A stretch of DNA of 64,000 nt, taken from positions 186,001 to 250,000 of the forward strand of contig NZ_JBDQQR010000004.1 in NCBI RefSeq assembly GCF_039888675.1, given 5' to 3'. Below, piece by piece: positions 1-64,000 of this stretch (the first letter of the stretch is position 1; every line of letters begins with the position of its first letter). This DNA comes from Mesorhizobium sp. CAU 1732 (GTDB taxonomy: Bacteria; Pseudomonadota; Alphaproteobacteria; Rhizobiales; Rhizobiaceae). Both the position numbers and the translations under genes were made by a program. The notes under the pieces were generated by a model. That model did not search any database and was not told the origin of the DNA. It saw only the letters and a list, made by a program, of their open reading frames with translations.

Positions 1-571
1 ATCCCCAGACGACAGCGTCGTGTCTGGCGGTGCCGGCTCTCGGCTGCACAAAACCCCCATGCACGGGAAAGCGCGCGGCAGGTGAGACATCGAGCGCGGG
101 AACGCGGCTTGCAATCTCGGAAACGCCGATCAGGTCGGTGTCGACCCCGTTCCGCCGCATGGCTCCGACCCAGCGAGCAGCGAGTTCCATGTCGTGACGG
201 CTATGCGCCGTCACGACCATTCCTCGCTGGCTGAACATGATGTTGTAGTTGATCTCGCGGGCGAGCTGCTCGTACAGCCGAAGAGAAAAGTCGTAGAGCT
301 CGGCGCTTTCGCGGTAGTAGTAATTCGAGCGGATCACCGTGGTGTTTCGCCCCGAATTACCCCCGCCTATCCAGCCTTTTTCGATCACTGCGACGTTGGT
401 GATGCCGTGGTTCTTGGCGAGATAATATGCGGTGGCCAGGCCGTGGCCCCCGCCTCCGATCAAGATGACATCATACCTGGACTTGGGTGCGGCCGAGCGC
501 CAGACCGGCGCCCACCCGCGGTGCCCTCGAAGCCCCTGCAGAACCAAGTTCAGGCCAGAATAACGGATCAT
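1..571 (-). CDS. Sarcosine oxidase beta subunit-like FAD oxidoreductase (partial, runs off left edge)
   Basis: The first 190 residues of a flavoprotein are encoded from ATG at 571; the C-terminal half lies beyond the window. The N-terminal Rossmann motif GGGGHG (residues 39-44) is followed by AYYLAKNHGITNVAVIEKG, as in the beta subunit of heterotetrameric sarcosine oxidase. A later ARHDAVVW stretch keeps the His at which this family binds FMN covalently. The family oxidises N-methyl secondary amines to the free amine plus formaldehyde. The other subunits are not visible. A TTGCCA/TATGTT promoter with a palindromic operator lies just upstream, suggesting repression by the adjacent TetR protein. 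The flavoprotein assignment is firm, but the true substrate is inferred and may be another secondary amine linked to the transporter and amidohydrolases nearby. Confidence 0.85.
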   Translation of the reverse strand, partial: MIRYSGLNLVLQGLRGHRGWAPVWRSAAPKSRYDVILIGGGGHGLATAYYLAKNHGITNVAVIEKGWIGGGNSGRNTTVIRSNYYYRESAELYDFSLRLYEQLAREINYNIMFSQRGMVVTAHSRHDMELAARWVGAMRRNGVDTDLIGVSEIASRVPALDVSPAARFPVHGGFVQPRAGTARHDAVVWG

Positions 572-618
572 ACCCGTGCGCTTCGTCCGCGAATGAAACT
601 ACGATAGTCCCTAACATA

Positions 619-636
619 CAGTACAGAACTGTATTG
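619..636. promoter_or_regulatory. TetR-type operator 1, in the promoter of the sarcosine oxidase-like gene
   Basis: The sequence CAGTACAGAACTGTATTG is an 8-2-8 inverted repeat. It fills the 16 bp spacer between a minus-strand -35 (TTGCCA, 635-640) and -10 (TATGTT, 613-618), a position suited to repression. The same palindrome recurs at 2003 and 7703. Confidence 0.75.
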
Positions 637-804
637 GCAATGCGAAAAACATCGTGGTCGCTACGACTGCCAAGATGTCCGGATGAGCGCAAAGGCGGCC
701 GCGGGCGACGCAGCGAACCCTGACGGTGCCGTAGCTAATTTGACCTCTGCCCTGAAGCTCCGTGGCGACGTCGAATGTGCGCCGCTCGCCAATGTGGGCG
801 CATC

Positions 805-1434
805 TCACAGAAGCTGTAGAGCTTTTTGCAGATCACCGCGGCTGCCCATCAGAATCTCAAGGTAATAGGGCAAAAGTTCACGGCGCCGCGCTTTGGATTC
901 GTGAACATCAAGCGCGTAATATCCGATCTGATGGTAATAGGTGACCCTTGCTCGTACCATGGCTTCCGTTCCCTCGTAGCCCATGTCTTGGAAGACCTTT
1001 TCCAACTGGCTCATTCGGAACGCGTCGATCGACATTATCCTCTTGGTAACCGACGGGGAACTCCGAGCCCAGTCGCGGACCGCGGCGTCAAAGGCTGGAT
1101 CGAAATCGTTTTCGTCCAGCCAGATACGAACCATATCAGCGAACTTCTGGACGGCGTCTACATCGGTGCGCTGCGCCACTTCCTCGAATGGCTTGGTGTT
1201 CTGCGACTCCCAAAGTTCGAGAAGCGCGCCAAGCAACTCGGCACGACTTTTGAAGTGCCAATAGAAGCTGCCCCGCGTGATCTTCAGCCGATTTGAAATG
1301 AGGTCGACTTTCACTGCGTGCACGCCGCCGCTGATGAGTGCGTCTCGAGCCGCCATGATCCAATCGGTTCGCGAGAGACGCTCGGGTGTACGATGCTCCC
1401 CACCGGACATTCGCTTTGCAGCGACTTTATTCAA
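805..1434 (-). CDS. TetR/AcrR family transcriptional regulator
   Basis: A 209-residue protein of usual TetR length. A helix-turn-helix lies at about residues 44-63 (ISNRLKITRGSFYWHFKSRA; the G-S-F-Y-W-H-F core is diagnostic). The ligand-binding C-terminal part is family-typical but gives no hint of the inducer. It lies between the sarcosine oxidase-like gene (same strand, downstream) and the divergent oligopeptide transporter operon. Three copies of an 18 bp palindrome stand before those units and the amidohydrolases, so it is probably their local repressor, released by the imported substrate or a product. The region just upstream of its own start shows no copy of the palindrome, so autoregulation is not evident. 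Confidence 0.88.
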   Translation of the reverse strand: MNKVAAKRMSGGEHRTPERLSRTDWIMAARDALISGGVHAVKVDLISNRLKITRGSFYWHFKSRAELLGALLELWESQNTKPFEEVAQRTDVDAVQKFADMVRIWLDENDFDPAFDAAVRDWARSSPSVTKRIMSIDAFRMSQLEKVFQDMGYEGTEAMVRARVTYYHQIGYYALDVHESKARRRELLPYYLEILMGSRGDLQKALQLL

Positions 1435-1988
1435 CGCCGTTCTCCATCTGGCCGGTCCACCGCCAAATCACCCGCCTGAACGATCGAGCAAAATTATCTG
1501 AAGGCAATTACGATTCACGCGAAATACGTGCTTTTACAATTATGCCGCCTCTTGTCGACAAAGGGCACGGCGCCTGGATTGTCATCGCAGACTTGTATTA
1601 TCTTGCCGGTCTCGGCCCTTGTCGGCTTCATGTCTCGCTCTGCGGGATTCGAAGATCAATCAATCGATTTCGATGAAGCAGCAAAATACCGAAGTGCAGG
1701 AAGCCATATTCTGCGCATCTTTTTTCGCGGCGTAAACCCCATCGCCGACATTGACGCTGTGGCGCCAGAAGCAAAGGCAGCCGGTGTTATGCGGAGGCGT
1801 GCCCGCACCACTCTGACATCTCAAGCTACGCCGCGCTCGTAGCCGGCGCCGATTGAACGATCCCTATCTGTTGCCCAAATGGGTGCCTGCGTCGGGCGGC
1901 GTTTCCAGGGGCTGGACGTCCGGGTTGGATGACGCAATGGACCGTATCGTTGCCGCAGTCGCCCATCGTCTTCCTGTCAAAGCGTGCG

Positions 1989-2017
1989 TTGACACACCCA
2001 AACAATACAGTAATGTA
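1989..2017 (+). promoter_or_regulatory. Putative sigma-70 promoter of the peptide ABC transporter operon
   Basis: TTGACA at 1989-1994 is followed after 16-17 bp by a weak -10 (TAATGT or AATGTA). The palindromic operator at 2003-2020 covers the spacer and the -10, so a bound repressor would block RNA polymerase. Confidence 0.55.
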
Positions 2018-2020
2018 TGG
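2003..2020. promoter_or_regulatory. TetR-type operator 2, in front of the ABC transporter operon
   Basis: CAATACAGTAATGTATGG is an imperfect 8-2-8 palindrome matching the sites at 619 and 7703. It overlaps the -10 of the transporter promoter. Confidence 0.7.
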
Positions 2021-2060
2021 TAGATGCCGGCTTGCATCCTCTAAGGGGAAAGATACGGAA

Positions 2061-3623
2061 ATGAAAACCTTATCCATTCTCGCCGCCGCCGTTTTGCTGG
2101 CTGGCGCAGCATCCGCTCAATCTCAGGAACTCGTTGTCGGCAGCCAGGGCGATCCGTCGCTCGACCCGCATTACATGTATATCGGCACCAACGTGGCCTT
2201 CTGGAGGCACACCTACGGCAGCCTGACGATGCATGACGAGGAGGGGCACGCAGGACCAAGTCTGGCTGAATCCTATGAATTGATTGACGATCATACTTGG
2301 GAGTTCCGGCTTCGGGACGATGTGAAGCTCGAAGACGGCTCGATGCTGTCCGCCGCCGACGTCGTCTACTCGCTCAATCGCGTGAAGTCGCTCCCCGGCA
2401 ACCCGAGCCCCTACACGGTTCGCCTCGAGTCCATCACGGATTTCGAGGCGGTAGATCCCTTGACCGTGCGCATAACGACCGACACCCCGAACCCGTACGT
2501 TCCCGACAATCTCAGTCAGGTTGCCATTTTGCCGCAGAAGGCAACCGAAGGTAAATCGACCGGCGACTTCACGTCGGAAGGTGGAATTGGCGAGTATGGC
2601 CCCTATCGGGTCAGCAGCTTTTCCCCCGGCGACCGCCTCGTGCTCGAGCGCAACGAAGATTATTGGGGTGAGCAGCCCTATTGGGAGCGCGTCACGTTTC
2701 GCATCATGCCGAATGATGCCTCGCGCGTCGCTGCATTGCTTGCCGGTGACGTCGACCTGATCGATTTTGTGCCGCCGAGCGACGTCAAAAGATTGCGCGA
2801 GAATACCGACATTACCGTGCATGACGGCCCCAGCACCCGCATGATGGTCCTGCTGTTGAACTTCCTCGATGGGCAGGTCGGAGGCATCACCGGCGCGGAT
2901 GGAAGGCCGATTGATCAGAATCCTCTGAGGGACCTGCGTGTTCGGCAGGCTCTGTCGAAGGCGATCGACAGGAACGCGCTCGTCGAACGCATCATGGACG
3001 GCGCGGCTGACGCCGCGACCCAGATCGCGATGCCTGGCATGGAGGGCTACGATCCCGACCGGGAGGCAGAGGTCGCAGATACGCAGGGCGCCAGGGCGTT
3101 GCTTGCCGAGGCCGGCTATCCGGACGGCTTTGGTATCAGCGTTGCATGCTCCAACAATCGCTATCCAAACGATGCCCGTGTCTGTCAGGCCGTGGGGCAG
3201 ATGCTGGCTCGTGCCGGACTCCAGCCTAAGGTCGAGACGCAGCCCATGAGCGTTATGATGACGGCAATGCAAGGTGACGACTTCGCCATAGGCATGCTCG
3301 GTCTCGGCGCCCAGGGAACGCGTCCCCAGACCCTGGGGCACATCGTGCATTCGGTCGACCGTGAGGCCGGTCGCGGCGGCTACAATTTCGGCGACTACTC
3401 GAACCCTGAACTGGATAAGATCATCGACGATGCCGTCGTGACCCTCGACCGGGATTCGCGGGACGAACTCATGCGCGACGCCGTCAATCGCACTGCGGAA
3501 GAGGTTGTGGTTATCCCGCTGTACTTCCAGAGGGTGCTGACGGCGAGCCGATCGAAGCTGACATATACGACGGATCCGATGGAAGAGACCCTCACCTGGC
3601 GCGCGAAACCCGCATCTGAATGA
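2061..3623 (+). CDS. ABC transporter periplasmic substrate-binding protein, peptide/nickel family (SBP_bac_5)
   Basis: A 520-residue protein starting at ATG 2061. This start is chosen because an AGGGGAAA ribosome site precedes it and a clean signal peptide follows (MKTLSILAAAVLLAGAASA, cleavage after about residue 19). Upstream in-frame codons would bury the signal. The mature part follows the DppA/OppA pattern (SLDPHYM near the N-terminus, TWEFRLRDDVKLEDG, LVLERNEDYWG). Such proteins capture di- or oligopeptides or other amide-containing solutes in the periplasm and deliver them to the permeases encoded next. The gene opens a five-gene operon and has a palindromic operator in its promoter. 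Neighbouring amidohydrolases and a sarcosine oxidase-like gene suggest a ligand with an amide and perhaps an N-methyl group; this is inference. Confidence 0.93.
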   Translation: MKTLSILAAAVLLAGAASAQSQELVVGSQGDPSLDPHYMYIGTNVAFWRHTYGSLTMHDEEGHAGPSLAESYELIDDHTWEFRLRDDVKLEDGSMLSAADVVYSLNRVKSLPGNPSPYTVRLESITDFEAVDPLTVRITTDTPNPYVPDNLSQVAILPQKATEGKSTGDFTSEGGIGEYGPYRVSSFSPGDRLVLERNEDYWGEQPYWERVTFRIMPNDASRVAALLAGDVDLIDFVPPSDVKRLRENTDITVHDGPSTRMMVLLLNFLDGQVGGITGADGRPIDQNPLRDLRVRQALSKAIDRNALVERIMDGAADAATQIAMPGMEGYDPDREAEVADTQGARALLAEAGYPDGFGISVACSNNRYPNDARVCQAVGQMLARAGLQPKVETQPMSVMMTAMQGDDFAIGMLGLGAQGTRPQTLGHIVHSVDREAGRGGYNFGDYSNPELDKIIDDAVVTLDRDSRDELMRDAVNRTAEEVVVIPLYFQRVLTASRSKLTYTTDPMEETLTWRAKPASE

Positions 3624-3733
3624 GGTGCCGGAAGCTCGCACCGCCGCGCGGCGATCTCGCGGCGGTGCAGCCATACGGCACTTGAGTGCTACGGTGGTCG
3701 CTACCGCCACGTCTCATCCCAGCGAGGGTAAGG

Positions 3734-4705
3734 ATGGTCTCCTATCTTCTACGAAGACTCCTACAGGCCGCCTTGGTCATGCTGGTGATGTCGGCGCTCG
3801 TGTTTGTCGGCGTATTCGCGATCGGGAATCCTGTCGATATCCTGATCAGCCCGCAAGCGACTGCGATCGAACGCGAGAACGCGATCCGGGCTCTGGGCCT
3901 CGATCTGCCGATCTGGCAGCAGTATTTGAGTTTCCTGGGCAATCTGCTGCAAGGCGACGTCGGGCGCTCTTTCGTATTCAATGTATCGGCCTTGAAGCTC
4001 ATCCTGGAGCGCGTGCCCGCTACGCTGGAACTTGCGCTCGCTTCCACCCTTCTCGCTCTCGCAGCCGGCATTCCGCTCGGGCTCTATGCCGGCCTTGCAC
4101 CGAAATCGCGGGTCTCGACCTCAATAATGGCAGGTTCCATCCTCGGCTTCTCGCTGCCCAGCTTCTGGGTCGGCATCGTCCTGATCATGCTGTTTTCCGT
4201 TCATTTCGGCTGGCTGCCCTCGGGTGGCCGCGGTGAAACGGCATACTGGCTGGGCGCGCGCTGGTCGTTCCTGACCGTCGATGGTCTCGCCCATATGGCC
4301 ATGCCGGTGCTGAACCTCGCCCTGTTCCAGATCAGCATGGTGATCCGGCTAACGCGGGCCGGGGTGCGCGAGGTGATCCTGTCGGATTACGTGAAGTTCG
4401 CTCGGGCAAAAGGGTTGACGGAATCGCGTATCATATTCGTCCACGTCCTGAAGAATATCATGATCCCTGTCATCACGGTTGTGGGGCTTAATCTGGGAAC
4501 CGTGATAGCTTTCGCTGTCGTGACGGAGACTATTTTCTCCTGGCCGGGGATGGGTAAACTCATCATCGATAGTATAAACGTCCTGGATCGCCCGGTGATC
4601 GTGGCATATCTCATGCTCATGGTGCTGATGTTCGTCGTTATAAACCTGCTCGTCGACCTGGCTTACATGGTGCTCGATCCTCGTGTGCGTCTGGAAAGCA
4701 GGTGA
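3734..4705 (+). CDS. ABC transporter permease, DppB type
   Basis: A 323-residue inner-membrane protein starting at ATG 3734 after a GAGGGTAAGG ribosome site. A longer in-frame start upstream would add an unlikely basic extension. About six membrane helices are visible, beginning with LLRRLLQAALVMLVMSALVF. The cytoplasmic EAA loop that docks the ATPases is seen around YVKFARAKGLTESRIIFVH. It pairs with the next gene to form the channel of a dipeptide/nickel-type importer. A 110 bp gap after the binding-protein gene suits the usual drop in expression between binding protein and membrane parts. Confidence 0.93.
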   Translation: MVSYLLRRLLQAALVMLVMSALVFVGVFAIGNPVDILISPQATAIERENAIRALGLDLPIWQQYLSFLGNLLQGDVGRSFVFNVSALKLILERVPATLELALASTLLALAAGIPLGLYAGLAPKSRVSTSIMAGSILGFSLPSFWVGIVLIMLFSVHFGWLPSGGRGETAYWLGARWSFLTVDGLAHMAMPVLNLALFQISMVIRLTRAGVREVILSDYVKFARAKGLTESRIIFVHVLKNIMIPVITVVGLNLGTVIAFAVVTETIFSWPGMGKLIIDSINVLDRPVIVAYLMLMVLMFVVINLLVDLAYMVLDPRVRLESR

Positions 4706-5625
4706 TGGCCGCAACTTTGGACAGTCCGACGCCTGAAATTCACAAGCGCAGGGAGCAGACGCCTTTTCGTCGCTTCGCGTCCGAATTCCTCGCCAGCAGA
4801 TTGGCGGTATTGGGGCTTTTCGTTTTGAGCGTGGTGGGGCTGATCGCCATATTTGCCCCGTGGCTGGCGCCGCAGAACCCGTACGATCTGGCGCAACTCG
4901 ATATCCTGGATGGGATGCTGGAGCCCACTACAGTGGGTGGCGGCGGTTACACCTACTGGCTCGGGACCGACGAGCAGGGCCGCGATATGCTGTCGGCAAT
5001 CATCTATGGTCTGCGGATCAGCCTGTTCGTCGGTGTGGGCTCCGCGATCCTGGCCTTTGCCATTGGAGCCACCCTCGGCCTCGTGGCCGCATATTTCGGC
5101 GGCAAGGTCGACGCGGCCATCATGAGATGGGTCGATCTCCAGCTCTCATTTCCCGCGATACTCGTGGCGCTGCTGATATTGTCCCTCCTCGGGCGTGGCG
5201 TGCTGAACGTCATGTTGGCGCTGGTGATCGTGGAATGGGCGTATTATGCGCGCACCGCACGGGCCGCAGCCCTCGTCGAACGCGGCCGCGAGTATATCGA
5301 GGCGGCCCAGTGTCTGGCTCTGCCGACAAACAGGATCGTATTTCGACATCTGCTGCCGAACTGTCTTCCTCCGCTGATCGTCATCGGAACCATGCAGGTA
5401 GCCAGCGCGATTGCGCTCGAGGCGACGCTTTCCTTCCTGGGCCTCGGCGTTCCCGTCACGGAGCCATCGCTCGGGCTGCTTATTTCAAACGGGTATCAGT
5501 ACATGCTCTCCGGCAACTATTGGATCAGCTTCTATCCGGGCGTCGCGCTGCTCGTCACCATCGTCGCAATCAATCTGGTGGGCGATCACTTGCGTGATAT
5601 CCTCAACCCTCGTCTCAAGAGCTAG
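4705..5625 (+). CDS. ABC transporter permease, DppC type
   Basis: A 306-residue second permease of the peptide importer. Its ATG at 4705 overlaps the TGA of the preceding permease (TGATG), implying translational coupling; a GTG one codon earlier is the alternative start. It has the DppC N-terminal extension with one membrane helix, the periplasmic YWLGTDEQGRDMLS motif typical of this subfamily, and the EAA loop (YIEAAQCLALPTNRIVFRH). It forms the transmembrane heterodimer with the DppB-like protein. Confidence 0.93.
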   Translation: MAATLDSPTPEIHKRREQTPFRRFASEFLASRLAVLGLFVLSVVGLIAIFAPWLAPQNPYDLAQLDILDGMLEPTTVGGGGYTYWLGTDEQGRDMLSAIIYGLRISLFVGVGSAILAFAIGATLGLVAAYFGGKVDAAIMRWVDLQLSFPAILVALLILSLLGRGVLNVMLALVIVEWAYYARTARAAALVERGREYIEAAQCLALPTNRIVFRHLLPNCLPPLIVIGTMQVASAIALEATLSFLGLGVPVTEPSLGLLISNGYQYMLSGNYWISFYPGVALLVTIVAINLVGDHLRDILNPRLKS

Positions 5626-5629
5626 ATTC

Positions 5630-6616
5630 GTGACGGCGCCCATAACTCTCGAGGTGCGGGACCTGAGCACGCATTTCCGTATGTCGGCCGGGACGATCAA
5701 GGCCGTCGACGGCGTGTCTCTTTCCGTGCCGCGCGGCAAGGTCCTCGGCCTGGTGGGCGAAAGCGGGTCCGGAAAGACCGTAACGGGCTTTTCCATCATG
5801 AGGCTGATAGAAGCGCCGGGTTTCATCGCCGGCGGCAGCATCCTGTTCCAGGGGACCGACCTTGCCCGTATTTCGGACGAGGAGATGCGTCACCTGCGGG
5901 GCAATCGCATCGCGATGATCTTCCAAGATCCGATGATGACGCTCAATCCGGTCCTGCGCATCGACACGCAGATGGTGGAGACGATTCGCGCACACGAAAA
6001 GACCAGCCGTGAGGAAGCGCTTCGGCGCGCTCGCGACGCCCTGGGGATGGTGGGCATACCCAGCCCCGAAGAACGGCTGAGAGCGTATCCGCATCAGTTT
6101 TCCGGGGGTATGCGCCAGCGTGTCGCCATAGCCATAGCCATGCTGCACCGACCGGACCTGATCATCGCGGACGAGCCTACCACTGCTCTCGACGTGACGA
6201 TCCAGGGGCAGATTCTCGCCGAGGTGCAGAAGTTGACGCGTCAGTTCGGCACCAGCCTGATCTGGATCAGCCATGACCTTTCCGTGGTCGCGGCTCTCGC
6301 GGACGAGATCGCCGTGATGTATGCGGGCAGGCTGGTGGAACAGGGAGACGTGAGCGAGGTGCTCGACCGCCCGCTGCACCCGTACGCGAAAGGCCTGATC
6401 GACAGCGTGCCGAGCCGCAACAAGCGTGGCGCGCCGCTAAGCCAGATTCAGGGTATGACGCCGTCACTCGCTAGTCTGCCAGTCGGTTGCTCATTTCGTA
6501 CCCGCTGCCCGCGAGCGGCCGAAATCTGTACGCAGGTTCCACTGACGCGCGAATGGCTGCCTGGCCATACGGCGCGCTGCCATCGCCCTCACCACCCGAC
6601 GGAGGATCTGGCATGA
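5630..6616 (+). CDS. ABC transporter ATP-binding protein, DppD type
   Basis: A 328-residue ATPase. The start is set at GTG 5630, four bases after the permease stop, because upstream in-frame sequence is the shadow of the permease gene. It shows a Walker A (GESGSGKT), the ABC signature [11 protein letters not shown], and a Walker B with [12 protein letters not shown]. The C-terminal oligopeptide-transporter extension carries a cysteine cluster ([16 protein letters not shown]), which in Opp/Dpp ATPases can bind an Fe-S cluster. It powers import together with the next gene. Confidence 0.93.
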
Positions 6617-7614
6617 GCGCGGCTCCCATGGTCGAAATCATAGGCGTTTCCAAACGCTTCTCGAAGGCGCCGAGCCTCGGCAACCGCATCGTCCGACGTT
6701 TCGGCGGATCCGAGCCGCGCACGACGGTCCATGCCATCGACGGCGTCGACCTCAAGATCGCCAGAGGGCAGGTTCTCGGGCTGGTGGGAGAGTCCGGTTG
6801 CGGAAAATCGACGCTCGGACGGATCGTTGCCGGTATCATGCCCCCTTCCGAGGGAGAAGTGCGCTGGCAGGGCGGCGGCGAGCGCCCTGCCCATGCGGAG
6901 GCCCGCAGGGCGAAGCTCGCCATCCAGATGATTTTTCAGGATCCGATGTCGTCGCTCAATCCCCGCATGCGCGTGGCCGACATCGTCGGCGAAGCGCCCC
7001 TGGTCCACGGCCTTGTCGCCAGGCGGAACATCGATGCCTATGTCGATGAGCAGCTTGTCCGCGCAGGGCTCGATCCGGCATACAAGAAGCGCTATCCGCA
7101 TCAGTTCTCGGGCGGACAGCGCCAGAGAATCAGCATTGCCCGGGCGCTGGCCGTGCAGCCGGAATTTCTGGTGTGCGATGAATCGGTTGCGGCGCTCGAC
7201 GTGTCGATCCAGGCTCAGGTGATCAACCTGTTCATGCAATTGCGTGAAGAGCTCAACCTCACCTATCTATTCATCAGCCACGATCTGGGCGTGGTCGAGC
7301 ATCTCAGCGATCGCGTCGCGGTCATGTATCTGGGACGGATCATCGAGGAAGCGCCTGTCGAAGAGATTTTCGCGAAGGCCAACCATCCCTATACGCAGTC
7401 CCTGCTGGCCGCCGTGCCGAGGGTCGAGAATCGAAAGTCTTCCTTCGCGACCGTGAAGGGGGAAATACCGTCGCCCCTCAACCCGCCGGCCGGCTGCCAT
7501 TTCCACCCCCGCTGCCCGCATGCCTTCGCACGATGCAGAAGCGAACGCCCGGCCATCAGGCAGATCGCTCCCGATCACTTCAGTGCATGTCATCTCAATG
7601 ACGGGTCGGTCTGA
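6613..7614 (+). CDS. ABC transporter ATP-binding protein, DppF type
   Basis: A 333-residue second ATPase, starting at ATG 6613 and overlapping the previous stop by four bases (ATGA). It shows Walker [10 protein letters not shown], signature [14 protein letters not shown], Walker [15 protein letters not shown] (Ser where many homologues have Pro after the catalytic Glu), and the C-terminal [14 protein letters not shown] cluster. It completes the five-gene importer. No terminator is obvious after it, but the following amidohydrolase has its own operator, so that unit is probably transcribed separately. Confidence 0.93.
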
Positions 7615-7702
7615 ATTGGTTCGGCTTCAGCGGCCACAACCGTTCGAGTCCGGCTTTGGCAGATCATATCCAATGCCGTCCTAAATGGAGACGGCACGCG
7701 CT

Positions 7703-7720
7703 CAATACAGAACTGTATTG
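7703..7720. promoter_or_regulatory. TetR-type operator 3, upstream of the amidohydrolase pair
   Basis: CAATACAGAACTGTATTG is a perfect 8-2-8 palindrome and the best copy of the motif also found at 619 and 2003. It lies 51 bp before the first amidohydrolase start. A convincing -35/-10 pair is not visible; TTGTAC at 7718 with TATTTC at 7741 is possible. Confidence 0.75.
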
Positions 7721-7770
7721 TACAGCGGTTTTCCGCGTGTTATTTCGCTGGAAGGTTCCGGGAGAGAGAA

Positions 7771-8997
7771 ATGATCATTTTCGAGAATGCGCGTGTTTTC
7801 AATGGCATTGCGGCTGAACCGATGGAGGGTGCGACCGTCGTCGTCGAGAGCGGCACGATCAAAGAGGTATCGGACCGCCGGTTCGGTGGTTCCGGAGAGC
7901 GCATTGATCTCGTCGGCCGCACGCTGATGCCCGGTCTCATCGACCTGCACACGCACCCTTGGATTACCGAACTGAATTTGGGCCGCGTCAGCCGGCAACG
8001 AACGGAGTATCTCGCGCTGCATCTGGCCGGGACGCTCCGCGGCAGCCTCGATCGCGGCTTCACGACGCTTCGCGACGCCGGCGGCACCGATCCGAGCTAC
8101 TGCGCCGCGATAGACAAGGGGTTCATTCCCGCGCCGCGCCTGTTTCCGTCCGGTCGGATGATGTCGCAGACCGGCGGACATACGGACTGGCGGGACGCGA
8201 ACGAAGCCGACCGGGCCAATGTGAGCGATGATGGCATGTCCCGCTTCACCGCTCTTGTCGACGGGCCCGATGCGATGCGCCGGGCGGTGCGGGAAGAGCT
8301 GCGGCGCGGCGCGACCCAGATCAAGCTGATGCTGTCCGGAGGCGTGGCGTCGCCAACCGATCCGCTGGAGCGCGTGCAGTTCTCGGACGAGGAGATCAGG
8401 GTCGCGGTGGAGGAGGTGACGAGGCGCGGTACCTATTGCTTCGCGCATTGCCATCCCCTGAACTCGATCCGCAAGGCCCTCGAAATGGGTATCCGAACAA
8501 TCGAGCATGCGACGTTCATCGATGATGAAACGGCGCGTGACGTGGCCGCTTCACCCGACACCTACGTCGTTCCGACGCTTGCGGTCGTCAGTGTCTTGAC
8601 CACGGAAGGGCGTGCGCTCGGTCTCCCCGATGCCAGTCTGAAGAAGCTCGAGGGCTTGTACGACGTATCGATGGGCAGCCTCGAGATCATGAAGCGTGCG
8701 GGCGTCAAGATGGGCTACGGAACCGATTTGCTCGGCTCCAGCCAGGACCAGCAGCTCCTGGAGTTCGAACTCAGGGCGGACGTTCTCTCCGCGCATGAAA
8801 TTCTGGTCTCGGCCACGAGCCTGGCGGCTGAAATTCTCGGTCAGGAGGGTCGGCTGGGCGTCGTAGCTCCAGACGCGGTCGCCGACTTGATCGTGGTCGA
8901 TGGCGATCCGCTCGCAAATGTCAGGATCATGAACCAGGGCGGCCGGAACATTCCGATGGTGATGAAAGCCGGCGAATTCCACCGGCGTCAGAACTGA
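7771..8997 (+). CDS. Metal-dependent amidohydrolase (imidazolonepropionase/Xaa-Pro dipeptidase-like), first of a pair
   Basis: A 408-residue TIM-barrel amidohydrolase with a GGGAGAGA ribosome site before ATG 7771. Metal ligands of the superfamily are in place: HTH at residues 60-62, Lys185 in IKLMLSGG as the likely carboxylated bridging residue, His226 (CFAHCH), His246 (IEHATF) and Asp319 (GYGTDL). This layout fits binuclear-zinc enzymes that cleave cyclic or dipeptide-like amide bonds (Pro-Xaa dipeptidases, hydantoin- or imidazolone-like rings). No signal peptide is seen, so it acts in the cytosol on what the adjacent importer brings in. It shares motif spacing with the next gene, indicating an old duplication. 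Confidence 0.9.
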   Translation: MIIFENARVFNGIAAEPMEGATVVVESGTIKEVSDRRFGGSGERIDLVGRTLMPGLIDLHTHPWITELNLGRVSRQRTEYLALHLAGTLRGSLDRGFTTLRDAGGTDPSYCAAIDKGFIPAPRLFPSGRMMSQTGGHTDWRDANEADRANVSDDGMSRFTALVDGPDAMRRAVREELRRGATQIKLMLSGGVASPTDPLERVQFSDEEIRVAVEEVTRRGTYCFAHCHPLNSIRKALEMGIRTIEHATFIDDETARDVAASPDTYVVPTLAVVSVLTTEGRALGLPDASLKKLEGLYDVSMGSLEIMKRAGVKMGYGTDLLGSSQDQQLLEFELRADVLSAHEILVSATSLAAEILGQEGRLGVVAPDAVADLIVVDGDPLANVRIMNQGGRNIPMVMKAGEFHRRQN

Positions 8998-9083
8998 CGC
9001 GTTCGCGCGTGCTGCGGATTACGCGACGTCGCTGCTTCGTCGCGGCGGACTTGGAGTGAAACCGAATTTCTTGGAGGCGTCCG

Positions 9084-10328
9084 ATGTTGGCTTTCACCAA
9101 TGCAAGGATTTTCGACGGCATCAACAACAAGCTCGTCAACGCGAACGTCATCGTTGACGGCGACCGGATCAAGTCGGTCAGCGAAGCGCCGGTAGCGGAA
9201 AATGTTGAGGTCATCGATTGCGGTGGCAGGGTGTTGATGCCCGGGCTGATCGATGCCCACATCCACGCCTACTTCTACGACCTCAACGTCAACCGGATGC
9301 AGCATCTCCCCGTGACGATGTACGCTCATCATGCCGCAAACATGCTGGGCGACATGCTCGACCGCGGATTCACGAGCGTGCGGGACACGGGCGGCGCCGA
9401 CTACGGTCTCTGGCTTGCGATCAGGGACGGGCTGATCAAAGCGCCACGGCTCTTTTATTGCGAGAAGGCGCTGAGTCAGACCGGCGGCCATGCCGACATA
9501 CGGCACCAGCACCATCATCACCCGCATGATGACCATGTCGTCATGTGCGGGTGCTGCTTCGTCAATCCGCTGGGCGTGGTCGTGGACGGCGTCGACGCGG
9601 TTCGCAGGGTGGTGCGCGAACAACTCCGCCGCGGCGCGTCCTTCATCAAGTTCTGCGGGTCCGGCGGGGTATCGACGACGTCGGATCCGCTCGACAGCAT
9701 CCAGTTTTCGGACAGCGAGGTACGTGCCATCGTCGAGGAGGTCGAGAACCACCTCGTCTACTGCACCGCTCACATTCATCCCGACCGCGCCCTGAAGCGG
9801 GCGATCAATCTTGGGGTCCACTGCATCGAGCACGGTACGCTGATCGAGCCGGACACGGCGCGCATGGCTGCCGACAAAGGCACCTTCATCGTGCCGACTC
9901 TCGCCGTCATCGCGGGACTTTCCGAACACGGGGAGGAGTTCGGCTATCCGCGCGAATCCCTCGACAAGCTCGCACGCGTCAAGGACGAGGCCATCGACCG
10001 CCTGCGCCATATGAAGAGCGCCGGCGTGCAACTGGGCTTCGGAACCGACCTGATCGGCGCCATCCAGCCGATGCAGTGCATCGAGTTCGGCCTGCGCTCG
10101 TCGGTGTTCTCGAATTTCGAGATCCTGCACCAGGCGACGGGAATGAATGCCAGGATTATCGGCGCGCAAGGTGAAATCGGCCAGATCGTGGAAGGCGCAT
10201 ACGCCGACATTCTGGTCGTGGATGGCAACCCCCTCGAGGACCTGAAACTCATGGAAGACGACGGCGCGCGCATTCCGATCGTGATGAAGGGCGGGAATTT
10301 TCACCGCAACAGGCTGGTAGCCGCGTGA
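9084..10328 (+). CDS. Metal-dependent amidohydrolase with a histidine-rich insert, second of a pair
   Basis: A 414-residue relative of the preceding gene, starting at ATG 9084 after TTGGAGGCG. It keeps the ligands His59/His61, Lys189 (FIKFCGSGG), His230 (TAHIH), His250 (CIEHGT) and Asp322 (GFGTDL). Unlike its neighbour it carries the run HQHHHHPHDDH at residues 141-151, followed by three cysteines (MCGCC, 154-158). This could be a metal-loading or substrate-lid loop. The enzyme is cytosolic. The 86 bp gap to the first amidohydrolase suggests one transcript. A two-step or two-substrate hydrolysis of the imported compound is plausible. Confidence 0.9.
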   Translation: MLAFTNARIFDGINNKLVNANVIVDGDRIKSVSEAPVAENVEVIDCGGRVLMPGLIDAHIHAYFYDLNVNRMQHLPVTMYAHHAANMLGDMLDRGFTSVRDTGGADYGLWLAIRDGLIKAPRLFYCEKALSQTGGHADIRHQHHHHPHDDHVVMCGCCFVNPLGVVVDGVDAVRRVVREQLRRGASFIKFCGSGGVSTTSDPLDSIQFSDSEVRAIVEEVENHLVYCTAHIHPDRALKRAINLGVHCIEHGTLIEPDTARMAADKGTFIVPTLAVIAGLSEHGEEFGYPRESLDKLARVKDEAIDRLRHMKSAGVQLGFGTDLIGAIQPMQCIEFGLRSSVFSNFEILHQATGMNARIIGAQGEIGQIVEGAYADILVVDGNPLEDLKLMEDDGARIPIVMKGGNFHRNRLVAA

Positions 10329-10637
10329 CAGAAGAAGCGCGTAATAGGCTCTGACCTTCAGGCATCGGAAATCTATCTGTTCAGCGAGCGACGCGATCGA
10401 GTTCGAGTTTTCCGGGCCAACTTTCCACCTGCCGCCCATCGCACTGTGCGATTCCACCCCGCATCTCTCCAGGACGGGTCAGATAGTCTGATACCCGCCA
10501 ACTGAGATCGATCCGTAAGGGAGCATCAAGGGCCGGCTCGCTATCGGCCCTTCGCTTTGATCGCCTCTGTGTCTTTTGACGTTGACGACCGAAGTTCCGC
10601 AGGCGACGTTGACCGTTTTCGCTTGGAGGGATGCGAG
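10329..10637. other. Intergenic, no supported gene
   Basis: No open frame with a ribosome site or a recognisable product was found, and no clear terminator hairpin follows the amidohydrolase pair. Confidence 0.5.
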
Positions 10638-10817
10638 ATGCAGCTTCACAATCGAGGAGTCGAATTGGTGGTTGAGTTGCTGGATGCGGCTGACCACGTT
10701 GAGGTGGTGGACCACGCCGAGCTTCGAAAGCTATTGCGCGAGGCCGCCCAGGTGATGGGCGACTTGCTCGCCAGGGATCATCCCGATGAGGTAGCCACTG
10801 CGGCGCCCCCGGAATGA
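10638..10817 (+). CDS. Small acidic hypothetical protein
   Basis: A 59-residue protein from ATG 10638, preceded by a GGAGGGATGCGAG ribosome region. It has two predicted amphipathic helices (VELVVELLDAADHVEVV and LRKLLREAAQVMGDLLA) and an acidic tail. It has no recognised domain. It sits alone between the amidohydrolases and a set of other tiny genes. An upstream in-frame ATG at 10557 would give a longer form with a less natural N-terminus. The ribosome site and helical periodicity support it as real. Confidence 0.5.
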   Translation: MQLHNRGVELVVELLDAADHVEVVDHAELRKLLREAAQVMGDLLARDHPDEVATAAPPE

Positions 10818-11168
10818 CAACTGGTAGTCCGGCGTCATCTCCGGAACCCCTGGTGCTGGCCCGCGGTTTTTCTCGAAAGCGGTTCGGACCGCATTCGCGT
10901 GAGAAATCCGACACATCCCGGAACATTCTGCCCAGTCGGCGGTTGAGCCGACGGGTCGTCTTGTTCTTCCCACGCCCCAATGCCCGTGAACGGGCGGCCC
11001 CCAAATATTATCCCTGCTATGGCCAGTCGTGTTCCCCTCGATGCTGGCCACCTTTTTATCCGGGTCAATCCACCTCCGGCAGCTCCGCGTAAAGTCCTCG
11101 ACAGTGGAGGCTTCGCGATCACCTTCCATCATCGTGTCGAGTTCGGCATAGGCGTAGACGTCGACCGA
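10818..11168. other. Intergenic, possible decayed sequence
   Basis: Open frames on the minus strand are proline- and arginine-rich without a recognisable fold. No repeat, tRNA or terminator was seen. Confidence 0.4.
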
Positions 11169-11342
11169 CTAGTCTTGATTGGGCGCTCTGGTTTCGTCGT
11201 AGAGGTCTTCGACAGCCTTCCTTTGCTCAACCCGTTCGGGTGGGGTCAAACGACGCCGTTTCATCAAGGCATAAGCGAGTGCCGCTCCGATGAGCAGGGG
11301 GCCGCCGACCAATATGAAAAGCCAAAGGTTGTTCTCGGTCAT
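11169..11342 (-). CDS. Small single-pass membrane protein
   Basis: A 57-residue protein from ATG 11342, preceded by GGGACGAAGAACC. One hydrophobic helix near the N-terminus (LWLFILVGGPLLIGAALAYA) is followed by a basic stop-transfer (MKRRR) and a charged tail (EQRKAVEDLYDE). The topology would be N-out/C-in. Proteins of this build are common but uncharacterised in rhizobia. A longer in-frame start at 11474 would add a basic, non-membrane extension and is less likely. Confidence 0.6.
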   Translation of the reverse strand: MTENNLWLFILVGGPLLIGAALAYALMKRRRLTPPERVEQRKAVEDLYDETRAPNQD

Positions 11343-11495
11343 GGTTCTTCGTCCCTGATGGACAAGGTGAACGCGATCACCGCCAATTTGCTCCACTCCC
11401 GCCCTGCTGCCGAAAGGTCGCGAGCCGCCTTTTGCGTTGACACGTGCGGATCGGGAACTAAAGCGCTTAAGCATGTATGACTGGGGGGGGCCGAA

Positions 11496-11693
11496 ATGCC
11501 TATACGCTCCAGAGCCACAGGCCTCTTGGATGACGCCGACATGACGGCGCTTGAAAAGGTGCTTGCTGAATTGTCATCCGACAGCGACACGCGAGATGAA
11601 GTGGACAACCGGGCCGCTCGGCTGATTGCGCTTTTCCAGTCTGGCAATAGGGAGCCTAGTGAGTTGCTCCGGAGGATGACGTCACAGAAGTGA
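11496..11693 (+). CDS. Small hypothetical protein
   Basis: A 65-residue protein preceded by a G-rich stretch (TGGGGGGGGCC) that may act as ribosome site. The sequence is mostly helical (ADMTALEKVLAEL; NRAARLIALFQSGN) and ends RRMTSQK. No domain is recognised. It may be a cytosolic stress or regulatory micro-protein; there is no direct evidence of function. Confidence 0.45.
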   Translation: MPIRSRATGLLDDADMTALEKVLAELSSDSDTRDEVDNRAARLIALFQSGNREPSELLRRMTSQK

Positions 11694-11757
11694 TTCCGAC
11701 GAGTTCGGAACCTTTCCACGCGCGACACGCCTCCTTGCGACGACCAAGGAGTCGATT

Positions 11758-11913
11758 ATGCCGAGATATCATCGCGACGAACTGGCCAAGCTGGACGATA
11801 TCGAGGTTCTGCTTTTGACCGCGCGCGACCGTGTGCTTCGCTTCAGAGAGCAGAACGTGCATGAGGAGCCAGCGCCATGCTCAGTGCAAGCCTGCGGCGG
11901 GCATCGGCCATGA
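11758..11913 (+). CDS. Very small hypothetical protein
   Basis: A 51-codon frame from ATG 11758 behind a GGAG ribosome site, running to TGA at 11911-11913. It begins MPRYHRDELAKLDDIEVLLL and ends with two cysteines and a His-rich tail (CSVQACGGHRP). It follows the 65-residue gene by 64 bp on the same strand. It is supported by the ribosome site and codon-like composition only. Confidence 0.35.
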   Translation: MPRYHRDELAKLDDIEVLLLTARDRVLRFREQNVHEEPAPCSVQACGGHRP

Positions 11914-12029
11914 GCGAGTAAGCGCCTTGCCGGCATGGGCTTCCAAAACGATCGCCCCGAGCGAGGCGTGATCGGGAAATTTCGTGATCAAGGGGCTGGT
12001 GTGAAAAGTCATGTCGGTGTATCCAATAA

Positions 12030-12053
12030 CTCAACAATTCTTGAGAAGTTGAG
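12030..12053. promoter_or_regulatory. Putative ArsR operator
   Basis: CTCAAC and GTTGAG arms flank a 12 bp centre containing TTCTTGAGAA. The element ends six bases before the arsR start codon. Its position and CTCAA/TTGAG arms fit ArsR-family operators, from which arsenite releases the repressor. Confidence 0.6.
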
Positions 12054-12059
12054 ATTTCC

Positions 12060-12422
12060 ATGGACGAGAAACAAGCCCTTTCCGCGTTCGCGGCCCTCTC
12101 TCAGGAAACTCGGCTGCGCATCGTGCGCCTGCTGGTGACGGCTGGCCCTGAAGGGATGCCGGCAGGTGCGATCGGGGAAGCGATGGACGGTGCGTCGTCG
12201 TCGCGCATGTCCTTCCATCTGAGTCACCTTGAACAATCCGGCTTGGTCGCGTCGCGCCGCGATGGCCGCTCGATCATCTACAGTGCCGCCTATCCGGCGC
12301 TGTCCGGCCTGATTGAGTTTCTCATGCGCGACTGCTGCCAGGGGCATCCCGAAGTCTGCACCCCGGCTGTCGCCGCTCTCGCCGCCTGTTGTGTTCCCAC
12401 CAAGGATAACGCTCATGCCTGA
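12060..12422 (+). CDS. arsR: Arsenic-responsive repressor, ArsR/SmtB family
   Basis: A 120-residue winged-helix protein. The recognition helix lies around SSSRMSFHLSHLEQSGLV (residues 46-63), followed by a beta wing (RRDGRSIIYS). The C-terminal tail has cysteines at 92, 93, 100, 110 and 111 (CCQGHPEVC, ACC), the likely As(III) site in this ArsR subtype. It opens the arsenic operon, overlaps the next gene by eight bases, and has an inverted repeat directly upstream, so it probably represses its own operon until arsenite binds. Confidence 0.93.
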   Translation: MDEKQALSAFAALSQETRLRIVRLLVTAGPEGMPAGAIGEAMDGASSSRMSFHLSHLEQSGLVASRRDGRSIIYSAAYPALSGLIEFLMRDCCQGHPEVCTPAVAALAACCVPTKDNAHA

Positions 12423-12957
12423 CACCACCACGCCCGAACGCATCTTCAATGTCCTGTTCCTCTGCACCGGGAATTCGGCCCGCTCTATCCTGGCCGAAAG
12501 CATCCTGAACAAGGATGGCGTGGGCCGCTTCCGCGCCTACTCGGCCGGAAGCCAGCCCAAGGGAGCAATCAATCCGCTCGCCATCACGACTCTGGCGAGC
12601 TTCGACTATCTCGCCGACGGTCTGCGTTCGAAGGCATGGGACGAATTTGCGGCCCCTGATGCCCCGGTCATGGATTTCGTGTTCACCGTCTGCGACAACG
12701 CCGCCGGCGAAGCCTGTCCCGTCTGGCCGGGCCAGCCGATGACGGCACATTGGGGGATCGAAGACCCCGCCGCCGTCGAGGGCAGCGAAATCGAGCGCAA
12801 GGCGGCCTTCGTCACCGCGTTTCGCTATCTGAAGAACCGCATCGCGATCTTTACCGCGCTTCCCTTCGCCAGCCTCGACAAGTCCAGCCTTCGGACCAAG
12901 CTGGTCGAAATCGGTCAGAGCGAAGGGGCGACGTCGTCCCGCGACAGCGCGGCGTGA
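12415..12957 (+). CDS. arsC: Arsenate reductase, low-molecular-weight phosphatase fold (thioredoxin-type)
   Basis: A 180-residue protein starting at ATG 12415 inside the end of arsR. The P-loop CTGNSARS at residues 17-24 holds the nucleophilic Cys17 and Arg23 of the CX5R signature. Additional cysteines occur at the family positions (VCDNAAGEACPVWPG). It reduces arsenate to arsenite in the cytosol, using thioredoxin or a similar thiol. Immediately downstream lies a second, unrelated arsenate reductase. Confidence 0.92.
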   Translation: MPDTTTPERIFNVLFLCTGNSARSILAESILNKDGVGRFRAYSAGSQPKGAINPLAITTLASFDYLADGLRSKAWDEFAAPDAPVMDFVFTVCDNAAGEACPVWPGQPMTAHWGIEDPAAVEGSEIERKAAFVTAFRYLKNRIAIFTALPFASLDKSSLRTKLVEIGQSEGATSSRDSAA

Positions 12958-12964
12958 GGCAGCA

Positions 12965-13390
12965 ATGGACGTCATCATCTACCACAACCCCGATTGCGGC
13001 ACCTCGCGCAACACGCTCGGCCTGATCCGCAATGCTGGCCTTGAGCCGCATGTCATCGAATATCTCAAGACGCCGCCGTCCCGCACGCTGCTCGTCCAAC
13101 TCATCGCGCGCATGGGCATCTCCGTGCGCGACCTCATCCGAGAGAAGGGTACCCCCTACGCAGAGCTCGGCCTGAACGATCCGAGCCTGAGCGATGAACG
13201 CTTGCTCGACGCGATGCTGGAGCATCCCATACTCATCAATCGTCCGATCGTCGTCAGCCCCGAGGGCGTGCGCCTCTGCCGCCCTTCGGAAGCCGTGCTC
13301 GACCTGCTGCCCCCGCAACGGGGCGCATTCGTGAAGGAAGATGGCGAGCGCCTCATTGACGAACACGGGCGGCGCGTCGCTTCCGCCTGA
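12965..13390 (+). CDS. arsC: Arsenate reductase, glutaredoxin-dependent ArsC family
   Basis: A 141-residue protein, the usual length for the R773-type enzyme. Cys11 lies in [11 protein letters not shown], the family active site. Further arginines at the expected places ([28 protein letters not shown]) would bind the oxyanion. It starts seven bases after the first arsC. Together with the LMW-type enzyme it gives the operon both thioredoxin- and glutaredoxin-driven arsenate reduction. Confidence 0.93.
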
Positions 13391-13427
13391 CTTTCAGCCT
13401 CAGCAAGCCTGCGATCGGAGATTACTC

Positions 13428-14516
13428 ATGGCTTCCCTCAAGCCAGCGTCCCGCCTTGGTTTCCTCGACCGCTATCTGACGGTGTGGATTTTCGCCGCGA
13501 TGGCGCTTGGCGTCCTGCTTGGCACGATATTCACCGGCCTGCCGGACGCTCTCAACGCCATGTCGGTCGGCACAACCAACATACCGATCGCCATCGGCCT
13601 GATCCTGATGATGTATCCGCCGCTCGCCAAGGTTCGCTACGAAGAGCTTCACCAGGTCTTTTCCGACAAGCGGGTGCTGATCCTCTCGCTGGTGCAGAAC
13701 TGGATCATCGGCCCGACGCTGATGTTTGCCCTCGCCGTGATCTTTCTGCGCGACCACCCGGAATATATGACAGGGCTGATCCTGATCGGACTCGCCCGCT
13801 GCATCGCCATGGTGCTGGTCTGGAACCAGCTCGCGCGTGGCGACAATCAGTATGTCGCCGGTCTGGTCGCCTTCAACTCGATCTTCCAGATACTGTTCTT
13901 CTCGACCTATGCGTGGTTCTTCCTCAACGTCCTGCCGCCTCTCTTCGGCCTTGAGGGCAGCGTGATCGACGTGGGCTTCTGGACCATCACGGAGGCCGTG
14001 TTGATCTATCTCGGCATTCCATTTCTCGCCGGATACCTGACGCGCCGCATCCTCGTCGCCCGCAAGGGAAATGATTGGTATGAGCACGAATTTCTGCCGC
14101 GCATCAGCCCGATAACGCTGGCCGCACTGCTTTTCACCATCGTTGCCATGTTCAGCCTCAAGGGGGCGGATGTGGTGGCGCTGCCGCTCGATGCCCTGCG
14201 CATCGCCGTTCCGCTGGCGCTTTACTTCGTCATCCAGTTCCTCATCAGCTTCGCCATGGGACGGCTGATCGAGGCGGACTATCCGCGCACCACCGCCATC
14301 GCCTTTACAGCGGCGGGCAACAATTTCGAGCTGGCCATCGCGGTCGCCATCGCGGCTTTTGGTCTCGCGTCGCCGGTCGCCTTCGCAGCCGTGATCGGCC
14401 CGCTCGTGGAAGTGCCCGCGCTGATCCTGCTCGTCCATGTCGCGCTAAGGCTGGGCGCGAGGTGGTTTCCCGAAACGAAAGCACCTGTTGCCATAGAGGC
14501 GGAGGCAAAGCCGTGA
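13428..14516 (+). CDS. acr3: Arsenite efflux pump Acr3
   Basis: A 362-residue inner-membrane protein with about ten membrane helices. ATG 13428 is chosen because a CGGAG ribosome site precedes it and the family N-terminus ([20 protein letters not shown]) follows; upstream frame belongs to the arsC shadow. The essential Cys125 ([12 protein letters not shown]) and the Glu in GPLVEVPAL are present. It exports arsenite using the proton motive force. The stop overlaps the GTG of arsH. Confidence 0.95.
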
Positions 14517-15229
14517 CGATTGCGAACCTTCCCAATGTGGTCCGCGCTGCGCTCGACAAGCCGTCGGTCGAGCGCCTGCGAGCGACGCCTTCCAATCATC
14601 CACCGCGCATTCTGCTGCTCTACGGCTCACTGCGCGAACGCTCTTACAGCAGGCTGCTCACCCTCGAAGCCGAACGGCTGCTCAACCATTTCGGGGCGGA
14701 AACCCGCGTGTTCGACCCGCACGGGCTGCCGCTACCCGATGGTGCACCCGTCGATCATCCGAAGGTGCAGGAACTTCGGGAACTGTCGCAATGGTCAGAA
14801 GGGCAGGTTTGGACCAGCCCCGAACGCCATGGCGCCATGAGCGGAATCATCAAGGCGCAAATCGATTGGATACCGCTGGCGATCGGCGCAGTTCGCCCAA
14901 CGCAAGGCCGCACCTTGGCCGTGATGCAGGTCTCCGGCGGCTCGCAAAGTTTCAACGCCGTCAATCAACTCCGCGTCCTTGGCCGCTGGATGCGGATGAT
15001 CACCATCCCCAACCAGTCCTCGGTCGCCAAGGCATATCAGGAGTTCGACGAAGCGGGCCGAATGAAGCCCTCATCCTATTATGACCGGGTTGTCGATGTG
15101 ATGGAGGAGATGGTGAAGTTCACGCTCCTGACCCGCGACATCGCACCTTACCTCACGGATCGCTACAGCGAGCGCAAGGAAACGGCCGATAAGCTGGAAG
15201 AGCGGATGGCGCTCAAGCGCGTCCGTTGA
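14513..15229 (+). CDS. arsH: NADPH-dependent FMN oxidoreductase ArsH
   Basis: A 238-residue flavodoxin-like protein. The start GTG 14513 overlaps the acr3 stop; an earlier in-frame ATG lies within acr3. The FMN phosphate loop is [13 protein letters not shown], and [20 protein letters not shown] is diagnostic for ArsH. Family members oxidise trivalent organoarsenicals or act as NADPH:quinone/azo reductases, giving added protection. The stop overlaps the next start (TGATG). Confidence 0.93.
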
Positions 15230-16446
15230 TGACAAACCTGCCGGCGCATACGGGTTTGTCATCGGGGCCCAGAAAGTGGCCCATCATCTCCGCGCTCGGC
15301 GTCGTGCAGATATTCGCATGGGGCAGCTCCTATTACCTGTTGGCTGTTCTTGCCGCTCCGATCGCGAGCGATACGGGCTGGCCACTTTCGTGGATCGTCG
15401 GCGCGCTCTCCATCGGCCTGCTGGCAGCCGGCATCGTTTCCCCACGCGTGGGCGACGCCATCGGCCAGCATGGCGGGCGGCCCGTCCTGGCAACGGGTTG
15501 CCTGCTGCTCGCTGCCGGTCTCGTCATCCTTGCGGCCGCGACAACCCTATGGGTGTTCGTTGTCGGATGGATCGTGCTCGGTATCGGAATGGGCGCCGGC
15601 CTCTACGACGCGGCTTTCGCCACGCTCGGCGGCTATTATGGCCGTTCCGCCCGATCCGCCATCACGACCCTGACCCTGTGGGGCGGCTTCGCAAGCACGG
15701 TCTGCTGGCCGCTATCGGCCTTGTTTCTGGAGTGTTTGGGATGGCGTGGGGCCTGCCTGGCCTATGCCGGCATCCATCTCACGATCTGTCTGCCGCTCGT
15801 GCTGCTGGTCCTTCCGCGCAACGGCAAGCCCAGGCCCATCAGCGGGAAAGGCGAGACACCGCGCATCGAACTGGGCGGTCCTGAGCGCCGGGCCTATCTG
15901 ATCATGATGGCAATCGTGGTGGTGGCTGGACTGGGCATGACCATCATATCTGTGCATCTGTTGACCCTGTTGCAGCAACACGGGCTGTCGCTGGCCGAAG
16001 CCGTGGCACTCGGCGCGCTGATCGGCCCCGCGCAGGTCGCCGGCCGGATTGGTGAAATGGCGAGTGGAGGGAGGCATCATCCGTTCTGGACGCTCGCGGC
16101 CGCTTCCGTTCTGAGCGCGGCGGGGATGATAATGCTCGCGGCGGGCTTTCCCATCATCGGCCTGTCGCTCATCCTCTACGGAGCCGGCAACGGCATCTTC
16201 TCGATCGCCAAGGGCGCTCTTCCGCTCGCCCTGTTCGGCCCCTCCCGCTATGCGCCGATCTTGGGACGGCTCGCCCGGCCCAGTCTCGTCGCCCAGGCTA
16301 TCGGCCCGACAGTGGGCGCGATCCTGCTTTCGGTTGCGGGCACCGATCAGACCCTTGTGGCGTTGGCTGCTCTCACAGTCGCCAACCTGGCACTCGTCAT
16401 ACTGCTTTGGGGGGCGGTCAAAGGAAACTCAATTGCGCAGGAATGA
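15229..16446 (+). CDS. MFS transporter at the end of the ars operon (ArsK/YnfM-like exporter)
   Basis: A 405-residue protein with about twelve membrane helices, translationally coupled to arsH (ATG 15229; TTG 15226 possible). Typical MFS loops are seen (PRVGDAIGQHGGRPVLATG after helix 2). Its place in the operon suggests export of arsenite, an organoarsenical or another arsenical intermediate, as for ArsK-type MFS proteins. Assignment to ArsK specifically is not proved by any motif visible here. Confidence 0.8.
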   Translation: MTNLPAHTGLSSGPRKWPIISALGVVQIFAWGSSYYLLAVLAAPIASDTGWPLSWIVGALSIGLLAAGIVSPRVGDAIGQHGGRPVLATGCLLLAAGLVILAAATTLWVFVVGWIVLGIGMGAGLYDAAFATLGGYYGRSARSAITTLTLWGGFASTVCWPLSALFLECLGWRGACLAYAGIHLTICLPLVLLVLPRNGKPRPISGKGETPRIELGGPERRAYLIMMAIVVVAGLGMTIISVHLLTLLQQHGLSLAEAVALGALIGPAQVAGRIGEMASGGRHHPFWTLAAASVLSAAGMIMLAAGFPIIGLSLILYGAGNGIFSIAKGALPLALFGPSRYAPILGRLARPSLVAQAIGPTVGAILLSVAGTDQTLVALAALTVANLALVILLWGAVKGNSIAQE

Positions 16447-16669
16447 AGGCCATCTCGCTCCATGGGGACGAGGACAGTCGCTTCAAGCCATGAACGCCAA
16501 TGAGGACGGCTAATAGCGACGATGGCAATAGGGGGCAGACCAGATTGAAACCACCTTCTCGCCAATACGCCGTGCTTTACGATACAGCCAAACGGATCGT
16601 ATCGCTTCCTGTAGGCCCAGCTTGAAGAATGGTTATGATCGGAGACCATGAGTTTTAAGGAGCATCGTC
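16447..16669. other. Intergenic between ars operon and LysR gene
   Basis: No hairpin terminator or gene was recognised. The right end holds the AAGGAG ribosome site of the LysR gene. Confidence 0.4.
16657..16662 (+). promoter_or_regulatory. Ribosome binding site that points to an ATT start
   Basis: AAGGAG stands seven bases before ATT at 16670-16672, which is in frame with the LysR protein. The first standard start codon in this frame, GTG 16700, would be 37 bases away and would cut off the conserved N-terminus. Confidence 0.6.
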
Positions 16670-17569
16670 ATTCCGATCTTTTCACGTTTTGCGCGGTACG
16701 TGGACGCAGTGGCCAAGCGCGGGTCCATACGCAGTGCTGCCGAATGGCTGCGGATTGCGCCTTCGGCTGTAGATCGTCAGATACTTCTTGCGGAAAAAGA
16801 ATTGGGCGTTGCGCTGTTCGACCGCGTTCCCCAAGGGCTGAGGTTGACTTCCGCCGGCGAGCATCTCGTATACAGCCTGCGTCGATGGCAGCGTGAGTTC
16901 GACACCCTTCGTGTCGAGATCGATAACATTCAGGGCCTCCAGAGCGGCAAGATCACCCTGGCGGTTGCGGAAGCGATGGGCAACGACCTGATGGCCGCGT
17001 TGCTGCAGGAATTCCACCAGCTCTATCCCAAGGTGACGATAACGATCCACGTCGTCGGAGCTGGAGGGGTGCGCGAGATGGTGCTGAGCGGACATGCCGA
17101 CCTTGGCCTTACCTACATGCCTACCGCCTACCGGGTTATGCGCGTCGAACATTCAATCGCGCTCACGCCCGGCCTTGTGGTGTTGGCCACCCACGAACTC
17201 GCGTCGCGGAGCGAGATACGGTTGAGGGATTGTCGGGAACTGCCGCTTATACTTCCGGATGAGACCTTGCGTATCAGGGGCAGCCTCGATGCCGCACTGG
17301 CCGCGAACGGCGTCACGCTTCAGGCTATAGCTACCTCCAACAACTTCGGACTCATGAAGGCGATGGTTGCCAGCGGACTTGGTGCAGCCGTTCTGACCCG
17401 TGCGGAGGTGCTGTCGGAAATTCGGTCCGGGGTGATGCGATTTATCCCGTTTTCCGACTCTGAACTCGTGAAGCTCTCCCTATCCCTGGTGACACCGTCG
17501 CACCCGTCGTCCGCAACGCTGAAGCTCTCCAGAGCCATTGTGGTGGCGATGGACGAGATGGCTGGGTAG
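16670..17569 (+). CDS. LysR family transcriptional regulator (probable ATT start)
   Basis: A 299-residue regulator if read from ATT 16670, and 289 if from GTG 16700. From ATT the N-terminus reads xPIFSRFARYVDAVAKRGS, which matches the first helix of this LysR group; the GTG start would remove part of it. The winged helix-turn-helix is RSAAEWLRIAPSAVDRQI and the effector domain starts near GLQSGKITLAVAEA. It precedes the MaoC-deaminase-CoA ligase cluster on the same strand by about 225 bp and is the likely activator of that cluster. A rare start codon would mean low, possibly autoregulated, expression. Confidence 0.85.
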   Translation: MPIFSRFARYVDAVAKRGSIRSAAEWLRIAPSAVDRQILLAEKELGVALFDRVPQGLRLTSAGEHLVYSLRRWQREFDTLRVEIDNIQGLQSGKITLAVAEAMGNDLMAALLQEFHQLYPKVTITIHVVGAGGVREMVLSGHADLGLTYMPTAYRVMRVEHSIALTPGLVVLATHELASRSEIRLRDCRELPLILPDETLRIRGSLDAALAANGVTLQAIATSNNFGLMKAMVASGLGAAVLTRAEVLSEIRSGVMRFIPFSDSELVKLSLSLVTPSHPSSATLKLSRAIVVAMDEMAG

Positions 17570-17794
17570 GACGTTCTAAAAAAAAGCACGGGCTTAGCGA
17601 AATTTGGATATGGAAATGCCGGTTTAGCGCGTCTTATCGTGCACCCATAAGAACCGGGAACCAAAAAACAGGCCGATACCAATGAGCGCTCCATAGAAGG
17701 GCGTGTGGATATCGGAGACCAATGGCAGGAAATCCCATCGAAGCTGATTTAACGCAACGCCATTAGTGGCGCGGCGAACGGAGAAGTATGTCTC

Positions 17795-18847
17795 GTGCCA
17801 GAAACGACGCTCGACCTATCAGAATTCATGACATACGTCGGCAGGGACGTGCCCCAGCCCGAACAGTTCAATTATGACGTCACGCGCGACGCTATCCGTC
17901 ATTTTGCCTATGCAGTTCCCGACACCAATGCTGTCTACCTTGACGAGGAATTTGGACGAACAACCCGCTGGGGAACCATCATCGCTCCGCCGGGCTACCT
18001 TTATGCCCACGGCTCACCAGCCTGGCTGGGTAAGTATCCCGGTATTCGAGACAAGAATGGCAAGGAGCTCTCCAACGCAGACAATGCCACGGAGGAATGG
18101 GAATTCTATAAGCCGGTTCGTCCCGGGGACGTGATTTTGTCTCATGGCACGATCGAAAACGCCGTGGTGAAGCACTCGCGCAAGCTTGGAGAGTGTGTGC
18201 TCATCAAGGAGGGCATGCGTTTCACCAACCAACGCGGAGAGCTCGTTGCCAAGCTGTCATCCTACAGCTTTCGCTTCGATGGGGCGGCAACTTCGGCGAA
18301 GGGAGGAGTCGGCCAATCCTACCCTCCATTGGAGAAAGACCAGTTTACCCGCAACGTCGCCACGCCTCCGCTTTTGCCGGGGACCCAGCCCACTCCCGAG
18401 CGTCGCTACGACACGCCGCGCTTCTTCGAAGACGTCAGTGTGGGTGATGAACTGGACACCTGGGAATACGGTCCGATCATGGCGTTCGACATCGGGCGCT
18501 TCAATGCGACGACCATCGGAACCGGTTATGACCGGATCGGTCGAACCGGTCACATTCCTGATGGGTTTGCTCCCGGGGTTCTGCGGATCCAGTGGTTTGG
18601 CGCGCTTCTGTCGCGCTGGGGCGGTCCAGGCAGCTGGGTGACAAGGATTTCACAGCGCAATGAAGAATGGGTGCTCGTCGGCTTCAAGATCATCTGCGGC
18701 GGGACGGTAACGGCAAAGCGCGAAGTCGAAGGCCGGCGGCTTGTCGATGTTGATATCTGGTGCCGAAGCGAACTCGGCTTTCAGACCAACAGCGGCACGG
18801 CACAGATCGAGCTTGAAAGCCGCGAGAGCGTGACAAGGAGCCGGTAG
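17795..18847 (+). CDS. MaoC/FAS1-like hot-dog dehydratase family protein
   Basis: A 350-residue protein from GTG 17795, chosen for the GGAGAA ribosome site nine bases upstream. Two hot-dog-like halves are visible. The N-terminal half resembles FAS1-type dehydratase domains (DAIRHFAYAVPDTNAVYLDE, RTTRWGTIIAPPGYLY, WEFYKPVRPGDVI). The C-terminal half is MaoC-like (DVSVGDELD). Such proteins hydrate or dehydrate acyl-CoA thioesters. It starts an operon with a deaminase-family gene, an acyl-CoA ligase and an enoyl-CoA hydratase, so it probably handles a CoA-linked intermediate. The physiological substrate is unknown. Confidence 0.8.
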   Translation: MPETTLDLSEFMTYVGRDVPQPEQFNYDVTRDAIRHFAYAVPDTNAVYLDEEFGRTTRWGTIIAPPGYLYAHGSPAWLGKYPGIRDKNGKELSNADNATEEWEFYKPVRPGDVILSHGTIENAVVKHSRKLGECVLIKEGMRFTNQRGELVAKLSSYSFRFDGAATSAKGGVGQSYPPLEKDQFTRNVATPPLLPGTQPTPERRYDTPRFFEDVSVGDELDTWEYGPIMAFDIGRFNATTIGTGYDRIGRTGHIPDGFAPGVLRIQWFGALLSRWGGPGSWVTRISQRNEEWVLVGFKIICGGTVTAKREVEGRRLVDVDIWCRSELGFQTNSGTAQIELESRESVTRSR

Positions 18848-18849
18848 GT

Positions 18850-19887
18850 ATGACGGGTCAGTCTCTCATTCAAAAGCTGCCGAAGACCGAGCTTCACCTT
18901 CACGTCGAAGGGTCGATCGAACCGCAACAGGTGATCGAGTTCGCGCGCCGCAATCAGGTGGATTTTCCATATGCCACGGTGGAAGAGCTGATTGCGATCT
19001 ATGAGTTCGAAAATCTTGCCGGGTTCGGGCAGGTCTACAGGACCAATTCGACTGTCCTGCTGACGCGACAGGATTTCTATGAACTGACGGTCGCCTACAT
19101 GCGCCGGGTGCGCCTGGACAATGTGCGTCACGTCGAGATCGCGTTTGCGCCGCAAGGTGCTTCGTCGCGTGGTGTGTCGCCCGAGATGGCGCTGGAGGCG
19201 GTGTTGGATGGTTTCGAAGCCACCGCTGCCGAGCTCGGGATGACCGGCGGGATAATCGTCGGCTGCCAGCGCAATCGCGGCCTCGACGACGGTCTGAAAA
19301 TGTTGGAGCAGGTTCGCCCGTACCGAGACCGGATCATGGCCTTGGGGCTCGCGAGCATGGAAGTCGGGTATCCGCCGCGGCTGTTCGAGCGCCTGTTCAA
19401 CGAAGCGCGGGAATGGGGCTGGAAGACAGTGGCTCACGCCGGCGAGGAGGGACCGCCGGAATACATCTGGGAAGCGCTGGACATCCTCAAAGTAGACCGC
19501 ATCGATCATGGCGTTCGCTGCGACGAAGATCCACGACTGATGGCCCGCTTGGCGGAAGAACAGGTCCCGCTGACCGTCTGTCCACTGTCGAACGTCTACC
19601 TCAAGGTGTTTCCGTCGATCGATAAACACAACATTGCGCGGCTGTTACGCGCAGGCCTCCTGGTGACGATCAATTCCGATGATCCTCCCTACTTTGGCGG
19701 CTATGTGAACGAGAACTTCGCGCAGTGTCAGACGGCTCTCGGTCTGACCGACGAAGAGATCGTCCAACTGGCACGAAACAGCTTCATCGGCTCGTTCCTC
19801 GATGAGGATGCCAGGCAAGGGTATCTCGCGGAAATCGAGGCCGTTGTGGCCGCTGAACTCAACCCGATTGCTGAAATGAACGCCTGA
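18850..19887 (+). CDS. Adenine/adenosine deaminase family hydrolase
   Basis: A 345-residue TIM-barrel enzyme starting two bases after the preceding stop. The zinc site and catalytic residues of the family are present: His16 and His18 (ELHLHVEGS), His196 and Glu199 (VAHAGE), His220 (RIDHGVRC) and Asp277 (NSDDPPYFGGY). The Asn-Ser-Asp-Asp-Pro-x-Tyr-Phe-Gly-Gly block is the form seen in adenine deaminases rather than adenosine deaminases. It would remove ammonia from a purine-like aminated ring. Its tight linkage to CoA-dependent enzymes and an importer suggests it acts on a modified base or other amino-heterocycle. Substrate choice is inference. Confidence 0.85.
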   Translation: MTGQSLIQKLPKTELHLHVEGSIEPQQVIEFARRNQVDFPYATVEELIAIYEFENLAGFGQVYRTNSTVLLTRQDFYELTVAYMRRVRLDNVRHVEIAFAPQGASSRGVSPEMALEAVLDGFEATAAELGMTGGIIVGCQRNRGLDDGLKMLEQVRPYRDRIMALGLASMEVGYPPRLFERLFNEAREWGWKTVAHAGEEGPPEYIWEALDILKVDRIDHGVRCDEDPRLMARLAEEQVPLTVCPLSNVYLKVFPSIDKHNIARLLRAGLLVTINSDDPPYFGGYVNENFAQCQTALGLTDEEIVQLARNSFIGSFLDEDARQGYLAEIEAVVAAELNPIAEMNA

Positions 19888-19917
19888 ACGCTCGTGAGCG
19901 TTGGCAGGAGAAATACA

Positions 19918-22110
19918 TTGAACGCACCTATCAGACACGACGGGGCAATAGCTGCTCACCTCTCCGACGCGGGTTGGAAGGCTTTATCGAAGCCGAATTC
20001 GATAGCGCTTGTCGGCGCCAGCGGACGGGCCAGCAGCGTAAGCTTCACCTCGCGCTTTTTGCAGACCAACCAGGACCTTGGATATGAAGGGGAGATCTAT
20101 CTGATCAATCCCAACAGGCAGGAAATCCTGGGCCGCAAATGCTGGCCTGACCTCGCTTCGCTGCCGACTGTTCCTGACGTCGTCATCATCAATCTGCCGG
20201 ACGAAAAGGTTCTCCCCGCCGTACATGAAGCGATCGCGAAAGGGTCCAAGGCCCTCATGATCCACTCCGGTGGATTTGGTGAACGCGGTGAAGCCGGGCT
20301 TATGCGCGAGGCGGAACTCAAGGACGCTTGCGCACGTGCGCAGGTGGCGGCTTTGGGGCCGAATTGCCTTGGCATGATGAACCTCAACACGAGAGTATCG
20401 CTGTCGAGCTTCAGGGCGTCTGCAGACCACAAGGCCGGGCCGATTGCGCTTATCAGCCAGAGCGGGTCCGTTGCGAGCATTCTCATGCACGTCGCTGCAC
20501 GTCACGGAATTTCATTCGTGGCCAGCACCGGAAACGAGGCTGTCACCTCGACAGAGGATTTGATCGAGCGGGCCGTGGATGATCCCGAGACGCGGTTGAT
20601 CGTGTGTTTCGTGGAGGCACTGCGCCAACCACGCCGCTTATTCGGATTGGCGGAACGTGCGCGCATCGCAGGCAAGGCAATCGTGGTGCTCAAAGCAGGC
20701 CTCACCGAAAAGGGCGGGGAAGTATCCCGCGGCCACACAGGCGCTTTGGCGGGGTCGGGCGCTGTCTACCGACAGGCATTCGAGCAGGCCGGTGTCGTGT
20801 TGGTCGAAGATTTTGACGAGCTTGCCCAGACGGTGGAACTGCTTATGGCATTTCAGGATTTGCCGAGCGGTGCACGCGTGGGCATGCTTGGAACGTCCGG
20901 CGGCGAACTCGGAAACATCACCGACATGTGCGAGACGTTGGAAATCGAGCTTCCAGAGCTCGCCCCGGACACAATCGTCGCCCTGCAGAAATGGCTTGTT
21001 CTGCCCGAAGATGTCGAGCCGAGAAATCCGGTCGATGCAGGCACGGGATTCAATTTTTCCGGGACCTATGAAGATCGCATGCGCGGCGCAATCCGCGCCG
21101 TTGCATCCGATCCGTCCATTGACATCGTGGTGGTGGTCCAGGGCTTCCACAAGGAAGGTGAGGACCTGCGTCTTTCGCTCAACCGCGAGATCATGGGTGC
21201 TGCTGCCAAGGAAGCGTTGTCTGGAACGAAACCAGTGGTGGCAATCGCGTGTCAGTCGGGACGGTTCGATGACGGGGTCATGGCCGAAATTCGGGCGGCT
21301 GGCGTGCCGGCTCTTCAGGGCGCACGTGAAGGATTGAGAGCACTGTCGCATCTGTCAAAGCTGCGGGTCGCTCGCGCTCGTCCCGTTCTGGAACCGCGTG
21401 CTGCTGAGTTGTCAGTCACTGTCCCAGCCCATTGGGACAACGGGCTCGTTTCGCAAGGAGCTTTGTTTTCATTGCTCTCCGATGCAGGGCTCCGTGTTAC
21501 CAGGAACGCGACCGCGAGATCGCCCGAAGAGGCTGCCGGGATTGCCGCGAAGCTTGGCGGTTCGGTCGTGATGAAGATCGACACGCCGCGCGTGATTCAC
21601 AAGAGCGATATCGGCGGTGTTGCGCTGGATGTTACGGCACAGACCGCAAGCGAAGTCTTTCAAAGGCTGGAAACATCGGTCAGTCCCAAGATCGGGTCGG
21701 TTGAAGGTGAGGGCGTTTTCGTTGCCGATCAGCTGAAAGCCGGGATCGAATTCTACGTGGGTGCAAAACAGGACGCGACATTTGGTGCTGTCGTCGTTGT
21801 CGGTATCGGTGGACGGTTGCTTGAAATCATGGGGCAGACCGCGTTGCTCGTGGCGCCGTTTGACCGTGCCGCGGCAAGAGATGCGATCCGCAGGAGCGGG
21901 GCGGAGAAATTTCTCCGCGGGTATCGTGGCGGGCCGGTGGCAGACCTGGATGCGTTGAGCGATCTGATCTGCAAGGTGGGTCAGATAGCCATCGCCCTGG
22001 GCGACACGTTTGAAGTGCTCGACCTCAACCCGGTGATCATTACCCATGAGATCCCTGGCGGATGCATCGCGGATGCTCGCCTGATCCTTCAGAAAGGAAG
22101 CAAGACATGA
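19918..22110 (+). CDS. NDP-forming acyl-CoA synthetase (acetate-CoA ligase family)
   Basis: A 730-residue single-chain CoA ligase. TTG 19918 is preferred because CAGGAG lies eight bases upstream; GTG 19894 is in frame but lacks a ribosome site. Domains in order: CoA-binding Rossmann domain (SIALVGASGR), succinyl-CoA ligase-like domains with GPIALISQSGS and the phospho-His loop SRGHTGALAGSGAVY, then an ATP-grasp domain (GGSVVMKIDTPRVIHKSD). These enzymes join a carboxylic acid to CoA using ATP to ADP and phosphate through a phosphohistidine. In this operon it likely activates the acid made from the imported substrate. Confidence 0.88.
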   Translation: MNAPIRHDGAIAAHLSDAGWKALSKPNSIALVGASGRASSVSFTSRFLQTNQDLGYEGEIYLINPNRQEILGRKCWPDLASLPTVPDVVIINLPDEKVLPAVHEAIAKGSKALMIHSGGFGERGEAGLMREAELKDACARAQVAALGPNCLGMMNLNTRVSLSSFRASADHKAGPIALISQSGSVASILMHVAARHGISFVASTGNEAVTSTEDLIERAVDDPETRLIVCFVEALRQPRRLFGLAERARIAGKAIVVLKAGLTEKGGEVSRGHTGALAGSGAVYRQAFEQAGVVLVEDFDELAQTVELLMAFQDLPSGARVGMLGTSGGELGNITDMCETLEIELPELAPDTIVALQKWLVLPEDVEPRNPVDAGTGFNFSGTYEDRMRGAIRAVASDPSIDIVVVVQGFHKEGEDLRLSLNREIMGAAAKEALSGTKPVVAIACQSGRFDDGVMAEIRAAGVPALQGAREGLRALSHLSKLRVARARPVLEPRAAELSVTVPAHWDNGLVSQGALFSLLSDAGLRVTRNATARSPEEAAGIAAKLGGSVVMKIDTPRVIHKSDIGGVALDVTAQTASEVFQRLETSVSPKIGSVEGEGVFVADQLKAGIEFYVGAKQDATFGAVVVVGIGGRLLEIMGQTALLVAPFDRAAARDAIRRSGAEKFLRGYRGGPVADLDALSDLICKVGQIAIALGDTFEVLDLNPVIITHEIPGGCIADARLILQKGSKT

Positions 22111-22928
22111 CCGACTATTCGCTCATCTCCTTTGAGGTGGAGGCGGAGGTGGCGCATCTCACCCTGCGCCGGCCCAAGAAACTGAATGCAATAACCGATC
22201 AGATGAATATCGAGTTGTTCGATGCGTTGAACCGGATCTCCGAGACGCCGGCGATAAAGATCGTGGTCATAACCGGTGAAGGCCGGGCGTTTTCGGCCGG
22301 GTACGATGTCGGCGAAGGCGAAGACATGCCGGCGCGCACGCCGGCATACTGGCGACACCACTTTCATCTCGCGTTCCGCACATTGCGCCGCATCTGGTCG
22401 CTTCCGCAGCCGGTAATCGCGAAAGTGAATGGAGCATGCCTTGGCGGAGGTATGGCGTTGGCGATGGCGAGCGACCTCGTTTACGCTTCCGAGGGCGCGT
22501 TCTTCGGTGATCCCGAGATCAAGTTCGGCGGCGGCGGCAACATGTTTCCGGTGCTGCAGTGGATCATCGGCATGAAGAAGCTCAACGAGCTCGTCCTGAC
22601 CGGCCGTAACGTCCAAGCTCCCGAGGCCCTATCGCTCGGGATGATCAATGAAATGCTTTCAGCAGACCAGCTTGACGCGCGTGTGGCCCAGATCACACGC
22701 CATATGTGCCTGCTTCCAGATGGCACACTGGTGAAGAACAAGGCCAGTGCACACCGTTGGTATGAAGAGATGGGCATCGGCCCGACGATACGCTCCAACG
22801 AGGATGCATCGGTGCTGGGCCTGAGCACCGGTGGCGAAACGGAATTCACCCGCATCTCAAAGGCGGATGGCGTATCCGCTGCGCTTCGTTGGCAAAAATC
22901 ACGCTTCCAGGACGTCGGAGCATTCTGA
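22107..22928 (+). CDS. Enoyl-CoA hydratase/isomerase family protein
   Basis: A 273-residue crotonase-fold enzyme; ATG 22107 overlaps the ligase stop (ATGA). The oxyanion-hole stretches are GRAFSAGYDVGEG and NGACLGGGMALAMASDLV, and FFGDPEIKFG follows as in crotonases. It would hydrate, isomerise or cleave an acyl-CoA intermediate in the cytosol. Its stop overlaps the start of the ABC permease, so the whole cluster is one message. Confidence 0.88.
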   Translation: MTDYSLISFEVEAEVAHLTLRRPKKLNAITDQMNIELFDALNRISETPAIKIVVITGEGRAFSAGYDVGEGEDMPARTPAYWRHHFHLAFRTLRRIWSLPQPVIAKVNGACLGGGMALAMASDLVYASEGAFFGDPEIKFGGGGNMFPVLQWIIGMKKLNELVLTGRNVQAPEALSLGMINEMLSADQLDARVAQITRHMCLLPDGTLVKNKASAHRWYEEMGIGPTIRSNEDASVLGLSTGGETEFTRISKADGVSAALRWQKSRFQDVGAF

Positions 22929-23782
22929 TGAGCGAGGCACAAACGGATACACGCCCTCCTGGTCAGATCTCGGTCACCCGAAGTGAGAACCTGTTTTCGT
23001 CGAAGTACGCACGCGAAATCGGACGCTTCCTCGCCTGGTTTGCCAGCGCAGTCATGTTGGTATGGTTCTGGCAGTGGTACGTCACGCGGTTCAACGTTTC
23101 GTCGGCTGTTTTCCCCGCGCCCTTCGCTGTGTGGGATTCGCTTTATGTGAACCTGGCCGACGGGACGTTTCTGCGTGACCTCAAGGTTACGATGACGGAG
23201 GTTTTGATCGGCTTTTTCGGCGGCAGTTCCGTAGGCTTTTTGCTGGCGTTGCTGATTTCGGAGTTCCGCCACGTCAGAACCATTCTGTATCCGTACGTGA
23301 TTGCCTTTCAGGGCGTGCCGAAGACGGCGCTGGCTCCCATGTTTCTGATCTGGTTCGGCTTCGGCATCGAGTCGAAAGTGGCGCTGGTGATTTCCACCGT
23401 CTTCTTTCCCGTTCTGATCAACACTCTTTCGGGACTGGAGCGCACCGATCCGGATCAGCTGGACATGCTGCGCGCCTATTGCGGACGGCGCTGGCGGGTG
23501 TTCCTGCGCGTAAAGTTGCCAAGCGCAATGCCGCCGCTGTTCGCCGGGCTGGAACTGGCGATCGTCCTGGCGATCGTCGTCGCGGTTGTCTCCGAATTCC
23601 TCGGGTCTGTCGGAGGGCTTGGCTATCGGATTCTGACCTTCAACACGAACCTGGATATGGCCGGGCAATTTGCTGCGCTGATCCTGCTTTCGCTTACCGG
23701 TTTCCTTTTGCATGCCATCGTGAAGGGCATCGGGGATCGCGTTGTTTTCTGGGGGCGGGCCAAAGAAGGCAGCACCATCTGA
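22928..23782 (+). CDS. ABC transporter permease, nitrate/sulfonate/taurine (SsuC/TauC) type
   Basis: A 284-residue inner-membrane protein with about six helices. It starts at ATG 22928, which shares its A with the previous TGA. The EAA-loop region is around LDMLRAYCGRRWRVFLRVKL, and VFPAPFAVWDSLY near the N-terminus is typical of this importer group. It works with the binding protein and ATPase encoded next. Placement inside a catabolic message means the importer probably brings in the pathway's substrate. Confidence 0.9.
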   Translation: MSEAQTDTRPPGQISVTRSENLFSSKYAREIGRFLAWFASAVMLVWFWQWYVTRFNVSSAVFPAPFAVWDSLYVNLADGTFLRDLKVTMTEVLIGFFGGSSVGFLLALLISEFRHVRTILYPYVIAFQGVPKTALAPMFLIWFGFGIESKVALVISTVFFPVLINTLSGLERTDPDQLDMLRAYCGRRWRVFLRVKLPSAMPPLFAGLELAIVLAIVVAVVSEFLGSVGGLGYRILTFNTNLDMAGQFAALILLSLTGFLLHAIVKGIGDRVVFWGRAKEGSTI

Positions 23783-23815
23783 TCCACCGTCAAAATTCAA
23801 AAAAAGGGGAATTTC

Positions 23816-24898
23816 ATGAAACGCGTATGGACGAAGTTTGTTGGCGGCACCGTCGCCACGGCACTCCTCTTCGCATTTGGCACAGTTGCGAGCGCCCAGG
23901 AGCTCAAAAAAGTCACCTACGCGGTAGCGACCGCGGACCTTAACGTCGGATACCCGTTTGCCACGCTGGCCAAACATCTCGGGTACTTCGAGGAAGAAGG
24001 GTTGGATGTCGAGATCGTGCCCGGCCAGTCTTCAGCGGCTACCGCACAGTTGCTGCTGACGGGGCGCGCTAATGTCGGAGTGGCGCAGCCGGATCCGATC
24101 ATGATCCAGCGAGCCAACGCGAACATCCCTCTCGTCTCATTTTATCCGGTGAGCCGTCGTGGGACGAACGTATTCATCGTGAAGCCGGATTCGCCGATTC
24201 AGGAATTGGCCGACATCAAAGGCAAGACGGTCGGTGTGGGCGATCTCGGCAGTGGCTCCGTGAACTACTTGCGTGCTCGGCTCGCGAGGATCGGGCTTTC
24301 TGTGAACGACGTCAATCTTCTAGCGACGGGCTACGGTACCCCTGGTTATGAGGCTCTCAAGAATGACGTCGTCGACATGGCGATGAGCTTTACCGGCGGC
24401 GTCGCCCGCATGACAGTCGCAGGATATCCGGTTCGGGTCCTGCCGCGGCCGGAAGCGGAAGAGGATCAGTATAGCTATAACCTCTTCGCAACTGAGGAAT
24501 ACATTGCCGCCAATCCGGACGTCATCAAGGGTATCGGGCGCGCGACGGCCAAGGCTGGCATCTTTCTGAAGCACAATCCCGAGGCTGCGGTCCGGGCATT
24601 TTGGGCCTATTCGCCGGATCGTGCTCCGAAAGATCTGAATGATGCGGCGGCGATGGAGCGTGACCTCGCGATCCTCGAAGCACAAAGGCGCGACATGGCC
24701 GTCGACAAGTTGCCTGACGACTTTGCGTGGGGAAGCCATGACGTTGCCGTCCTCGACAAGATCCAGAAATACCTGATCGAGGTCGAGCAGATCAAGGAAG
24801 CCAAGGATCCGTCGGTCTATTTCACGAATGAATTTGCAGCCGACTACGTGGACTTCGATATCGAGGCGATCGCCTCACAGGCAAAAGCCGCCAAGTGA
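23816..24898 (+). CDS. ABC transporter substrate-binding protein, NMT1/ThiY-SsuA-like
   Basis: A 360-residue periplasmic protein with a signal peptide (cleavage near FGTVASA-QELKK, about residue 27) and an AAAAGGGG ribosome site. The NMT1/THI5-like fold is visible from LAKHLGYFEEEGLDVEIVPG and the PVSRRGTNVFIVKPDSPI strand. Members bind pyrimidines, thiamine precursors, nitrate, sulfonates or aromatic acids. The linked deaminase-family enzyme makes an N-heterocycle possible, but the ligand cannot be read from sequence. Confidence 0.9.
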   Translation: MKRVWTKFVGGTVATALLFAFGTVASAQELKKVTYAVATADLNVGYPFATLAKHLGYFEEEGLDVEIVPGQSSAATAQLLLTGRANVGVAQPDPIMIQRANANIPLVSFYPVSRRGTNVFIVKPDSPIQELADIKGKTVGVGDLGSGSVNYLRARLARIGLSVNDVNLLATGYGTPGYEALKNDVVDMAMSFTGGVARMTVAGYPVRVLPRPEAEEDQYSYNLFATEEYIAANPDVIKGIGRATAKAGIFLKHNPEAAVRAFWAYSPDRAPKDLNDAAAMERDLAILEAQRRDMAVDKLPDDFAWGSHDVAVLDKIQKYLIEVEQIKEAKDPSVYFTNEFAADYVDFDIEAIASQAKAAK

Positions 24899-24961
24899 TG
24901 ATCGATGCGGAGGAGCGGCTCGACAACAGCCGCTCCATCCTGCAATCGTTGGAGAAGAGCG

Positions 24962-25771
24962 ATGAAAATTCAGTCTGACGCCGTTTCCTTCCAGAGCACC
25001 GGACGTACGTTTCGCACACGCGAGGGCGCGCTTCTGACTGCGCTTGAAACAGTCAATTTCGAGGTGGGCGCGGGTGAATTCGTGTCGTTGCTCGGCCCCA
25101 GCGGATGCGGCAAAACCACACTTTTGCGAATGGCGGCCGGGTTGCTCGAGCCGAGTTGGGGCAAAGTGGTCGTCGGCGGTCGTCCAGTCACCGCGCCCAG
25201 ACCAGACTTTGGCGTGGTCTTTCAGCAGCCATTGCTTCTGCCCTGGCTCACCGTGTTCAAGAATGTGCTTTTGCCTGTTGATGTGCAGGGACGGAAAGTC
25301 AGCGACTATCACCAGCGCGCACTCGAACTTGTCGAGATGGTAGGCCTCAAAGGGTTTGAAAAACGGCTTCCTTCAGAATTGTCTGGCGGTATGCAGCAGC
25401 GCGTCGCGCTTGCTCGTGGCCTGATTCACGATCCTAAACTTTTGCTGATGGATGAGCCGTTCGCCGCGCTCGATGCGATGACGCGCGAAAACATGAACAT
25501 TGAGCTGCAACGCATCTGGGCAGCCAATCGCAAGACCGTTCTGTTCGTGACGCACGGCATTCCTGAAGCCGTCTTCCTGAGCGATCGCGTCGTCGTCATG
25601 AGCGCAAGGCCGGGGAGGATCGTCAAGATCGTCGACATCCCGTTCCCGCGATTGCGTGAGCCCAGCCTGCTTGGAACGGCGGAGTTTGCCGAAGTCGTGG
25701 CCGAGATACGCGCGGTGTTTGACGAGGCTCATGCCCCTAATGCCCCTCATGCCTCACAGGCCGCTGCATAG
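24962..25771 (+). CDS. ABC transporter ATP-binding protein, nitrate/taurine type
   Basis: A 269-residue ATPase from ATG 24962, preceded by GGAGAAGAGCG. Walker A is GPSGCGKTT, the signature [14 protein letters not shown], Walker [13 protein letters not shown], and the switch His lies in VTHGIPEA. It energises the permease encoded two genes upstream. It is the last gene of the cluster; a strong hairpin with a T-run follows within 40 bp. Confidence 0.92.
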
Positions 25772-25807
25772 CGTTTTCGGCGAGGTTTGCGTTGCGGAGA
25801 AAAATGG

Positions 25808-25842
25808 AAGGGCAGCGGATATCAGCGTGCGCTGCCCTTTTT
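25808..25842 (+). terminator. Rho-independent terminator of the deaminase/CoA-ligase/ABC cluster
   Basis: AAGGGCAGCG (25808-25817) pairs perfectly with CGCTGCCCTT (25830-25839) around a 12-base loop and is followed by a short T-run. It lies just after the ATPase stop. Confidence 0.85.
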
Positions 25843-26073
25843 CCTATGTTGCGTGAACACAGCACTTCACTCTCGTCTGGTTGATCCGAGAATTCTTGTT
25901 GTGACCAATGGCGGAAGCCTGCGGCATCATAGGTCAGAATGCCTCCACGAAGTAGACGAGGCTGAAGCGATGATATAGATGAAAACACCACTTACCGCAG
26001 AGGACACGATACGGGCATGGGGGGTGCTATCGCCACGCGCGACATTTAAGCCGTCATGGCCTGTTACCAGGGC

Positions 26074-26283
26074 TCATTCGTCGCCTGCGAGACCGTCGAA
26101 TGCCTCAATCAGCGCATCGACGATCGCTTGGCCAAGCGCCCGTGCCGCCTCACCGATTTGGACTTCGTTTCCGTTGCGGGCCGCAGTGGCAAGTTGGGAA
26201 CCCTGATCCGTCAGGATCGCATTCGACCTGTCGATTGCCCATTGCGCAAAATCGTTCCGGCTGTCGATAATTCTGGTTTCCAT
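26074..26283 (-). CDS. Small hypothetical protein beside mobile-element remnants
   Basis: A 69-residue, mostly helical protein from ATG 26283 with GGGGAG eight bases upstream. The middle (NGNEVQIGEAARALGQAIVDALIEAF) looks like two amphipathic helices. No domain is recognised. It sits next to a broken integrase and a HipA tail, so it may be a surviving cargo gene of an old integrated element. Confidence 0.45.
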   Translation of the reverse strand: METRIIDSRNDFAQWAIDRSNAILTDQGSQLATAARNGNEVQIGEAARALGQAIVDALIEAFDGLAGDE

Positions 26284-26524
26284 GGCTGCGCTCCCCGCGT
26301 TTAGGATTTGTTTGGCGAGTTCGGGCCAGGGTCAAGGGGGCGCGATGGATATTGTGTTCGCGCCGCAAACACCCCCTACATCCTTGGAGCATCGAGCCTC
26401 GCTGGGCAAGCAGCCGTCCACTTCGTGTAGACGGGAATCCTCCGTCAAGCAAACTCCCACTGCTACGCACTGAACAAAGGCAGGGGGGAGGGCTTTGGGC
26501 GCCGCAACAACCTCGTCCGCCTTG

Positions 26525-26890
26525 GCGGGTCATCTCGGCCGAGGCGTGGCCGAGCTGCTTTTGCACGTAGCGCTCGTCGACTTCCGCCGAGGATGCAAGG
26601 CCGGCCCGCAGCGATTGTCCGGCAAACCTGCCGCCGCGCTCGCCCTCGGCCAGATCGCCGCGAACGCCGGCCGCGAGCGCCGTGCGCTTGACGAGGCGGG
26701 CGACTCCCGGTCGTTCAGCCGCTCCGCGCCCGGTTTTTTGTCCTGTCCGGTCACCCTGCGGAACAGCAGTCCATGTCCGATGCGGCCAAGGGTCATCCAG
26801 GCCTCGACCGCGACGACCGGGCAGGTCGCGTCGGAGGAGCCGCGCCCGATCTCGACCTCGCGCCACCCGGTCTTGCCGCGACCGCGTCTC
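26525..26890 (-). pseudogene. Tyrosine recombinase (phage-type integrase), frameshifted and truncated
   Basis: Two minus-strand frames together give an integrase C-terminal half. The first reads WREVEIGRGSSDATCPVVAV, then EAWMTLGRIGHGLLFRRVTG. After a shift near 26700 it continues VARLVKRTALAAGV and then HSLR-box-like QSLRAGLASSAEV and YVQKQLGHASAEMTR. These are the catalytic-domain landmarks of a tyrosine recombinase (R in SLRAG, the LGHAS box), with the normal His of HxLR replaced by Gln. The active-site Tyr is missing because the reading breaks off after EMTR. It is a dead remnant of an integrative element. Confidence 0.75.
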
Positions 26891-26899
26891 CGCTGGCGA

Positions 26900-27203
26900 T
26901 CAGCGTATCCCGCGCGGCGCGATAAGCATCTTGCAGCGGGCCGTGGCCTTTGAGGCTTTCAACGGCATAGGTGTTAAGAAATTGGCGTCCGGCAAACAGC
27001 TTTCGGTCGACAGCGCTAAGCTCTGCTACACCGCACACGGCCTGCCAATTTTTCGCGATTGTCGCGATCTGGTTTTCGATCAGCGCAACTGCTTCGGCCT
27101 CTTTGAGGTGGTAATCTGGCGCTGCCGCGAGGCACGCTGCGATCGTGCTGGCACGAGTGTCACCCTTGATCAGCATTGCCTGTGTGGCTTCACCGCCGGT
27201 GCG
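26900..27203 (-). pseudogene. HipA-like kinase toxin, C-terminal remnant
   Basis: The frame carries RTGGEATQAMLIKGDTRAS, then EAEAVALIENQIATIAKNW and LFAGRQFLNTYAVESL. This matches the tail of HipA-family Ser/Thr kinase toxins. The N-terminal kinase core and any hipB partner are absent. It abuts the integrase remnant on the same strand, pointing to a deletion that joined the two. Confidence 0.55.
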
Positions 27204-27401
27204 GCCGCCTGATCCACCTTTTCCGGTCGGTCGCCGCAACAAATAGCTGAGCTTTGAGGGGCGGCGGCTGATTTGGAATAATGCCGGCAAAATGCGGCGG
27301 ACTGCCGCAGGCTATGGCAAACAGGGGCCTCATCTTGGAATAATCGATCGTTTCCCTTTGGTAACATGCACGGCGCATCTGCAGCCAAAAGGGGAATCAT
27401 C

Positions 27402-29372
27402 ATGAATCGTGAGGATAAGGATCTGGGGATGGCCACGACCATCACCCGGCGAAATTTCATTCAGGGCGTCGCCGTTGCCGCGGCGTCGTCGTCGATGCTG
27501 GCGTCCGGTGGATCCGCCCACGCGTCGGCTTCGTCTCCCGCGACCGGTGAGACCTATCCGCCGATGCGGACCGGGATGCGTGGCATGCATCCCGGCTCGT
27601 TCGAGGCGGCGCACGACCTTCGCGACGGCGCGACGTTCGGTGCGCCCGAGAACACGGATGAACTTTACGATCTGGTCGTTGTCGGTGGCGGGCTCAGCGG
27701 CCTGGCGTCCGCCCACTTCTTTCGCAAGCGGTTCGGGAACGACGCCAAGATCCTCATCATCGATAATCATGACGATTTCGGCGGGCACGCGAAGCGAAAC
27801 GAATTCGAACATGAGGGCAAGATTCTCATGGCGAACGGAGGGTCGTCCTACCTCGTCGGCCCGTCCTATTGGACCAACGAGGCGAAAACCGTCCTGTCGG
27901 ATCTCGGGATCGCCAAGGGTCACGAGGCTGACCGGGTCGACCGCGACCTCTATAAAGGCCTGGGGATGGCCCCCTCGACGTTCTTCCGTGGCGACGTTTA
28001 TGGCGAGGACCGCCTTGTAGCAGGCGGGACGCCGCAGAATCCGACAGAGGAATTTCTCGCCAGAACCCCGTTCCCGGATCAGGTCGGGCAGGATTTGATG
28101 CGCCTGATCCACGGTTCGGTCGACTACCTTCCGGGCATGTCGACGGATGAGAAGATCGCCAAGCTGCGGTCGATCAGCTACCGGGATTACCTTCTGGACG
28201 TCGCGAAGGTTCATCCCGATGTCGTGCCGATCATCGGCGGTGTCTGGTGCCTGGGGCCGGATATGGGGAGCGCCTGGTTCGCATTCTTCCGCCGCCGTCC
28301 GGGATTTGACGGGCTCGGGCTGGAACGTCCGTGGGGCTCGCCGGAGGCTGAAGAGATCACGTCGGACGATTACAGCCTTCCGGCAGGAAACAGCGACGTT
28401 GCCAGACTGCTGGTGCGGGCTCTCATTCCTGAGGCTTTGCCGGAGGGCGGTCCAACCGACGTGCAGACGCAGCGCGTCGATTACCGGACGCTGGATCGCG
28501 ATGGTGCGAAGGTAAGGATCAGGCTCAGCAGCATCGTCGTGAAGGTCGAGCCGTCAGGGAAGGACCGCGCCATTTTCCGTCCCGACGACGGCGAGATAGG
28601 GGTCACCTACATCAATGACGGGAAGCTGAAGCGCGTGCGCGGCAACAATGTCGTTCTCGCATGTATGAACAACGTCATCCCCCACATCCTTCCCGAGCTC
28701 CCGCAGCCACAGAAGGACGCGCTCCACCAGGCGGTCCGCGCCGCCAACCAGATGACGAACGTGTTGTTCCGCAACTGGGAGCCGTTCGAGCAACTGAAAA
28801 CCAACAGCGTCACCTTCCCAAGCACTTTCTACGGACGCATGGCGTTGACGAGTCCACGCTATTTTGGCGACCTGACGCCTTCCACAGACCCGTCGCAGCC
28901 CATCGTCGTCTCGTTTAACACGGGCATCAATTCAGGCATCGCCTCCAACCCGTTCATGGTCGAGGGATTGCTCGGCGAGGGCGTCCCTCCGCCAGGCACC
29001 CATATGGACGACCAGTTCAGAATGATCCGTTTCGGTCTTCTCGACGCACCGTTCGAAACGTTCGAGCGTCACGTTCGCGAGCAATCCGTCGCTGCATTGT
29101 CCGGCACGTCGTTCGACCCGGCTCGCGACATCCTCGCAATCACCGTCAATAGATGGCCGCACGGTTTCACTACCGGCCGGAATACGCTGTTCGCCCAGGA
29201 CCGGGAAGCGGAGGAATCGCCGACCATCCTGGCGCGACGGCCCTTCGGACGTATCACCATCGCCAATGCGGATGCGGGGGGTGTCAGCACCGCCGGAACC
29301 GCGATTGACCAGGCTTTTCGGGCCATACGCGAGCTCGAACAGAGCAGCTTCGGATTCTACGAGCAAATCTGA
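27402..29372 (+). CDS. Spermidine dehydrogenase-like FAD oxidoreductase, Tat-exported
   Basis: A 656-residue flavoprotein from ATG 27402 (AAAAGGGGAA ribosome site). A twin-arginine signal (TTITRRNFIQGVAVAAASS) is followed by GMRGMHPGSFEAAHDLRD, typical of bacterial spermidine dehydrogenase. Next come the FAD Rossmann motif GGGLSGLASAHFF near residue 100 and a C-terminal FAD block (GGVSTAGTAIDQAFRAIREL). The family splits spermidine into 1,3-diaminopropane and 4-aminobutanal in the periplasm. GabD and GabT genes nearby can carry the C4 product via GABA to succinate, so the assignment fits the context. Confidence 0.82.
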   Translation: MNREDKDLGMATTITRRNFIQGVAVAAASSSMLASGGSAHASASSPATGETYPPMRTGMRGMHPGSFEAAHDLRDGATFGAPENTDELYDLVVVGGGLSGLASAHFFRKRFGNDAKILIIDNHDDFGGHAKRNEFEHEGKILMANGGSSYLVGPSYWTNEAKTVLSDLGIAKGHEADRVDRDLYKGLGMAPSTFFRGDVYGEDRLVAGGTPQNPTEEFLARTPFPDQVGQDLMRLIHGSVDYLPGMSTDEKIAKLRSISYRDYLLDVAKVHPDVVPIIGGVWCLGPDMGSAWFAFFRRRPGFDGLGLERPWGSPEAEEITSDDYSLPAGNSDVARLLVRALIPEALPEGGPTDVQTQRVDYRTLDRDGAKVRIRLSSIVVKVEPSGKDRAIFRPDDGEIGVTYINDGKLKRVRGNNVVLACMNNVIPHILPELPQPQKDALHQAVRAANQMTNVLFRNWEPFEQLKTNSVTFPSTFYGRMALTSPRYFGDLTPSTDPSQPIVVSFNTGINSGIASNPFMVEGLLGEGVPPPGTHMDDQFRMIRFGLLDAPFETFERHVREQSVAALSGTSFDPARDILAITVNRWPHGFTTGRNTLFAQDREAEESPTILARRPFGRITIANADAGGVSTAGTAIDQAFRAIRELEQSSFGFYEQI

Positions 29373-29405
29373 GGCATCCGCTATCAGCGAAAGAGGGAAA
29401 TCGAC

Positions 29406-29900
29406 ATGTTGAAGACTTCAATTGCCATCGTCGCCATTGCGGCGGCCCACCTGTTGCCGGCAGGCTTCGCGCATGCCAGCGACGAAGGGTACCGCGACGC
29501 GCGCGAATTGATCGCCAAGGAGTTTCTTGGTGTTTGGGAGGCCGATCTCGATCAATCGAGCTTCGAGGGCAACGCTCCGCTGCGGGCGCTCAGGACGTTC
29601 CAGTTCACCGAGGAAGGCAAAGTGCTCGTCACGTTCATGACGTGGCCGTCCAACGGCAATTTCTCGATGGGGCACTGGGCCGCGCAGACCGACGGAACAC
29701 CGGGGATCGAGTACCACATACGGGCCGGGTCGATACCGTACAACACAATAGAACTCACGGCGACCGACGAGCGTTCGCTTGACCTTCGCGTATTGCGGCA
29801 TGGCGAGGAATCTCTCGCCGCCACGTATGAGCTCTCGGAAGATGGCGAGACATTGAACTATTCGTACGGTCAGACCACGATTGTCTACAACAAGCTGTAA
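29406..29900 (+). CDS. Small periplasmic protein following spermidine dehydrogenase
   Basis: A 164-residue protein with an N-terminal signal peptide (IAIVAIAAAHLLPAGFAHA, cleavage about residue 24) and a beta-rich body (LRALRTFQFTEEGKVLVTFM; LSEDGETLNYSYGQTTIVYN). No haem or metal motif is visible. It starts 33 bp after the dehydrogenase and ends at a terminator, so the two are co-expressed. It could be a chaperone or accessory subunit for the exported flavoprotein. The family is not recognised. Confidence 0.7.
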   Translation: MLKTSIAIVAIAAAHLLPAGFAHASDEGYRDARELIAKEFLGVWEADLDQSSFEGNAPLRALRTFQFTEEGKVLVTFMTWPSNGNFSMGHWAAQTDGTPGIEYHIRAGSIPYNTIELTATDERSLDLRVLRHGEESLAATYELSEDGETLNYSYGQTTIVYNKL

Positions 29901-29917
29901 TCGATCGCCTCGAAACG

Positions 29918-29952
29918 AAGACGCCGACCTGCAAACCGGTCGGCGTCTTTTC
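29918..29952 (+). terminator. Rho-independent terminator, possibly bidirectional
   Basis: AAGACGCCGACC and GGTCGGCGTCTT form a perfect 12 bp stem with an 8-base loop, followed by a T-run. It closes the spermidine dehydrogenase unit and faces the convergent gabD unit, where the complementary A-run could serve as well. Confidence 0.88.
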
Positions 29953-29976
29953 GTGGACGTCAGGTCCGCCCGGCAG

Positions 29977-30102
29977 CTATCGCATCGCTAGCGCGACAAT
30001 GAGCACCGCCCCAAAAACAGCGATGCAATAGATCACCGCCAGCAACGTGTCGGTCGGTCCCGGCTTCCGGAGTGATCGGGTGGGTTCGATCCGACGCTCC
30101 AT
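29977..30102 (-). CDS. 41-residue single-pass membrane protein downstream of gabD
   Basis: A short frame from ATG 30102 to TAG 29977, with a GGGAG ribosome site seven bases before the start. The first 18 residues are basic (MERRIEPTRSLRKPG), then one membrane helix (LLAVIYCIAVFGAVLIVALA) ends at MR. It lies 40 bp behind gabD on the same strand and directly before the terminator, so it is likely co-transcribed. Its function is unknown. Confidence 0.6.
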   Translation of the reverse strand: MERRIEPTRSLRKPGPTDTLLAVIYCIAVFGAVLIVALAMR

Positions 30103-30142
30103 TGCGCGCTCCCGTGTGGACCTTTGGCGGGACACTAACCCG

Positions 30143-31597
30143 TCAGCCGACATTCGCGAAATGAAGCGTCTTCATTTCAAGGAACTCGTTGATGCCGTGA
30201 CGCGATCCCTCACGGCCCAGTCCGGATTCCTTGACGCCGCCGAATGGGGCGACTTCGGTTGAGACCGAACCCGAATTAATGCCGACCATGCCGAATTCCA
30301 GCTCGTCTGAAACCTTGAAACAGCGGCCCATGTCGCGCGTGTAGATATAGGCAGCGAGACCGAAGGGGGTGTCGTTCGCCATGGCGACCGCTTCGTCGTC
30401 GGAGGCGAACCGGAAGATCGGGGCGACGGGCCCGAACGTCTCTTCGCGCGCAACGGCCATGTCGGGTGTAGCGCCCATCAGTACGGTCGGGTCGAAGTAG
30501 AGGCCGCCGCGCGCTTTGCCACCCGTCAGCACCTTTGCCCCTTTGGCCAGCGCGTCCTCGATGTGCCGCTGGATCTTGGCGATGGCCGCTTCGTTGATCA
30601 TGGGCCCGATCTCCGTATCCGCTTCGCGCCCGTCGCCGACGACCAAGGCGGCCGCACGTTGCGTGAGTTTGACGGCAAAATCGTCCGCGACGTCTTCATG
30701 GACGAGGATCCTGTTGGCGCAGACGCATGTCTGTCCGCCATTGCGGAACTTGCTGGTCATGACCCCTTCGATCGCCTGATCGAGGTCGGCGTCGGCGAAG
30801 ATGATAAACGGCGCGTTTCCGCCCAGTTCGAGACCCACTTTTTTCACTGTCCCGGCGCATTGCTGCATCAAGAGCTTGCCGACCGCGGTCGACCCGGTGA
30901 ATGTGAGCTTCCTCACCGCGTCGCTCCGGGTCATCGCTTCGCCGATCGCCGCCGGCTTGCCGGTGACGACGTTGACGACGCCTTTCGGGATTCCGGCCCG
31001 CTCCGCGAGCAGAGCCAGGGCCAGCGCGGAGTATGGCGTGAGTTCGGACGGCTTGATGACGATGGTGCAGCCAGCGGCGAGGGCGGGCGCGGCTTTGCGG
31101 GTGATCATCGCGGTGGGGAAGTTCCACGGCGTTATTGCTGCGACGACACCTATCGGTTGCTTCTGCACCAAAATCCGCTTGTCGGCTGTCGCAGCCGGGA
31201 TGGTCTCGCCGTAGACGCGTTTGGCCTCCTCGGCGAACCATTTGATAAAGGAAGCGCCGTAGGCGATCTCGCCGCGCGACTCGTGCAATGGCTTGCCTTG
31301 TTCAGCGGTCATGATCGCGGCGAGGTCGTCCTGATGTTGCAGCAGGAGGTCGTGCCATGCGTGCAGGAGCGTGGCACGCTGCGCCGCCGGCACTGTCCGC
31401 CACGTCTTGAACGCCTCGGCGGCGGCCGCGATCGCTCGCTCCGTTTCGACCGCGCCGCTGTTCGGCACCGTACCGATAACGTCGCCGCTTGCCGGGTTGA
31501 CGACCTCGATCGTCGAGCCGTCGTCTGCGGGAACCCATCCCCCGGCAATGGTATTCGTTTCGATGAATAAGGTCTGATCCCGCAACGTCAAAGCCAT
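30143..31597 (-). CDS. gabD: Succinate-semialdehyde dehydrogenase
   Basis: A 484-residue aldehyde dehydrogenase, the usual GabD length. Catalytic residues are visible: Asn159 (TPWNFPTAM), Glu257 (LELGGNAPF) and Cys291 (GGQTCVCANR). The neighbour of the nucleophile is also Cys-containing (CVC). It oxidises succinic semialdehyde to succinate with NAD(P)+; some relatives also accept 4-aminobutanal. With gabT and the spermidine dehydrogenase it completes a route from polyamine to the TCA cycle. It is transcribed toward the dehydrogenase, with a shared terminator between them. Confidence 0.93.
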   Translation of the reverse strand: MALTLRDQTLFIETNTIAGGWVPADDGSTIEVVNPASGDVIGTVPNSGAVETERAIAAAAEAFKTWRTVPAAQRATLLHAWHDLLLQHQDDLAAIMTAEQGKPLHESRGEIAYGASFIKWFAEEAKRVYGETIPAATADKRILVQKQPIGVVAAITPWNFPTAMITRKAAPALAAGCTIVIKPSELTPYSALALALLAERAGIPKGVVNVVTGKPAAIGEAMTRSDAVRKLTFTGSTAVGKLLMQQCAGTVKKVGLELGGNAPFIIFADADLDQAIEGVMTSKFRNGGQTCVCANRILVHEDVADDFAVKLTQRAAALVVGDGREADTEIGPMINEAAIAKIQRHIEDALAKGAKVLTGGKARGGLYFDPTVLMGATPDMAVAREETFGPVAPIFRFASDDEAVAMANDTPFGLAAYIYTRDMGRCFKVSDELEFGMVGINSGSVSTEVAPFGGVKESGLGREGSRHGINEFLEMKTLHFANVG

Positions 31598-31998
31598 GTC
31601 GCTTCAAATCTCCATGTTCGCTCCGAAGGATCGCGCTTTGATCGCCGCAGATTATGCCGAACATCGGAGGTCCGCGTTGCAACGATCCGTTTCAAGCCAC
31701 CGAAACGGTGTCGTATGCCGCGCGTGCGACATATTTTGCGCGGACCTCGAACATCAGGGAGCAGAGCTTTGTCCGAAAACACGATTGCCTATGGCGAAGT
31801 TTCGAAGGTGGCGATACATGTCGGCCGCGTCGTCAACCTGGCGCCGCGGAACATCGCTGGCTTCCAGTCGGAAGTGCTGATCCTAGGGCAGCGAGCGCCC
31901 CGGACGAGGTCATGATCCTGTCGCCGCTCGGCGAGACCGTCGTCGGCAACCGGGTGTTTTAGACCAAGTCTGCTTGCGACAGACCGGCCGCCGGTCGT
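31598..31998. other. Intergenic between gabD and the Lrp gene, possible decayed frame
   Basis: On the plus strand about 31770-31961, two overlapping frames could be joined by one shift: NTIAYGEVSKVAIHVGRVVN and then APDEVMILSPLGETVVG. They may be a short dead gene. No product is recognised. The gabD promoter should lie at the left end, but no clear boxes were found. Confidence 0.3.
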
Positions 31999-32490
31999 TC
32001 ACTCCGAGCCGAGCAGAAACTTCAACGGAACGTGTTCCCGCTGGATTATCGTCTTGATGACGACATAACTGAAGTACTTCTCCACGCCGATGTTCCGTTC
32101 GAGAATTCCTTCCATCATTTCCTGATAGGCGCTGATGGAGGGGATGAGAAACTTCAGCAGGTAATCATAACCACCACTCACCAGGTGGCACTCCTGCAGA
32201 GCCTCGTACCGTCGGATTTCCGCTTCGAACTTGATGAAGTCGTTGCGCTTGTGATCGTCGAGCGTGACCTCGGTGAACACTGTCATGTGGTCGACGAGTT
32301 TGGCCATGTTCAACGTCGCGTTGAAGCTCGATATGTATCCCGATCTCTCGAGCCTCTTGACGCGCGCCAGGCACGGGCTGGGGGACAGCCCGACCGCGTC
32401 GGCGAGTTCGACGTTGCTGATTCTGGAGTTGCCCTGAAGCTGAGCCAAAATGTTGATGTCGATCCTGTCCAGCTTAGGCATCCCAACCAT
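31999..32490 (-). CDS. Lrp/AsnC family transcriptional regulator
   Basis: A 163-residue protein with the Lrp helix-turn-helix (RISNVELADAVGLSPSPCLA, followed by RVKRLERSGYI) and the RAM/AsnC ligand-binding domain (ECHLVSGGYDYLLKF). An alternative ATG three codons in (MPKLDRIDIN) is equally plausible. Lrp proteins sense amino acids. Lying between gabD and gabT, this one probably controls the GABA genes in response to GABA or a related amino acid. Confidence 0.9.
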   Translation of the reverse strand: MVGMPKLDRIDINILAQLQGNSRISNVELADAVGLSPSPCLARVKRLERSGYISSFNATLNMAKLVDHMTVFTEVTLDDHKRNDFIKFEAEIRRYEALQECHLVSGGYDYLLKFLIPSISAYQEMMEGILERNIGVEKYFSYVVIKTIIQREHVPLKFLLGSE

Positions 32491-32515
32491 TTTGACTTGT
32501 TCCTCTTGAATTCGC

Positions 32516-33238
32516 TTATGCGCGAAGCGTCTCCTGATGAGCTTTCACCAGTTCGGCCATGCTGTTAAAGCGAAAATCGTAACGAGGCATTTCACCGGGG
32601 TCCATCGTCGCGCCGAAGCCTGTCTGCTCATGGCGGCGATAAATCCAGCAGGATTTCAGTCCGTGCCTGTTGGCGGGCGCATGGTCGTGGAACATGCTCT
32701 CGGCGGTGTGCAGGATTTCCTGGCGCTCTACGCCGATCGTGCGCAGTTTCTGAAGCATGTACTCGAAGTTGCGGTCCGACGGCTTGTACGAGCCGCAGTC
32801 CTCGGCGGTATAGACCGCGTCGAATTCGACGCCGAGCTTTTGCTTACTCGCCTCGAAGCTGCGGTTGTCGACGTTCGAAAGGATCACCAGCTTGAAATGC
32901 TTCTTGAGATACTGCAGCGCGCCCGCCGAGTCGCTGAACGCGGGCCAGTCCTTGATGGACCTGCCATATGCAGCACACTCATCCTCGGTGGCGCTTACCC
33001 CCCATTCCTCCGCCAGCCGCTTGTATACGATCGACAGCAGTTCGCTGTAGTTCTTGGCAGGCGTCTGCGCTTGCTGGCTTGATTCGTGGCGGGCGTGCGC
33101 CTCGAGCACGGTATCGCGATCGAGTTGCCGGTCGACCCGCGACGTCAAAGGCTTCAATCCCTCGAACATCCCCGATTCCCAGTCGATCAGGGTGCCGTAA
33201 CAATCGAAGGTAAGCGCCTTGAAGTCTGTGAGTTTCAT
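32516..33238 (-). CDS. HAD-superfamily hydrolase, haloacid dehalogenase type II-like
   Basis: A 240-residue protein from ATG 33238, preceded on its strand by a purine-rich stretch; the longer frame upstream lacks family similarity. HAD motifs: FDCYGTLIDWE (motif I, nucleophilic Asp), LVILSNVDN (motif II), YKPSDRNFEYML (motif III Lys) and FHDHAPANRHGLKSCWI (motif IV region, with His in place of the second Asp-containing segment of many homologues). It may dephosphorylate or dehalogenate a small acid. It lies immediately upstream of the Lrp gene and is likely co-transcribed with it. Confidence 0.82.
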   Translation of the reverse strand: MKLTDFKALTFDCYGTLIDWESGMFEGLKPLTSRVDRQLDRDTVLEAHARHESSQQAQTPAKNYSELLSIVYKRLAEEWGVSATEDECAAYGRSIKDWPAFSDSAGALQYLKKHFKLVILSNVDNRSFEASKQKLGVEFDAVYTAEDCGSYKPSDRNFEYMLQKLRTIGVERQEILHTAESMFHDHAPANRHGLKSCWIYRRHEQTGFGATMDPGEMPRYDFRFNSMAELVKAHQETLRA

Positions 33239-33611
33239 TGCCGTATCCTTTTGTCCGGGCGAGGGCCCGTTTTGCCCATAGGAACCGCTCCGTTTCCGGC
33301 AGCCCGCCAAAGTTGAGCGGAGCGAATTCCAATTTCGATGGCAGCGATCATATCGATTGTGACGATAAAGTCGCATCGATTGGACGTCGATCAGGCATAT
33401 CCCGTGCCGTTCAGCGGGCCACCGCGGCATTTTATGCCGGATGGCGGATGCGGTGTCTGAGGCCTCCGGTTGCAGTCTCTACGTGGCAGTGGGTGCCAAT
33501 TCGCGCACAGAATACAGCCCGATCTGCTGATGAGGGGAGCGATACGAGCGATACTTCCGTGAGGGCGGACGTAGCTTGATGGCATACCAACCCGACATCT
33601 GAGGTGCTGAA
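33239..33611. other. Divergent intergenic region between the HAD gene and gabT
   Basis: It should contain promoters for both directions and Lrp-type binding sites, but no strong -35/-10 pair or palindrome was identified. No gene is supported. Confidence 0.4.
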
Positions 33612-34892
33612 ATGACTGCGAATCCAAGCGGCGGCGAACACCTGCTGGCAATGAGGGAAAGGAACGTTCCGCGCGGGATTTTGACCGCGCATCCGGTGGT
33701 GGTCGACAGGGGCGCCGCCGGCGTCGTCTGGGACGTGACAGGAAAGCGCTATCTCGATTTCGTCGGCGGCATTGGTGTCCTGAACGTCGGCCACAACCAT
33801 CCGAAAGTCGTCGCTGCCGTTCGCGCCCAGCTCGAATCGATCTCGCACATGGCCTTCCAGGTCGCAGCCTATGGCGTCTACATTTCGCTGGCCGAACGGC
33901 TGAACCGTCTCATCGGGGGCACCGAAGCCTATAAGACGGTGTTTTTGACCACCGGTGCGGAGGCGGTGGAGAACGCGATCAAGATCGCAAGGAGCCACAC
34001 GGGGCGGCCGGGCGTCATAGCGTTCCGGGGCGGCTTCCACGGGCGCACCCTACTCGGTGTCACCCTGACCGGCTTCGCGCAGCCTTACAAACAGAATTTC
34101 GGCCCGTTTCCGGGCGAAATTTATCACGCGGATTATCCGGACGAATTCCGTGGCGTGTCGGTGCAGGCCGCACTCGATTCCGTCAACACCCTGCTGGCGA
34201 CTGAAATCGCGCCCGACCGCGTCGCCGCGATCATCGTCGAGCCCGTCCAGGGAGACGGAGGGTTTCTGCCGGCACCCGACGCCTTCATGCAGGGGCTGCG
34301 TGAACTCGCGGATCGCCATGGCATTGTGTTGATTATGGACGAAATCCAGACCGGCTTCGGCCGGACCGGCAAGATGTTCGGCTTCGAGCACTCCGGAGTC
34401 CGGCCGGATCTGGTCACGGTTGCGAAAAGCCTGGCTGGTGGATTCCCCTTGTCAGGCGTCGTCGGGCGGTCGGATATCATGGACGCGCCGACGCCGGGCG
34501 GACTTGGCGGTACGTACGGCGGCAACGCCGTTGCATGCGCGGCCGCGCATGCCGTTCTGGATGTCTTCCAGCAAGACGATCTGTGCGACCGGGCCGAACG
34601 GCTGGGTCGCGAATTGCGACGGGCGCTGCTCGACATGCAGGCGAAGCACGACGGGATCGGCGATGTTCGCGGCCGCGGCTTCATGCAGGCGATCGAGTTC
34701 GTCGTTTCGGGGGGCAAAGAACCCGACCCGGACCGCGCGCAACGCGTCGTCGACCGGGCACGCGAGGGCGGTCTGTTGATCATCAAATGCGGCGTCCACC
34801 GCAATGTGGTGCGATTCCTCGCACCACTCGTCATATCCGACGAAGAATTAAGCGAAGCGATTAAAATCCTCGATCTCGCGCTCGTTGATTGA
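33612..34892 (+). CDS. gabT: 4-aminobutyrate aminotransferase
   Basis: A 426-residue class III PLP aminotransferase. Lys272 (VTVAKSLAGG) binds PLP and Asp243 (LIMDEIQTGFGRTG) contacts the pyridine nitrogen; FHGRTLLGVTLTG is typical for GABA transaminases. It moves the amino group of GABA to 2-oxoglutarate, giving succinic semialdehyde for GabD. It is divergent from the HAD-Lrp pair. A GAGGTG ribosome site precedes ATG 33612. Confidence 0.92.
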   Translation: MTANPSGGEHLLAMRERNVPRGILTAHPVVVDRGAAGVVWDVTGKRYLDFVGGIGVLNVGHNHPKVVAAVRAQLESISHMAFQVAAYGVYISLAERLNRLIGGTEAYKTVFLTTGAEAVENAIKIARSHTGRPGVIAFRGGFHGRTLLGVTLTGFAQPYKQNFGPFPGEIYHADYPDEFRGVSVQAALDSVNTLLATEIAPDRVAAIIVEPVQGDGGFLPAPDAFMQGLRELADRHGIVLIMDEIQTGFGRTGKMFGFEHSGVRPDLVTVAKSLAGGFPLSGVVGRSDIMDAPTPGGLGGTYGGNAVACAAAHAVLDVFQQDDLCDRAERLGRELRRALLDMQAKHDGIGDVRGRGFMQAIEFVVSGGKEPDPDRAQRVVDRAREGGLLIIKCGVHRNVVRFLAPLVISDEELSEAIKILDLALVD

Positions 34893-35498
34893 TGCGTGAG
34901 TGAGCCCGAATAGGCCTCGGTATAAGAGCGGCCCGGCTTTGTCGTGGATCAAGTTGGCCGATGCCAATCGGGGCTGGATCGCCTGGAGAATGGACTGCGT
35001 AGGCTTGTGCATATCGGCATGGCTACGCGCTTCAGCTATGTCCGGCGTCGATGCGGCGAGGCGGTTTTTAGTGTCGCCACTCTTCGTGAATGCTGGGCTT
35101 TTGGTACCCGCGATCGAGACGATCGAACGGATCGACTGTGCCGCTCGCGCCATTGCGGGTGACGGCACAGAAGAGCGCTGATGAAGGAGGTTTACTCGTC
35201 CATCTCGCCAAGTCGCACAATTTACTGGATAATTTTTTTTGCAGTGCAGCGTGAATGCAACAAATCAAATGTGTGGGTGGCGATCACCGGCAATTGAGGA
35301 GTCCAGCTTGCTTAACTCTAGCAATGTGGCTTTGCCCGTCCTGGCTGCCGATCTGCCGCCATTCATGTCCGTAGAGCCCAATTAGCCACCGGAAGCGTAT
35401 ACCGTCTACCCGGCGCTTTCCGTGCCGTTTCCAGTCGCTCAACTTCCCCCATGGTTGCACCGCAGACTGTTGTGATCTTGCCGGTGACTGGACTTGAA
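34893..35498. other. Long non-coding or decayed stretch after gabT
   Basis: Short frames appear on both strands (for example 34900-35181) but none shows a family motif. The A/T-rich spot around 35220-35260 lacks a clear hairpin. It may be eroded DNA linked to the pseudogene that follows. Confidence 0.4.
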
Positions 35499-36000
35499 AT
35501 GCTCACCGATTTTCAGAACGAAACCCAGTTTCCCCGAGATCCCGATGTGATCGTGGTCGGTGCCGGCGCGGTCGACCTTGCATTGGCGGTTGATTTGGCC
35601 CGGGCCGGCAAACGGGCTCTGCTGTTCGAAGCAGGCAATCACGACCTGACGGATGATAGCCAGGCGTTCTTTGCAAGCCGTCTCCACGGGTAACGACATG
35701 AAGGGGGCTGCATCAGGGCCGGTTCCGAACCCTCGGCGGCACGACGACGGCATGGGGAGGGCAACTCGTGCCCCTCGATCCCATCGTTCTCGAAAGTTGC
35801 GACTGGGGGTGTCCGACTGTGGCTGGCCGATCAACCGTAGGGAACTCGACGCTGCCTACGAACTCGCCTTCGACGTCGTCGGCATGCACAAACGTATCCA
35901 TGATGGCTCCGTCTGGAAGCGGCTGAGGGTGCTGAAGGTGAACCCGCTGGTCGGCAACACATCCAGGAGTGAATCTTGGTTGACGTCATTTGGCGGCGAC
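35499..36000 (+). pseudogene. GMC-type FAD oxidoreductase, frameshifted remnant
   Basis: From ATG 35499 the frame gives PDVIVVGAGAVDLALAVDLA and GKRALLFEAG, an FAD-binding N-terminus (with Asp where Gly is usual). It stops at 35693. The match continues in other frames: TGNDMKGA, PNPRRHDDGMG, then SDCGWPINRRELDAAYELAF and WKRLRVLKVN, as in GMC sugar/alcohol dehydrogenases. At least two shifts are needed and the C-terminal catalytic half is gone. Confidence 0.65.
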
Positions 36001-36021
36001 ACAACCGTTTGCTAGGCATTC

Positions 36022-36705
36022 TTAGACACCCCGGTTGCGGAAGTAGGCAGGCATTTTGTCTTGAAGATCCTGTGCAATGGCTATGGACTGGGACAGGTGC
36101 CCGGTGAGGGCGTCGGCTGCGCCTTCGGGGTCTGCGGCCTTGAGGCGGTCGACGATCCGGCGATGGTCGGACAGGATTTGTATCACCTTGTCGCCAACCG
36201 GAAGGTGAAGTGCCCGGATCCGATCGATGTGCATGCTTTCGCGGCGTATCACGGCGTGGAGGCGCATCATGCCCGCGGAGACGAACAGCTCCCGGTGGAA
36301 TTTCTGGTCAAGCGTGGCGAAGGCCGTCAAATTCGACCCTGCGTGCTGTTCCTGTAGAGCCACGATGTTCTCCAGCGCGGCTATGAGGAGCGGATCGGGA
36401 CGCTTCGCCAATTGCACCACGATCGCGCGCTCGACGGAATTGCGCAGGAAATGCGCTTCGCGGGCCTGATCCAGATCGATCAGGCTGACGATGGTTCGTG
36501 ATTGCGGGACCATTTCGACAAGCCCGTCTTCCTGGAGCTTGAGCAGCATGTCGCGAACCGGCGTGGAACTGACCCCGTAATAGTCCTGCAACGCCTTGCG
36601 GGAAAGGATGCTGCCGGGCGCCAATTCGAGTGACACGATACGCTGCCGCATCTGCACGCTGAGTTCGAGCGCGGCGTGATGCGGCGAAGCAGTCCCGAAT
36701 GGCAT
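36022..36705 (-). CDS. GntR family regulator with FCD domain
   Basis: A 227-residue regulator; ATG 36705 is chosen for the GGAG eight bases upstream, although an in-frame ATG lies further up. The winged helix is LSRKALQDYYGVSSTPVRDM. The FCD effector domain shows EAHFLRNSVERAIV, the metal-binding Asp/His pattern DQKFHRELF, and a late His in SDHRRIVDRL. It sits 64 bp after another GntR gene on the same strand. Both point away from the TTT importer operon they probably control. Confidence 0.88.
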   Translation of the reverse strand: MPFGTASPHHAALELSVQMRQRIVSLELAPGSILSRKALQDYYGVSSTPVRDMLLKLQEDGLVEMVPQSRTIVSLIDLDQAREAHFLRNSVERAIVVQLAKRPDPLLIAALENIVALQEQHAGSNLTAFATLDQKFHRELFVSAGMMRLHAVIRRESMHIDRIRALHLPVGDKVIQILSDHRRIVDRLKAADPEGAADALTGHLSQSIAIAQDLQDKMPAYFRNRGV

Positions 36706-36769
36706 CAAAACACTCCGCGTCCACATGGCCGACTTCCGTGCTAGCGGAATAGCCGGCGAAACGCACCTG

Positions 36770-37474
36770 TCATTTCGGGCTATTCCGGATTGACACACGA
36801 CCGCGCCCGTCGGGAATCCTGAAGAGCTCGGGACGCAGCTCTTCCAACTGGCTCATATAGGCGATCGCTCCCGAAATATGGGTGCGCAGCATCGCTTCGG
36901 CGGCCTCGGCATCGCGCCGCTCCAGGGCATCCAGTATAGCTTCATGCTGCTCGATAAGCAGAGGAATCTTTCCTTTCTGCGGGGCTTGCAGATGCCGCAC
37001 GCGGTCGAGATGGGCTTTCTTGGTGTGGATGATCGACCAGACACCGCTCAACCCGGCGAGTTCGAAAATCAATCGGTGGAACTGGTCATCGAGCGGCAGG
37101 AATGCGGAGAATTCCTCTCGCGCGAGCAGAAGACGCTGTTCGAGCACCACGGCGCGCAGGCTGGACAGGTCGATGAAGGGACCACTGCACAAAAGGCGCA
37201 GGGCCGCCGGTTCGAGATTGTTGCGCAGGAAATGCGCCTCTCGAACCGCCGCCGGATCGAGCGGCGCTACAAACGTGGCGAATTGCGGGGCCACCACCAC
37301 CAGCCCGCTTTGCACAAGCAGCAGGATCGCCTCGCGCAGCGGCGTACGACTGACGCCGAACTGTTCGCAGATGGATTTTTCGGGGAGAACGGTACCCGGC
37401 AAAAGCTCGACATCGACGATCTGCCGGCGCAGTTCGTCATAAATCTCGTCCGTCAAGGTGCGGCGTCTGGCCAT
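36770..37474 (-). CDS. GntR family regulator with FCD domain, divergent from the TTT operon
   Basis: A 234-residue regulator. Its DNA-binding domain is PEKSICEQFGVSRTPLREAI; the FCD domain has EAHFLRNNLEPAAL, DDQFHRLIFELAG and EQHEAILDALERRD with the usual metal-binding residues. It is related to the downstream GntR protein (shared AREAHFLRN-type block), suggesting duplication. A palindrome lies in the 147 bp gap to the divergent binding-protein gene. It is a likely repressor responding to the sugar acid handled by the operon. Confidence 0.9.
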   Translation of the reverse strand: MARRRTLTDEIYDELRRQIVDVELLPGTVLPEKSICEQFGVSRTPLREAILLLVQSGLVVVAPQFATFVAPLDPAAVREAHFLRNNLEPAALRLLCSGPFIDLSSLRAVVLEQRLLLAREEFSAFLPLDDQFHRLIFELAGLSGVWSIIHTKKAHLDRVRHLQAPQKGKIPLLIEQHEAILDALERRDAEAAEAMLRTHISGAIAYMSQLEELRPELFRIPDGRGRVSIRNSPK

Positions 37475-37554
37475 TTGCTATCCGTCGTTCGTCATCCGGC
37501 AATATCTCGACTTCGCACGATTTGACAGATCGGCGTAGCGGGGAGGTTGTCAAG

Positions 37555-37578
37555 GATGCACAAATATATTAGTGCATC
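37555..37578. promoter_or_regulatory. Putative GntR operator before the TTT importer
   Basis: GATGCAC and GTGCATC arms flank a 10 bp A/T-rich centre. The element lies just downstream of a TTGTCA box (37547-37552), between the divergent GntR and binding-protein genes. Confidence 0.55.
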
Positions 37579-37621
37579 TCTGGCGTGCTCAGCAAGCGCG
37601 CGCTTCAGGGAGGAGAGATTT

Positions 37622-38584
37622 ATGAAGGCAATCACACTGGCTATGTCCGCCTCGCTTGTGGCGATGCTGTCCGGTTCGGCAATGGCGCAGGCCGAATGGC
37701 CGGCGCGTACGATCAATGTCATCATCGGGGCGAGCCCCGGCGGCGACACCGACTTCAATGCCCGTGCTTTCGCCCGCTATTTCGAGCAGGTGACGGGCTC
37801 GCCGATGGTCATCACGAACATGCCGGGCGGTGGCGCTACAATCGCGACCTCGGCGGTGCGCGACGCGGAAACGGACGGCTATACGATGCTGTTCGGGCAC
37901 ACCGGCCACATGATCGTCACAGAGGTTTCGGGCCTGGCCGACTATGGCATCGGGGATTTCGAAATCTGCTGCATTCCGGCTGTTGATCAGGGCGCCGTCT
38001 TCGTGACCAGCGAGCAATCCGGCATCGCCAGCGTTGCCGACCTTCTCGCAAAGACCCAGGAAGATCCGGACGCCGTGATCTACGGCACCGAGCTGGGCGG
38101 CTACTCGCATCTCCAGGGCCTGCTGTTCACGCAGGAAACCGGGGCGCAGATGCGCATCGTCGATACGGGTTCGGCAGCCGAGAAGATCGCCTCCCTGCTG
38201 GGCGGCCGCATCCATGTCGGCGGCATCGCCTACGGTGCGGTGCAGGATTATCACACGTCGGGCGCCATGAACGTGCTCGGCCAGCCCAATGAGGAGCGCA
38301 ACCCGCTTCTCGGCGATATTCCGACCTTCGTCGAGCAGGACATCAAGTTCGTGATGAACAACCCCTACATCATCGCGTTTCCGAAAGGCACTGATCAGGC
38401 CATCGTCGACCGCATGGACGAGATTGCGGCCGAGATCGCGGAGATCCCTGAATACGCCAGGGATCTCGAGCAGGGCTTCCGCCAGCCGGTAGCCTACTAC
38501 AGCCGCGCCGAAGCCCAGGAGCGTCTGGGGGAACTCCGCGAGAACTACATGCAGTATCGCGAAGCGTTGCAGTCCGCGCGCTGA
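37622..38584 (+). CDS. Tripartite tricarboxylate transporter substrate-binding protein (TctC family)
   Basis: A 320-residue periplasmic receptor from ATG 37622 (GGAGGAGAG ribosome site). The signal peptide is ITLAMSASLVAMLSGSAMAQ. The mature start WPARTINVIIGASPGGDTD and the MPGGGATIATSAV loop are family hallmarks that bind the carboxylate of the ligand. It opens an operon of receptor, small and large membrane subunits and sugar-acid enzymes, so its ligand is probably an aldonic or related sugar acid. Confidence 0.93.
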   Translation: MKAITLAMSASLVAMLSGSAMAQAEWPARTINVIIGASPGGDTDFNARAFARYFEQVTGSPMVITNMPGGGATIATSAVRDAETDGYTMLFGHTGHMIVTEVSGLADYGIGDFEICCIPAVDQGAVFVTSEQSGIASVADLLAKTQEDPDAVIYGTELGGYSHLQGLLFTQETGAQMRIVDTGSAAEKIASLLGGRIHVGGIAYGAVQDYHTSGAMNVLGQPNEERNPLLGDIPTFVEQDIKFVMNNPYIIAFPKGTDQAIVDRMDEIAAEIAEIPEYARDLEQGFRQPVAYYSRAEAQERLGELRENYMQYREALQSAR

Positions 38585-38651
38585 TTCTCGCTGGAAGACA
38601 ATGGACGCGCATGGTCATGCGCGTCCTCACCTAGACCAATCGGAGCGACCA

Positions 38652-39191
38652 ATGTCCGAGACCCGCACCAAGGGAATCGTCGTCGGCGCATGCATGCTGG
38701 CGGCAGGCATTGCCTATTTCTACGTGACGACCGGGCTTCCGCGCCGCGGCGCGATTGACGCAGCCTTCTTTCCCTACGCGCTGGCGATCCTCATGATCGT
38801 GCTGGGGTTGCTGCAGGTCATGGCCTCCTGGAGGCGGTCGCCCGAGCCGGCCGACGCAGCCTCGCAAGACGAGATAGCGAAAGCGACGCTCGCGGCCGAC
38901 TCGGAAGACCCGGACATTCCCGAGGGCGCAAAGCCCGACTATCTCAGCGTTGTGGTCAGTCTTTGCCTGATCGCCGGGTTCACCGCCCTGATGCGCCCGC
39001 TCAGCTTCCCGGTTGCGGCGGCGCTGTACCTGTTCCTGCAATTCTCGATCCTGAGTCCCGCCGGCAAGCCTGTTCCGCATGTTCTGCATGCAGTGCTCGC
39101 GGTGTTGATCGCGACGTTCGTCTTCCTGCTGTTCCGGTACGGTTTCGGCCTCATGCTGCCGGCCGGTCCGCTAACGCCTTACCTCCGCTGA
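38652..39191 (+). CDS. Tripartite tricarboxylate transporter small membrane subunit (TctB family)
   Basis: A 179-residue protein with four predicted membrane helices (first: GIVVGACMLAAGIAYFYVTT) and a charged cytoplasmic loop between helices 2 and 3. ATG 38652 follows GGAGCGACCA. It pairs with the large subunit encoded next. Confidence 0.9.
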   Translation: MSETRTKGIVVGACMLAAGIAYFYVTTGLPRRGAIDAAFFPYALAILMIVLGLLQVMASWRRSPEPADAASQDEIAKATLAADSEDPDIPEGAKPDYLSVVVSLCLIAGFTALMRPLSFPVAAALYLFLQFSILSPAGKPVPHVLHAVLAVLIATFVFLLFRYGFGLMLPAGPLTPYLR

Positions 39192-39206
39192 GGGAGTTGA
39201 AACACG

Positions 39207-40712
39207 ATGGATCTCTTTCTCATCGGTCTGAGCAACGTCTTTGCTCCGCACGTCTTCCTTCTCATCACGCTGGGTGTGGTCGTCGGGATCATCTTCGGCG
39301 CAATTCCGGGGTTGACCGCCGTCATGGCGATCGCGCTGTGCCTGCCGATGACCTACGGTCTAGGCCCCGCGGAAGGCATGGCGCTTCTGGTGGCGCTTTT
39401 TGTCGGCGCGACGTCGGGCGGCCTCATCTCCGCCATCCTGTTGAAAATCCCAGGTACGCCGTCCTCCATCGCGACCACCTTCGATGGCGGCCCGATGATG
39501 GAGAAGGGCGAGGGCGCGAAGGCGCTTGGAATCGGCATAGTCTTTTCCTTCATCGGCACCGTGCTTTCCATTGGTGCGTTGATGTTCATTGCCCCATCGC
39601 TGGCACGTGTCGCCCTTTCCTTCGGTCCTCATGAATATTTCGCGATTGCGATCTTCTCCCTGACATTGATTGCGACCTTGTCGACGGGATCGATGGTGAA
39701 GGGGATATTTTCCGGCGTCGTCGGCTTTGCGGTCTCGACCGTGGGCATTGCGCCGGTCGATGCGACCAGGCGGTTTACGTTTGACGTCGTGGAACTGAAT
39801 GCGGGCTTTTCCATCCTGACCGTTCTGGTCGGCATGTTTGCCATTGCCGAGGTGATCAAGGTCGCGGAGGCCGGCCGCGCAGGACACAATATGACTGTGA
39901 CGGCCCCGGTGATGAAGGGTATCCGCGGCTTTGGCTTCTCCATGAAGGAGTTCGTCGGCCAGTTGCCGAATGCGTTTCGCTCTTCCTTTATTGGTATTGG
40001 TATCGGCATCCTGCCGGGGATCGGTGCGGGCACGTCCAATATCCTCGCCTATATCGTTGCCCGAAACCGTTCCAAGACGCCCGAGCAATTCGGCAAGGGG
40101 TCGATCGAGGGTGTCGTTGCGCCGGAGACGGCGAACAATGCCGGAATCGGCGGTGCGATGATCCCGCTGCTGACTCTGGGAATTCCCGGAGATGCTGTAA
40201 CTGCCATCCTTCTGGGTGGGCTGATGATTCACGGCATTCAGCCGGGACCGATGCTGTTCATCACTCAGGGGCCGCTGGTCTACACGATCTTTGCCGCGCT
40301 CTTGGTATCGGCGTTCCTGATGCTGATTATCGAGTTCTATGGCCTGAGAGTCTTCGTGAAGCTTCTGGCTATCCCCAGGCACATCCTCCTGCCGGTTATT
40401 CTGGTCCTGTGCGCGGTCGGCGCTTTCGGGTTGTCCAATCGCGTCTTCGATGTCTGGACGGTTCTGGGCTTTGGGGTCGTCGGCTATGCCTTTGTCAAAG
40501 GCGGCATTCCCACGGCGCCGTTTATCATCGGCTTCATTCTGGGTCCGATGGCCGAAACCAATTTCCGCCGGGCTCTACAGCTTTCGCAGGGCGACTTCAC
40601 CGGTTTCATGACGAACCCGATATCGGGCGCATTTCTCGGTTTGGCATTGCTGTCGATCGGTTGGCAGATTTGGTCCGGCGTGCGTTCCGCGCGCGCCTCG
40701 CCGCGCCTTTGA
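39207..40712 (+). CDS. Tripartite tricarboxylate transporter large membrane subunit (TctA family)
   Basis: A 501-residue inner-membrane protein with about twelve helices. The two family signatures are present: GAIPGLTAVMAIALCLPMTY near residue 33 and the second GIGAGTSNILAYIVA repeat, then LTLGIPGDAVTAILLGGLM. It is the ion-driven permease of the importer. It starts 15 bp after the small subunit. Confidence 0.95.
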   Translation: MDLFLIGLSNVFAPHVFLLITLGVVVGIIFGAIPGLTAVMAIALCLPMTYGLGPAEGMALLVALFVGATSGGLISAILLKIPGTPSSIATTFDGGPMMEKGEGAKALGIGIVFSFIGTVLSIGALMFIAPSLARVALSFGPHEYFAIAIFSLTLIATLSTGSMVKGIFSGVVGFAVSTVGIAPVDATRRFTFDVVELNAGFSILTVLVGMFAIAEVIKVAEAGRAGHNMTVTAPVMKGIRGFGFSMKEFVGQLPNAFRSSFIGIGIGILPGIGAGTSNILAYIVARNRSKTPEQFGKGSIEGVVAPETANNAGIGGAMIPLLTLGIPGDAVTAILLGGLMIHGIQPGPMLFITQGPLVYTIFAALLVSAFLMLIIEFYGLRVFVKLLAIPRHILLPVILVLCAVGAFGLSNRVFDVWTVLGFGVVGYAFVKGGIPTAPFIIGFILGPMAETNFRRALQLSQGDFTGFMTNPISGAFLGLALLSIGWQIWSGVRSARASPRL

Positions 40713-40764
40713 AGCAAGCCGCTTTTTCTTTGTAATCATACGCATGCCAGCCCATGGAGGCACA

Positions 40765-42507
40765 ATGGCGAACCTGAAAAGAAAAACACCTGAAACCCTG
40801 CGCTCGGCGCGCTGGTTCGCACCCGACGATCTGCGCAGCTTCGGCCATCGCTCGCGCATGATGCAACTGGGGTATTCGGAAGAAGAGTTCATGGGAAAGC
40901 CGGTCATCGGCATTCTCAACACCTGGTCCGAACTCAACAGTTGCCACTCCCATTTCCGCGAGCGGGCCAAGGATGTGCGGCGCGGGGTCCAGATGGCGGG
41001 GGGCTTTCCCGTCGAAATACCGTCCCTGTCCGTGGACGAGAGTTTCACCAAACCGACCTCGATGCTCTATCGCAATTTGCTGGCGATGGAGACAGAAGAG
41101 ACTATCCGGTCTCACCCGCTTGACGGTGTCGTCCTCATGGGCGGTTGCGACAAGACCACTCCCGGCCTCGTCATGGGCGCGATTACCGTCGGCGTTCCGA
41201 TGATCTATCTCCCTGCCGGTCCGATGCTGCGCGGCAACTATGCCGGGCAGCATCTTGGGTCGGGGTCGGATGCCTGGAAATACTGGGATGAGCGACGCGC
41301 TGGTAACATTTCCGATGCGGAATGGACCGGCGTCCAGGGCGGTATCGCGCGTTCGGCAGGCGTATGCATGACCATGGGCACGGCCAGCACCATGACGGCG
41401 ATTGCCGATGCGATGGGGCTGACGCTGCCGGGCGCCTCATCCATACCCGCAGTGGATTCCGGCCATCAGCGCATGGCGTCCCATTGTGGCCGCCGGATCG
41501 TCGACATGGTGTGGGAGGATCTGACGCCGGATTTGATTGTCACCGAGGCTTCGGTGCGCAATGCCGCGATCGTCGCGATGGCGACCGGCTGCTCCACCAA
41601 CGCGGTCGTGCACCTGATCGCGATGGCCCGGCGCGCAGGCGTCAACCTGACGCTGGACGATCTGGACGCGCTTGGCCGCGTGACGCCGCTGATCGCCAAT
41701 GTGCGCCCCTCCGGCAAGGACTATCTGATGGAGGACTTTCACTATGCGGGAGGCCTGCGGGCGCTGATGGCGCAGATCAGCGACCGGCTTTCGCTGGATG
41801 CCATGACGGTCACCGGCAGGACGATGGGCGAGAATTTGGAAGGGGCGAAGGTCTGGAACGACGACGTCATCCGCCCCCTTTCCAACCCGGTCTACAATGA
41901 AGGTTCGCTGGCGGTGCTGCGCGGGAACCTGTGCCCCTCCGGCGCCGTGATCAAGCCAGCCGCGTGCGATGGGAAATATCATGTCCACGAGGGGCCGGCG
42001 ATGGTCTTCGACAGTTACCCGGACATGAAGAAAGCCATTGACGACGAAAATCTCGACGTCTCGCCCGACCACGTTCTGGTGCTGCGCAATGCGGGTCCGC
42101 AGGGGGGGCCGGGGTTCCCCGAATGGGGCATGCTTCCGATCCCCAAGGCTCTGATCAAACAGGGGCACCGCGACATGCTGCGCATTTCCGATGCGCGCAT
42201 GTCCGGCACGTCCTACGGCGCCTGCGTTCTTCACGTCGCGCCGGAGGCTTATGTAGGCGGTCCGCTCGCGCTTCTGCAAAACGGTGACATCATTCGTCTG
42301 GACCTTCCGGCACGGCGGCTCGACATGCTCGTGGAGGATGCCGAACTGGAGCGCCGCCGCAGCGAATGGCAGGCGCCGGAGCCGAGGTTCCAGCGTGGTT
42401 GGGGCTGGATGTTTTCCAAGCATGTCACGCAGGCCGACAAAGGCTGCGACTTCGATTTCCTCGAGCGTGACTTTGGCCGCACTGCCGGCGAACCGGACAT
42501 TTTCTGA
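40765..42507 (+). CDS. IlvD/Edd family sugar-acid dehydratase (L-arabinonate dehydratase-like)
   Basis: A 580-residue enzyme from ATG 40765 (GGAGGCAC ribosome site). The three Fe-S cysteines are Cys60 (LNSCHSHF), Cys128 (GGCDKTTPG, with Lys130 as candidate carbamylated Mg ligand) and Cys201 (AGVCMTMGTA), as in aldonate dehydratases with a [2Fe-2S] cluster. The catalytic Ser lies in DARMSGTSYGA. RSARWFAPDDLRSFGHRSR marks the aldonate branch rather than valine-pathway IlvD. It would turn an imported aldonic acid into a 2-keto-3-deoxy acid. Exact stereochemistry is not readable. Confidence 0.9.
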   Translation: MANLKRKTPETLRSARWFAPDDLRSFGHRSRMMQLGYSEEEFMGKPVIGILNTWSELNSCHSHFRERAKDVRRGVQMAGGFPVEIPSLSVDESFTKPTSMLYRNLLAMETEETIRSHPLDGVVLMGGCDKTTPGLVMGAITVGVPMIYLPAGPMLRGNYAGQHLGSGSDAWKYWDERRAGNISDAEWTGVQGGIARSAGVCMTMGTASTMTAIADAMGLTLPGASSIPAVDSGHQRMASHCGRRIVDMVWEDLTPDLIVTEASVRNAAIVAMATGCSTNAVVHLIAMARRAGVNLTLDDLDALGRVTPLIANVRPSGKDYLMEDFHYAGGLRALMAQISDRLSLDAMTVTGRTMGENLEGAKVWNDDVIRPLSNPVYNEGSLAVLRGNLCPSGAVIKPAACDGKYHVHEGPAMVFDSYPDMKKAIDDENLDVSPDHVLVLRNAGPQGGPGFPEWGMLPIPKALIKQGHRDMLRISDARMSGTSYGACVLHVAPEAYVGGPLALLQNGDIIRLDLPARRLDMLVEDAELERRRSEWQAPEPRFQRGWGWMFSKHVTQADKGCDFDFLERDFGRTAGEPDIF

Positions 42508-42518
42508 GGCTCCATATC

Positions 42519-43418
42519 ATGACATTCACCCTTTCCCGCGCGCTGACCGGAATCTCCGGAATTCTTGTCACTCCCTATGACGAGGCTGGCGATATCGCGC
42601 CGCAGAAATTGCAGCCGATCATCGACAGGGCGCTCGCGGCTGGCGTGCACCTGACTGTCGTCAACGGCAACACCGGCGAGTTCTATGCGCTGACCACCGA
42701 CGAGGCCTGCCGGATGGTGCAGGATGTGGTGACGATGGTCGATGGACGCGCGCCCGTCATCGCCGGTGTGGGACGTGGCATTCGTGACGCCGAACGGCTG
42801 GCGCGGGTGTCGGCCGAGGCGGGCGCTGCCGCGTTGATGGTCCACCAGCCGCCTGACCCTTTCGTCGCACCGCGCGGCATCGTCGATTATTTGCGCGCGC
42901 TGAGCGACGCGTCCGGCGGGCTGCCGATGATGCTCTACCTGCGAAACGATGCCATCGGCACGGGCGCTATTGTCGATTTGTGCGCGCTGCCCGGCGTGGC
43001 AGGCGTCAAATGGGCGACGCCCAACCCGCAAAGTCTAGCGGAGGCTCGCGCAGCTTGCGATCCGTCGATCGTATGGGTCGGCGGTCTTGCCGAAGTGTGG
43101 GCGCCCGCCTTCTATGCGGTAGGAGCCAGAGGCTTCACGTCAGGCCTGATCAATGTGTGGCCCGAGCGTTCCGTCGCGATCCATTCAGCTCTGGAGGCGG
43201 GGGATTATGCGCAGGCCAATGCATTGATCGCCGGAATGAAGGTTTTCGAAGAAATCCGCGCTGAGGAAATGGCAGGCACAAACGTCACCGGCGTCAAGTC
43301 CGCCCTGATCGCCCAGGGGCTGGACTGCGGCCCGACACGGCCACCTTCGGCATGGCCACTCACAGACAATCAGGGGGAGCGCCTGAACCGCTTTCTGTCC
43401 GACAACACGCTGATTTGA
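42519..43418 (+). CDS. DapA/NAL superfamily aldolase or dehydratase
   Basis: A 299-residue TIM-barrel enzyme. Lys164 (AGVKWATPNP) would form the Schiff base, Tyr140 (MLYLRND) is the usual proton shuttle, and GNTGEFYAL (50-58) is the carboxylate-binding loop. Next to a sugar-acid dehydratase it probably cleaves or further dehydrates the 2-keto-3-deoxy sugar acid. It follows the dehydratase by 11 bp. Confidence 0.9.
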   Translation: MTFTLSRALTGISGILVTPYDEAGDIAPQKLQPIIDRALAAGVHLTVVNGNTGEFYALTTDEACRMVQDVVTMVDGRAPVIAGVGRGIRDAERLARVSAEAGAAALMVHQPPDPFVAPRGIVDYLRALSDASGGLPMMLYLRNDAIGTGAIVDLCALPGVAGVKWATPNPQSLAEARAACDPSIVWVGGLAEVWAPAFYAVGARGFTSGLINVWPERSVAIHSALEAGDYAQANALIAGMKVFEEIRAEEMAGTNVTGVKSALIAQGLDCGPTRPPSAWPLTDNQGERLNRFLSDNTLI

Positions 43419-43428
43419 GGGACACTTG

Positions 43429-44154
43429 ATGACCGACTACATCCTCTCCGACGAAACCCGCGCCAAATTGTCAAAAGTCTCGACTGCTTCGGTGGCCACG
43501 GCGCTCTACAAGCGTGGTCTCCGCAACCAGTTCATTCAGGGAGCGAGGCAGGTGTCGCCCAAACCCTCCAGCATGGTCGGGCAAGCGTTCACCCTACGCT
43601 ATATTCCGGCCCGCGAAGACCGCAATCCGCTCACCGTCTTTCGCAATGCCGATCATCCGCAGCGTGTCGCGATGGAAACGTGCCCTCCCGGCTGGGTGCT
43701 GGTGATGGATGCGCGCAAGGATGCGCGTGCGGCAACCGCCGGTTCAATCCTGATCACGAGGCTGGCGTTGCGCGGCGCGGCCGGCGTTGTGTCCGATGGC
43801 GGGTTTCGTGACGTCGCGGGCATAGGCGCGCTGGATATGCCGGCCTATTGCGCAGGGCCTTCAGCGCCGACGAACCTGACGCTTCATGAAGCGCTCGACG
43901 TCAACGTGCCGATCGCCTGCGGTGATGTGGCCGTATTTCCCGGCGACGTGCTGGTCGGCGACGGCGACGGCGTGATGGTGATCCCGGCTCATCTGGTGGA
44001 AGAAATCGCGGAGGAATGCAGCGGCATGGAGAGCTTCGAGGATTTCGTCCTTGGAGAGGTCAATGCGGGCGCATCGATCATCGGCCTCTATCCGCCGACG
44101 AAGGAAGAGAACCAGAAGAAATATGCGGAATGGCGCGAAAAAACCGGACGCTGA
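43429..44154 (+). CDS. RraA-like / HMG-CHA aldolase family protein
   Basis: A 241-residue protein; ATG 43429 is taken (TTG 43426 just before it is less likely). The family core is visible as AATAGSILITRLALRGAAG, then VVSDGGFRDVAG (Arg and Asp for substrate and metal) and VLVGDGDGVMVIP. Relatives are class II pyruvate aldolases acting on 4-hydroxy-2-keto acids, or dehydratase/decarboxylase variants. As the last gene of the sugar-acid operon it may supply a second aldol cleavage. Confidence 0.88.
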   Translation: MTDYILSDETRAKLSKVSTASVATALYKRGLRNQFIQGARQVSPKPSSMVGQAFTLRYIPAREDRNPLTVFRNADHPQRVAMETCPPGWVLVMDARKDARAATAGSILITRLALRGAAGVVSDGGFRDVAGIGALDMPAYCAGPSAPTNLTLHEALDVNVPIACGDVAVFPGDVLVGDGDGVMVIPAHLVEEIAEECSGMESFEDFVLGEVNAGASIIGLYPPTKEENQKKYAEWREKTGR

Positions 44155-44509
44155 AACAGAGTGACCGATGATTCCCTTTAAAGGAGCAGGTCTTTGTCTT
44201 AGGCTGGGGATCTGTAATTTGCGGAGCTTGGCGGTGTTTCCCTTGAGGGTTTCAAGGATCTGTCCGCACTGATGGCTGCAAGCAGCGATCGTGCTGTATC
44301 GGGTTTCACAAGGTCGAACGTTGCATTGACTCGAAGCGGGCTCATTGGCCCATCCGATAACCTTCGCAGATCGCTCGTCCCTGCGTTCCCTCTCGGGACA
44401 CCGCCCTCGGATCAGTGGCATCTGCCTGATAGCGCCTGGCCGTGGCCCAGCGAGCGTAGAAACGCTCCCGTCCATGCGCGTCTTGTGAGCCGCTGCGCCG
44501 CTGTCATGG
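44155..44509. other. Intergenic after the sugar-acid operon
   Basis: No clear terminator follows the RraA-like gene. A 49-codon minus-strand frame near 44210-44360 (MSPLRVNATFDLVKPDTARS) exists without a recognisable product. Probably eroded sequence. Confidence 0.35.
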
Positions 44510-44755
44510 TCAGGCGTTTCCGCTGGCGTTCAGCACGGCGGTCTCCCCTGGGGCATTGGCGAGAAGGCCAGCGCGGCTTTTCACGGCAGCTCTGACTGAC
44601 GTAACGAGCTGATCTGGAAAGTCCTTCGGCAGACTCGCAATGACAGCGTCGGTTTGTTTTTCGGCGCGCGCGGCGAGGTCTTCGAAGATCGTGCGCATCA
44701 ACGGCAAACCGACGCCCGCGATCTCGGCAGCCTGAAGGAAGTGGCGCGGCGTCAA
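44510..44755 (-). pseudogene. HipA-like C-terminal remnant
   Basis: The frame reads LTPRHFLQAAEIAGVGLPLM, then EDLAARAEKQTDAVIASLP and PDQLVTSVRAAVKSRAGLL, the helical tail of HipA-type kinase toxins. Everything before this tail is missing, and the frame runs instead into operator-like palindromes. An intact short gene starting at ATG 44791 cannot be excluded, but its first residues would be encoded by the palindromes. Confidence 0.5.
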
Positions 44756-44827
44756 TATACGGGTTTGCGTATGAGGACGACATATACGCATTCGCGTATA
44801 AAATTATGATATACGCGAGCGCGTATA
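44756..44827. promoter_or_regulatory. Array of three palindromes at 27 bp spacing (HipB-type operator)
   Basis: TATACGGGTTTGCGTATG (44756-44773), TATACGCATTCGCGTATA (44783-44800) and TATACGCGAGCGCGTATA (44810-44827) start exactly 27 bp apart. The last two have perfect 7 bp arms. Such phased arrays are known for HipB on hipBA promoters; here the array remains beside a HipA tail with no hipB gene in sight. Confidence 0.65.
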
Positions 44828-45042
44828 GCTAGTCGGACTTCGGGACGGCTCTGCCGGGGACTTGGCGCATAAACGTATTCATAGGAGCGCGTCCCTATCG
44901 GGTCAGGCTCTAGGCAAGCCCCGAGCCGCCGGTCGTCTCGGCCCGTTACGGGTAACGATCCTTCGCCCAAAGAGAGGCTCGGGAACGCACCACCAAGCAG
45001 GCAGCCTGCTCGCTGGATGGCGATAGACACAAGGAACTGCGG

Positions 45043-45309
45043 ATGGCCGTGAATCAAGCCTACGTTTTCCGCAACAAGATTATTCACGGTCAGCAGACGG
45101 GCATAAACTTGACGGGAGCCTGTTGGCTGCCAGCCAGGGTGACCCTACGGGAGTGGTGCGAAACTGTTGCCAAGGAAGGGATGGAGCGCTTCGGTTACGA
45201 TGGCTTCGGCCGCGCTTCACTCCGCAAGACCAATCGTGCGGACATCACAGCTTCCGTTGACAAGGCTATCAAGGACGACGGGTGGGAAGTTTTCGTGAAG
45301 TCGCTTTGA
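45043..45309 (+). pseudogene. HEPN-like domain fragment
   Basis: A frame of up to 88 residues contains FRNKIIHGQQTG, which resembles the Rx4-6H motif of HEPN ribonuclease domains, then LREWCETVAKEGMERFGYD and NRADITASVDKAIKDDGW. The N-terminal part of such a protein is missing and there is no ribosome site. It is probably a truncated remnant; a short functional protein is less likely. Confidence 0.4.
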
Positions 45310-45323
45310 TTGGTCGTTATCAA

Positions 45324-45588
45324 TTATATATTGAAAACAATTACATAAGAATGCCCAGTTTCATCTCGTCCGGCGCGCTCAACCGGGACTCGGCTTCCCC
45401 GCCTTAGAGCCTCGATATTCGCCGCTTCGGCTTCGGGAGTGTAGATATCCAGCACGATCTCGCCCGTGCGTTCGTCGGCATAAGTCCCCCTGCAAACCGG
45501 GGAACTGGCCACGGAACCAGTCGAGATTGTTCGAATGGAGCGTCTCCAGCTCTTCTCTCGTATGCATCTGGCCTGAATTGAACACCAC
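45324..45588 (-). pseudogene. Frameshifted fragment of an unrecognised protein
   Basis: One frame begins MVFNSGQMHTREELETLHSN and NLDWFRGQFPGLQG; near 45490 the sense moves to another frame as YADERTGEIVLDIYTP and EAEAANIEALRRG. The acidic/hydrophobic pattern suggests a real but broken protein; the second part is vaguely like strands of trypsin-like domains. No assignment is made. Confidence 0.3.
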
Positions 45589-45773
45589 GTTCAGCGGTTC
45601 ACCGCAAACCGTGAGCTGGCGTGCCGCGACAGGTCATCACCGGTCAGGCGAAGGGCCAGCCTGCTTTCGGCGCCTACCTGCTGGTCCCCGCGACGCGTAG
45701 GTCTCGCGCAACTCCCGGACAAGTGCGTCGGCCCCTTACTGGACGAGCAGCAGCTTGGCTTTCTCGGGCATGT

Positions 45774-46090
45774 GCGCCTCGAGAAGGGGCGTCGAACAAT
45801 CGAAGAGCGGATCGACTCTGTCAGGGGACTCCGCGGCCATGGCGAAGCTCTGGCCCACGCCAAGGACGACGGATTGGCCATCGTCCACGCCCCCTCCATC
45901 GTCGTGAGGTGCGCGAAAGGGCGAAGCTGACACAGGCGCAGATGGCCCCGCTGATGGGCATGAGCGTGTCCGGTTATCGGAAGTGGGAACAGGGCCAGCG
46001 GCGCATCAGCGGCCCCCTGCGGCGCTTCTCAAGGTGCTCGAGCGGGAGCCGGATGCGGTGCGCCGGGCGCTGCTGGAAGATGCTAAATAG
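45774..46090 (+). pseudogene. XRE-type (HigA/antitoxin-like) regulator, frameshifted
   Basis: Reading across two one-base shifts gives ALAHAKDDGLAIVHAPSI, then REVRERAKLTQAQMAPLMGM and SVSGYRKWEQGQRRISGP, then ALLKVLEREPDAVRRALLED before TAG at 46088. The central part is a helix-turn-helix of the kind found in chromosomal antitoxins. Shifts lie near 45902 and 46015. No toxin gene is next to it. Confidence 0.6.
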
Positions 46091-46159
46091 AGCGACTTCA
46101 CGGCCCCGAACCCGCCCTCGCGAGGGGGGGTATTGACTAGCCCGATGAGCTGTCCCGGC

Positions 46160-46489
46160 TCAATCTTTACACGCTTCGTCATCAGCCTTTGCAGAGGCGG
46201 TCTTGTCCCCTTGCTGCTGGGCTTCAACATCCTGCTGAGACGTGGCCAGGTTCTTGTCGCCACCGCCCTCTTCGCTCGCGAGCGGCATAGTGTTACCGTC
46301 TTTCTTGACGGCGTTACTCGCATCATTCTCCGCTTTCGGTGTCTCGAGCGGTGCGTGAGTGCCGTCTTTGGAAATACCGGTGGTTTGTTCAGTGCCACTG
46401 CTTGATGCCGACTGGTCAGGACAGGCAGCAAACGAGGATCCAACGCTCATCGAAATCGCGGCTACTGCTATCAACAGGCGGTTTTTCAT
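46160..46489 (-). CDS. Small exported hydrophilic protein
   Basis: A 109-residue protein with a signal peptide (LLIAVAAISMSVGSSFA, cleavage about residue 21) and a low-complexity mature part rich in Asp, Lys, Ser and Gln (ENDASNAVKKDGNTM; QQDVEAQQQGDKTASAKAD). Single cysteines sit at both ends of the mature chain (ACPDQ, EACKD) and could pair. No family is recognised; it is likely a disordered periplasmic protein. Confidence 0.6.
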   Translation of the reverse strand: MKNRLLIAVAAISMSVGSSFAACPDQSASSSGTEQTTGISKDGTHAPLETPKAENDASNAVKKDGNTMPLASEEGGGDKNLATSQQDVEAQQQGDKTASAKADDEACKD

Positions 46490-46568
46490 CTAACACGTCC
46501 TTCCATTCAAGTGCCCAACGAACAAAACAGAAGCTCCCATCCTTTTGTTCCGAGCCCAGCATCTTTTC

Positions 46569-46642
46569 AGCAGGTTAGAACAGTCCGGTAGCTCGCATGG
46601 CTCATAACCATGAGGTCGCGCGTTCGAATCCTGTCCCCGCAA
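46569..46642 (+). pseudogene. Degenerate initiator-tRNA(fMet)-like sequence
   Basis: The anticodon arm CATGG-CTCATAA-CCATG is perfect with a CAU anticodon, and CAGTCCGGTAGCTCG matches the D-loop region of alphaproteobacterial initiator tRNAs. The 3' acceptor strand CCCCGCAA also fits. However, the 5' acceptor strand pairs badly at two positions, the D stem has an A-C clash, the T stem (GCGCG/CCTGT) is weak, and no CCA is encoded. It is probably a decayed copy, perhaps left by an integrative element. Confidence 0.5.
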
Positions 46643-46936
46643 CAGCGAAGCCGTTCTGGAATTGCAGCGATCTGCTAGACCGAGGGGCCGGCGCGATCTT
46701 TGCGACCGCGCAGGTGATAGAGCCTGGAGGATCCCTCCTTGAACCAATGCTCCTGTTCCGCCATCGAGCGGAAGTTTGGCGAAAGGTACCGACCCCGATG
46801 GCTTTGATGGATCGAGGCGGATGGCCCTCGCAGTCTTTTCAAGCTGGGATCCAGAAGAGACCGACGAACTCGTACGCTTCTGATCGATCGAATCCGCTAA
46901 CGAGCCTGGTGTTGACACTGGTTAATAGAGATAGTA
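46643..46936. other. Intergenic region upstream of the GntR/M20 pair
   Basis: No gene is supported. A TTGACA box at 46912-46917 near the right end may serve the GntR gene. Confidence 0.4.
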
Positions 46937-46948
46937 TTGGATACAATA
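46935..46948. promoter_or_regulatory. Possible GntR operator at the start of the regulator gene
   Basis: TATTGGATACAATA is a 5-4-5 palindrome. It overlaps the likely -10 region (17 bp after TTGACA at 46912) and directly abuts GTG 46949, so autoregulation is likely. Confidence 0.45.
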
Positions 46949-47587
46949 GTGACTTCGGATACAGAGGAGACTCGGGCAGAATCGGCTGCCATCCAAATCA
47001 GGACGCTGATCCTGAACGGCATATTTCAGCCGGGCCAGCCATTGCGCCAGGAGGCATTGTCGGAGCAACTGAGCATCAGTCGAACACCACTGCGGCACGC
47101 TCTCCAATCGCTTGCCGACGACGGATTGGTCGAGACGATCGGCTACAAGGGAGCAAGGGTTGCGAAGCTCGATCAAAGAATGGTCGACGACCTGTTTGAC
47201 ATGCGGTTTTTGCTGGAGCCGCTGGCGCTCCAATCCGCCTTTGGACACCACACCAAGCTTGATTTCGCCAGAGCGGAGATGGCGCTCGACGCCGCCGAGG
47301 CGGAACGAGAACCGTCGAAGCTTTCGGAACTGAACTGGGAATTTCACCATGCCCTCTATCGTCCGTCAAACCGGCAGACACTTTTGCGGACCATCGAGCA
47401 ATTGAACAAGGCGTCGGCTCTCGCCGAGGTGATCGCGAGTTCTATCGTCGTCCGACCCGAAAAGTCGGCGACCGAACATCGGAAATTGCTTCAGGCCTGC
47501 CGGGATGGCCACGAGGCCGGTGCGCTTGCAACGCTAGGCGAGCATTTGCGGCTTGCCTATCACGACATACAAAAGCGGAAAGAATGA
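46937..47587 (+). CDS. GntR family regulator with FCD domain
   Basis: A regulator of 216 residues from TTG 46937 or 212 from GTG 46949. The winged helix is RQEALSEQLSISRTPLRHAL, and the FCD part has MRFLLEPLALQSAFG, NWEFHHALYRPSN and ATEHRKLLQACRDG. No Shine-Dalgarno precedes either start. The -35/-10 placement would put transcription initiation almost on GTG 46949, so a leaderless message is possible. Its stop overlaps the start of an M20 amidohydrolase, the probable target. Confidence 0.88.
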   Translation: MDTIVTSDTEETRAESAAIQIRTLILNGIFQPGQPLRQEALSEQLSISRTPLRHALQSLADDGLVETIGYKGARVAKLDQRMVDDLFDMRFLLEPLALQSAFGHHTKLDFARAEMALDAAEAEREPSKLSELNWEFHHALYRPSNRQTLLRTIEQLNKASALAEVIASSIVVRPEKSATEHRKLLQACRDGHEAGALATLGEHLRLAYHDIQKRKE

Positions 47588-48750
47588 AGATGCCCGTCAA
47601 GAACAGGATCGCCGAATTTCACGACGAAATGACCCGGTGGCGGCATCATCTTCATGCCCATCCCGAGCTTTCCTACCAAGAACACGAAACTGCCAGCTTT
47701 GTCGCGGAAAAGCTTCGCTCCTACGGAATCGACGTGACTGAAGGCGTGGGCGGAACAGGCGTTGTCGGCGTGCTTCACGGCAACCGCGAAAGTGAACGCT
47801 CCATCGGACTCAGGGCTGACATGGATGCGCTTGCGATTGAAGAGCGCAATGATTTCGCGCATCAATCGAAGAACACGGGCGTTATGCACGCCTGCGGTCA
47901 TGACGGGCACACAACGATGCTTCTCGGCGCCGCTCGCTATCTGGCCGAAACCCGGAATTTCTCAGGCAGGGTCGTTTTCATCTTCCAACCTGCCGAAGAG
48001 ATGGGAGGCGCAGACGGCGGCGCCGCGCGCATGATCCGTGAAGGACTGTTCGAGAACTTCCGCTGCGACGAGATTTACGGGTTGCACAACTGGCCCGGAA
48101 TGGAGGTCGGAACCTTCGCCGTGAAAGCGGGGCCGATGATGGCGTCGGGCGATGCCTTCGAGGCCGAGGTGACGTCCACCGGAATGCATGCGGCACAGCC
48201 GCACAAGGGAGCCGACGTCATCCTCACGGCAGGACACATCCTCGTCGCGCTTCAGCAGATTTCCTCGCGAAACACCGACCCTCTGGACGCGATCGTCGTC
48301 AGCGCCACGCAAATTCACGGTGGCGATGCCTATAACGTCCTGCCAAACAAGGTCACCATTCGAGGCACTGTGAGGGCATTCTCTCCCATCGCTCGGGCAG
48401 CAGCGGAGCCCGCCGTACGGCGCGTCGTGGAAGGCATCGCGTTGTCGACTGGGGCGCAATGCAAGGTCTCTTACGCTCAGCAATATCCGACGCTCATCAA
48501 TTCGCAGGCCGCTGCGCGGTCAGCAGAGATCGCGGCGACCTCGGTGTTCAACAAGGTCGAGACGAATCCGCCGCAGACGATGATCGTCGAGGACTTCGCC
48601 TTCATGCTTGAAGACCGGCCCGGATGCTACGGATGGATCGGCAACGGCCCTGATGACAATGGCCGCATCCTGCACAGCGCCTGGTTTGATTTCAACGACG
48701 AAGTACTGCCCTTCGGAGCTTCCTATTTGGCGTCCCTCATCGAGTTGTGA
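47584..48750 (+). CDS. M20 family amidohydrolase (hippurate hydrolase/N-acyl-amino acid deacylase-like)
   Basis: A 388-residue zinc or manganese hydrolase. Metal-binding and catalytic blocks: LRADMDALAIEE, VMHACGHDGHTTML, FIFQPAEEMGGADGG, YGLHNWPGMEVG, and the C-terminal His in ILHSAWFDFNDE. The dimerisation (lid) domain lies about residues 185-295. Such enzymes cleave N-acyl or aroyl amino acids in the cytosol. It is co-translated with the upstream GntR regulator (ATGA overlap). No transporter is adjacent, so the substrate is uncertain. Confidence 0.92.
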   Translation: MKMPVKNRIAEFHDEMTRWRHHLHAHPELSYQEHETASFVAEKLRSYGIDVTEGVGGTGVVGVLHGNRESERSIGLRADMDALAIEERNDFAHQSKNTGVMHACGHDGHTTMLLGAARYLAETRNFSGRVVFIFQPAEEMGGADGGAARMIREGLFENFRCDEIYGLHNWPGMEVGTFAVKAGPMMASGDAFEAEVTSTGMHAAQPHKGADVILTAGHILVALQQISSRNTDPLDAIVVSATQIHGGDAYNVLPNKVTIRGTVRAFSPIARAAAEPAVRRVVEGIALSTGAQCKVSYAQQYPTLINSQAAARSAEIAATSVFNKVETNPPQTMIVEDFAFMLEDRPGCYGWIGNGPDDNGRILHSAWFDFNDEVLPFGASYLASLIEL

Positions 48751-48759
48751 CGAAACCAG

Positions 48760-49040
48760 GTTCACGTCACCGGAACGGATCGGCGGGCATTTCCGGAGCA
48801 TCTGTCGCACGAGCGCATCATGATCGCCGCACCCGAGAGCTGCCCGTGCTATGGCTCGACCAGACTCTCGAAGCTGGGCGAGGACGTCATCGAGACGCTG
48901 GATACGATCCCGCGCCAAAGGAAGGTAATCCGGCCCTTCGCAGGTATAGCGCCACCGGCAGCACTGTTCTACGCGTCCCGCGATCAGCCCAAGCAACCCT
49001 CGGACGCACAGTGTAGGGCGAAAATGAGGGTATTCACAGC
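48760..49040 (+). mobile_element. IS66-family transposase fragment
   Basis: The frame contains ERIMIAAPESCPCYGSTRLS, then KLGEDVIETLDTIPRQRKVI, the zinc-binding and following strand region of IS66 TnpC transposases (second Cys pair altered to Cys-Tyr). The match shifts frame before PPAALFYASRDQPK and ends. No inverted repeats or partner genes are visible, so it is a scrap. Confidence 0.7.
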
Positions 49041-49104
49041 CCTTTCACCTGCAGCGTGTCTGCTTGCTAGATTGGTCCATCTCATGGTCTTCGTATAAGG
49101 CGCT

Positions 49105-49437
49105 TCACCCAGGCGGTATGCGGAAGACCATGCCGAGAACGACGACATAGAACGCGAGGTGAACGCCACGCGCCAACCGCTCTTGCCGACCCGGCATACC
49201 CCGCATCGGGAGCGGCTTTTTGTCGATGAACCACCACCAGATGATGCGGAACGCTGTCAGCAGCAAGGTGATGATGGCGGCCGGAATGTGGATGAGCAGG
49301 AAGCCAGCGTTGACGGCCTGCTCGACAGCATTGCCCGCCTGAAACCCGGAGCCAAGCGCCAAAAGGATGGGAATGGCGGCAAGCCAATGGATGGTGATCG
49401 GAATCGCGTCATAGCGGTCAGGGCTGCTTTTCAGCAT
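49105..49437 (-). pseudogene. Cytochrome b561, C-terminally truncated
   Basis: A 110-residue membrane protein with RYDAIPITIHWLAAIPILLA and AGFLLIHIPAAIITLLLTAF, carrying haem-ligand histidines in the first two helices, and a third helix in VHLAFYVVVLGMVF. Family members have about 170-185 residues and four helices; this one stops after the third, where the IS66 scrap lies. It would normally pass electrons in the inner membrane. MarR-type operators lie upstream on its strand. Confidence 0.65.
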
Positions 49438-49593
49438 CTATCTCTCCCCAAGTCAGGCTCGCTGCGCTGCGGAAACGCCGGGCGTCGTCCCACTGATTTA
49501 CGGTGACGATCTCCAATGACCGGAAGCAGGCCCACCTATTCGCCATGCCGGGCGCTGCGCATCAACTTCGTCTGTCATCGGAGGCTCTTTGTA

Positions 49594-49610
49594 ATGTGTA
49601 TTATACACAT
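49594..49610. promoter_or_regulatory. MarR-type operator a
   Basis: ATGTGTATTATACACAT is a perfect 8-1-8 palindrome and the best copy of the motif repeated seven times in this module. It lies upstream of the truncated cytochrome b561 gene. Confidence 0.75.
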
Positions 49611-49646
49611 AGAAAAAGGGAGGGGATGGAGGCATGTCAAATCAAA

Positions 49647-49663
49647 AAGTGCATGATACACAT
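49647..49663. promoter_or_regulatory. MarR-type operator b
   Basis: AAGTGCATGATACACAT matches the same palindrome, with its centre 53 bp from that of site a. Confidence 0.7.
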
Positions 49664-49753
49664 TTGTAGGCTGGCGACTTCAGTCGGCGAACCGGTTGAT
49701 GAGGCGCCATATGAGAGATTGCCAAACGCGGGCAACTCTCGTGATGACGGAAA

Positions 49754-50998
49754 TCACCGTGCAAGAGGCTGCGATAATTGTAACGGAAAGGCCGGCGTAT
49801 CCTTCCACAATGTCCCGGAGGCCGCCTGCTCGTAGCCAAATCTGTACACGGCCTGCATATACTTCTTGCTGAGCGGATTAAGCATCGAATAGGGAACCTG
49901 GACCTCGATCGACGCGACATGGAAACTTGCCCCCGTGCGGCGGGTATGGTTGTAAAGCGCAGTCAATTCGCTTTGCGCCTGAGATTTCAGGAAGAGCGAG
50001 TATGCTCGGCCCAGGGCGGGCACCGTCCTGTTGGGCGTGATATCGAACTCGGGAATGAGCGCGTTGTTGACGATCACGTATAAATTGACGTTCCGCTGAA
50101 CTTGCCTCTCGGAAAAAAGTGCGTTTTCCACGAGAAGAGGTGGTGTCAGAACCTGGGAAATTGATCCTCCATCCGAATGCAGCTCCTGAAACTGCCGACC
50201 GTTTGACACAGCTTGGATCTGGACCGGTGGAAAGACGCCTGGGACACTTGCCGAAGCGACGATAACATCTCGAAACAACTTCAGCGCATCCGGGTTTTCG
50301 CTTGCAGCAATGGCCCCCATGTTCCAGATCACGCCGCGTTGGGTGTCGAGGTTTGTCGTGAGAACAAACAGCCGTCGTCCTTCGTGGTGTTCGGCGGCAA
50401 TCTGGTTGAGGACATGTGGCGTGATAAATCGTTCCACATGTCTTTTGAGCGGCCCGGCTTTGAGCAGACTTGAGCCAAACAAACCGAGGGGACCGTTGAG
50501 TGCGACAAGTTCCTGGGCGACACCGCTGGTATATTGATGCACCAGCAATTTGTCGTAGGCAGGACCCAGGAAGGCGTATGGGGCAATCAAGGCGCCGGTG
50601 CTGACGCCGGTGACGACATCGAAACGCGGGCGCGTGTTAGTGGTAGTCCACCCCGCGAGTACGCCGACACCGAAAGCGCCGCTGCCGCCACCACTGGAGA
50701 TCATCAGTATGTTTTTCTTTGCGGACTGGGTCTTGACCATCCAGTCGCTATGCCTTGCAAGCGCTTCGTTGCGCGGGGAATAGCGGTAGGCGCGGATTTC
50801 ACCATAGCCCGCGATCAAGGCATGGTCGGCCTCCTCGGCGTTGGAAGCGCGCTCTGGCGTGTACATGCATGCGGACAGAGCCAGCGTGACGGACAAGAAA
50901 ATCATCAATGTCCGCATAGATCGCCCGATTACGAAGCGATCAACCAGCACCCTTGGATAGTTGCGAAAGAGCACGTCTCTCACAGCGGAAGCCATCAT
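49754..50998 (-). CDS. Patatin-like phospholipase, putative lipoprotein
   Basis: A 414-residue protein from ATG 50998, which has a strong AGAAGGAG site. Patatin motifs: oxyanion loop SSGGGSGAFGVGVLAGW, catalytic Ser in GVSTGALIAPYA, and the dyad Asp in SDGGSIS. A lipobox (LALSACMYT) lies about residues 38-45; starting at the internal ATG 50917 would give a standard 17-residue lipoprotein signal, so either start is possible. Patatins hydrolyse lipids or related esters. It is downstream of the MFS pump on the same strand and part of the MarR module. Confidence 0.85.
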   Translation of the reverse strand: MMASAVRDVLFRNYPRVLVDRFVIGRSMRTLMIFLSVTLALSACMYTPERASNAEEADHALIAGYGEIRAYRYSPRNEALARHSDWMVKTQSAKKNILMISSGGGSGAFGVGVLAGWTTTNTRPRFDVVTGVSTGALIAPYAFLGPAYDKLLVHQYTSGVAQELVALNGPLGLFGSSLLKAGPLKRHVERFITPHVLNQIAAEHHEGRRLFVLTTNLDTQRGVIWNMGAIAASENPDALKLFRDVIVASASVPGVFPPVQIQAVSNGRQFQELHSDGGSISQVLTPPLLVENALFSERQVQRNVNLYVIVNNALIPEFDITPNRTVPALGRAYSLFLKSQAQSELTALYNHTRRTGASFHVASIEVQVPYSMLNPLSKKYMQAVYRFGYEQAASGTLWKDTPAFPLQLSQPLAR

Positions 50999-51125
50999 CG
51001 TGTCTCCTTCTGACTGCCTGCCGGTTCTGTTTGCCGAAATGTTGTGTCTTGTCATGGAGCGGGTTCTTTCGAGCCGGTTTGATAAGGAGCGCTGCCATCT
51101 TCACGGCAACCGCACGCTTATTGAT

Positions 51126-52379
51126 TCACCTGCCCTCAACTTCCGGGTCGGTGGGCGGAAGCTTTGTCCATGCAATCGCTGCGGTAATCGCGACGAAGGC
51201 GATGATAACGCCAGTCCAAACTCCGTAGAGTGCTCGGCCGATGAGGAAGCCGGCGATTACGGGAGTGACGGCCTCCGTGGCGGCAAGCAGCGATTGGGTC
51301 GTTCCCAGCACGATCCCCTGCCGCTCCCGCGGGGCATGGACGGAGAGCGCCGCGAGGAAAGTGGGGCGCGCCAGTGCGTCGCCGACACCGACGCAAAGGA
51401 TGGCAAGGACGAGAACCGGAAGCGTGGTCGCAAAGCCGACAGTGATGTAGCCGACGGCCACAATGGCGCATATGAGAACGATCAGCCGGCGTTCCGTGAA
51501 GTACCGCCCGATCCATTGCAGCAGGAACAACTGGAAGATGATGTTGATCGCGCCATCCGCGGCCATGATGTAGCCAAGCTCGCGCGGTCCAAACGATTTG
51601 CCTTCACCGACAAAGGTCGCTTGAAGGTAGTTGGCGATCTGCGAGCCATACATGCCATAGGCAACGAAGTAACAGAGCAGCACGATCACAAGCACTCGGA
51701 TCAAGGGAGAACTGACGATCGACCGGAACGAGACCTTTTCGAGAGAAGCGTCGCTTCGGGTTGACGCATCGACGCCGTTGGAGGCTGCGTGGCTGCCCTT
51801 GATCCAGATAGTTGTTACGGCGAGGCTGGCCGCGGAGAGCGCCATGGCCGCGTAAATCGGAACGGTCAGCGAGATGTCGGACAGATAGCCTGTCAGCCCC
51901 GCTCCGACGATACCTCCAAGCCCGACAGCGGCATTCAGAATGCCTATGGCCTGCCGTCGGTTGGCAGGGGAGCTGTGGTCCGCGGCGTAGGCGACTGCGG
52001 CGGTGAGTGTCCCGCCCGTCAAGCCGAACAGCATGCGCGCCATCAGAACTGGCAACACCGTCTGTGCAAGAGCGAGCAAAAGGAAGCTGGTAAATGCGGC
52101 GGCCTGCGTGGCCAGCAGGATTTTCTTACGCCCCAGGCGATCGGAAAGCTGACCGACAAGAGGCGCGGCCACAAACTGGGTGAGCGCTTCCGTGGCGATC
52201 ACGATACCGAAAATGAGCGGCGTTCCGCCCATCTCCTTGAGGTAGAATGGCAAAATCGGCAAGGCAGCGGCGGCACTTGCTGCATAGAAGCTGACGCTCA
52301 GGAACACCGGCAGCATCACGCGCCAATCAAGTCTTGGCGTCTCCTTGCCACCCCCTGCTGTCAGTACGTTGACATTCAT
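51126..52379 (-). CDS. MFS efflux pump, DHA1/TetA-like
   Basis: A 417-residue protein with about twelve membrane helices; ATG 52379 is preferred over an upstream GTG. The A-motif after helix 2 reads GQLSDRLGRKKILL, and the motif in helix 5 is AVGLGGIVGAGLTGYLSD, an exporter-type antiporter signature. It probably expels a drug-like or aromatic compound. Two palindromic operators lie in its promoter (TTGACG at 52495-52500, TATGTG at 52471-52476), and the patatin-like gene follows it. Confidence 0.9.
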   Translation of the reverse strand: MNVNVLTAGGGKETPRLDWRVMLPVFLSVSFYAASAAAALPILPFYLKEMGGTPLIFGIVIATEALTQFVAAPLVGQLSDRLGRKKILLATQAAAFTSFLLLALAQTVLPVLMARMLFGLTGGTLTAAVAYAADHSSPANRRQAIGILNAAVGLGGIVGAGLTGYLSDISLTVPIYAAMALSAASLAVTTIWIKGSHAASNGVDASTRSDASLEKVSFRSIVSSPLIRVLVIVLLCYFVAYGMYGSQIANYLQATFVGEGKSFGPRELGYIMAADGAINIIFQLFLLQWIGRYFTERRLIVLICAIVAVGYITVGFATTLPVLVLAILCVGVGDALARPTFLAALSVHAPRERQGIVLGTTQSLLAATEAVTPVIAGFLIGRALYGVWTGVIIAFVAITAAIAWTKLPPTDPEVEGR

Positions 52380-52458
52380 CTCGCGAGCCCCTGCTGTTGA
52401 CCGCACATGCGTCGCGGATGACCAAATTCGCTCCGCAGGGATTTGCCGTCACTCGATC

Positions 52459-52475
52459 ATGTGTAGTATGCACAT
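52459..52475. promoter_or_regulatory. MarR-type operator c, on the -10 of the MFS pump promoter
   Basis: ATGTGTAGTATGCACAT matches the module's palindrome and covers the predicted minus-strand -10 of the pump gene. Confidence 0.75.
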
Positions 52476-52505
52476 AGCTGTGATAGGCGGGGGTCGTCAA
52501 CAGAA

Positions 52506-52522
52506 AAGTGTATAATGCACAT
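52506..52522. promoter_or_regulatory. MarR-type operator d
   Basis: AAGTGTATAATGCACAT is a copy of the palindrome, just upstream of the pump's -35 box; its centre is 47 bp from that of site c. Confidence 0.7.
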
Positions 52523-52549
52523 TATTAACGACGCGCTGCTCCATCTCAT

Positions 52550-52566
52550 ATGTGCATCATGCACTT
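52550..52566. promoter_or_regulatory. MarR-type operator e, in front of the quinone reductase remnant
   Basis: ATGTGCATCATGCACTT matches the palindrome and ends six bases before the start codon of the truncated quinone oxidoreductase gene. Confidence 0.7.
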
Positions 52567-52571
52567 ATGAG

Positions 52572-52700
52572 ATGGATCGCAAGGCATTGGTCGTTCAGGA
52601 ATTCGGGCAGTCGCCGGTTTATGCGGATTTTACCGATCCGATCACCGGATCGGGCAAAGTCCGGATCGCCGTCAAGGCCGTCGCAGTGAGCCAGGTGGTT
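52572..52700 (+). pseudogene. Zinc-type alcohol dehydrogenase/quinone oxidoreductase, N-terminal stub
   Basis: From ATG 52572 the frame reads KALVVQEFGQSPVYADFTDP and then GKVRIAVKAVAVSQVVKSR, the first beta-strands of MDR-family quinone reductases. After about 43 residues the similarity ends abruptly and the frame continues into unrelated sequence up to 53039. It was probably once the divergent partner of the MFS pump under the same operators. Confidence 0.65.
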
Positions 52701-52838
52701 AAGAGCAGACGGTGTTCACCGTATGACGTTCGGATACTGATCGACGCGGGACCTGAACGGCCAACGTCAAGTGCGGTTCATCGGCCGGTGGCCAGCTCTT
52801 GGCGGCAATTCGCCCGCCGGCACGTCCATTTGAGCCAC

Positions 52839-53324
52839 CTATTTCCCGGTAACTGGCTGCCTGCTCATGCCATCGGCGAGCATACGCATAAGCCGGATCA
52901 GTGCGTCGAAGTCTTCGCGGGGCCAATCCCGGAACAGGTTCAACGCCATCTTTTCCCGCGCCACATCGACGGCGTCCGTCGCTTCCTTTCCTCGCGGTGT
53001 GATGACGGCCTCACGCACCCGCTTGTCGGCGGAGCCTGAGCGGCGCTCGATGAGTTCCAGCGCTTCAAGACGCGCCACCTGGCGGCTCACGGTCGTGTAG
53101 TCGCGCCCGACACCTTCGGCCAGTTCCACGACGCCGATCGGTCCCCGTCGCTCGATCATGACGAGAAGAGGAAAAAGTGCTCGTTCGAGCGTAAGTCCGG
53201 CCATTTCCAGCATCTGCGCGTCGCGCTCAGGGCGGTTCATCAGACTGGCGATGTCGATGAGCGAACGGTACAGCTCGGGCAGCTGTTTTTTAATATATGT
53301 ATTATGCACCTTTTTTGTTGACAC
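52839..53324 (-). CDS. MarR family transcriptional regulator
   Basis: A 161-residue winged-helix protein. GTG 53324 is supported by AAGGAG eight bases upstream. The DNA-binding part is GVVELAEGVGRDYTTVSRQV, followed by the wing (ERRSGSADKRVREAVITPRG with its Asp-Lys-Arg core). It is divergent from the FAD monooxygenase and transcribed toward the MFS/patatin unit. Two copies of the palindrome lie at its start, one inside its first codons, so it should repress itself as well as its neighbours until a small aromatic or drug ligand binds. Confidence 0.9.
   Translation of the reverse strand: MSTKKVHNTYIKKQLPELYRSLIDIASLMNRPERDAQMLEMAGLTLERALFPLLVMIERRGPIGVVELAEGVGRDYTTVSRQVARLEALELIERRSGSADKRVREAVITPRGKEATDAVDVAREKMALNLFRDWPREDFDALIRLMRMLADGMSRQPVTGK
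53295..53311. promoter_or_regulatory. MarR-type operator f, within the first codons of the regulator
   Basis: ATATGTATTATGCACCT is the weakest copy of the palindrome. It lies inside the 5' end of the marR gene and next to the -35 box of the divergent monooxygenase promoter. Confidence 0.5.
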
Positions 53325-53346
53325 GCCGGCGTCTCCTTATGATATG
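53318..53346 (+). promoter_or_regulatory. Promoter of the FAD monooxygenase
   Basis: TTGACA at 53318-53323 is followed after 15 bp by TATGAT (53339-53344) or after 16 bp by TGATAT. The -10 touches operator g, so bound MarR would block initiation. Confidence 0.55.
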
Positions 53347-53360
53347 TGCATCATACACAT
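53344..53360. promoter_or_regulatory. MarR-type operator g, between the regulator and the monooxygenase
   Basis: ATGTGCATCATACACAT is a near-perfect copy of the palindrome. It ends 11 bases before the monooxygenase start codon and overlaps its -10/+1 region. Confidence 0.75.
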
Positions 53361-53371
53361 TGGAGGTGGCA

Positions 53372-54886
53372 ATGGAAGACGAATACACTCTCGCAGTGCT
53401 GATCTGCGGTGCCGGCGCCGCCGGCCTCACACTTGCTATCGACCTTGCCCGGCGTGGCGTGGCGTTTCGCCTGATCGAGAGGATGGATCAGCCGTTCTCC
53501 GGCTCACGCGGGAAAGGCATCCAACCGCGAACCCAGGAAGTGTTTGAGGATCTGGGTATCATCGACCGGGTTGTCGCGGCAGGCGGCACCTATCCCCGGA
53601 TGCACGAGTATCAAAATGATGGCACCTATACCGAACGGGACGTCGCCGAGCGGGACGATCCAACGCCGGCAGAGCCTTATCACATGGCGCTGATGATCCC
53701 GCAGTTCCTGACAGAGCGGCTCATGCGCGAGCGGCTCGCGGAGTTCGGCCATCGCGTTGAATTCGGATACGAACTTGTCGGCTTCGAACAAGGCGAGGAC
53801 GGCGTTACTTCGCGCCTGGTGGGACCAGCCGGCGAAGAGGTCGTCCACAGCCGCTATCTTATTGGAGCAGACGGCGGCCGCAGCTTCGTGCGGGGGGCTC
53901 TCGACGTCGGTTTTCCCGGTAAGACTCTGGGCGTGCGGGCAATGGTGGCGGATGTCGCGCTGACCGGCCTCGACCGCGAGGCCTGGCACCAGTTCAACGG
54001 TGGCAACATGGAGCGAATGGTCTCGGTTTGCCCGCTCGCCGGAACCGATCTTTTCCAGATCCAGGCAATCATTCCACTGGAAGGCGAAGTGGACCTTTCG
54101 GCCGATGGAATCGAACGAATGATCGTCGAGCGAACCGCGCGCAATGTCGCGAAGATTCAATCGGTGACCTGGGCCTCGGCTTACTCCATGAATGCCCGCC
54201 TCGCCGACCGCTACCAGATTGGCCGCGTACTCCTCGTAGGTGACGCTGCCCACATCCATCCGCCGACCGGCGGCCAGGGCCTCAATACCAGCGTTCAGGA
54301 CGCCTATAATCTGGGGTGGAAGCTGGCTGCGGTACTCAGTGGCGCTCCGGATCGTCTGCTCGACAGCTATGAAAGCGAGCGGCGTCCGGTCGCGGAAGCG
54401 ATGCTCGGGCTTGCAGCCGGCCTTCTTGAGGCGGCAAGGCGTGGGGAGATGCGGCGCGGTCGCGAGGTGCACCAGTTAGACACCGGATATCCCGGGTCGC
54501 CGCTCGCTGCAAATTCGCCCGGACGCATGGGCGCGTTGCATGCCGGAGATCGCGCTCCCGATGCGCCGCTGCATGGTGCTGCCGGATGTTCCCGACGCCT
54601 CTTCGACTTGTTCACCGGCCCGCACTGGACGCTCATAGGTTTTGAGGCCGAGCACGCTATCACCAAGGGAAGAAATGGCCTGCACATTCACCAGGTTGGA
54701 GCCGGTTGCGAGCTACAGGACGTGGGTGGCCATTTCCGCGACGCATACGAACTGGTATCCGGCGAATGGGTGCTCGTTCGACCTGACGGCTATGTCGCCG
54801 CGATCGTAAGGCCAGATGAGGCCTCCGCGCTCCAAACACTTTTCGCCGAGGCGGGACTGACGGGCGTCGACGGATTGCCGCACTGA
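53372..54886 (+). CDS. FAD-dependent aromatic monooxygenase (RdmE/rifampicin monooxygenase-like)
   Basis: A 504-residue flavoprotein monooxygenase from ATG 53372 (GGAGGTGG ribosome site). The FAD motif GAGAAGLTLAIDLARRG lies near residue 15, the DG motif region is RYLIGADGGRSFVRGAL, and the second FAD block is GDAAHIHPPTGGQGLNTSVQ. The C-terminal thioredoxin-like domain (LFDLFTGPHWTLIGFE; WVLVRPDGYVAAIVR) is typical for polyketide and rifamycin hydroxylases. It adds oxygen to an aromatic compound using NAD(P)H. Shared operators with an MFS pump suggest modify-and-export detoxification. Confidence 0.9.
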   Translation: MEDEYTLAVLICGAGAAGLTLAIDLARRGVAFRLIERMDQPFSGSRGKGIQPRTQEVFEDLGIIDRVVAAGGTYPRMHEYQNDGTYTERDVAERDDPTPAEPYHMALMIPQFLTERLMRERLAEFGHRVEFGYELVGFEQGEDGVTSRLVGPAGEEVVHSRYLIGADGGRSFVRGALDVGFPGKTLGVRAMVADVALTGLDREAWHQFNGGNMERMVSVCPLAGTDLFQIQAIIPLEGEVDLSADGIERMIVERTARNVAKIQSVTWASAYSMNARLADRYQIGRVLLVGDAAHIHPPTGGQGLNTSVQDAYNLGWKLAAVLSGAPDRLLDSYESERRPVAEAMLGLAAGLLEAARRGEMRRGREVHQLDTGYPGSPLAANSPGRMGALHAGDRAPDAPLHGAAGCSRRLFDLFTGPHWTLIGFEAEHAITKGRNGLHIHQVGAGCELQDVGGHFRDAYELVSGEWVLVRPDGYVAAIVRPDEASALQTLFAEAGLTGVDGLPH

Positions 54887-55175
54887 GTTGTCGAACGACG
54901 ATGGCAGCCCTCCGTGGTCAGGACTGTTGCCGATCACCGTCGAGCACGCCAATGAGATGGGCACATCGGAATTGCATTGAACCAGCATCATGTTGGCGGC
55001 CACCGCGCCGACCACGGACCGAAGCTTGCACCCGGGATGATCTCACACGAAGGCCCATGTGACAGCAAAATGACTCAGAGTGCAAAATTGATGAAGACCG
55101 CATACCCTTCCGCCCGACCATCAAGCTGGGCGTCACTATTGCAACGCCAGGAGAGATCGTCAGGAGACTGAACAC

Positions 55176-55436
55176 ATGACGCAGACCCAACGCTACAAAT
55201 ATCCGCTGCAACTGCCGCAGTCGCTCAAAGAGACGGCGGCGCGTCTTGCCATGGAGGACGGCGTTTCGCTCAATCAGTGGATCGTGTCGGCGGTCGCGCA
55301 GAAGATCGGTGCGGTGGAGACAGCCGCCGACTTTCTCAAGGCGCGCGCTGGCACGGCGAAGCGCGGCGACCTGACGCGACTTCTGGACCGGGCACCGGAC
55401 GCGCCGCCGATGCCGAAGGATGCCATCAAGGACTGA
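55176..55436 (+). CDS. HicB-like ribbon-helix-helix/HicB-family small protein
   Basis: An 86-residue protein behind a CAGGAG site. The segment YPLQLPQSLKETAARLAMED, then GVSLNQWIVSAVAQKIGAVE, has the spacing of HicB-tail ribbon-helix-helix domains (strand, helix, Asn/Gly turn, helix). No HicA gene is next to it. It stands immediately before a truncated serine recombinase, a position often taken by small DNA-binding partners of such recombinases. Role unknown; a DNA-binding antitoxin-like function is likely. Confidence 0.65.
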   Translation: MTQTQRYKYPLQLPQSLKETAARLAMEDGVSLNQWIVSAVAQKIGAVETAADFLKARAGTAKRGDLTRLLDRAPDAPPMPKDAIKD

Positions 55437-55455
55437 CCGAACGGAGGCCACCGCC

Positions 55456-55543
55456 ATGACCCGCGCAGCCTTTTACGCCCGTTATTCGTCCGACAACCAG
55501 CGCGAGGCGTCGATCGAGGATCAGTTCCTGCTTTGCCGGGAAC
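55456..55543 (+). pseudogene. Serine recombinase, N-terminal stub (copy 1)
   Basis: From ATG 55456 the frame reads MTRAAFYARYSSDNQREASI and EDQFLLCREQ, the start of a large serine recombinase (catalytic Ser in the YSSDNQ segment). At about 55543 it joins a reversed GGDEF fragment. Bases 55485-55528 are identical to 60691-60734 in the second copy. Confidence 0.75.
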
Positions 55544-55762
55544 AACCGCATGCCCGTTTACGTCATTGATCGCCTTGAAATGATCGAGATCAATGACGGC
55601 CAATGTGGCGAAGCCTTCGGCTCGAAGCTGCGCGAACTGTCCCTCGATCGCCCGCCGGTTGAGCAATCCCGTCAATGGGTCCGTTTCGGAAAGCCGTTCA
55701 AGCAGATCGGCTTCGGTGCGTGCGCGATCTCGCTCGCGCTTCATCGTCACGAAGCGGTCCGC
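55544..55762 (-). pseudogene. GGDEF (diguanylate cyclase) fragment
   Basis: The minus frame gives KRERDRARTEADLLERLSET and DPLTGLLNRRAIEGQFAQ, then TLAVIDLDHFKAINDVNGHA, the first third of a GGDEF domain. The GG(D/E)EF catalytic loop itself and any sensor domain are missing. It is inserted in reverse between the recombinase stub and the next fragment. Confidence 0.75.
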
Positions 55763-55770
55763 CGGGCGGC

Positions 55771-56105
55771 CGCATTCGCGAGAGGATCGACCTCCACCTG
55801 CGCGGCTACGATACGACGAGCGAATCCAGCGGCGTTTTCGTCTGGAAGAAAGGGCACATAACGTATGTGCTGCCATACCGACCTTCTGCGACTGAACAGG
55901 CGCGGCGCGCGATCGCCGACATTCCCCTTGCCGAGCTCACATCGGTCGCCATCGACAATCACGATCTACTCGACAAGCCAGATCCGGCTCGTGACATGGC
56001 CGACTTCTGGGGGTTAAAGCGCTTGCCGCGACCGCGAGAGCAAAGCTCGACGAGGCAATCGCCCGCGCTCGCGTTCACATGGCAATGCAGGATAGAACTC
56101 CCTGA
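55771..56105 (+). pseudogene. C-terminal tail fragment, possibly of a DUF3320-type helicase
   Basis: The frame reads RIDLHLRGYDTTSESSGVFV, then PLAELTSVAIDNHDLLDKPD and ARDMADFWGLKRL. A shift near 56020 continues as AATARAKLDEAIARARVHM to TGA 56103-56105. This resembles the tail of large helicase-like proteins with DUF3320, but that is from memory and uncertain. The stop overlaps the start of the SbcD-like gene, so the complete ancestor was probably co-translated with it. Confidence 0.4.
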
Positions 56106-57232
56106 TGACCTTCCGATTCTTACATTCAAGCGACTTGCATCTCGGCAAGCGCTTCGGGCAGTTCTCAGGCGACCTGCCCGCCAAGCTGCGCGAGGCCCGG
56201 CACGCGGCGATCGGCAGACTTGGCGAGCATGCGCGGGCCAAGGGTGCATCGACGATCCTGCTTGCCGGCGACACGTTCGACACCGAGACCCCTGCGCCGG
56301 AAGTGCGGCGACAGGCGCTTGCCGAGATGCGTCATCATGCGCCCATCCGCTGGGTGATCCTGCCGGGCAACCACGACTCATTGCAGGCCGCGCAACTCTG
56401 GTCGACGCTGCGCGCCGAGGCACCTGAGAACGTGACGCTTGCTGTCGAGGTGACGCCACTCGACCTTGCGCCCGGCGTCACGCTATTGCCAGCGCCCTGT
56501 ACGACGCGGCGGCCGGGGCGGGATCTCTCCGAGTGGATGGACGGCGCGGTCACGGGCGACGGGACGATCCGCATCGGCCTCGCCCATGGCGCGGTTCGGA
56601 GTTTTTCCGAAGAAGACAACGGGCTCGATGTGATCGCGCCGGATCGCGCTCGTCGCGCCGGTCTCTCCTACCTCGCGCTCGGCGATTGGCACGGCGGCGT
56701 CGAGATCGATCAGCGCACACGCTATAGCGGCACCCCGGAGCCCGACCGCTTCAAACACGATCGGCCGGGCGAGGCGTTGCTTGTGTCGCTCGACGGATCG
56801 TCGGCGCTTCCGCAAGTAACCCCGCTCGAGACGGGCAGTTTCTCCTGGCGCACTCTGGCGTTCGATCTCCTCGACGGTGACGATGCCGTTGCGCGCATGG
56901 AAGCACTCCTTCCTGAAGCTCGGCTGAGGCGGCAGGCGCTGGTCACAATCGTTGCCGGCGGCCGGGCACGCCTTCAAGCTCGCACCGCGCTGGCATCCGC
57001 GGTCGAGAATGCGCGGCCTGACTTCGCCGAACTTGAATTCGACGATAAGGCGCTGGTCACCGAATGCGAGGCTGGAGACCTCGACGCCATCGACCGGGCG
57101 GGCGCGCTGCGCGAGGCAGCCGACGCGCTGCTTGCCGAGGCAGACGATGTGGCCCGCTCTGCTGAGGAGCGGGAAATCTCACGGACGGCATTGGGCCGGC
57201 TCTATGCCTATGCACAGACGGTCGCCCCATGA
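56105..57232 (+). CDS. SbcD/YhaO-like DNA repair exonuclease (metallophosphoesterase)
   Basis: A 375-residue calcineurin-like phosphoesterase. Metal-binding motifs are in order: SSDLHLGKRF, LAGDTFDTE, LPGNHDS, GLAHGAV and LALGDWHGG. The C-terminal part is helical and would bind the partner ATPase. It is predicted to be the nuclease subunit of an SbcCD/Mre11-Rad50-like complex that processes DNA ends. Its stop overlaps the ATG of the ATPase gene by four bases. The genomic setting between recombinase remnants suggests transfer as a cassette. Confidence 0.88.
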   Translation: MTFRFLHSSDLHLGKRFGQFSGDLPAKLREARHAAIGRLGEHARAKGASTILLAGDTFDTETPAPEVRRQALAEMRHHAPIRWVILPGNHDSLQAAQLWSTLRAEAPENVTLAVEVTPLDLAPGVTLLPAPCTTRRPGRDLSEWMDGAVTGDGTIRIGLAHGAVRSFSEEDNGLDVIAPDRARRAGLSYLALGDWHGGVEIDQRTRYSGTPEPDRFKHDRPGEALLVSLDGSSALPQVTPLETGSFSWRTLAFDLLDGDDAVARMEALLPEARLRRQALVTIVAGGRARLQARTALASAVENARPDFAELEFDDKALVTECEAGDLDAIDRAGALREAADALLAEADDVARSAEEREISRTALGRLYAYAQTVAP

Positions 57233-59856
57233 AGATCTCGGCCCTGCGTCTGTTCAACGTGAAGCGGTTCGCCAGACGCGGCGTCGCCATCGAAGGCATC
57301 GGTGACGGCGTGAACGTGCTCTGTGCAGTCAACGAATTCGGCAAGTCGACCAGTTTCGAGGCCCTGCACGCGCTGTTCTTCCAGCCCCATTCGAGCACCG
57401 CAGGCGATGTCAGGAATCTGCGGCCCTACAGCGGCGGAAATCCGCTGGTCGAAACAGATATCTCGACGGAGGCGGGCGCGTTTCGCATCACCAAGCAGTT
57501 TTATGGCAGGGGCTCCGCACGCGTCATAGATATCGCGAACGGCCGACTGGTAGCGCAGGCCGACGAAGCCGAGAACTTCATCGCCGGCCTTGTACGGGGC
57601 GGAACAGCCGGACCGGCCGGCCTGCTGTGGGTGCGCCAGGGCGTGACCGGCATCGAGAGGCGCAACAAGTCCGAGGAAGAGGGCGAGACGAAGGTTCGTA
57701 CAAGCCTGCTCCAATCGGTGCAAGGCGAGGTCGAGGCTGTCACCGGCGGGCGCCGTATGTCCGAGATAATGGCCGCCATCGAAGAGGCGCTGGGCCGGCT
57801 CGTCACGCCGACCGGACGCCCCAAGACTGGAGAACGCTATGCCGCAGCATCCGACGAGCGCGACAGGCTTGAAGAGCAGGAGAGCAAGCTCGGCGGCGAG
57901 GTAAAGACCCTTCGCGAGGCGCTCGACAAACGTGCAGCGTCGGCAAAGCGGCTTGCCGGACTCGACCGCACCGAGGATCGCGAAGAGCGGAGAAAGGCCA
58001 TCGAAGCGGCACAGGCAACCTTCGATGCAGCGAAGAGCCGATCTGAGACGCTTCGTGCGGCAGAAGCGGAACTCGGACTCCTTCGGGAGCAGCGGGATAA
58101 TGCGCACCGTGAGCACAATGATTTCGGGACCGCGCTCGAAAGGGCGTCCAGTATCAAGATCAAGCTCGGCGAGGCCGAACGCCGGCGCGTGGGAGCGCTT
58201 GCGAACCGCGATGCGGTTGCTGCCGCGGCAGCGAGGGCACATGCGGATATCGAGATTGCGGAAACGGAGGAACAGGAAGCACGCGCTCTCCTGGCTCGCC
58301 TGAATGCCGCGCTGACTGCGCGCGAAGCCGCTGAGCGGTTGGCCAGCCTGGAGCAGAAGCTGGAAGCGGCCGAGACTATCCGCGCGCAAATCGAGGCGGA
58401 AGAGGCAGAGCTGGCACTGTTGAGACTGCCTGAAAAAGCCGTGACGGAACTCGAAGCGCTCGAGGTCGAGATCGCCAAGCTCAAGGCGGTCGCCGAGGCT
58501 GACCGTCCTCTTGTTGCAATCGCCTACGAGCCGCAGGCGCCGGCCGTCCGCCTCGACGGCGAGTCGCTGAAGGACGGCGAACCGCGCAGCTATGGCGGGC
58601 AAGCGGAGCTGGCGATCCCTGGTGTTGGTCTGGTCACGCTAAGATCCAGCCGTCCGGCCGGCGGCGATGAGCAGTTGCGGCAGTCGGAGGAACAACGCCG
58701 CATGCTCCTTGCTTCAATGGGCGTCAACGACCTTGCGGCCGCGCGCAAGAGACAGGTGGAAGCGCAGCGCAAGGAGGGCGATCTGCGCGAGAAGAGGACG
58801 CGCCTGTCGATGCTCACGCCGGACGGGTTGCCGCAACTTCGGGAAGACGTGGCGGCGCATCGGGCGATGACAGGCGACGTGCTCGAACTGAAGGAAGATC
58901 CATCCAAAGTTCGAGCCGCGCATGAGGCGGCTGAGACAAGGCGGCTGGCCGCGCGGCAGGCTTGGCGTGCAGTCGAGCCGATGCAGACGGCCGCCGCCGA
59001 TGCGGTCGTCGCGGCACAAACTGCCTTTGCCGGGGTGGACGCCGAGCGGACACAGGTGGAGGCTACACTCGGGCCGGAGGCAACGCGCGTCGAACGCGAA
59101 GGTCGGATGGCCGCGCGGTTGGCGGACCTCGACACCCGGCTGGCAGAGCAGCAGGCGGCCGTCGAGCAATTGCAGAAGGAAGTCATCGATCTCGCTTCGG
59201 CCGAGGCGACACTGCGCCGTTTCCGCTCCGTCGCAGAGGCGGCTGAGAAGGAGATGAGCAATTTGCGGGAGGAGATCGCCGGCCTCACCGCTGAAATACG
59301 AGCCCGCTCGGAAGATGCGGTCGAGGAGAGATGGCGCGAGACTGTCGACGCCCTCGCGGCGGCAAATATACGCGTTGCGGGCTACGAGAAGGAGGTCGCG
59401 GTGCTGCAGCGGCTTCGTTCCTCCCTGGAGACCGCGAGGAGACAGGCGCGCGAGACGTATCTCCTGCCGGTGATGTCCGAACTGCGGCCACTGCTCGGGC
59501 TGCTCTTCGACGACGTCTCGATCACATTCGACGACAAGACACTCTTGCCACACAAGATATTGCGCAATGGCCAGGAAGAGGATGTCGAGCGCCTCAGCGG
59601 CGGGATGAGGGAGCAGCTTTCCGTGCTGACGCGGCTCGCCTTCGCACGCCTCCTGGCGAAGGATGGCCGCCCGGCGCCGGTGATCTTGGATGACGCCCTG
59701 GTTTATTCCGACGACGACCGCATCGAGAAGATGTTCGACGCGCTGCACCGCCAGGCGCGCGAGCAGCAGATCATCGTCTTCTCGTGCCGCCAGCGTGCAT
59801 TCCAGAAACTCGGCGGGACCGTATTGCAGATGTCAGACTGGGCGCCTGACGAGTAA
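57229..59856 (+). CDS. SbcC/YhaN-like coiled-coil ATPase
   Basis: An 875-residue Rad50/SbcC-type protein. The P-loop is AVNEFGKST (residues 33-41; Ala in the first place instead of the usual Gly). Long coiled-coil arms run from about 195 to 405 and 510 to 755, rich in Glu, Ala and Arg. The ABC signature RLSGGMREQLSVL is near residue 787, and Walker B VILDDALVYSDDDRI near 818. No zinc hook CxxC is obvious at the middle. It is smaller than SbcC and fits the YhaN branch. It would control the upstream nuclease by ATP binding. Confidence 0.86.
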   Translation: MKISALRLFNVKRFARRGVAIEGIGDGVNVLCAVNEFGKSTSFEALHALFFQPHSSTAGDVRNLRPYSGGNPLVETDISTEAGAFRITKQFYGRGSARVIDIANGRLVAQADEAENFIAGLVRGGTAGPAGLLWVRQGVTGIERRNKSEEEGETKVRTSLLQSVQGEVEAVTGGRRMSEIMAAIEEALGRLVTPTGRPKTGERYAAASDERDRLEEQESKLGGEVKTLREALDKRAASAKRLAGLDRTEDREERRKAIEAAQATFDAAKSRSETLRAAEAELGLLREQRDNAHREHNDFGTALERASSIKIKLGEAERRRVGALANRDAVAAAAARAHADIEIAETEEQEARALLARLNAALTAREAAERLASLEQKLEAAETIRAQIEAEEAELALLRLPEKAVTELEALEVEIAKLKAVAEADRPLVAIAYEPQAPAVRLDGESLKDGEPRSYGGQAELAIPGVGLVTLRSSRPAGGDEQLRQSEEQRRMLLASMGVNDLAAARKRQVEAQRKEGDLREKRTRLSMLTPDGLPQLREDVAAHRAMTGDVLELKEDPSKVRAAHEAAETRRLAARQAWRAVEPMQTAAADAVVAAQTAFAGVDAERTQVEATLGPEATRVEREGRMAARLADLDTRLAEQQAAVEQLQKEVIDLASAEATLRRFRSVAEAAEKEMSNLREEIAGLTAEIRARSEDAVEERWRETVDALAAANIRVAGYEKEVAVLQRLRSSLETARRQARETYLLPVMSELRPLLGLLFDDVSITFDDKTLLPHKILRNGQEEDVERLSGGMREQLSVLTRLAFARLLAKDGRPAPVILDDALVYSDDDRIEKMFDALHRQAREQQIIVFSCRQRAFQKLGGTVLQMSDWAPDE

Positions 59857-59923
59857 GCTTGGAGAACCGCTGGAGCAGCCGCGATCCAGATCATTTGGTT
59901 GAAGGATCACAATGAAGATGTTA

Positions 59924-59942
59924 TCTAGATTATTGATCTAGA
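59924..59942. promoter_or_regulatory. Putative VapBC operator
   Basis: TCTAGAT-TATTG-ATCTAGA is a perfect 7-5-7 palindrome directly before the vapB ribosome site. It overlaps the -10 (TTATCT, 59921-59926) of a promoter with TTGAAG at 59899-59904. Confidence 0.75.
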
Positions 59943-59953
59943 AGGAGGCTGAT

Positions 59954-60226
59954 ATGGCCTTGAGCATCAAGACCGAAGAAGCGGATCGGCTGGCCCGCGA
60001 GTTGTCCCGCCTGACTGGCGAAACCATGACGGACGCCATCACCCAGGCAATGCGCGAGCGGCTGGAAAGATTGCGCGTCGAGCAGGAAGCGCAAAGCGAC
60101 TACGTTTCGCGCATGAAGGCTTTCGTTCGCGCACGCGCCGGCCGCTATGACCGTCGCCCGGTCACGAAACAGGAGTGGGATGAAGCGGTCGGCGACACGC
60201 CTGAGGAGCTTGGTTTCCCGCGATGA
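59954..60226 (+). CDS. vapB: Antitoxin of the VapB/PSK family
   Basis: A 90-residue protein with an AAGGAGG site. The N-terminal DNA-binding part ([20 protein letters not shown] and [18 protein letters not shown]) is typical of PSK-type VapB; the C-terminal tail ([17 protein letters not shown]) would wrap around the toxin. Its stop overlaps the toxin start. Together with the toxin it should autoregulate at the palindrome just upstream. Confidence 0.88.
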
Positions 60227-60636
60227 TGATCGTCGATGCGTCCGCCATCATCGCGATCATGTTCGAGGAGGCGGAAGCGGCTGATTGCATGGCCGCTTTC
60301 CGAACGGACACTTCGCGTCTCATCTCGGCGGTGAACTATGTCGAGGCCGGCACTGTCATGGCAGGCAGGATCAAGGACGGGGACCGGCACGAAGCGATTG
60401 CCGACCTGGATGCATTTCTGTCCGACTTCCGCATCGCGATCGCTCCTACGGATGAGAACCTCGCGCGTACCGCCGTCAGGGCGCGTCTGGACTATGGCAA
60501 GGGGTTTGGCACGCGGGGCGGCCTGAACCTCGGCGACTGCTTCGCTTATGCCCTCGCCAAACGGCATTCGGCCCCGCTTCTGTATGTGGGCGACGACTTT
60601 GCGCTCACCGATGTTCAGCCCGCATTGTCGCGGTAG
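60223..60636 (+). CDS. vapC: PIN-domain ribonuclease toxin VapC
   Basis: A 137-residue PIN protein. Acidic active-site residues: Asp5 (IVDASA), Glu in [10 protein letters not shown], Asp in [12 protein letters not shown] and Asp in [10 protein letters not shown]. It is predicted to cleave RNA unless bound by VapB. As an addictive pair within the recombinase-bracketed cassette it may stabilise that DNA. Confidence 0.9.
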
Positions 60637-60663
60637 CTGGCCGACGAAAAAAGGACTGAACTC

Positions 60664-61312
60664 ATGACCCGCGCTGCACTATGCCCGTTTTTCGTCCGAC
60701 AACCAGCGCGAGGCGTCGATCGAGGATCAGTTCCGGCTGTGTCGCGAATACGCGCAGCCGGAGCGATGGGAGATCGTCGGTTCTTATGAGGACGCGGCCA
60801 TATCGGGATCAAGCACGGTCCTGCGACCGGGTATCCAGTGGCTGGTGCGCGATCCCCAGCATGGCGCGTTCAACATTCTCCTAGCCGATGCGCTGGACCG
60901 GATCAGCCGCGACCAGGCGGACGTGGCGACGCTCTACAAGCATCTGAAATTCGCGGGCGTCACTATCGTCACTTTGGCCGAAGGTGAGATCAGCGAACTG
61001 CATGTCGGCCTGAAAGGCACGATGAACGCGTTGTTCCTTAAAGACCTTGCCGACAAGACGCGGCGCGGCCTGCGGGGCAGGGTGGAGAAGGGCAAAGCTG
61101 GGGGAGGGCTGTGCTACGGCTACCGCGTCATAAAGAAGTTCGACGCCGAGGGCGAGCCGATCCGGGGCGACCGGGAGATTGTCCTCGAAGAAGCGGAGGT
61201 CGTGCGCCGCATCTTCCGCGAGTTCGCGTCCGGCAAGAGCCCGAGGGCCATCGCCGTTGATCTGAACAGGGAGGGTATTCCCGGCCCGCTCGGCCGGGCA
61301 TGGGGCGACGAT
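60664..61312 (+). pseudogene. Serine recombinase, frameshifted and truncated (copy 2)
   Basis: ATG 60664 begins MTRAAL, then a shift near 60677 is needed to continue SSDNQREASIEDQFRLCREY. The rest is open: DALDRISRDQADVATLYKHL in the catalytic domain, FLKDLADKTRRGLRGRVEKG, and the start of the recombinase domain (GYRVIKKFDAEGEPIRGDRE; SPRAIAVDLNREGIPGP). It breaks off at GRAWGDDG, where IS110 sequence begins in reverse. The zinc-ribbon and C-terminal coiled-coil regions are missing. Confidence 0.8.
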
Positions 61313-61429
61313 GGTAGGCGCCGGTCGCCTCGAAGACGATCCGGACAGGCGCCACACCCTGGTTCGACATCCAGCGCAGAAGCGCCTTCAGGCCGGGCTT
61401 GTCGTTGGTGAACTGCCGCGTATCGGCAA
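61311..61429 (-). mobile_element. IS110-family transposase fragment
   Basis: The minus frame reads RQFTNDKPGLKALLRWMSNQ, then APVRIVFEATGAYHR, the end of the DEDD catalytic half of IS110 transposases. Only about 40 residues remain. It joins the recombinase pseudogene without target duplication or visible ends. Confidence 0.7.
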
Positions 61430-61570
61430 GCGCGCCAGAACCGAGACTCCTTCATGCTCACGGTTTGCCATTACAGCTCGTCATTTTTCATTCGATGGCG
61501 GGATTTTTGCGTTTGCTGCGACCTTCTTGCTACATTGCACATTTTCGCCGTATTTGGTCAAACTGAGCGA

Positions 61571-61969
61571 ATGAACGCGCACGAGTTAGAGCCCCTTTTG
61601 GTTGAGTTGGTGCTTCGAGGAACAGACGCAGCGACCACCAGCCTTGCAAGCATTCTCGATGCCCTTGCGACAAAGACCGGGGGCGTCATTGAGTTTGATA
61701 TTAGGGTCGACCACGACACGCAGATTCAGCGGCTTGCCAGCGTTATGTTTGCTGAGAGGCAGCGGGTTATCCTGGCGCTGTCGACTGATGGACAGCAAAT
61801 CGTCCAAGCGCAGGTGGCGGATGCAGTGGACAGCGATTTCTTCCGCCCACTAGCCCTCTGGTTCGCACTGCCCATGAGGGAAAAGCCGCACGTCAATGTC
61901 GATGCAGCGGCCGCCTTGCTCCTGGGAGCCCTTCGAAGCAATGGCCAACTGCCAACTCTCATTGGTTAG
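61571..61969 (+). CDS. Hypothetical protein
   Basis: A 132-residue protein from ATG 61571. Alternating hydrophobic strands and helices are seen (LEPLLVELVLRGTDAATTSL; VIEFDIRVDHDTQIQRLAS; RQRVILALSTDGQQIVQAQV). The ribosome site is weak, and the open frame extends upstream to 61454 with a less plausible Cys/Phe-rich start. No domain is recognised. Composition is slightly less GC-rich than neighbours, which fits cargo of a mobile element. Confidence 0.5.
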   Translation: MNAHELEPLLVELVLRGTDAATTSLASILDALATKTGGVIEFDIRVDHDTQIQRLASVMFAERQRVILALSTDGQQIVQAQVADAVDSDFFRPLALWFALPMREKPHVNVDAAAALLLGALRSNGQLPTLIG

Positions 61970-62673
61970 CAGCATGTTCTTGCGCGTTATCCCAACAGCG
62001 CGCCAAAGCCGTCTTGTTGTCCATCCGAACGCAGATGTGATTGCCGCGATCGTTGGGCAACTCCGGCGAGCTCCGCCCCGAAACCCGACAATCGTTCCTT
62101 GTTGTGAACGACCGCCAGAATAGCCAGCTTCGCCATATCCCGGGGGAGCAACCTGCGATCCGAAATGCGTGGTGAAGAGATTTGTAAGAACTTGCGGACG
62201 GAAGTCCGAGGGGAGAGCCTATCGCCCAGTTCGCGCCCTGCCCGGCGGTGGCGATAAGGCGTGGCTTGCCGCAATCGTGGCCAGATGTTCGTAGCCGGTC
62301 CGCGTCGGATCGTAGCGAGCGACGGGATCTGGAAGTTCGACTGCAGCACTCAGCGGTTCGTCGTTGAACATAAACGTCAAAGATCATAGGTACTTCATCT
62401 GTTCGGAATGAGCACATGCCTTTGGCCCAGACAACAAGCAATGCCCAATCGAGGACCCGCGCGCGTTTCATGAACCACGCGGGCAGCCTCATCGCATGCA
62501 TTTAGCCCTGGCGCGGCCGCAAGGCCGTCGACCGGGGGCCGGAAATCTAACCAAGCCTAAAATTCGGTTTTGATTACGGGTCCGCTCCGCCGGCCCCGGT
62601 GGAGATGCATGATGAGATTTTGGTTTTCCAGTATTATTCAGAGCATTACGCCCTTGTTTTCCGGGGGGCGAGC
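61970..62673. other. Long stretch without a recognised gene, upstream of dadA
   Basis: Minus-strand frames (61959-62501 and 61987-62349) lack a ribosome site and show no family motif. A GC-rich dyad-like area lies near 62510-62550. The dadA promoter must be at the right end, but no clear boxes were found. Confidence 0.4.
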
Positions 62674-63927
62674 ATGAGAGTTCTCGTTCTTGGCAGCGGC
62701 GTTATCGGGGTGACCTCGGCGTGGTATCTGGCCCAGGCCGGACACGAGGTTACTGTCGTAGACCGGCAGTCCGGCCCCGCTCTCGAAACAAGCTACGCCA
62801 ATGCAGGGGAGGTGTCGCCCGGCTACGCGTCTCCCTGGGCCGGCCCCGGCGTGCCCCTAAAGGCACTGAAGTGGCTTTTGATGAAACACGGCCCGCTGGC
62901 GATCCGCCCCACGTTGGATCCGGCGACATTGTCATGGCTCCTGAAGCTGCTGCGAAACTGCACGTCCTCTCGTTACGCGATCAACAAGGCGCGGATGGTG
63001 CCGATCGCGGAATACAGCCGCGATTGCCTGCGCGACCTGCGCGCATCCACCGGTATCGCCTATGACGAACGCGCGCAGGGCACGCTGCAACTGTTCCGTA
63101 CGCATCACCAGTTGAACGGGATCGGCAACGACGTCGAGGTTCTGAAGCAGTTCGGGGTTGCCTTCGAAGTTCTTGACCGGGCGGGCTGCACCATTGCGGA
63201 ACCGGCGCTGGGGCGGGTGCCGGAAAAGTTCGTGGGCGGCTTGCGACTTCCTGGCGACGAGACCGGGGATTGCCGCCTCTTCACCGAACGGCTGGCGGAA
63301 ATGGCAAGCCCGGCGGTCGACTTCCGCTACGGCGTGACCATCAAAGAGCTGATACATGAGGGCGGCCGGGTTCTGGGCGTCCGCACCGACCGGGGAGAAA
63401 TCCGGTCCGACGCCGTAGTTGTGGCGCTCGGCAGCTATTCCCCCCAGCTTCTGAACCCACTCGGCATCCGCATCCCGGTCTATCCGGTGAAGGGGTACTC
63501 ATTGACGGTGCCGATCGCGGACGAGTCATGTGCCCCGGTCTCCACTGTCATGGATGAAACCTACAAGATCGCGATCACGCGCCTCGGCGACCGGATCCGC
63601 GCCGGCGGCACGGCGGAGATCGCAGGCTATGACAGGTCGCTACGCCTGTCGCGCCGGGCGCCACTTGAGCATTCCGTAAAGGATTTGTTCGATGGCGGCG
63701 GCAGATGGAAAGACGTGACCTTCTGGTCGGGCCTGCGGCCAATGACACCTGACGGTCCGCCGATCATAGGGAACACGCCCGTTGCCGGCCTCTACCTCAA
63801 CACCGGACACGGCACGCTTGGCTGGACGATGGCCTGCGGTTCGGGACGTGTCCTGGCCGACATCATTTCGGGAGCGCGCCCTGACATCGACGTCAACCAC
63901 CTCGGTGTCGGCCGATATTTGGCGTGA
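62674..63927 (+). CDS. dadA: D-amino acid dehydrogenase, DadA family
   Basis: A 417-residue flavoprotein from ATG 62674 (GGGGGGCGAG ribosome site; a longer frame upstream adds an unlikely extension). The FAD motif is [20 protein letters not shown], followed by [20 protein letters not shown], a DadA hallmark. The C-terminus shows [14 protein letters not shown] and [16 protein letters not shown]. It oxidises D-amino acids (typically D-alanine) to 2-oxo acids and passes electrons to the membrane chain. No alanine racemase is next to it within the window. Confidence 0.92.
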
Positions 63928-64000
63928 GCGGGAGTGTCGTGATAGGCCGTCCTCTGTCGCGGGTCGTGTGGGTCGGGCGTGCGGTGTGAGGCTGCCCGAC

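Follow-up and report, generated by a model that had tools for sequence, protein, structure and literature searches.

The window analysed here is a 64-kb stretch of the Mesorhizobium sp. CAU 1732 genome. In it lie a marR gene, genes for a FAD monooxygenase, an MFS exporter and a patatin-like phospholipase, two gene remnants and seven short palindromes that are putative operators. The features are as follows (window coordinates; the palindromes have no strand):

49105-49437, - strand: truncated cytochrome b561, 110 aa (by comparison with 177 aa in the related locus L005)
49594-49610, no strand: putative operator of the b561 pair, downstream site (0 mismatches)
49647-49663, no strand: putative operator of the b561 pair, upstream site, 53 bp away from 49594
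49754-51055, - strand: patatin-like phospholipase ORF (profile search)
51126-52379, - strand: MFS exporter, distantly Tet-like (profile search)
52459-52475, no strand: putative operator overlapping the -10 of the predicted leftward MFS promoter (palindrome scan and cassette comparison)
52506-52522, no strand: putative central operator common to the predicted divergent MFS and quinone-reductase promoters (scan and cassette comparison)
52550-52566, no strand: putative operator overlapping the -10 of the predicted rightward promoter of the quinone-reductase stub (scan and cassette comparison)
52572-52709, + strand: remnant of a quinone-reductase-like gene, start region only (by comparison with the open frame at 7383-8366 of Paracoccus locus L079)
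52839-53324, - strand: marR, GTG start at 53324, 161 aa, winged helix, no cysteine
53295-53311, no strand: putative operator O2 in marR codons 5-10, reads VHNTY (scan, codon and peptide comparison)
53318-53323, + strand: predicted -35 (TTGACA) of the monooxygenase promoter, inside marR codons 1-3 (sequence and cassette comparison)
53344-53360, no strand: putative operator O1 on the -10/start region of the predicted monooxygenase promoter, 11 nt 5' of the ATG (scan and cassette comparison)
53372-54886, + strand: class A FAD monooxygenase of the PRK06184 subfamily, 504 aa (profile search)

Seven copies of a 17 bp palindrome had been claimed for this region. A search of the 64-kb window with AWGTGYATNATRCACWT, allowing up to 3 mismatches, found exactly seven sites (49594, 49647, 52459, 52506, 52550, 53295 and 53344), all at the positions originally predicted. 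Five match the palindrome perfectly; 52459 has one mismatch and 53295 has two. One hundred dinucleotide-shuffled windows contained a mean of 0.77 matches and a maximum of 3, and none reached seven. A motif scan of the genome, the check that accompanied the original prediction (RTGTRYATNATRYACAY, up to 2 mismatches, 5,438,500 bases), leaves the seven sites nearly alone in 5.44 Mb: it returned 15 matches (the seven window sites and eight scattered ones), versus 2 for the reversed pattern used as a control. Two of the scattered matches are AT-rich with one mismatch and six have two mismatches.

In 47 relative loci, 75 sites were found within 100 bp of the marR start (9.4 kb in all), versus 17 in the remaining 597 kb. 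Near marR, at least two sites are present in 34 of these loci, one in 7 and none in 6 (L054, L056, L058, L078, L092 and L111 lack a good site). Because the sites concentrate at marR starts, the palindromes are tied to this gene. Short palindromes in several copies could also be chance occurrences or a mobile, REP-like repeat family, but they have hardly any copies elsewhere in the genome, keep a fixed spacing and promoter register, and are conserved in distant loci. The probability of this explanation is negligible, and a REP-like repeat was rejected on the genome-wide rarity of the sites and their clustering at marR starts.

The sites also follow the regulator across genomes. In 25 relatives from the same order, the 32 genome-wide matches with no more than one mismatch are all located at marR, in 18 of the 25 genomes. 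At least one single-site match occurs in 89 of 397 sampled order genomes, and therefore single sites do not discriminate. Eight of the 397 have the strict two-site pattern, and all eight belong to the 26 that carry a MarR of the window's type. A scan of 378 phylum genomes found it in 3, each with this MarR (two are shared with the order's eight); it is absent from 18 of the 26 carriers, including the window's own genome. In plasmid-collection records the MarR clade is present in Rhizobium, Sinorhizobium, Agrobacterium, Paracoccus, Salmonella, Enterobacter and Klebsiella; the Salmonella operator pair has no near match in E. coli complete genomes. Paracoccus denitrificans HAMBI_2443 carries the cluster, and the window-type MarR is also listed for P. 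denitrificans PD1222. It is very improbable that the palindromes are operators of another transcription factor, with marR merely one of its targets. Clusters under outside regulators do exist, and the operator role of MarR is drawn from sequence comparison, but the strict pair is confined to genomes with the window-type MarR (8/8 and 3/3) and travels with marR in Alpha- and Gammaproteobacteria records whose other neighbours differ. Thus positioned beside the same regulator in many bacteria, the sites seem to place an export pump and enzymes that modify chemicals under joint control.

A feature that is new here is that the site pairs form a promoter cassette, in which TTGAC comes right after the first operator and the -10 overlaps the second. 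A -35 with at least 5 of 6 bases matched is present in 47 of 52 operator pairs, versus 13% of random spacers; the five pairs that lack a good -35 include the window's 52506/52550 pair and Klebsiella-type loci. The predicted leftward MFS promoter consists of TTGACG (52500-52495, - strand), an 18 bp spacer and TATGTG. The predicted rightward promoter of the quinone-reductase stub consists of TTAACG (52525-52530, only 4 of 6), 18 bp and TATGTG. In the b561 pair, TTGACA (49640-49635, - strand) lies beside operator 49647; the operators are 53 bp apart and the gap from -35 to -10 is too long. Two sites had been claimed to cover -10 boxes. This is based on the comparative cassette; a plain sigma-70 scan gave 2 promoter-like sites, which does not exceed the 2.6 expected by chance. 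The promoter of marR itself was not located. The operator triplet 52459/52506/52550 recurs in L005 and in Paracoccus L079. L005 has a single site, at 9602, as the counterpart of 49647; no counterpart of 49594 was found there, and the match between the window and L005 ends at that point.

The original placement of two sites between marR and the monooxygenase gene is right for 53344 but not for 53295, which lies in marR codons 5-10 as counted from GTG 53324. This start is preceded by the ribosome-binding site AAGGAGA. In the 37 of 48 loci with an alignable MarR N-terminal peptide, the operator codons are CAA in 27/28, AAT in 25/26, ACA in 28/29 and CAT in 34/36 cases, versus 0.24, 0.38, 0.13 and 0.45, respectively. 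Because these synonymous codons are skewed, they point to selection on the DNA within the marR start. In Pannonibacter L078, where marR lies at the operon end, the in-gene operator is lost and the peptide is kept; the operator pair there sits before the monooxygenase gene. The overlap of an operator, the partner gene's -35 and the coding start of the regulator clearly illustrates constraint on the DNA itself within a gene.

The window's MarR belongs to the MarR family by profile (PF01047, 40.5 bits; cut-off 24.6), and fold matches agree. A fold search gave many MarR structures close together, none indicating a ligand. A thiol-switch (OhrR-like) regulator is ruled out by the lack of cysteine. 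Among 48 extracted MarR proteins, for a few of which the script misjudged the start site, 13 have one or two cysteines, and the only common position is residue 88, in three of them.

The labels "b561 stub" and "quinone reductase stub" were both correct: the former protein has 110 aa versus 177 in L005, and the latter gene keeps about 46 codons versus 328 in Paracoccus L079. In the 25 order relatives, the gene across from marR encodes a FAD monooxygenase (14), a quinone-reductase-like protein (5) or a DUF4405 membrane protein (5, with the DUF4405 gene directly across and the quinone-reductase-like gene behind it). A pair in Paracoccus L079 (4666/4713) follows the second MFS gene and precedes a DUF4405 gene truncated by an IS21-type insertion. 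In Pannonibacter L078, a separate operator pair, at 3076 and 3120, accompanies a run of phosphatase, ceramide glucosyltransferase and glycosyltransferase genes; ceramide glucosyltransferase relatives are present on other plasmids. In four loci (the window, L005, Pannonibacter L078 and A. cucumeris L081) the patatin gene comes directly 3' of the MFS gene. In the window its probable start is about 50917, the point at which the majority of the listed homologues start, and a putative lipobox (LSAC) was read by eye. Matches to PADLOC effectors are weak (best 36.3 bits), and the one match to solved structures is barely significant, to an unrelated isomerase.

The monooxygenase passes only one family cut-off among the best 25 of 65 families, NF004832/PRK06184 (731.3 bits; cut-off 476), a subfamily without an assigned substrate ("hypothetical protein"). 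Its predicted structure has too low a mean pLDDT (61.6) for a fold search. The original prediction likened it to antibiotic hydroxylases and proposed that the module inactivates and expels an aromatic antibiotic. A distant similarity does exist, but the cut-offs are missed for rifampin monooxygenase (NF033145; 238.8 versus 800 bits) and for the aklavinone hydroxylases RdmE (209.4 versus 700) and DnrF (190.1 versus 650). The MFS pump similarly misses Tet(A)/Tet(B)/Tet(C) (NF012174; 143.7 versus 475, among the best 25 of 48 families). Because both proteins miss these resistance-family cut-offs, inactivation of an antibiotic is unsupported. A resistance module is quite unlikely even when the distant similarity to all three families is considered together with a relative carried by a Salmonella plasmid in the vicinity of IS26 and an integron; in 10 of the 25 order relatives the gene at marR is quinone-reductase-like rather than a monooxygenase. 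Class A monooxygenases commonly begin aromatic catabolism, and the regulon could be catabolic, with the monooxygenase opening a degradation route. This is unlikely, as no ring-cleavage gene recurs in the annotated neighbourhoods, where the recurring partners are MFS, quinone-reductase-like, DUF4405 and patatin genes.

The comparison supports the prediction of a MarR regulon that would comprise the FAD monooxygenase, MFS pump, patatin and the quinone-reductase and b561 remnants. The palindromes are probably the operators of a ligand-released MarR autorepressor that controls a small, local modify-and-export regulon. In keeping with the conserved palindromes, one MarR dimer would bind each operator of a pair, one just upstream of the -35 and the other over the -10, and with a spacing of about 48 bp the promoter enclosed by the pair would be covered. 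MarR would thereby keep expression of its targets, and of its own gene, low until released by a small ligand rather than by a cysteine switch. The monooxygenase would then hydroxylate the compound, presumably a phenolic, flavonoid-like or quinone molecule, and the MFS pump would export it. The patatin, as a lipoprotein, may act in the envelope. Relatives would add a quinone-reductase-like enzyme and, as a small membrane protein, DUF4405 or b561.

More tentatively, the MarR clade and its two-operator cassette may be a transferable control unit that reads one redox-active chemical class and has an interchangeable output (monooxygenase, quinone-reductase-like enzyme, DUF4405 or b561 membrane protein, pump). 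Extended versions might link chemical modification and export to altered envelope lipids, by means of the patatin lipoprotein and, in Pannonibacter, of the run with the ceramide glucosyltransferase gene.

This reading of the cluster, as a proposed MarR-controlled detoxification unit of an ordinary kind, is well supported. No paper found in literature searches describes the window-type MarR regulon, and the exact 15-base operator cores had no match in the literature searched; the analysis provides this clade with a precise model of operators and promoters that can be tested. The inducer, once named, would give a role to the unassigned subfamily PRK06184/NF004832. PecS and MftR are urate-responsive MarR regulators that adjoin an efflux gene; they resemble the window's MarR by fold only, and their gene partners differ. 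Efflux regulators of the MarR, MexR and EmrR type show 13-25% identity among the folds listed, whereas the partners of the window's clade are monooxygenase or quinone-reductase-like genes. In Bacillus subtilis, the MarR repressor YetL is released by flavonoids. According to the review PMC10458429 and a reference title in it ("divergent YetL and YetM genes"), YetL is encoded divergently from the monooxygenase gene yetM. By layout alone, the window's unit is similar to YetL/YetM in having marR adjoin a monooxygenase gene and in its apparent repressor logic, but it adds a pump, a patatin and a quinone-reductase remnant.

Seven 17 bp palindromes, the predicted operators of a MarR regulator, were claimed at 49594, 49647, 52459, 52506, 52550, 53295 and 53344. 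With up to three mismatches allowed, the same pattern has exactly these seven matches in the window; shuffled windows gave a mean of 0.77 and a maximum of three. A genome-wide scan (5.44 Mb) with a slightly wider pattern returned the seven sites and eight scattered others. At 46937-48750, a GntR regulator gene with an M20 amidohydrolase gene behind it has no palindrome of this motif. The cluster genes, identified by family scan or, for the reductase, by comparison with Paracoccus denitrificans, are as follows.

49754-51055, minus strand: patatin
51126-52379, minus strand: MFS exporter
52572-52709: start of a quinone-reductase-like gene (remnant)
52839-53324, minus strand: MarR regulator
53372-54886, plus strand: class A FAD monooxygenase
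Truncated cytochrome b561

Both genes originally described as stubs proved to be so: the b561 is truncated in the family scan, and the P. denitrificans counterpart of the reductase is open over 328 codons. The best NCBIfam match of the reductase is a PIG3-type quinone oxidoreductase (87.4 bits, under the cut-off of 296.8). The monooxygenase belongs to PRK06184, a subfamily with no assigned substrate; it missed the listed cut-offs for antibiotic hydroxylases, the enzymes it was first said to resemble. The MFS pump fell below the Tet family cut-offs in the family scan. An IS66 transposase remnant (zf-IS66, 24.9 bits, below the cut-off of 27.3) lies at 48820-49095; on this flank an Aurantimonas relative retains the b561 end as well as another MFS gene, which has two operators.

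This MarR is found in 26 of 397 genomes sampled from the order (including the window's own) and in 11 of 398 in a phylum sample. Regions of 12.5-14.5 kb around marR from the other 25 order carriers were combined with Aurantimonas endophytica (L005, a closely related cluster with proteins 83-92% identical), 16 plasmid-collection regions and five phylum-sample loci, for a total of 47. Two Klebsiella records of the plasmid collection look like chromosome pieces because they contain trp and ompW genes. Agrobacterium fabrum C58 (L092) has a decayed marR of this clade (6992-7456) with one weak site. In Cystobacter fuscus (name per source; proteins P0024 and P0169), monooxygenase and MarR are both 74% identical, and these matches suggest horizontal transfer of the two genes.

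In these 47 loci, 75 sites (up to two mismatches) are no further than 100 bp from a marR start versus 17 in the remaining 597 kb, and 15 of the 17 fall in three extended clusters, those of A. endophytica, Pannonibacter (L078) and P. denitrificans (L079). Two or more sites are near marR in 34 loci, one in 7 and none in 6. The last group includes L054 and L056, which have sites at three mismatches, A. fabrum with its decayed marR, Pannonibacter, where marR is relocated and the sites are elsewhere in the locus, and L058 and L111. In genome-wide scans of the 25 other order carriers, every one of the 32 matches with at most one mismatch is at marR (18 of 25 genomes), against 2 matches for a reversed-pattern control. 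A strict pair pattern occurs in 8 of 397 order genomes, all with this MarR (control: 0 matches), and in 3 of 378 phylum genomes, again all with it, two of which overlap the order's eight; this pattern misses 18 of the 26 carriers, including the window's own genome. A single-site pattern is non-discriminating (89 of 397 order genomes). By all sequence tests, the predicted MarR regulon is real, conserved and local; it belongs to a known kind, and its control region is unusually compact.

The window and the 47 loci together supplied 52 operator pairs (up to three mismatches) for a survey of the promoter arrangement. A hexamer with at least five of six TTGACA positions is present in 47 pairs (random spacers: 13%), mostly 5-6 bp past the upstream operator and 24-27 bp ahead of the downstream one, and therefore a -10 some 17-18 bp further would overlap the downstream operator. 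In the window, this register fits pair 53295/53344 of the monooxygenase and pair 52506/52459 of the MFS gene, as well as pair 52506/52550 of the reductase remnant with a weaker TTAACG; the middle site of the triplet, 52506, is common to both directions. The b561 pair has a 53 bp spacing and too long a -35 to -10 gap, and it may have decayed, as its gene has. In Klebsiella-type loci, no good -35 is present at the expected place. The suggestion that sites cover -10 boxes thus survives in the cassette comparison, but a plain promoter scan showed no excess over shuffles, and for this reason the proposed register draws on comparison.

In the window, the upstream operator covers marR codons 5-10, encoding V-(Q/H)-N-T-H in most relatives, and the -35 of the gene across from marR lies within codons 1-3 (codons 2-4 in many relatives). 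Codon usage was compared with the local background in the 37 of 48 loci with an alignable N-terminal peptide. Q is encoded by CAA in 27 of 28 cases (expected fraction 0.24); AAT accounts for 25 of 26 codons (0.38), ACA for 28 of 29 (0.13) and CAT for 34 of 36 (0.45), so that synonymous choices are strongly skewed, with p-values that are not literal because related sequences are non-independent. A thinned set of 25 rows, omitting Pannonibacter, the deviating L053 and others, gave CAA 16/16, AAT 17/17, ACA 20/20 and CAT 22/24. Pannonibacter is a natural control: marR closes a monooxygenase-MFS-patatin-marR run, the peptide MQTTHI is kept, the operator codons are lost, and an operator pair precedes the monooxygenase instead. 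A second Pannonibacter pair (3076 and 3120; 44 bp spacing, TTGACA between), approximately 3 kb from marR, precedes a run of genes for a phosphatase, a ceramide glucosyltransferase and a glycosyltransferase.

The gene across from marR encodes a monooxygenase in 14 of 25 order genomes, a quinone-reductase-like protein in five, a DUF4405 membrane protein with the reductase further on in five (L051-L054, L056) and none of these in one. DUF4405 also lies behind the monooxygenase in L035, L037, L057 and Komagataeibacter (L087). It recurs in the predicted regulon of 8 of the 25 order loci, and also in L079 and L087, either at the position of the window's b561 remnant or adjoining the enzymes, for example:

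L079, 4191-4713: DUF4405 gene
L051, 6451-6972: DUF4405 gene
L053, 7633-8130: DUF4405 gene

The Paracoccus gene, shortened by an IS21-type insertion, is behind its own operator pair (4666/4713). This locus repeats the window's predicted plan of a marR/monooxygenase pair, an MFS/reductase triplet and another pair ahead of a small membrane-protein gene (DUF4405 there, b561 in the window). L053 has a weak pair directly ahead of the reductase gene. Monooxygenase, reductase and MFS genes form a single run in Enterobacter (L089), and the Klebsiella and Sodalis loci have the reductase only. Because the redox enzymes interchange between loci, a single chemical class, probably phenolic or quinone-like, is a likelier target of the regulon than one antibiotic. 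In the window, A. endophytica, Pannonibacter and A. cucumeris (L081), the patatin gene comes after the MFS gene, and patatin is within 5 kb of marR in at least six records among the matches listed (40 of 80 and 40 of 84). In Komagataeibacter (5073-5948), the monooxygenase matches over a short piece only, next to marR and followed by DUF4405.

The confidently predicted MarR structure (pLDDT 88.8) has an ordinary MarR fold with a long first helix. Because the protein contains no cysteine, release by a small ligand would be more likely than by a thiol switch. The nearest functional parallel is YetL/YetM of Bacillus subtilis, described in PMC10458429 as a MarR repressor and monooxygenase under flavonoid control. 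A literature search found no account of the present regulon. The gene order of the Salmonella plasmid copy (L088) is presumably that of STM1546-STM1549, and gene order alone suggests that this copy is STM1547. Among genes co-regulated with SPI-2, PMC2639726 assigns STM1547 to the category transcription and STM1548 and STM1549 to the category translation, and PMC6469979 names STM1547 among MarR regulators; against this stands PMC10116068, which has STM1546 protecting DNA from alkyl hydroperoxides. On this IncHI2 plasmid, approximately 125 MFS residues (5072-5446) match beside the monooxygenase, next to IS26.
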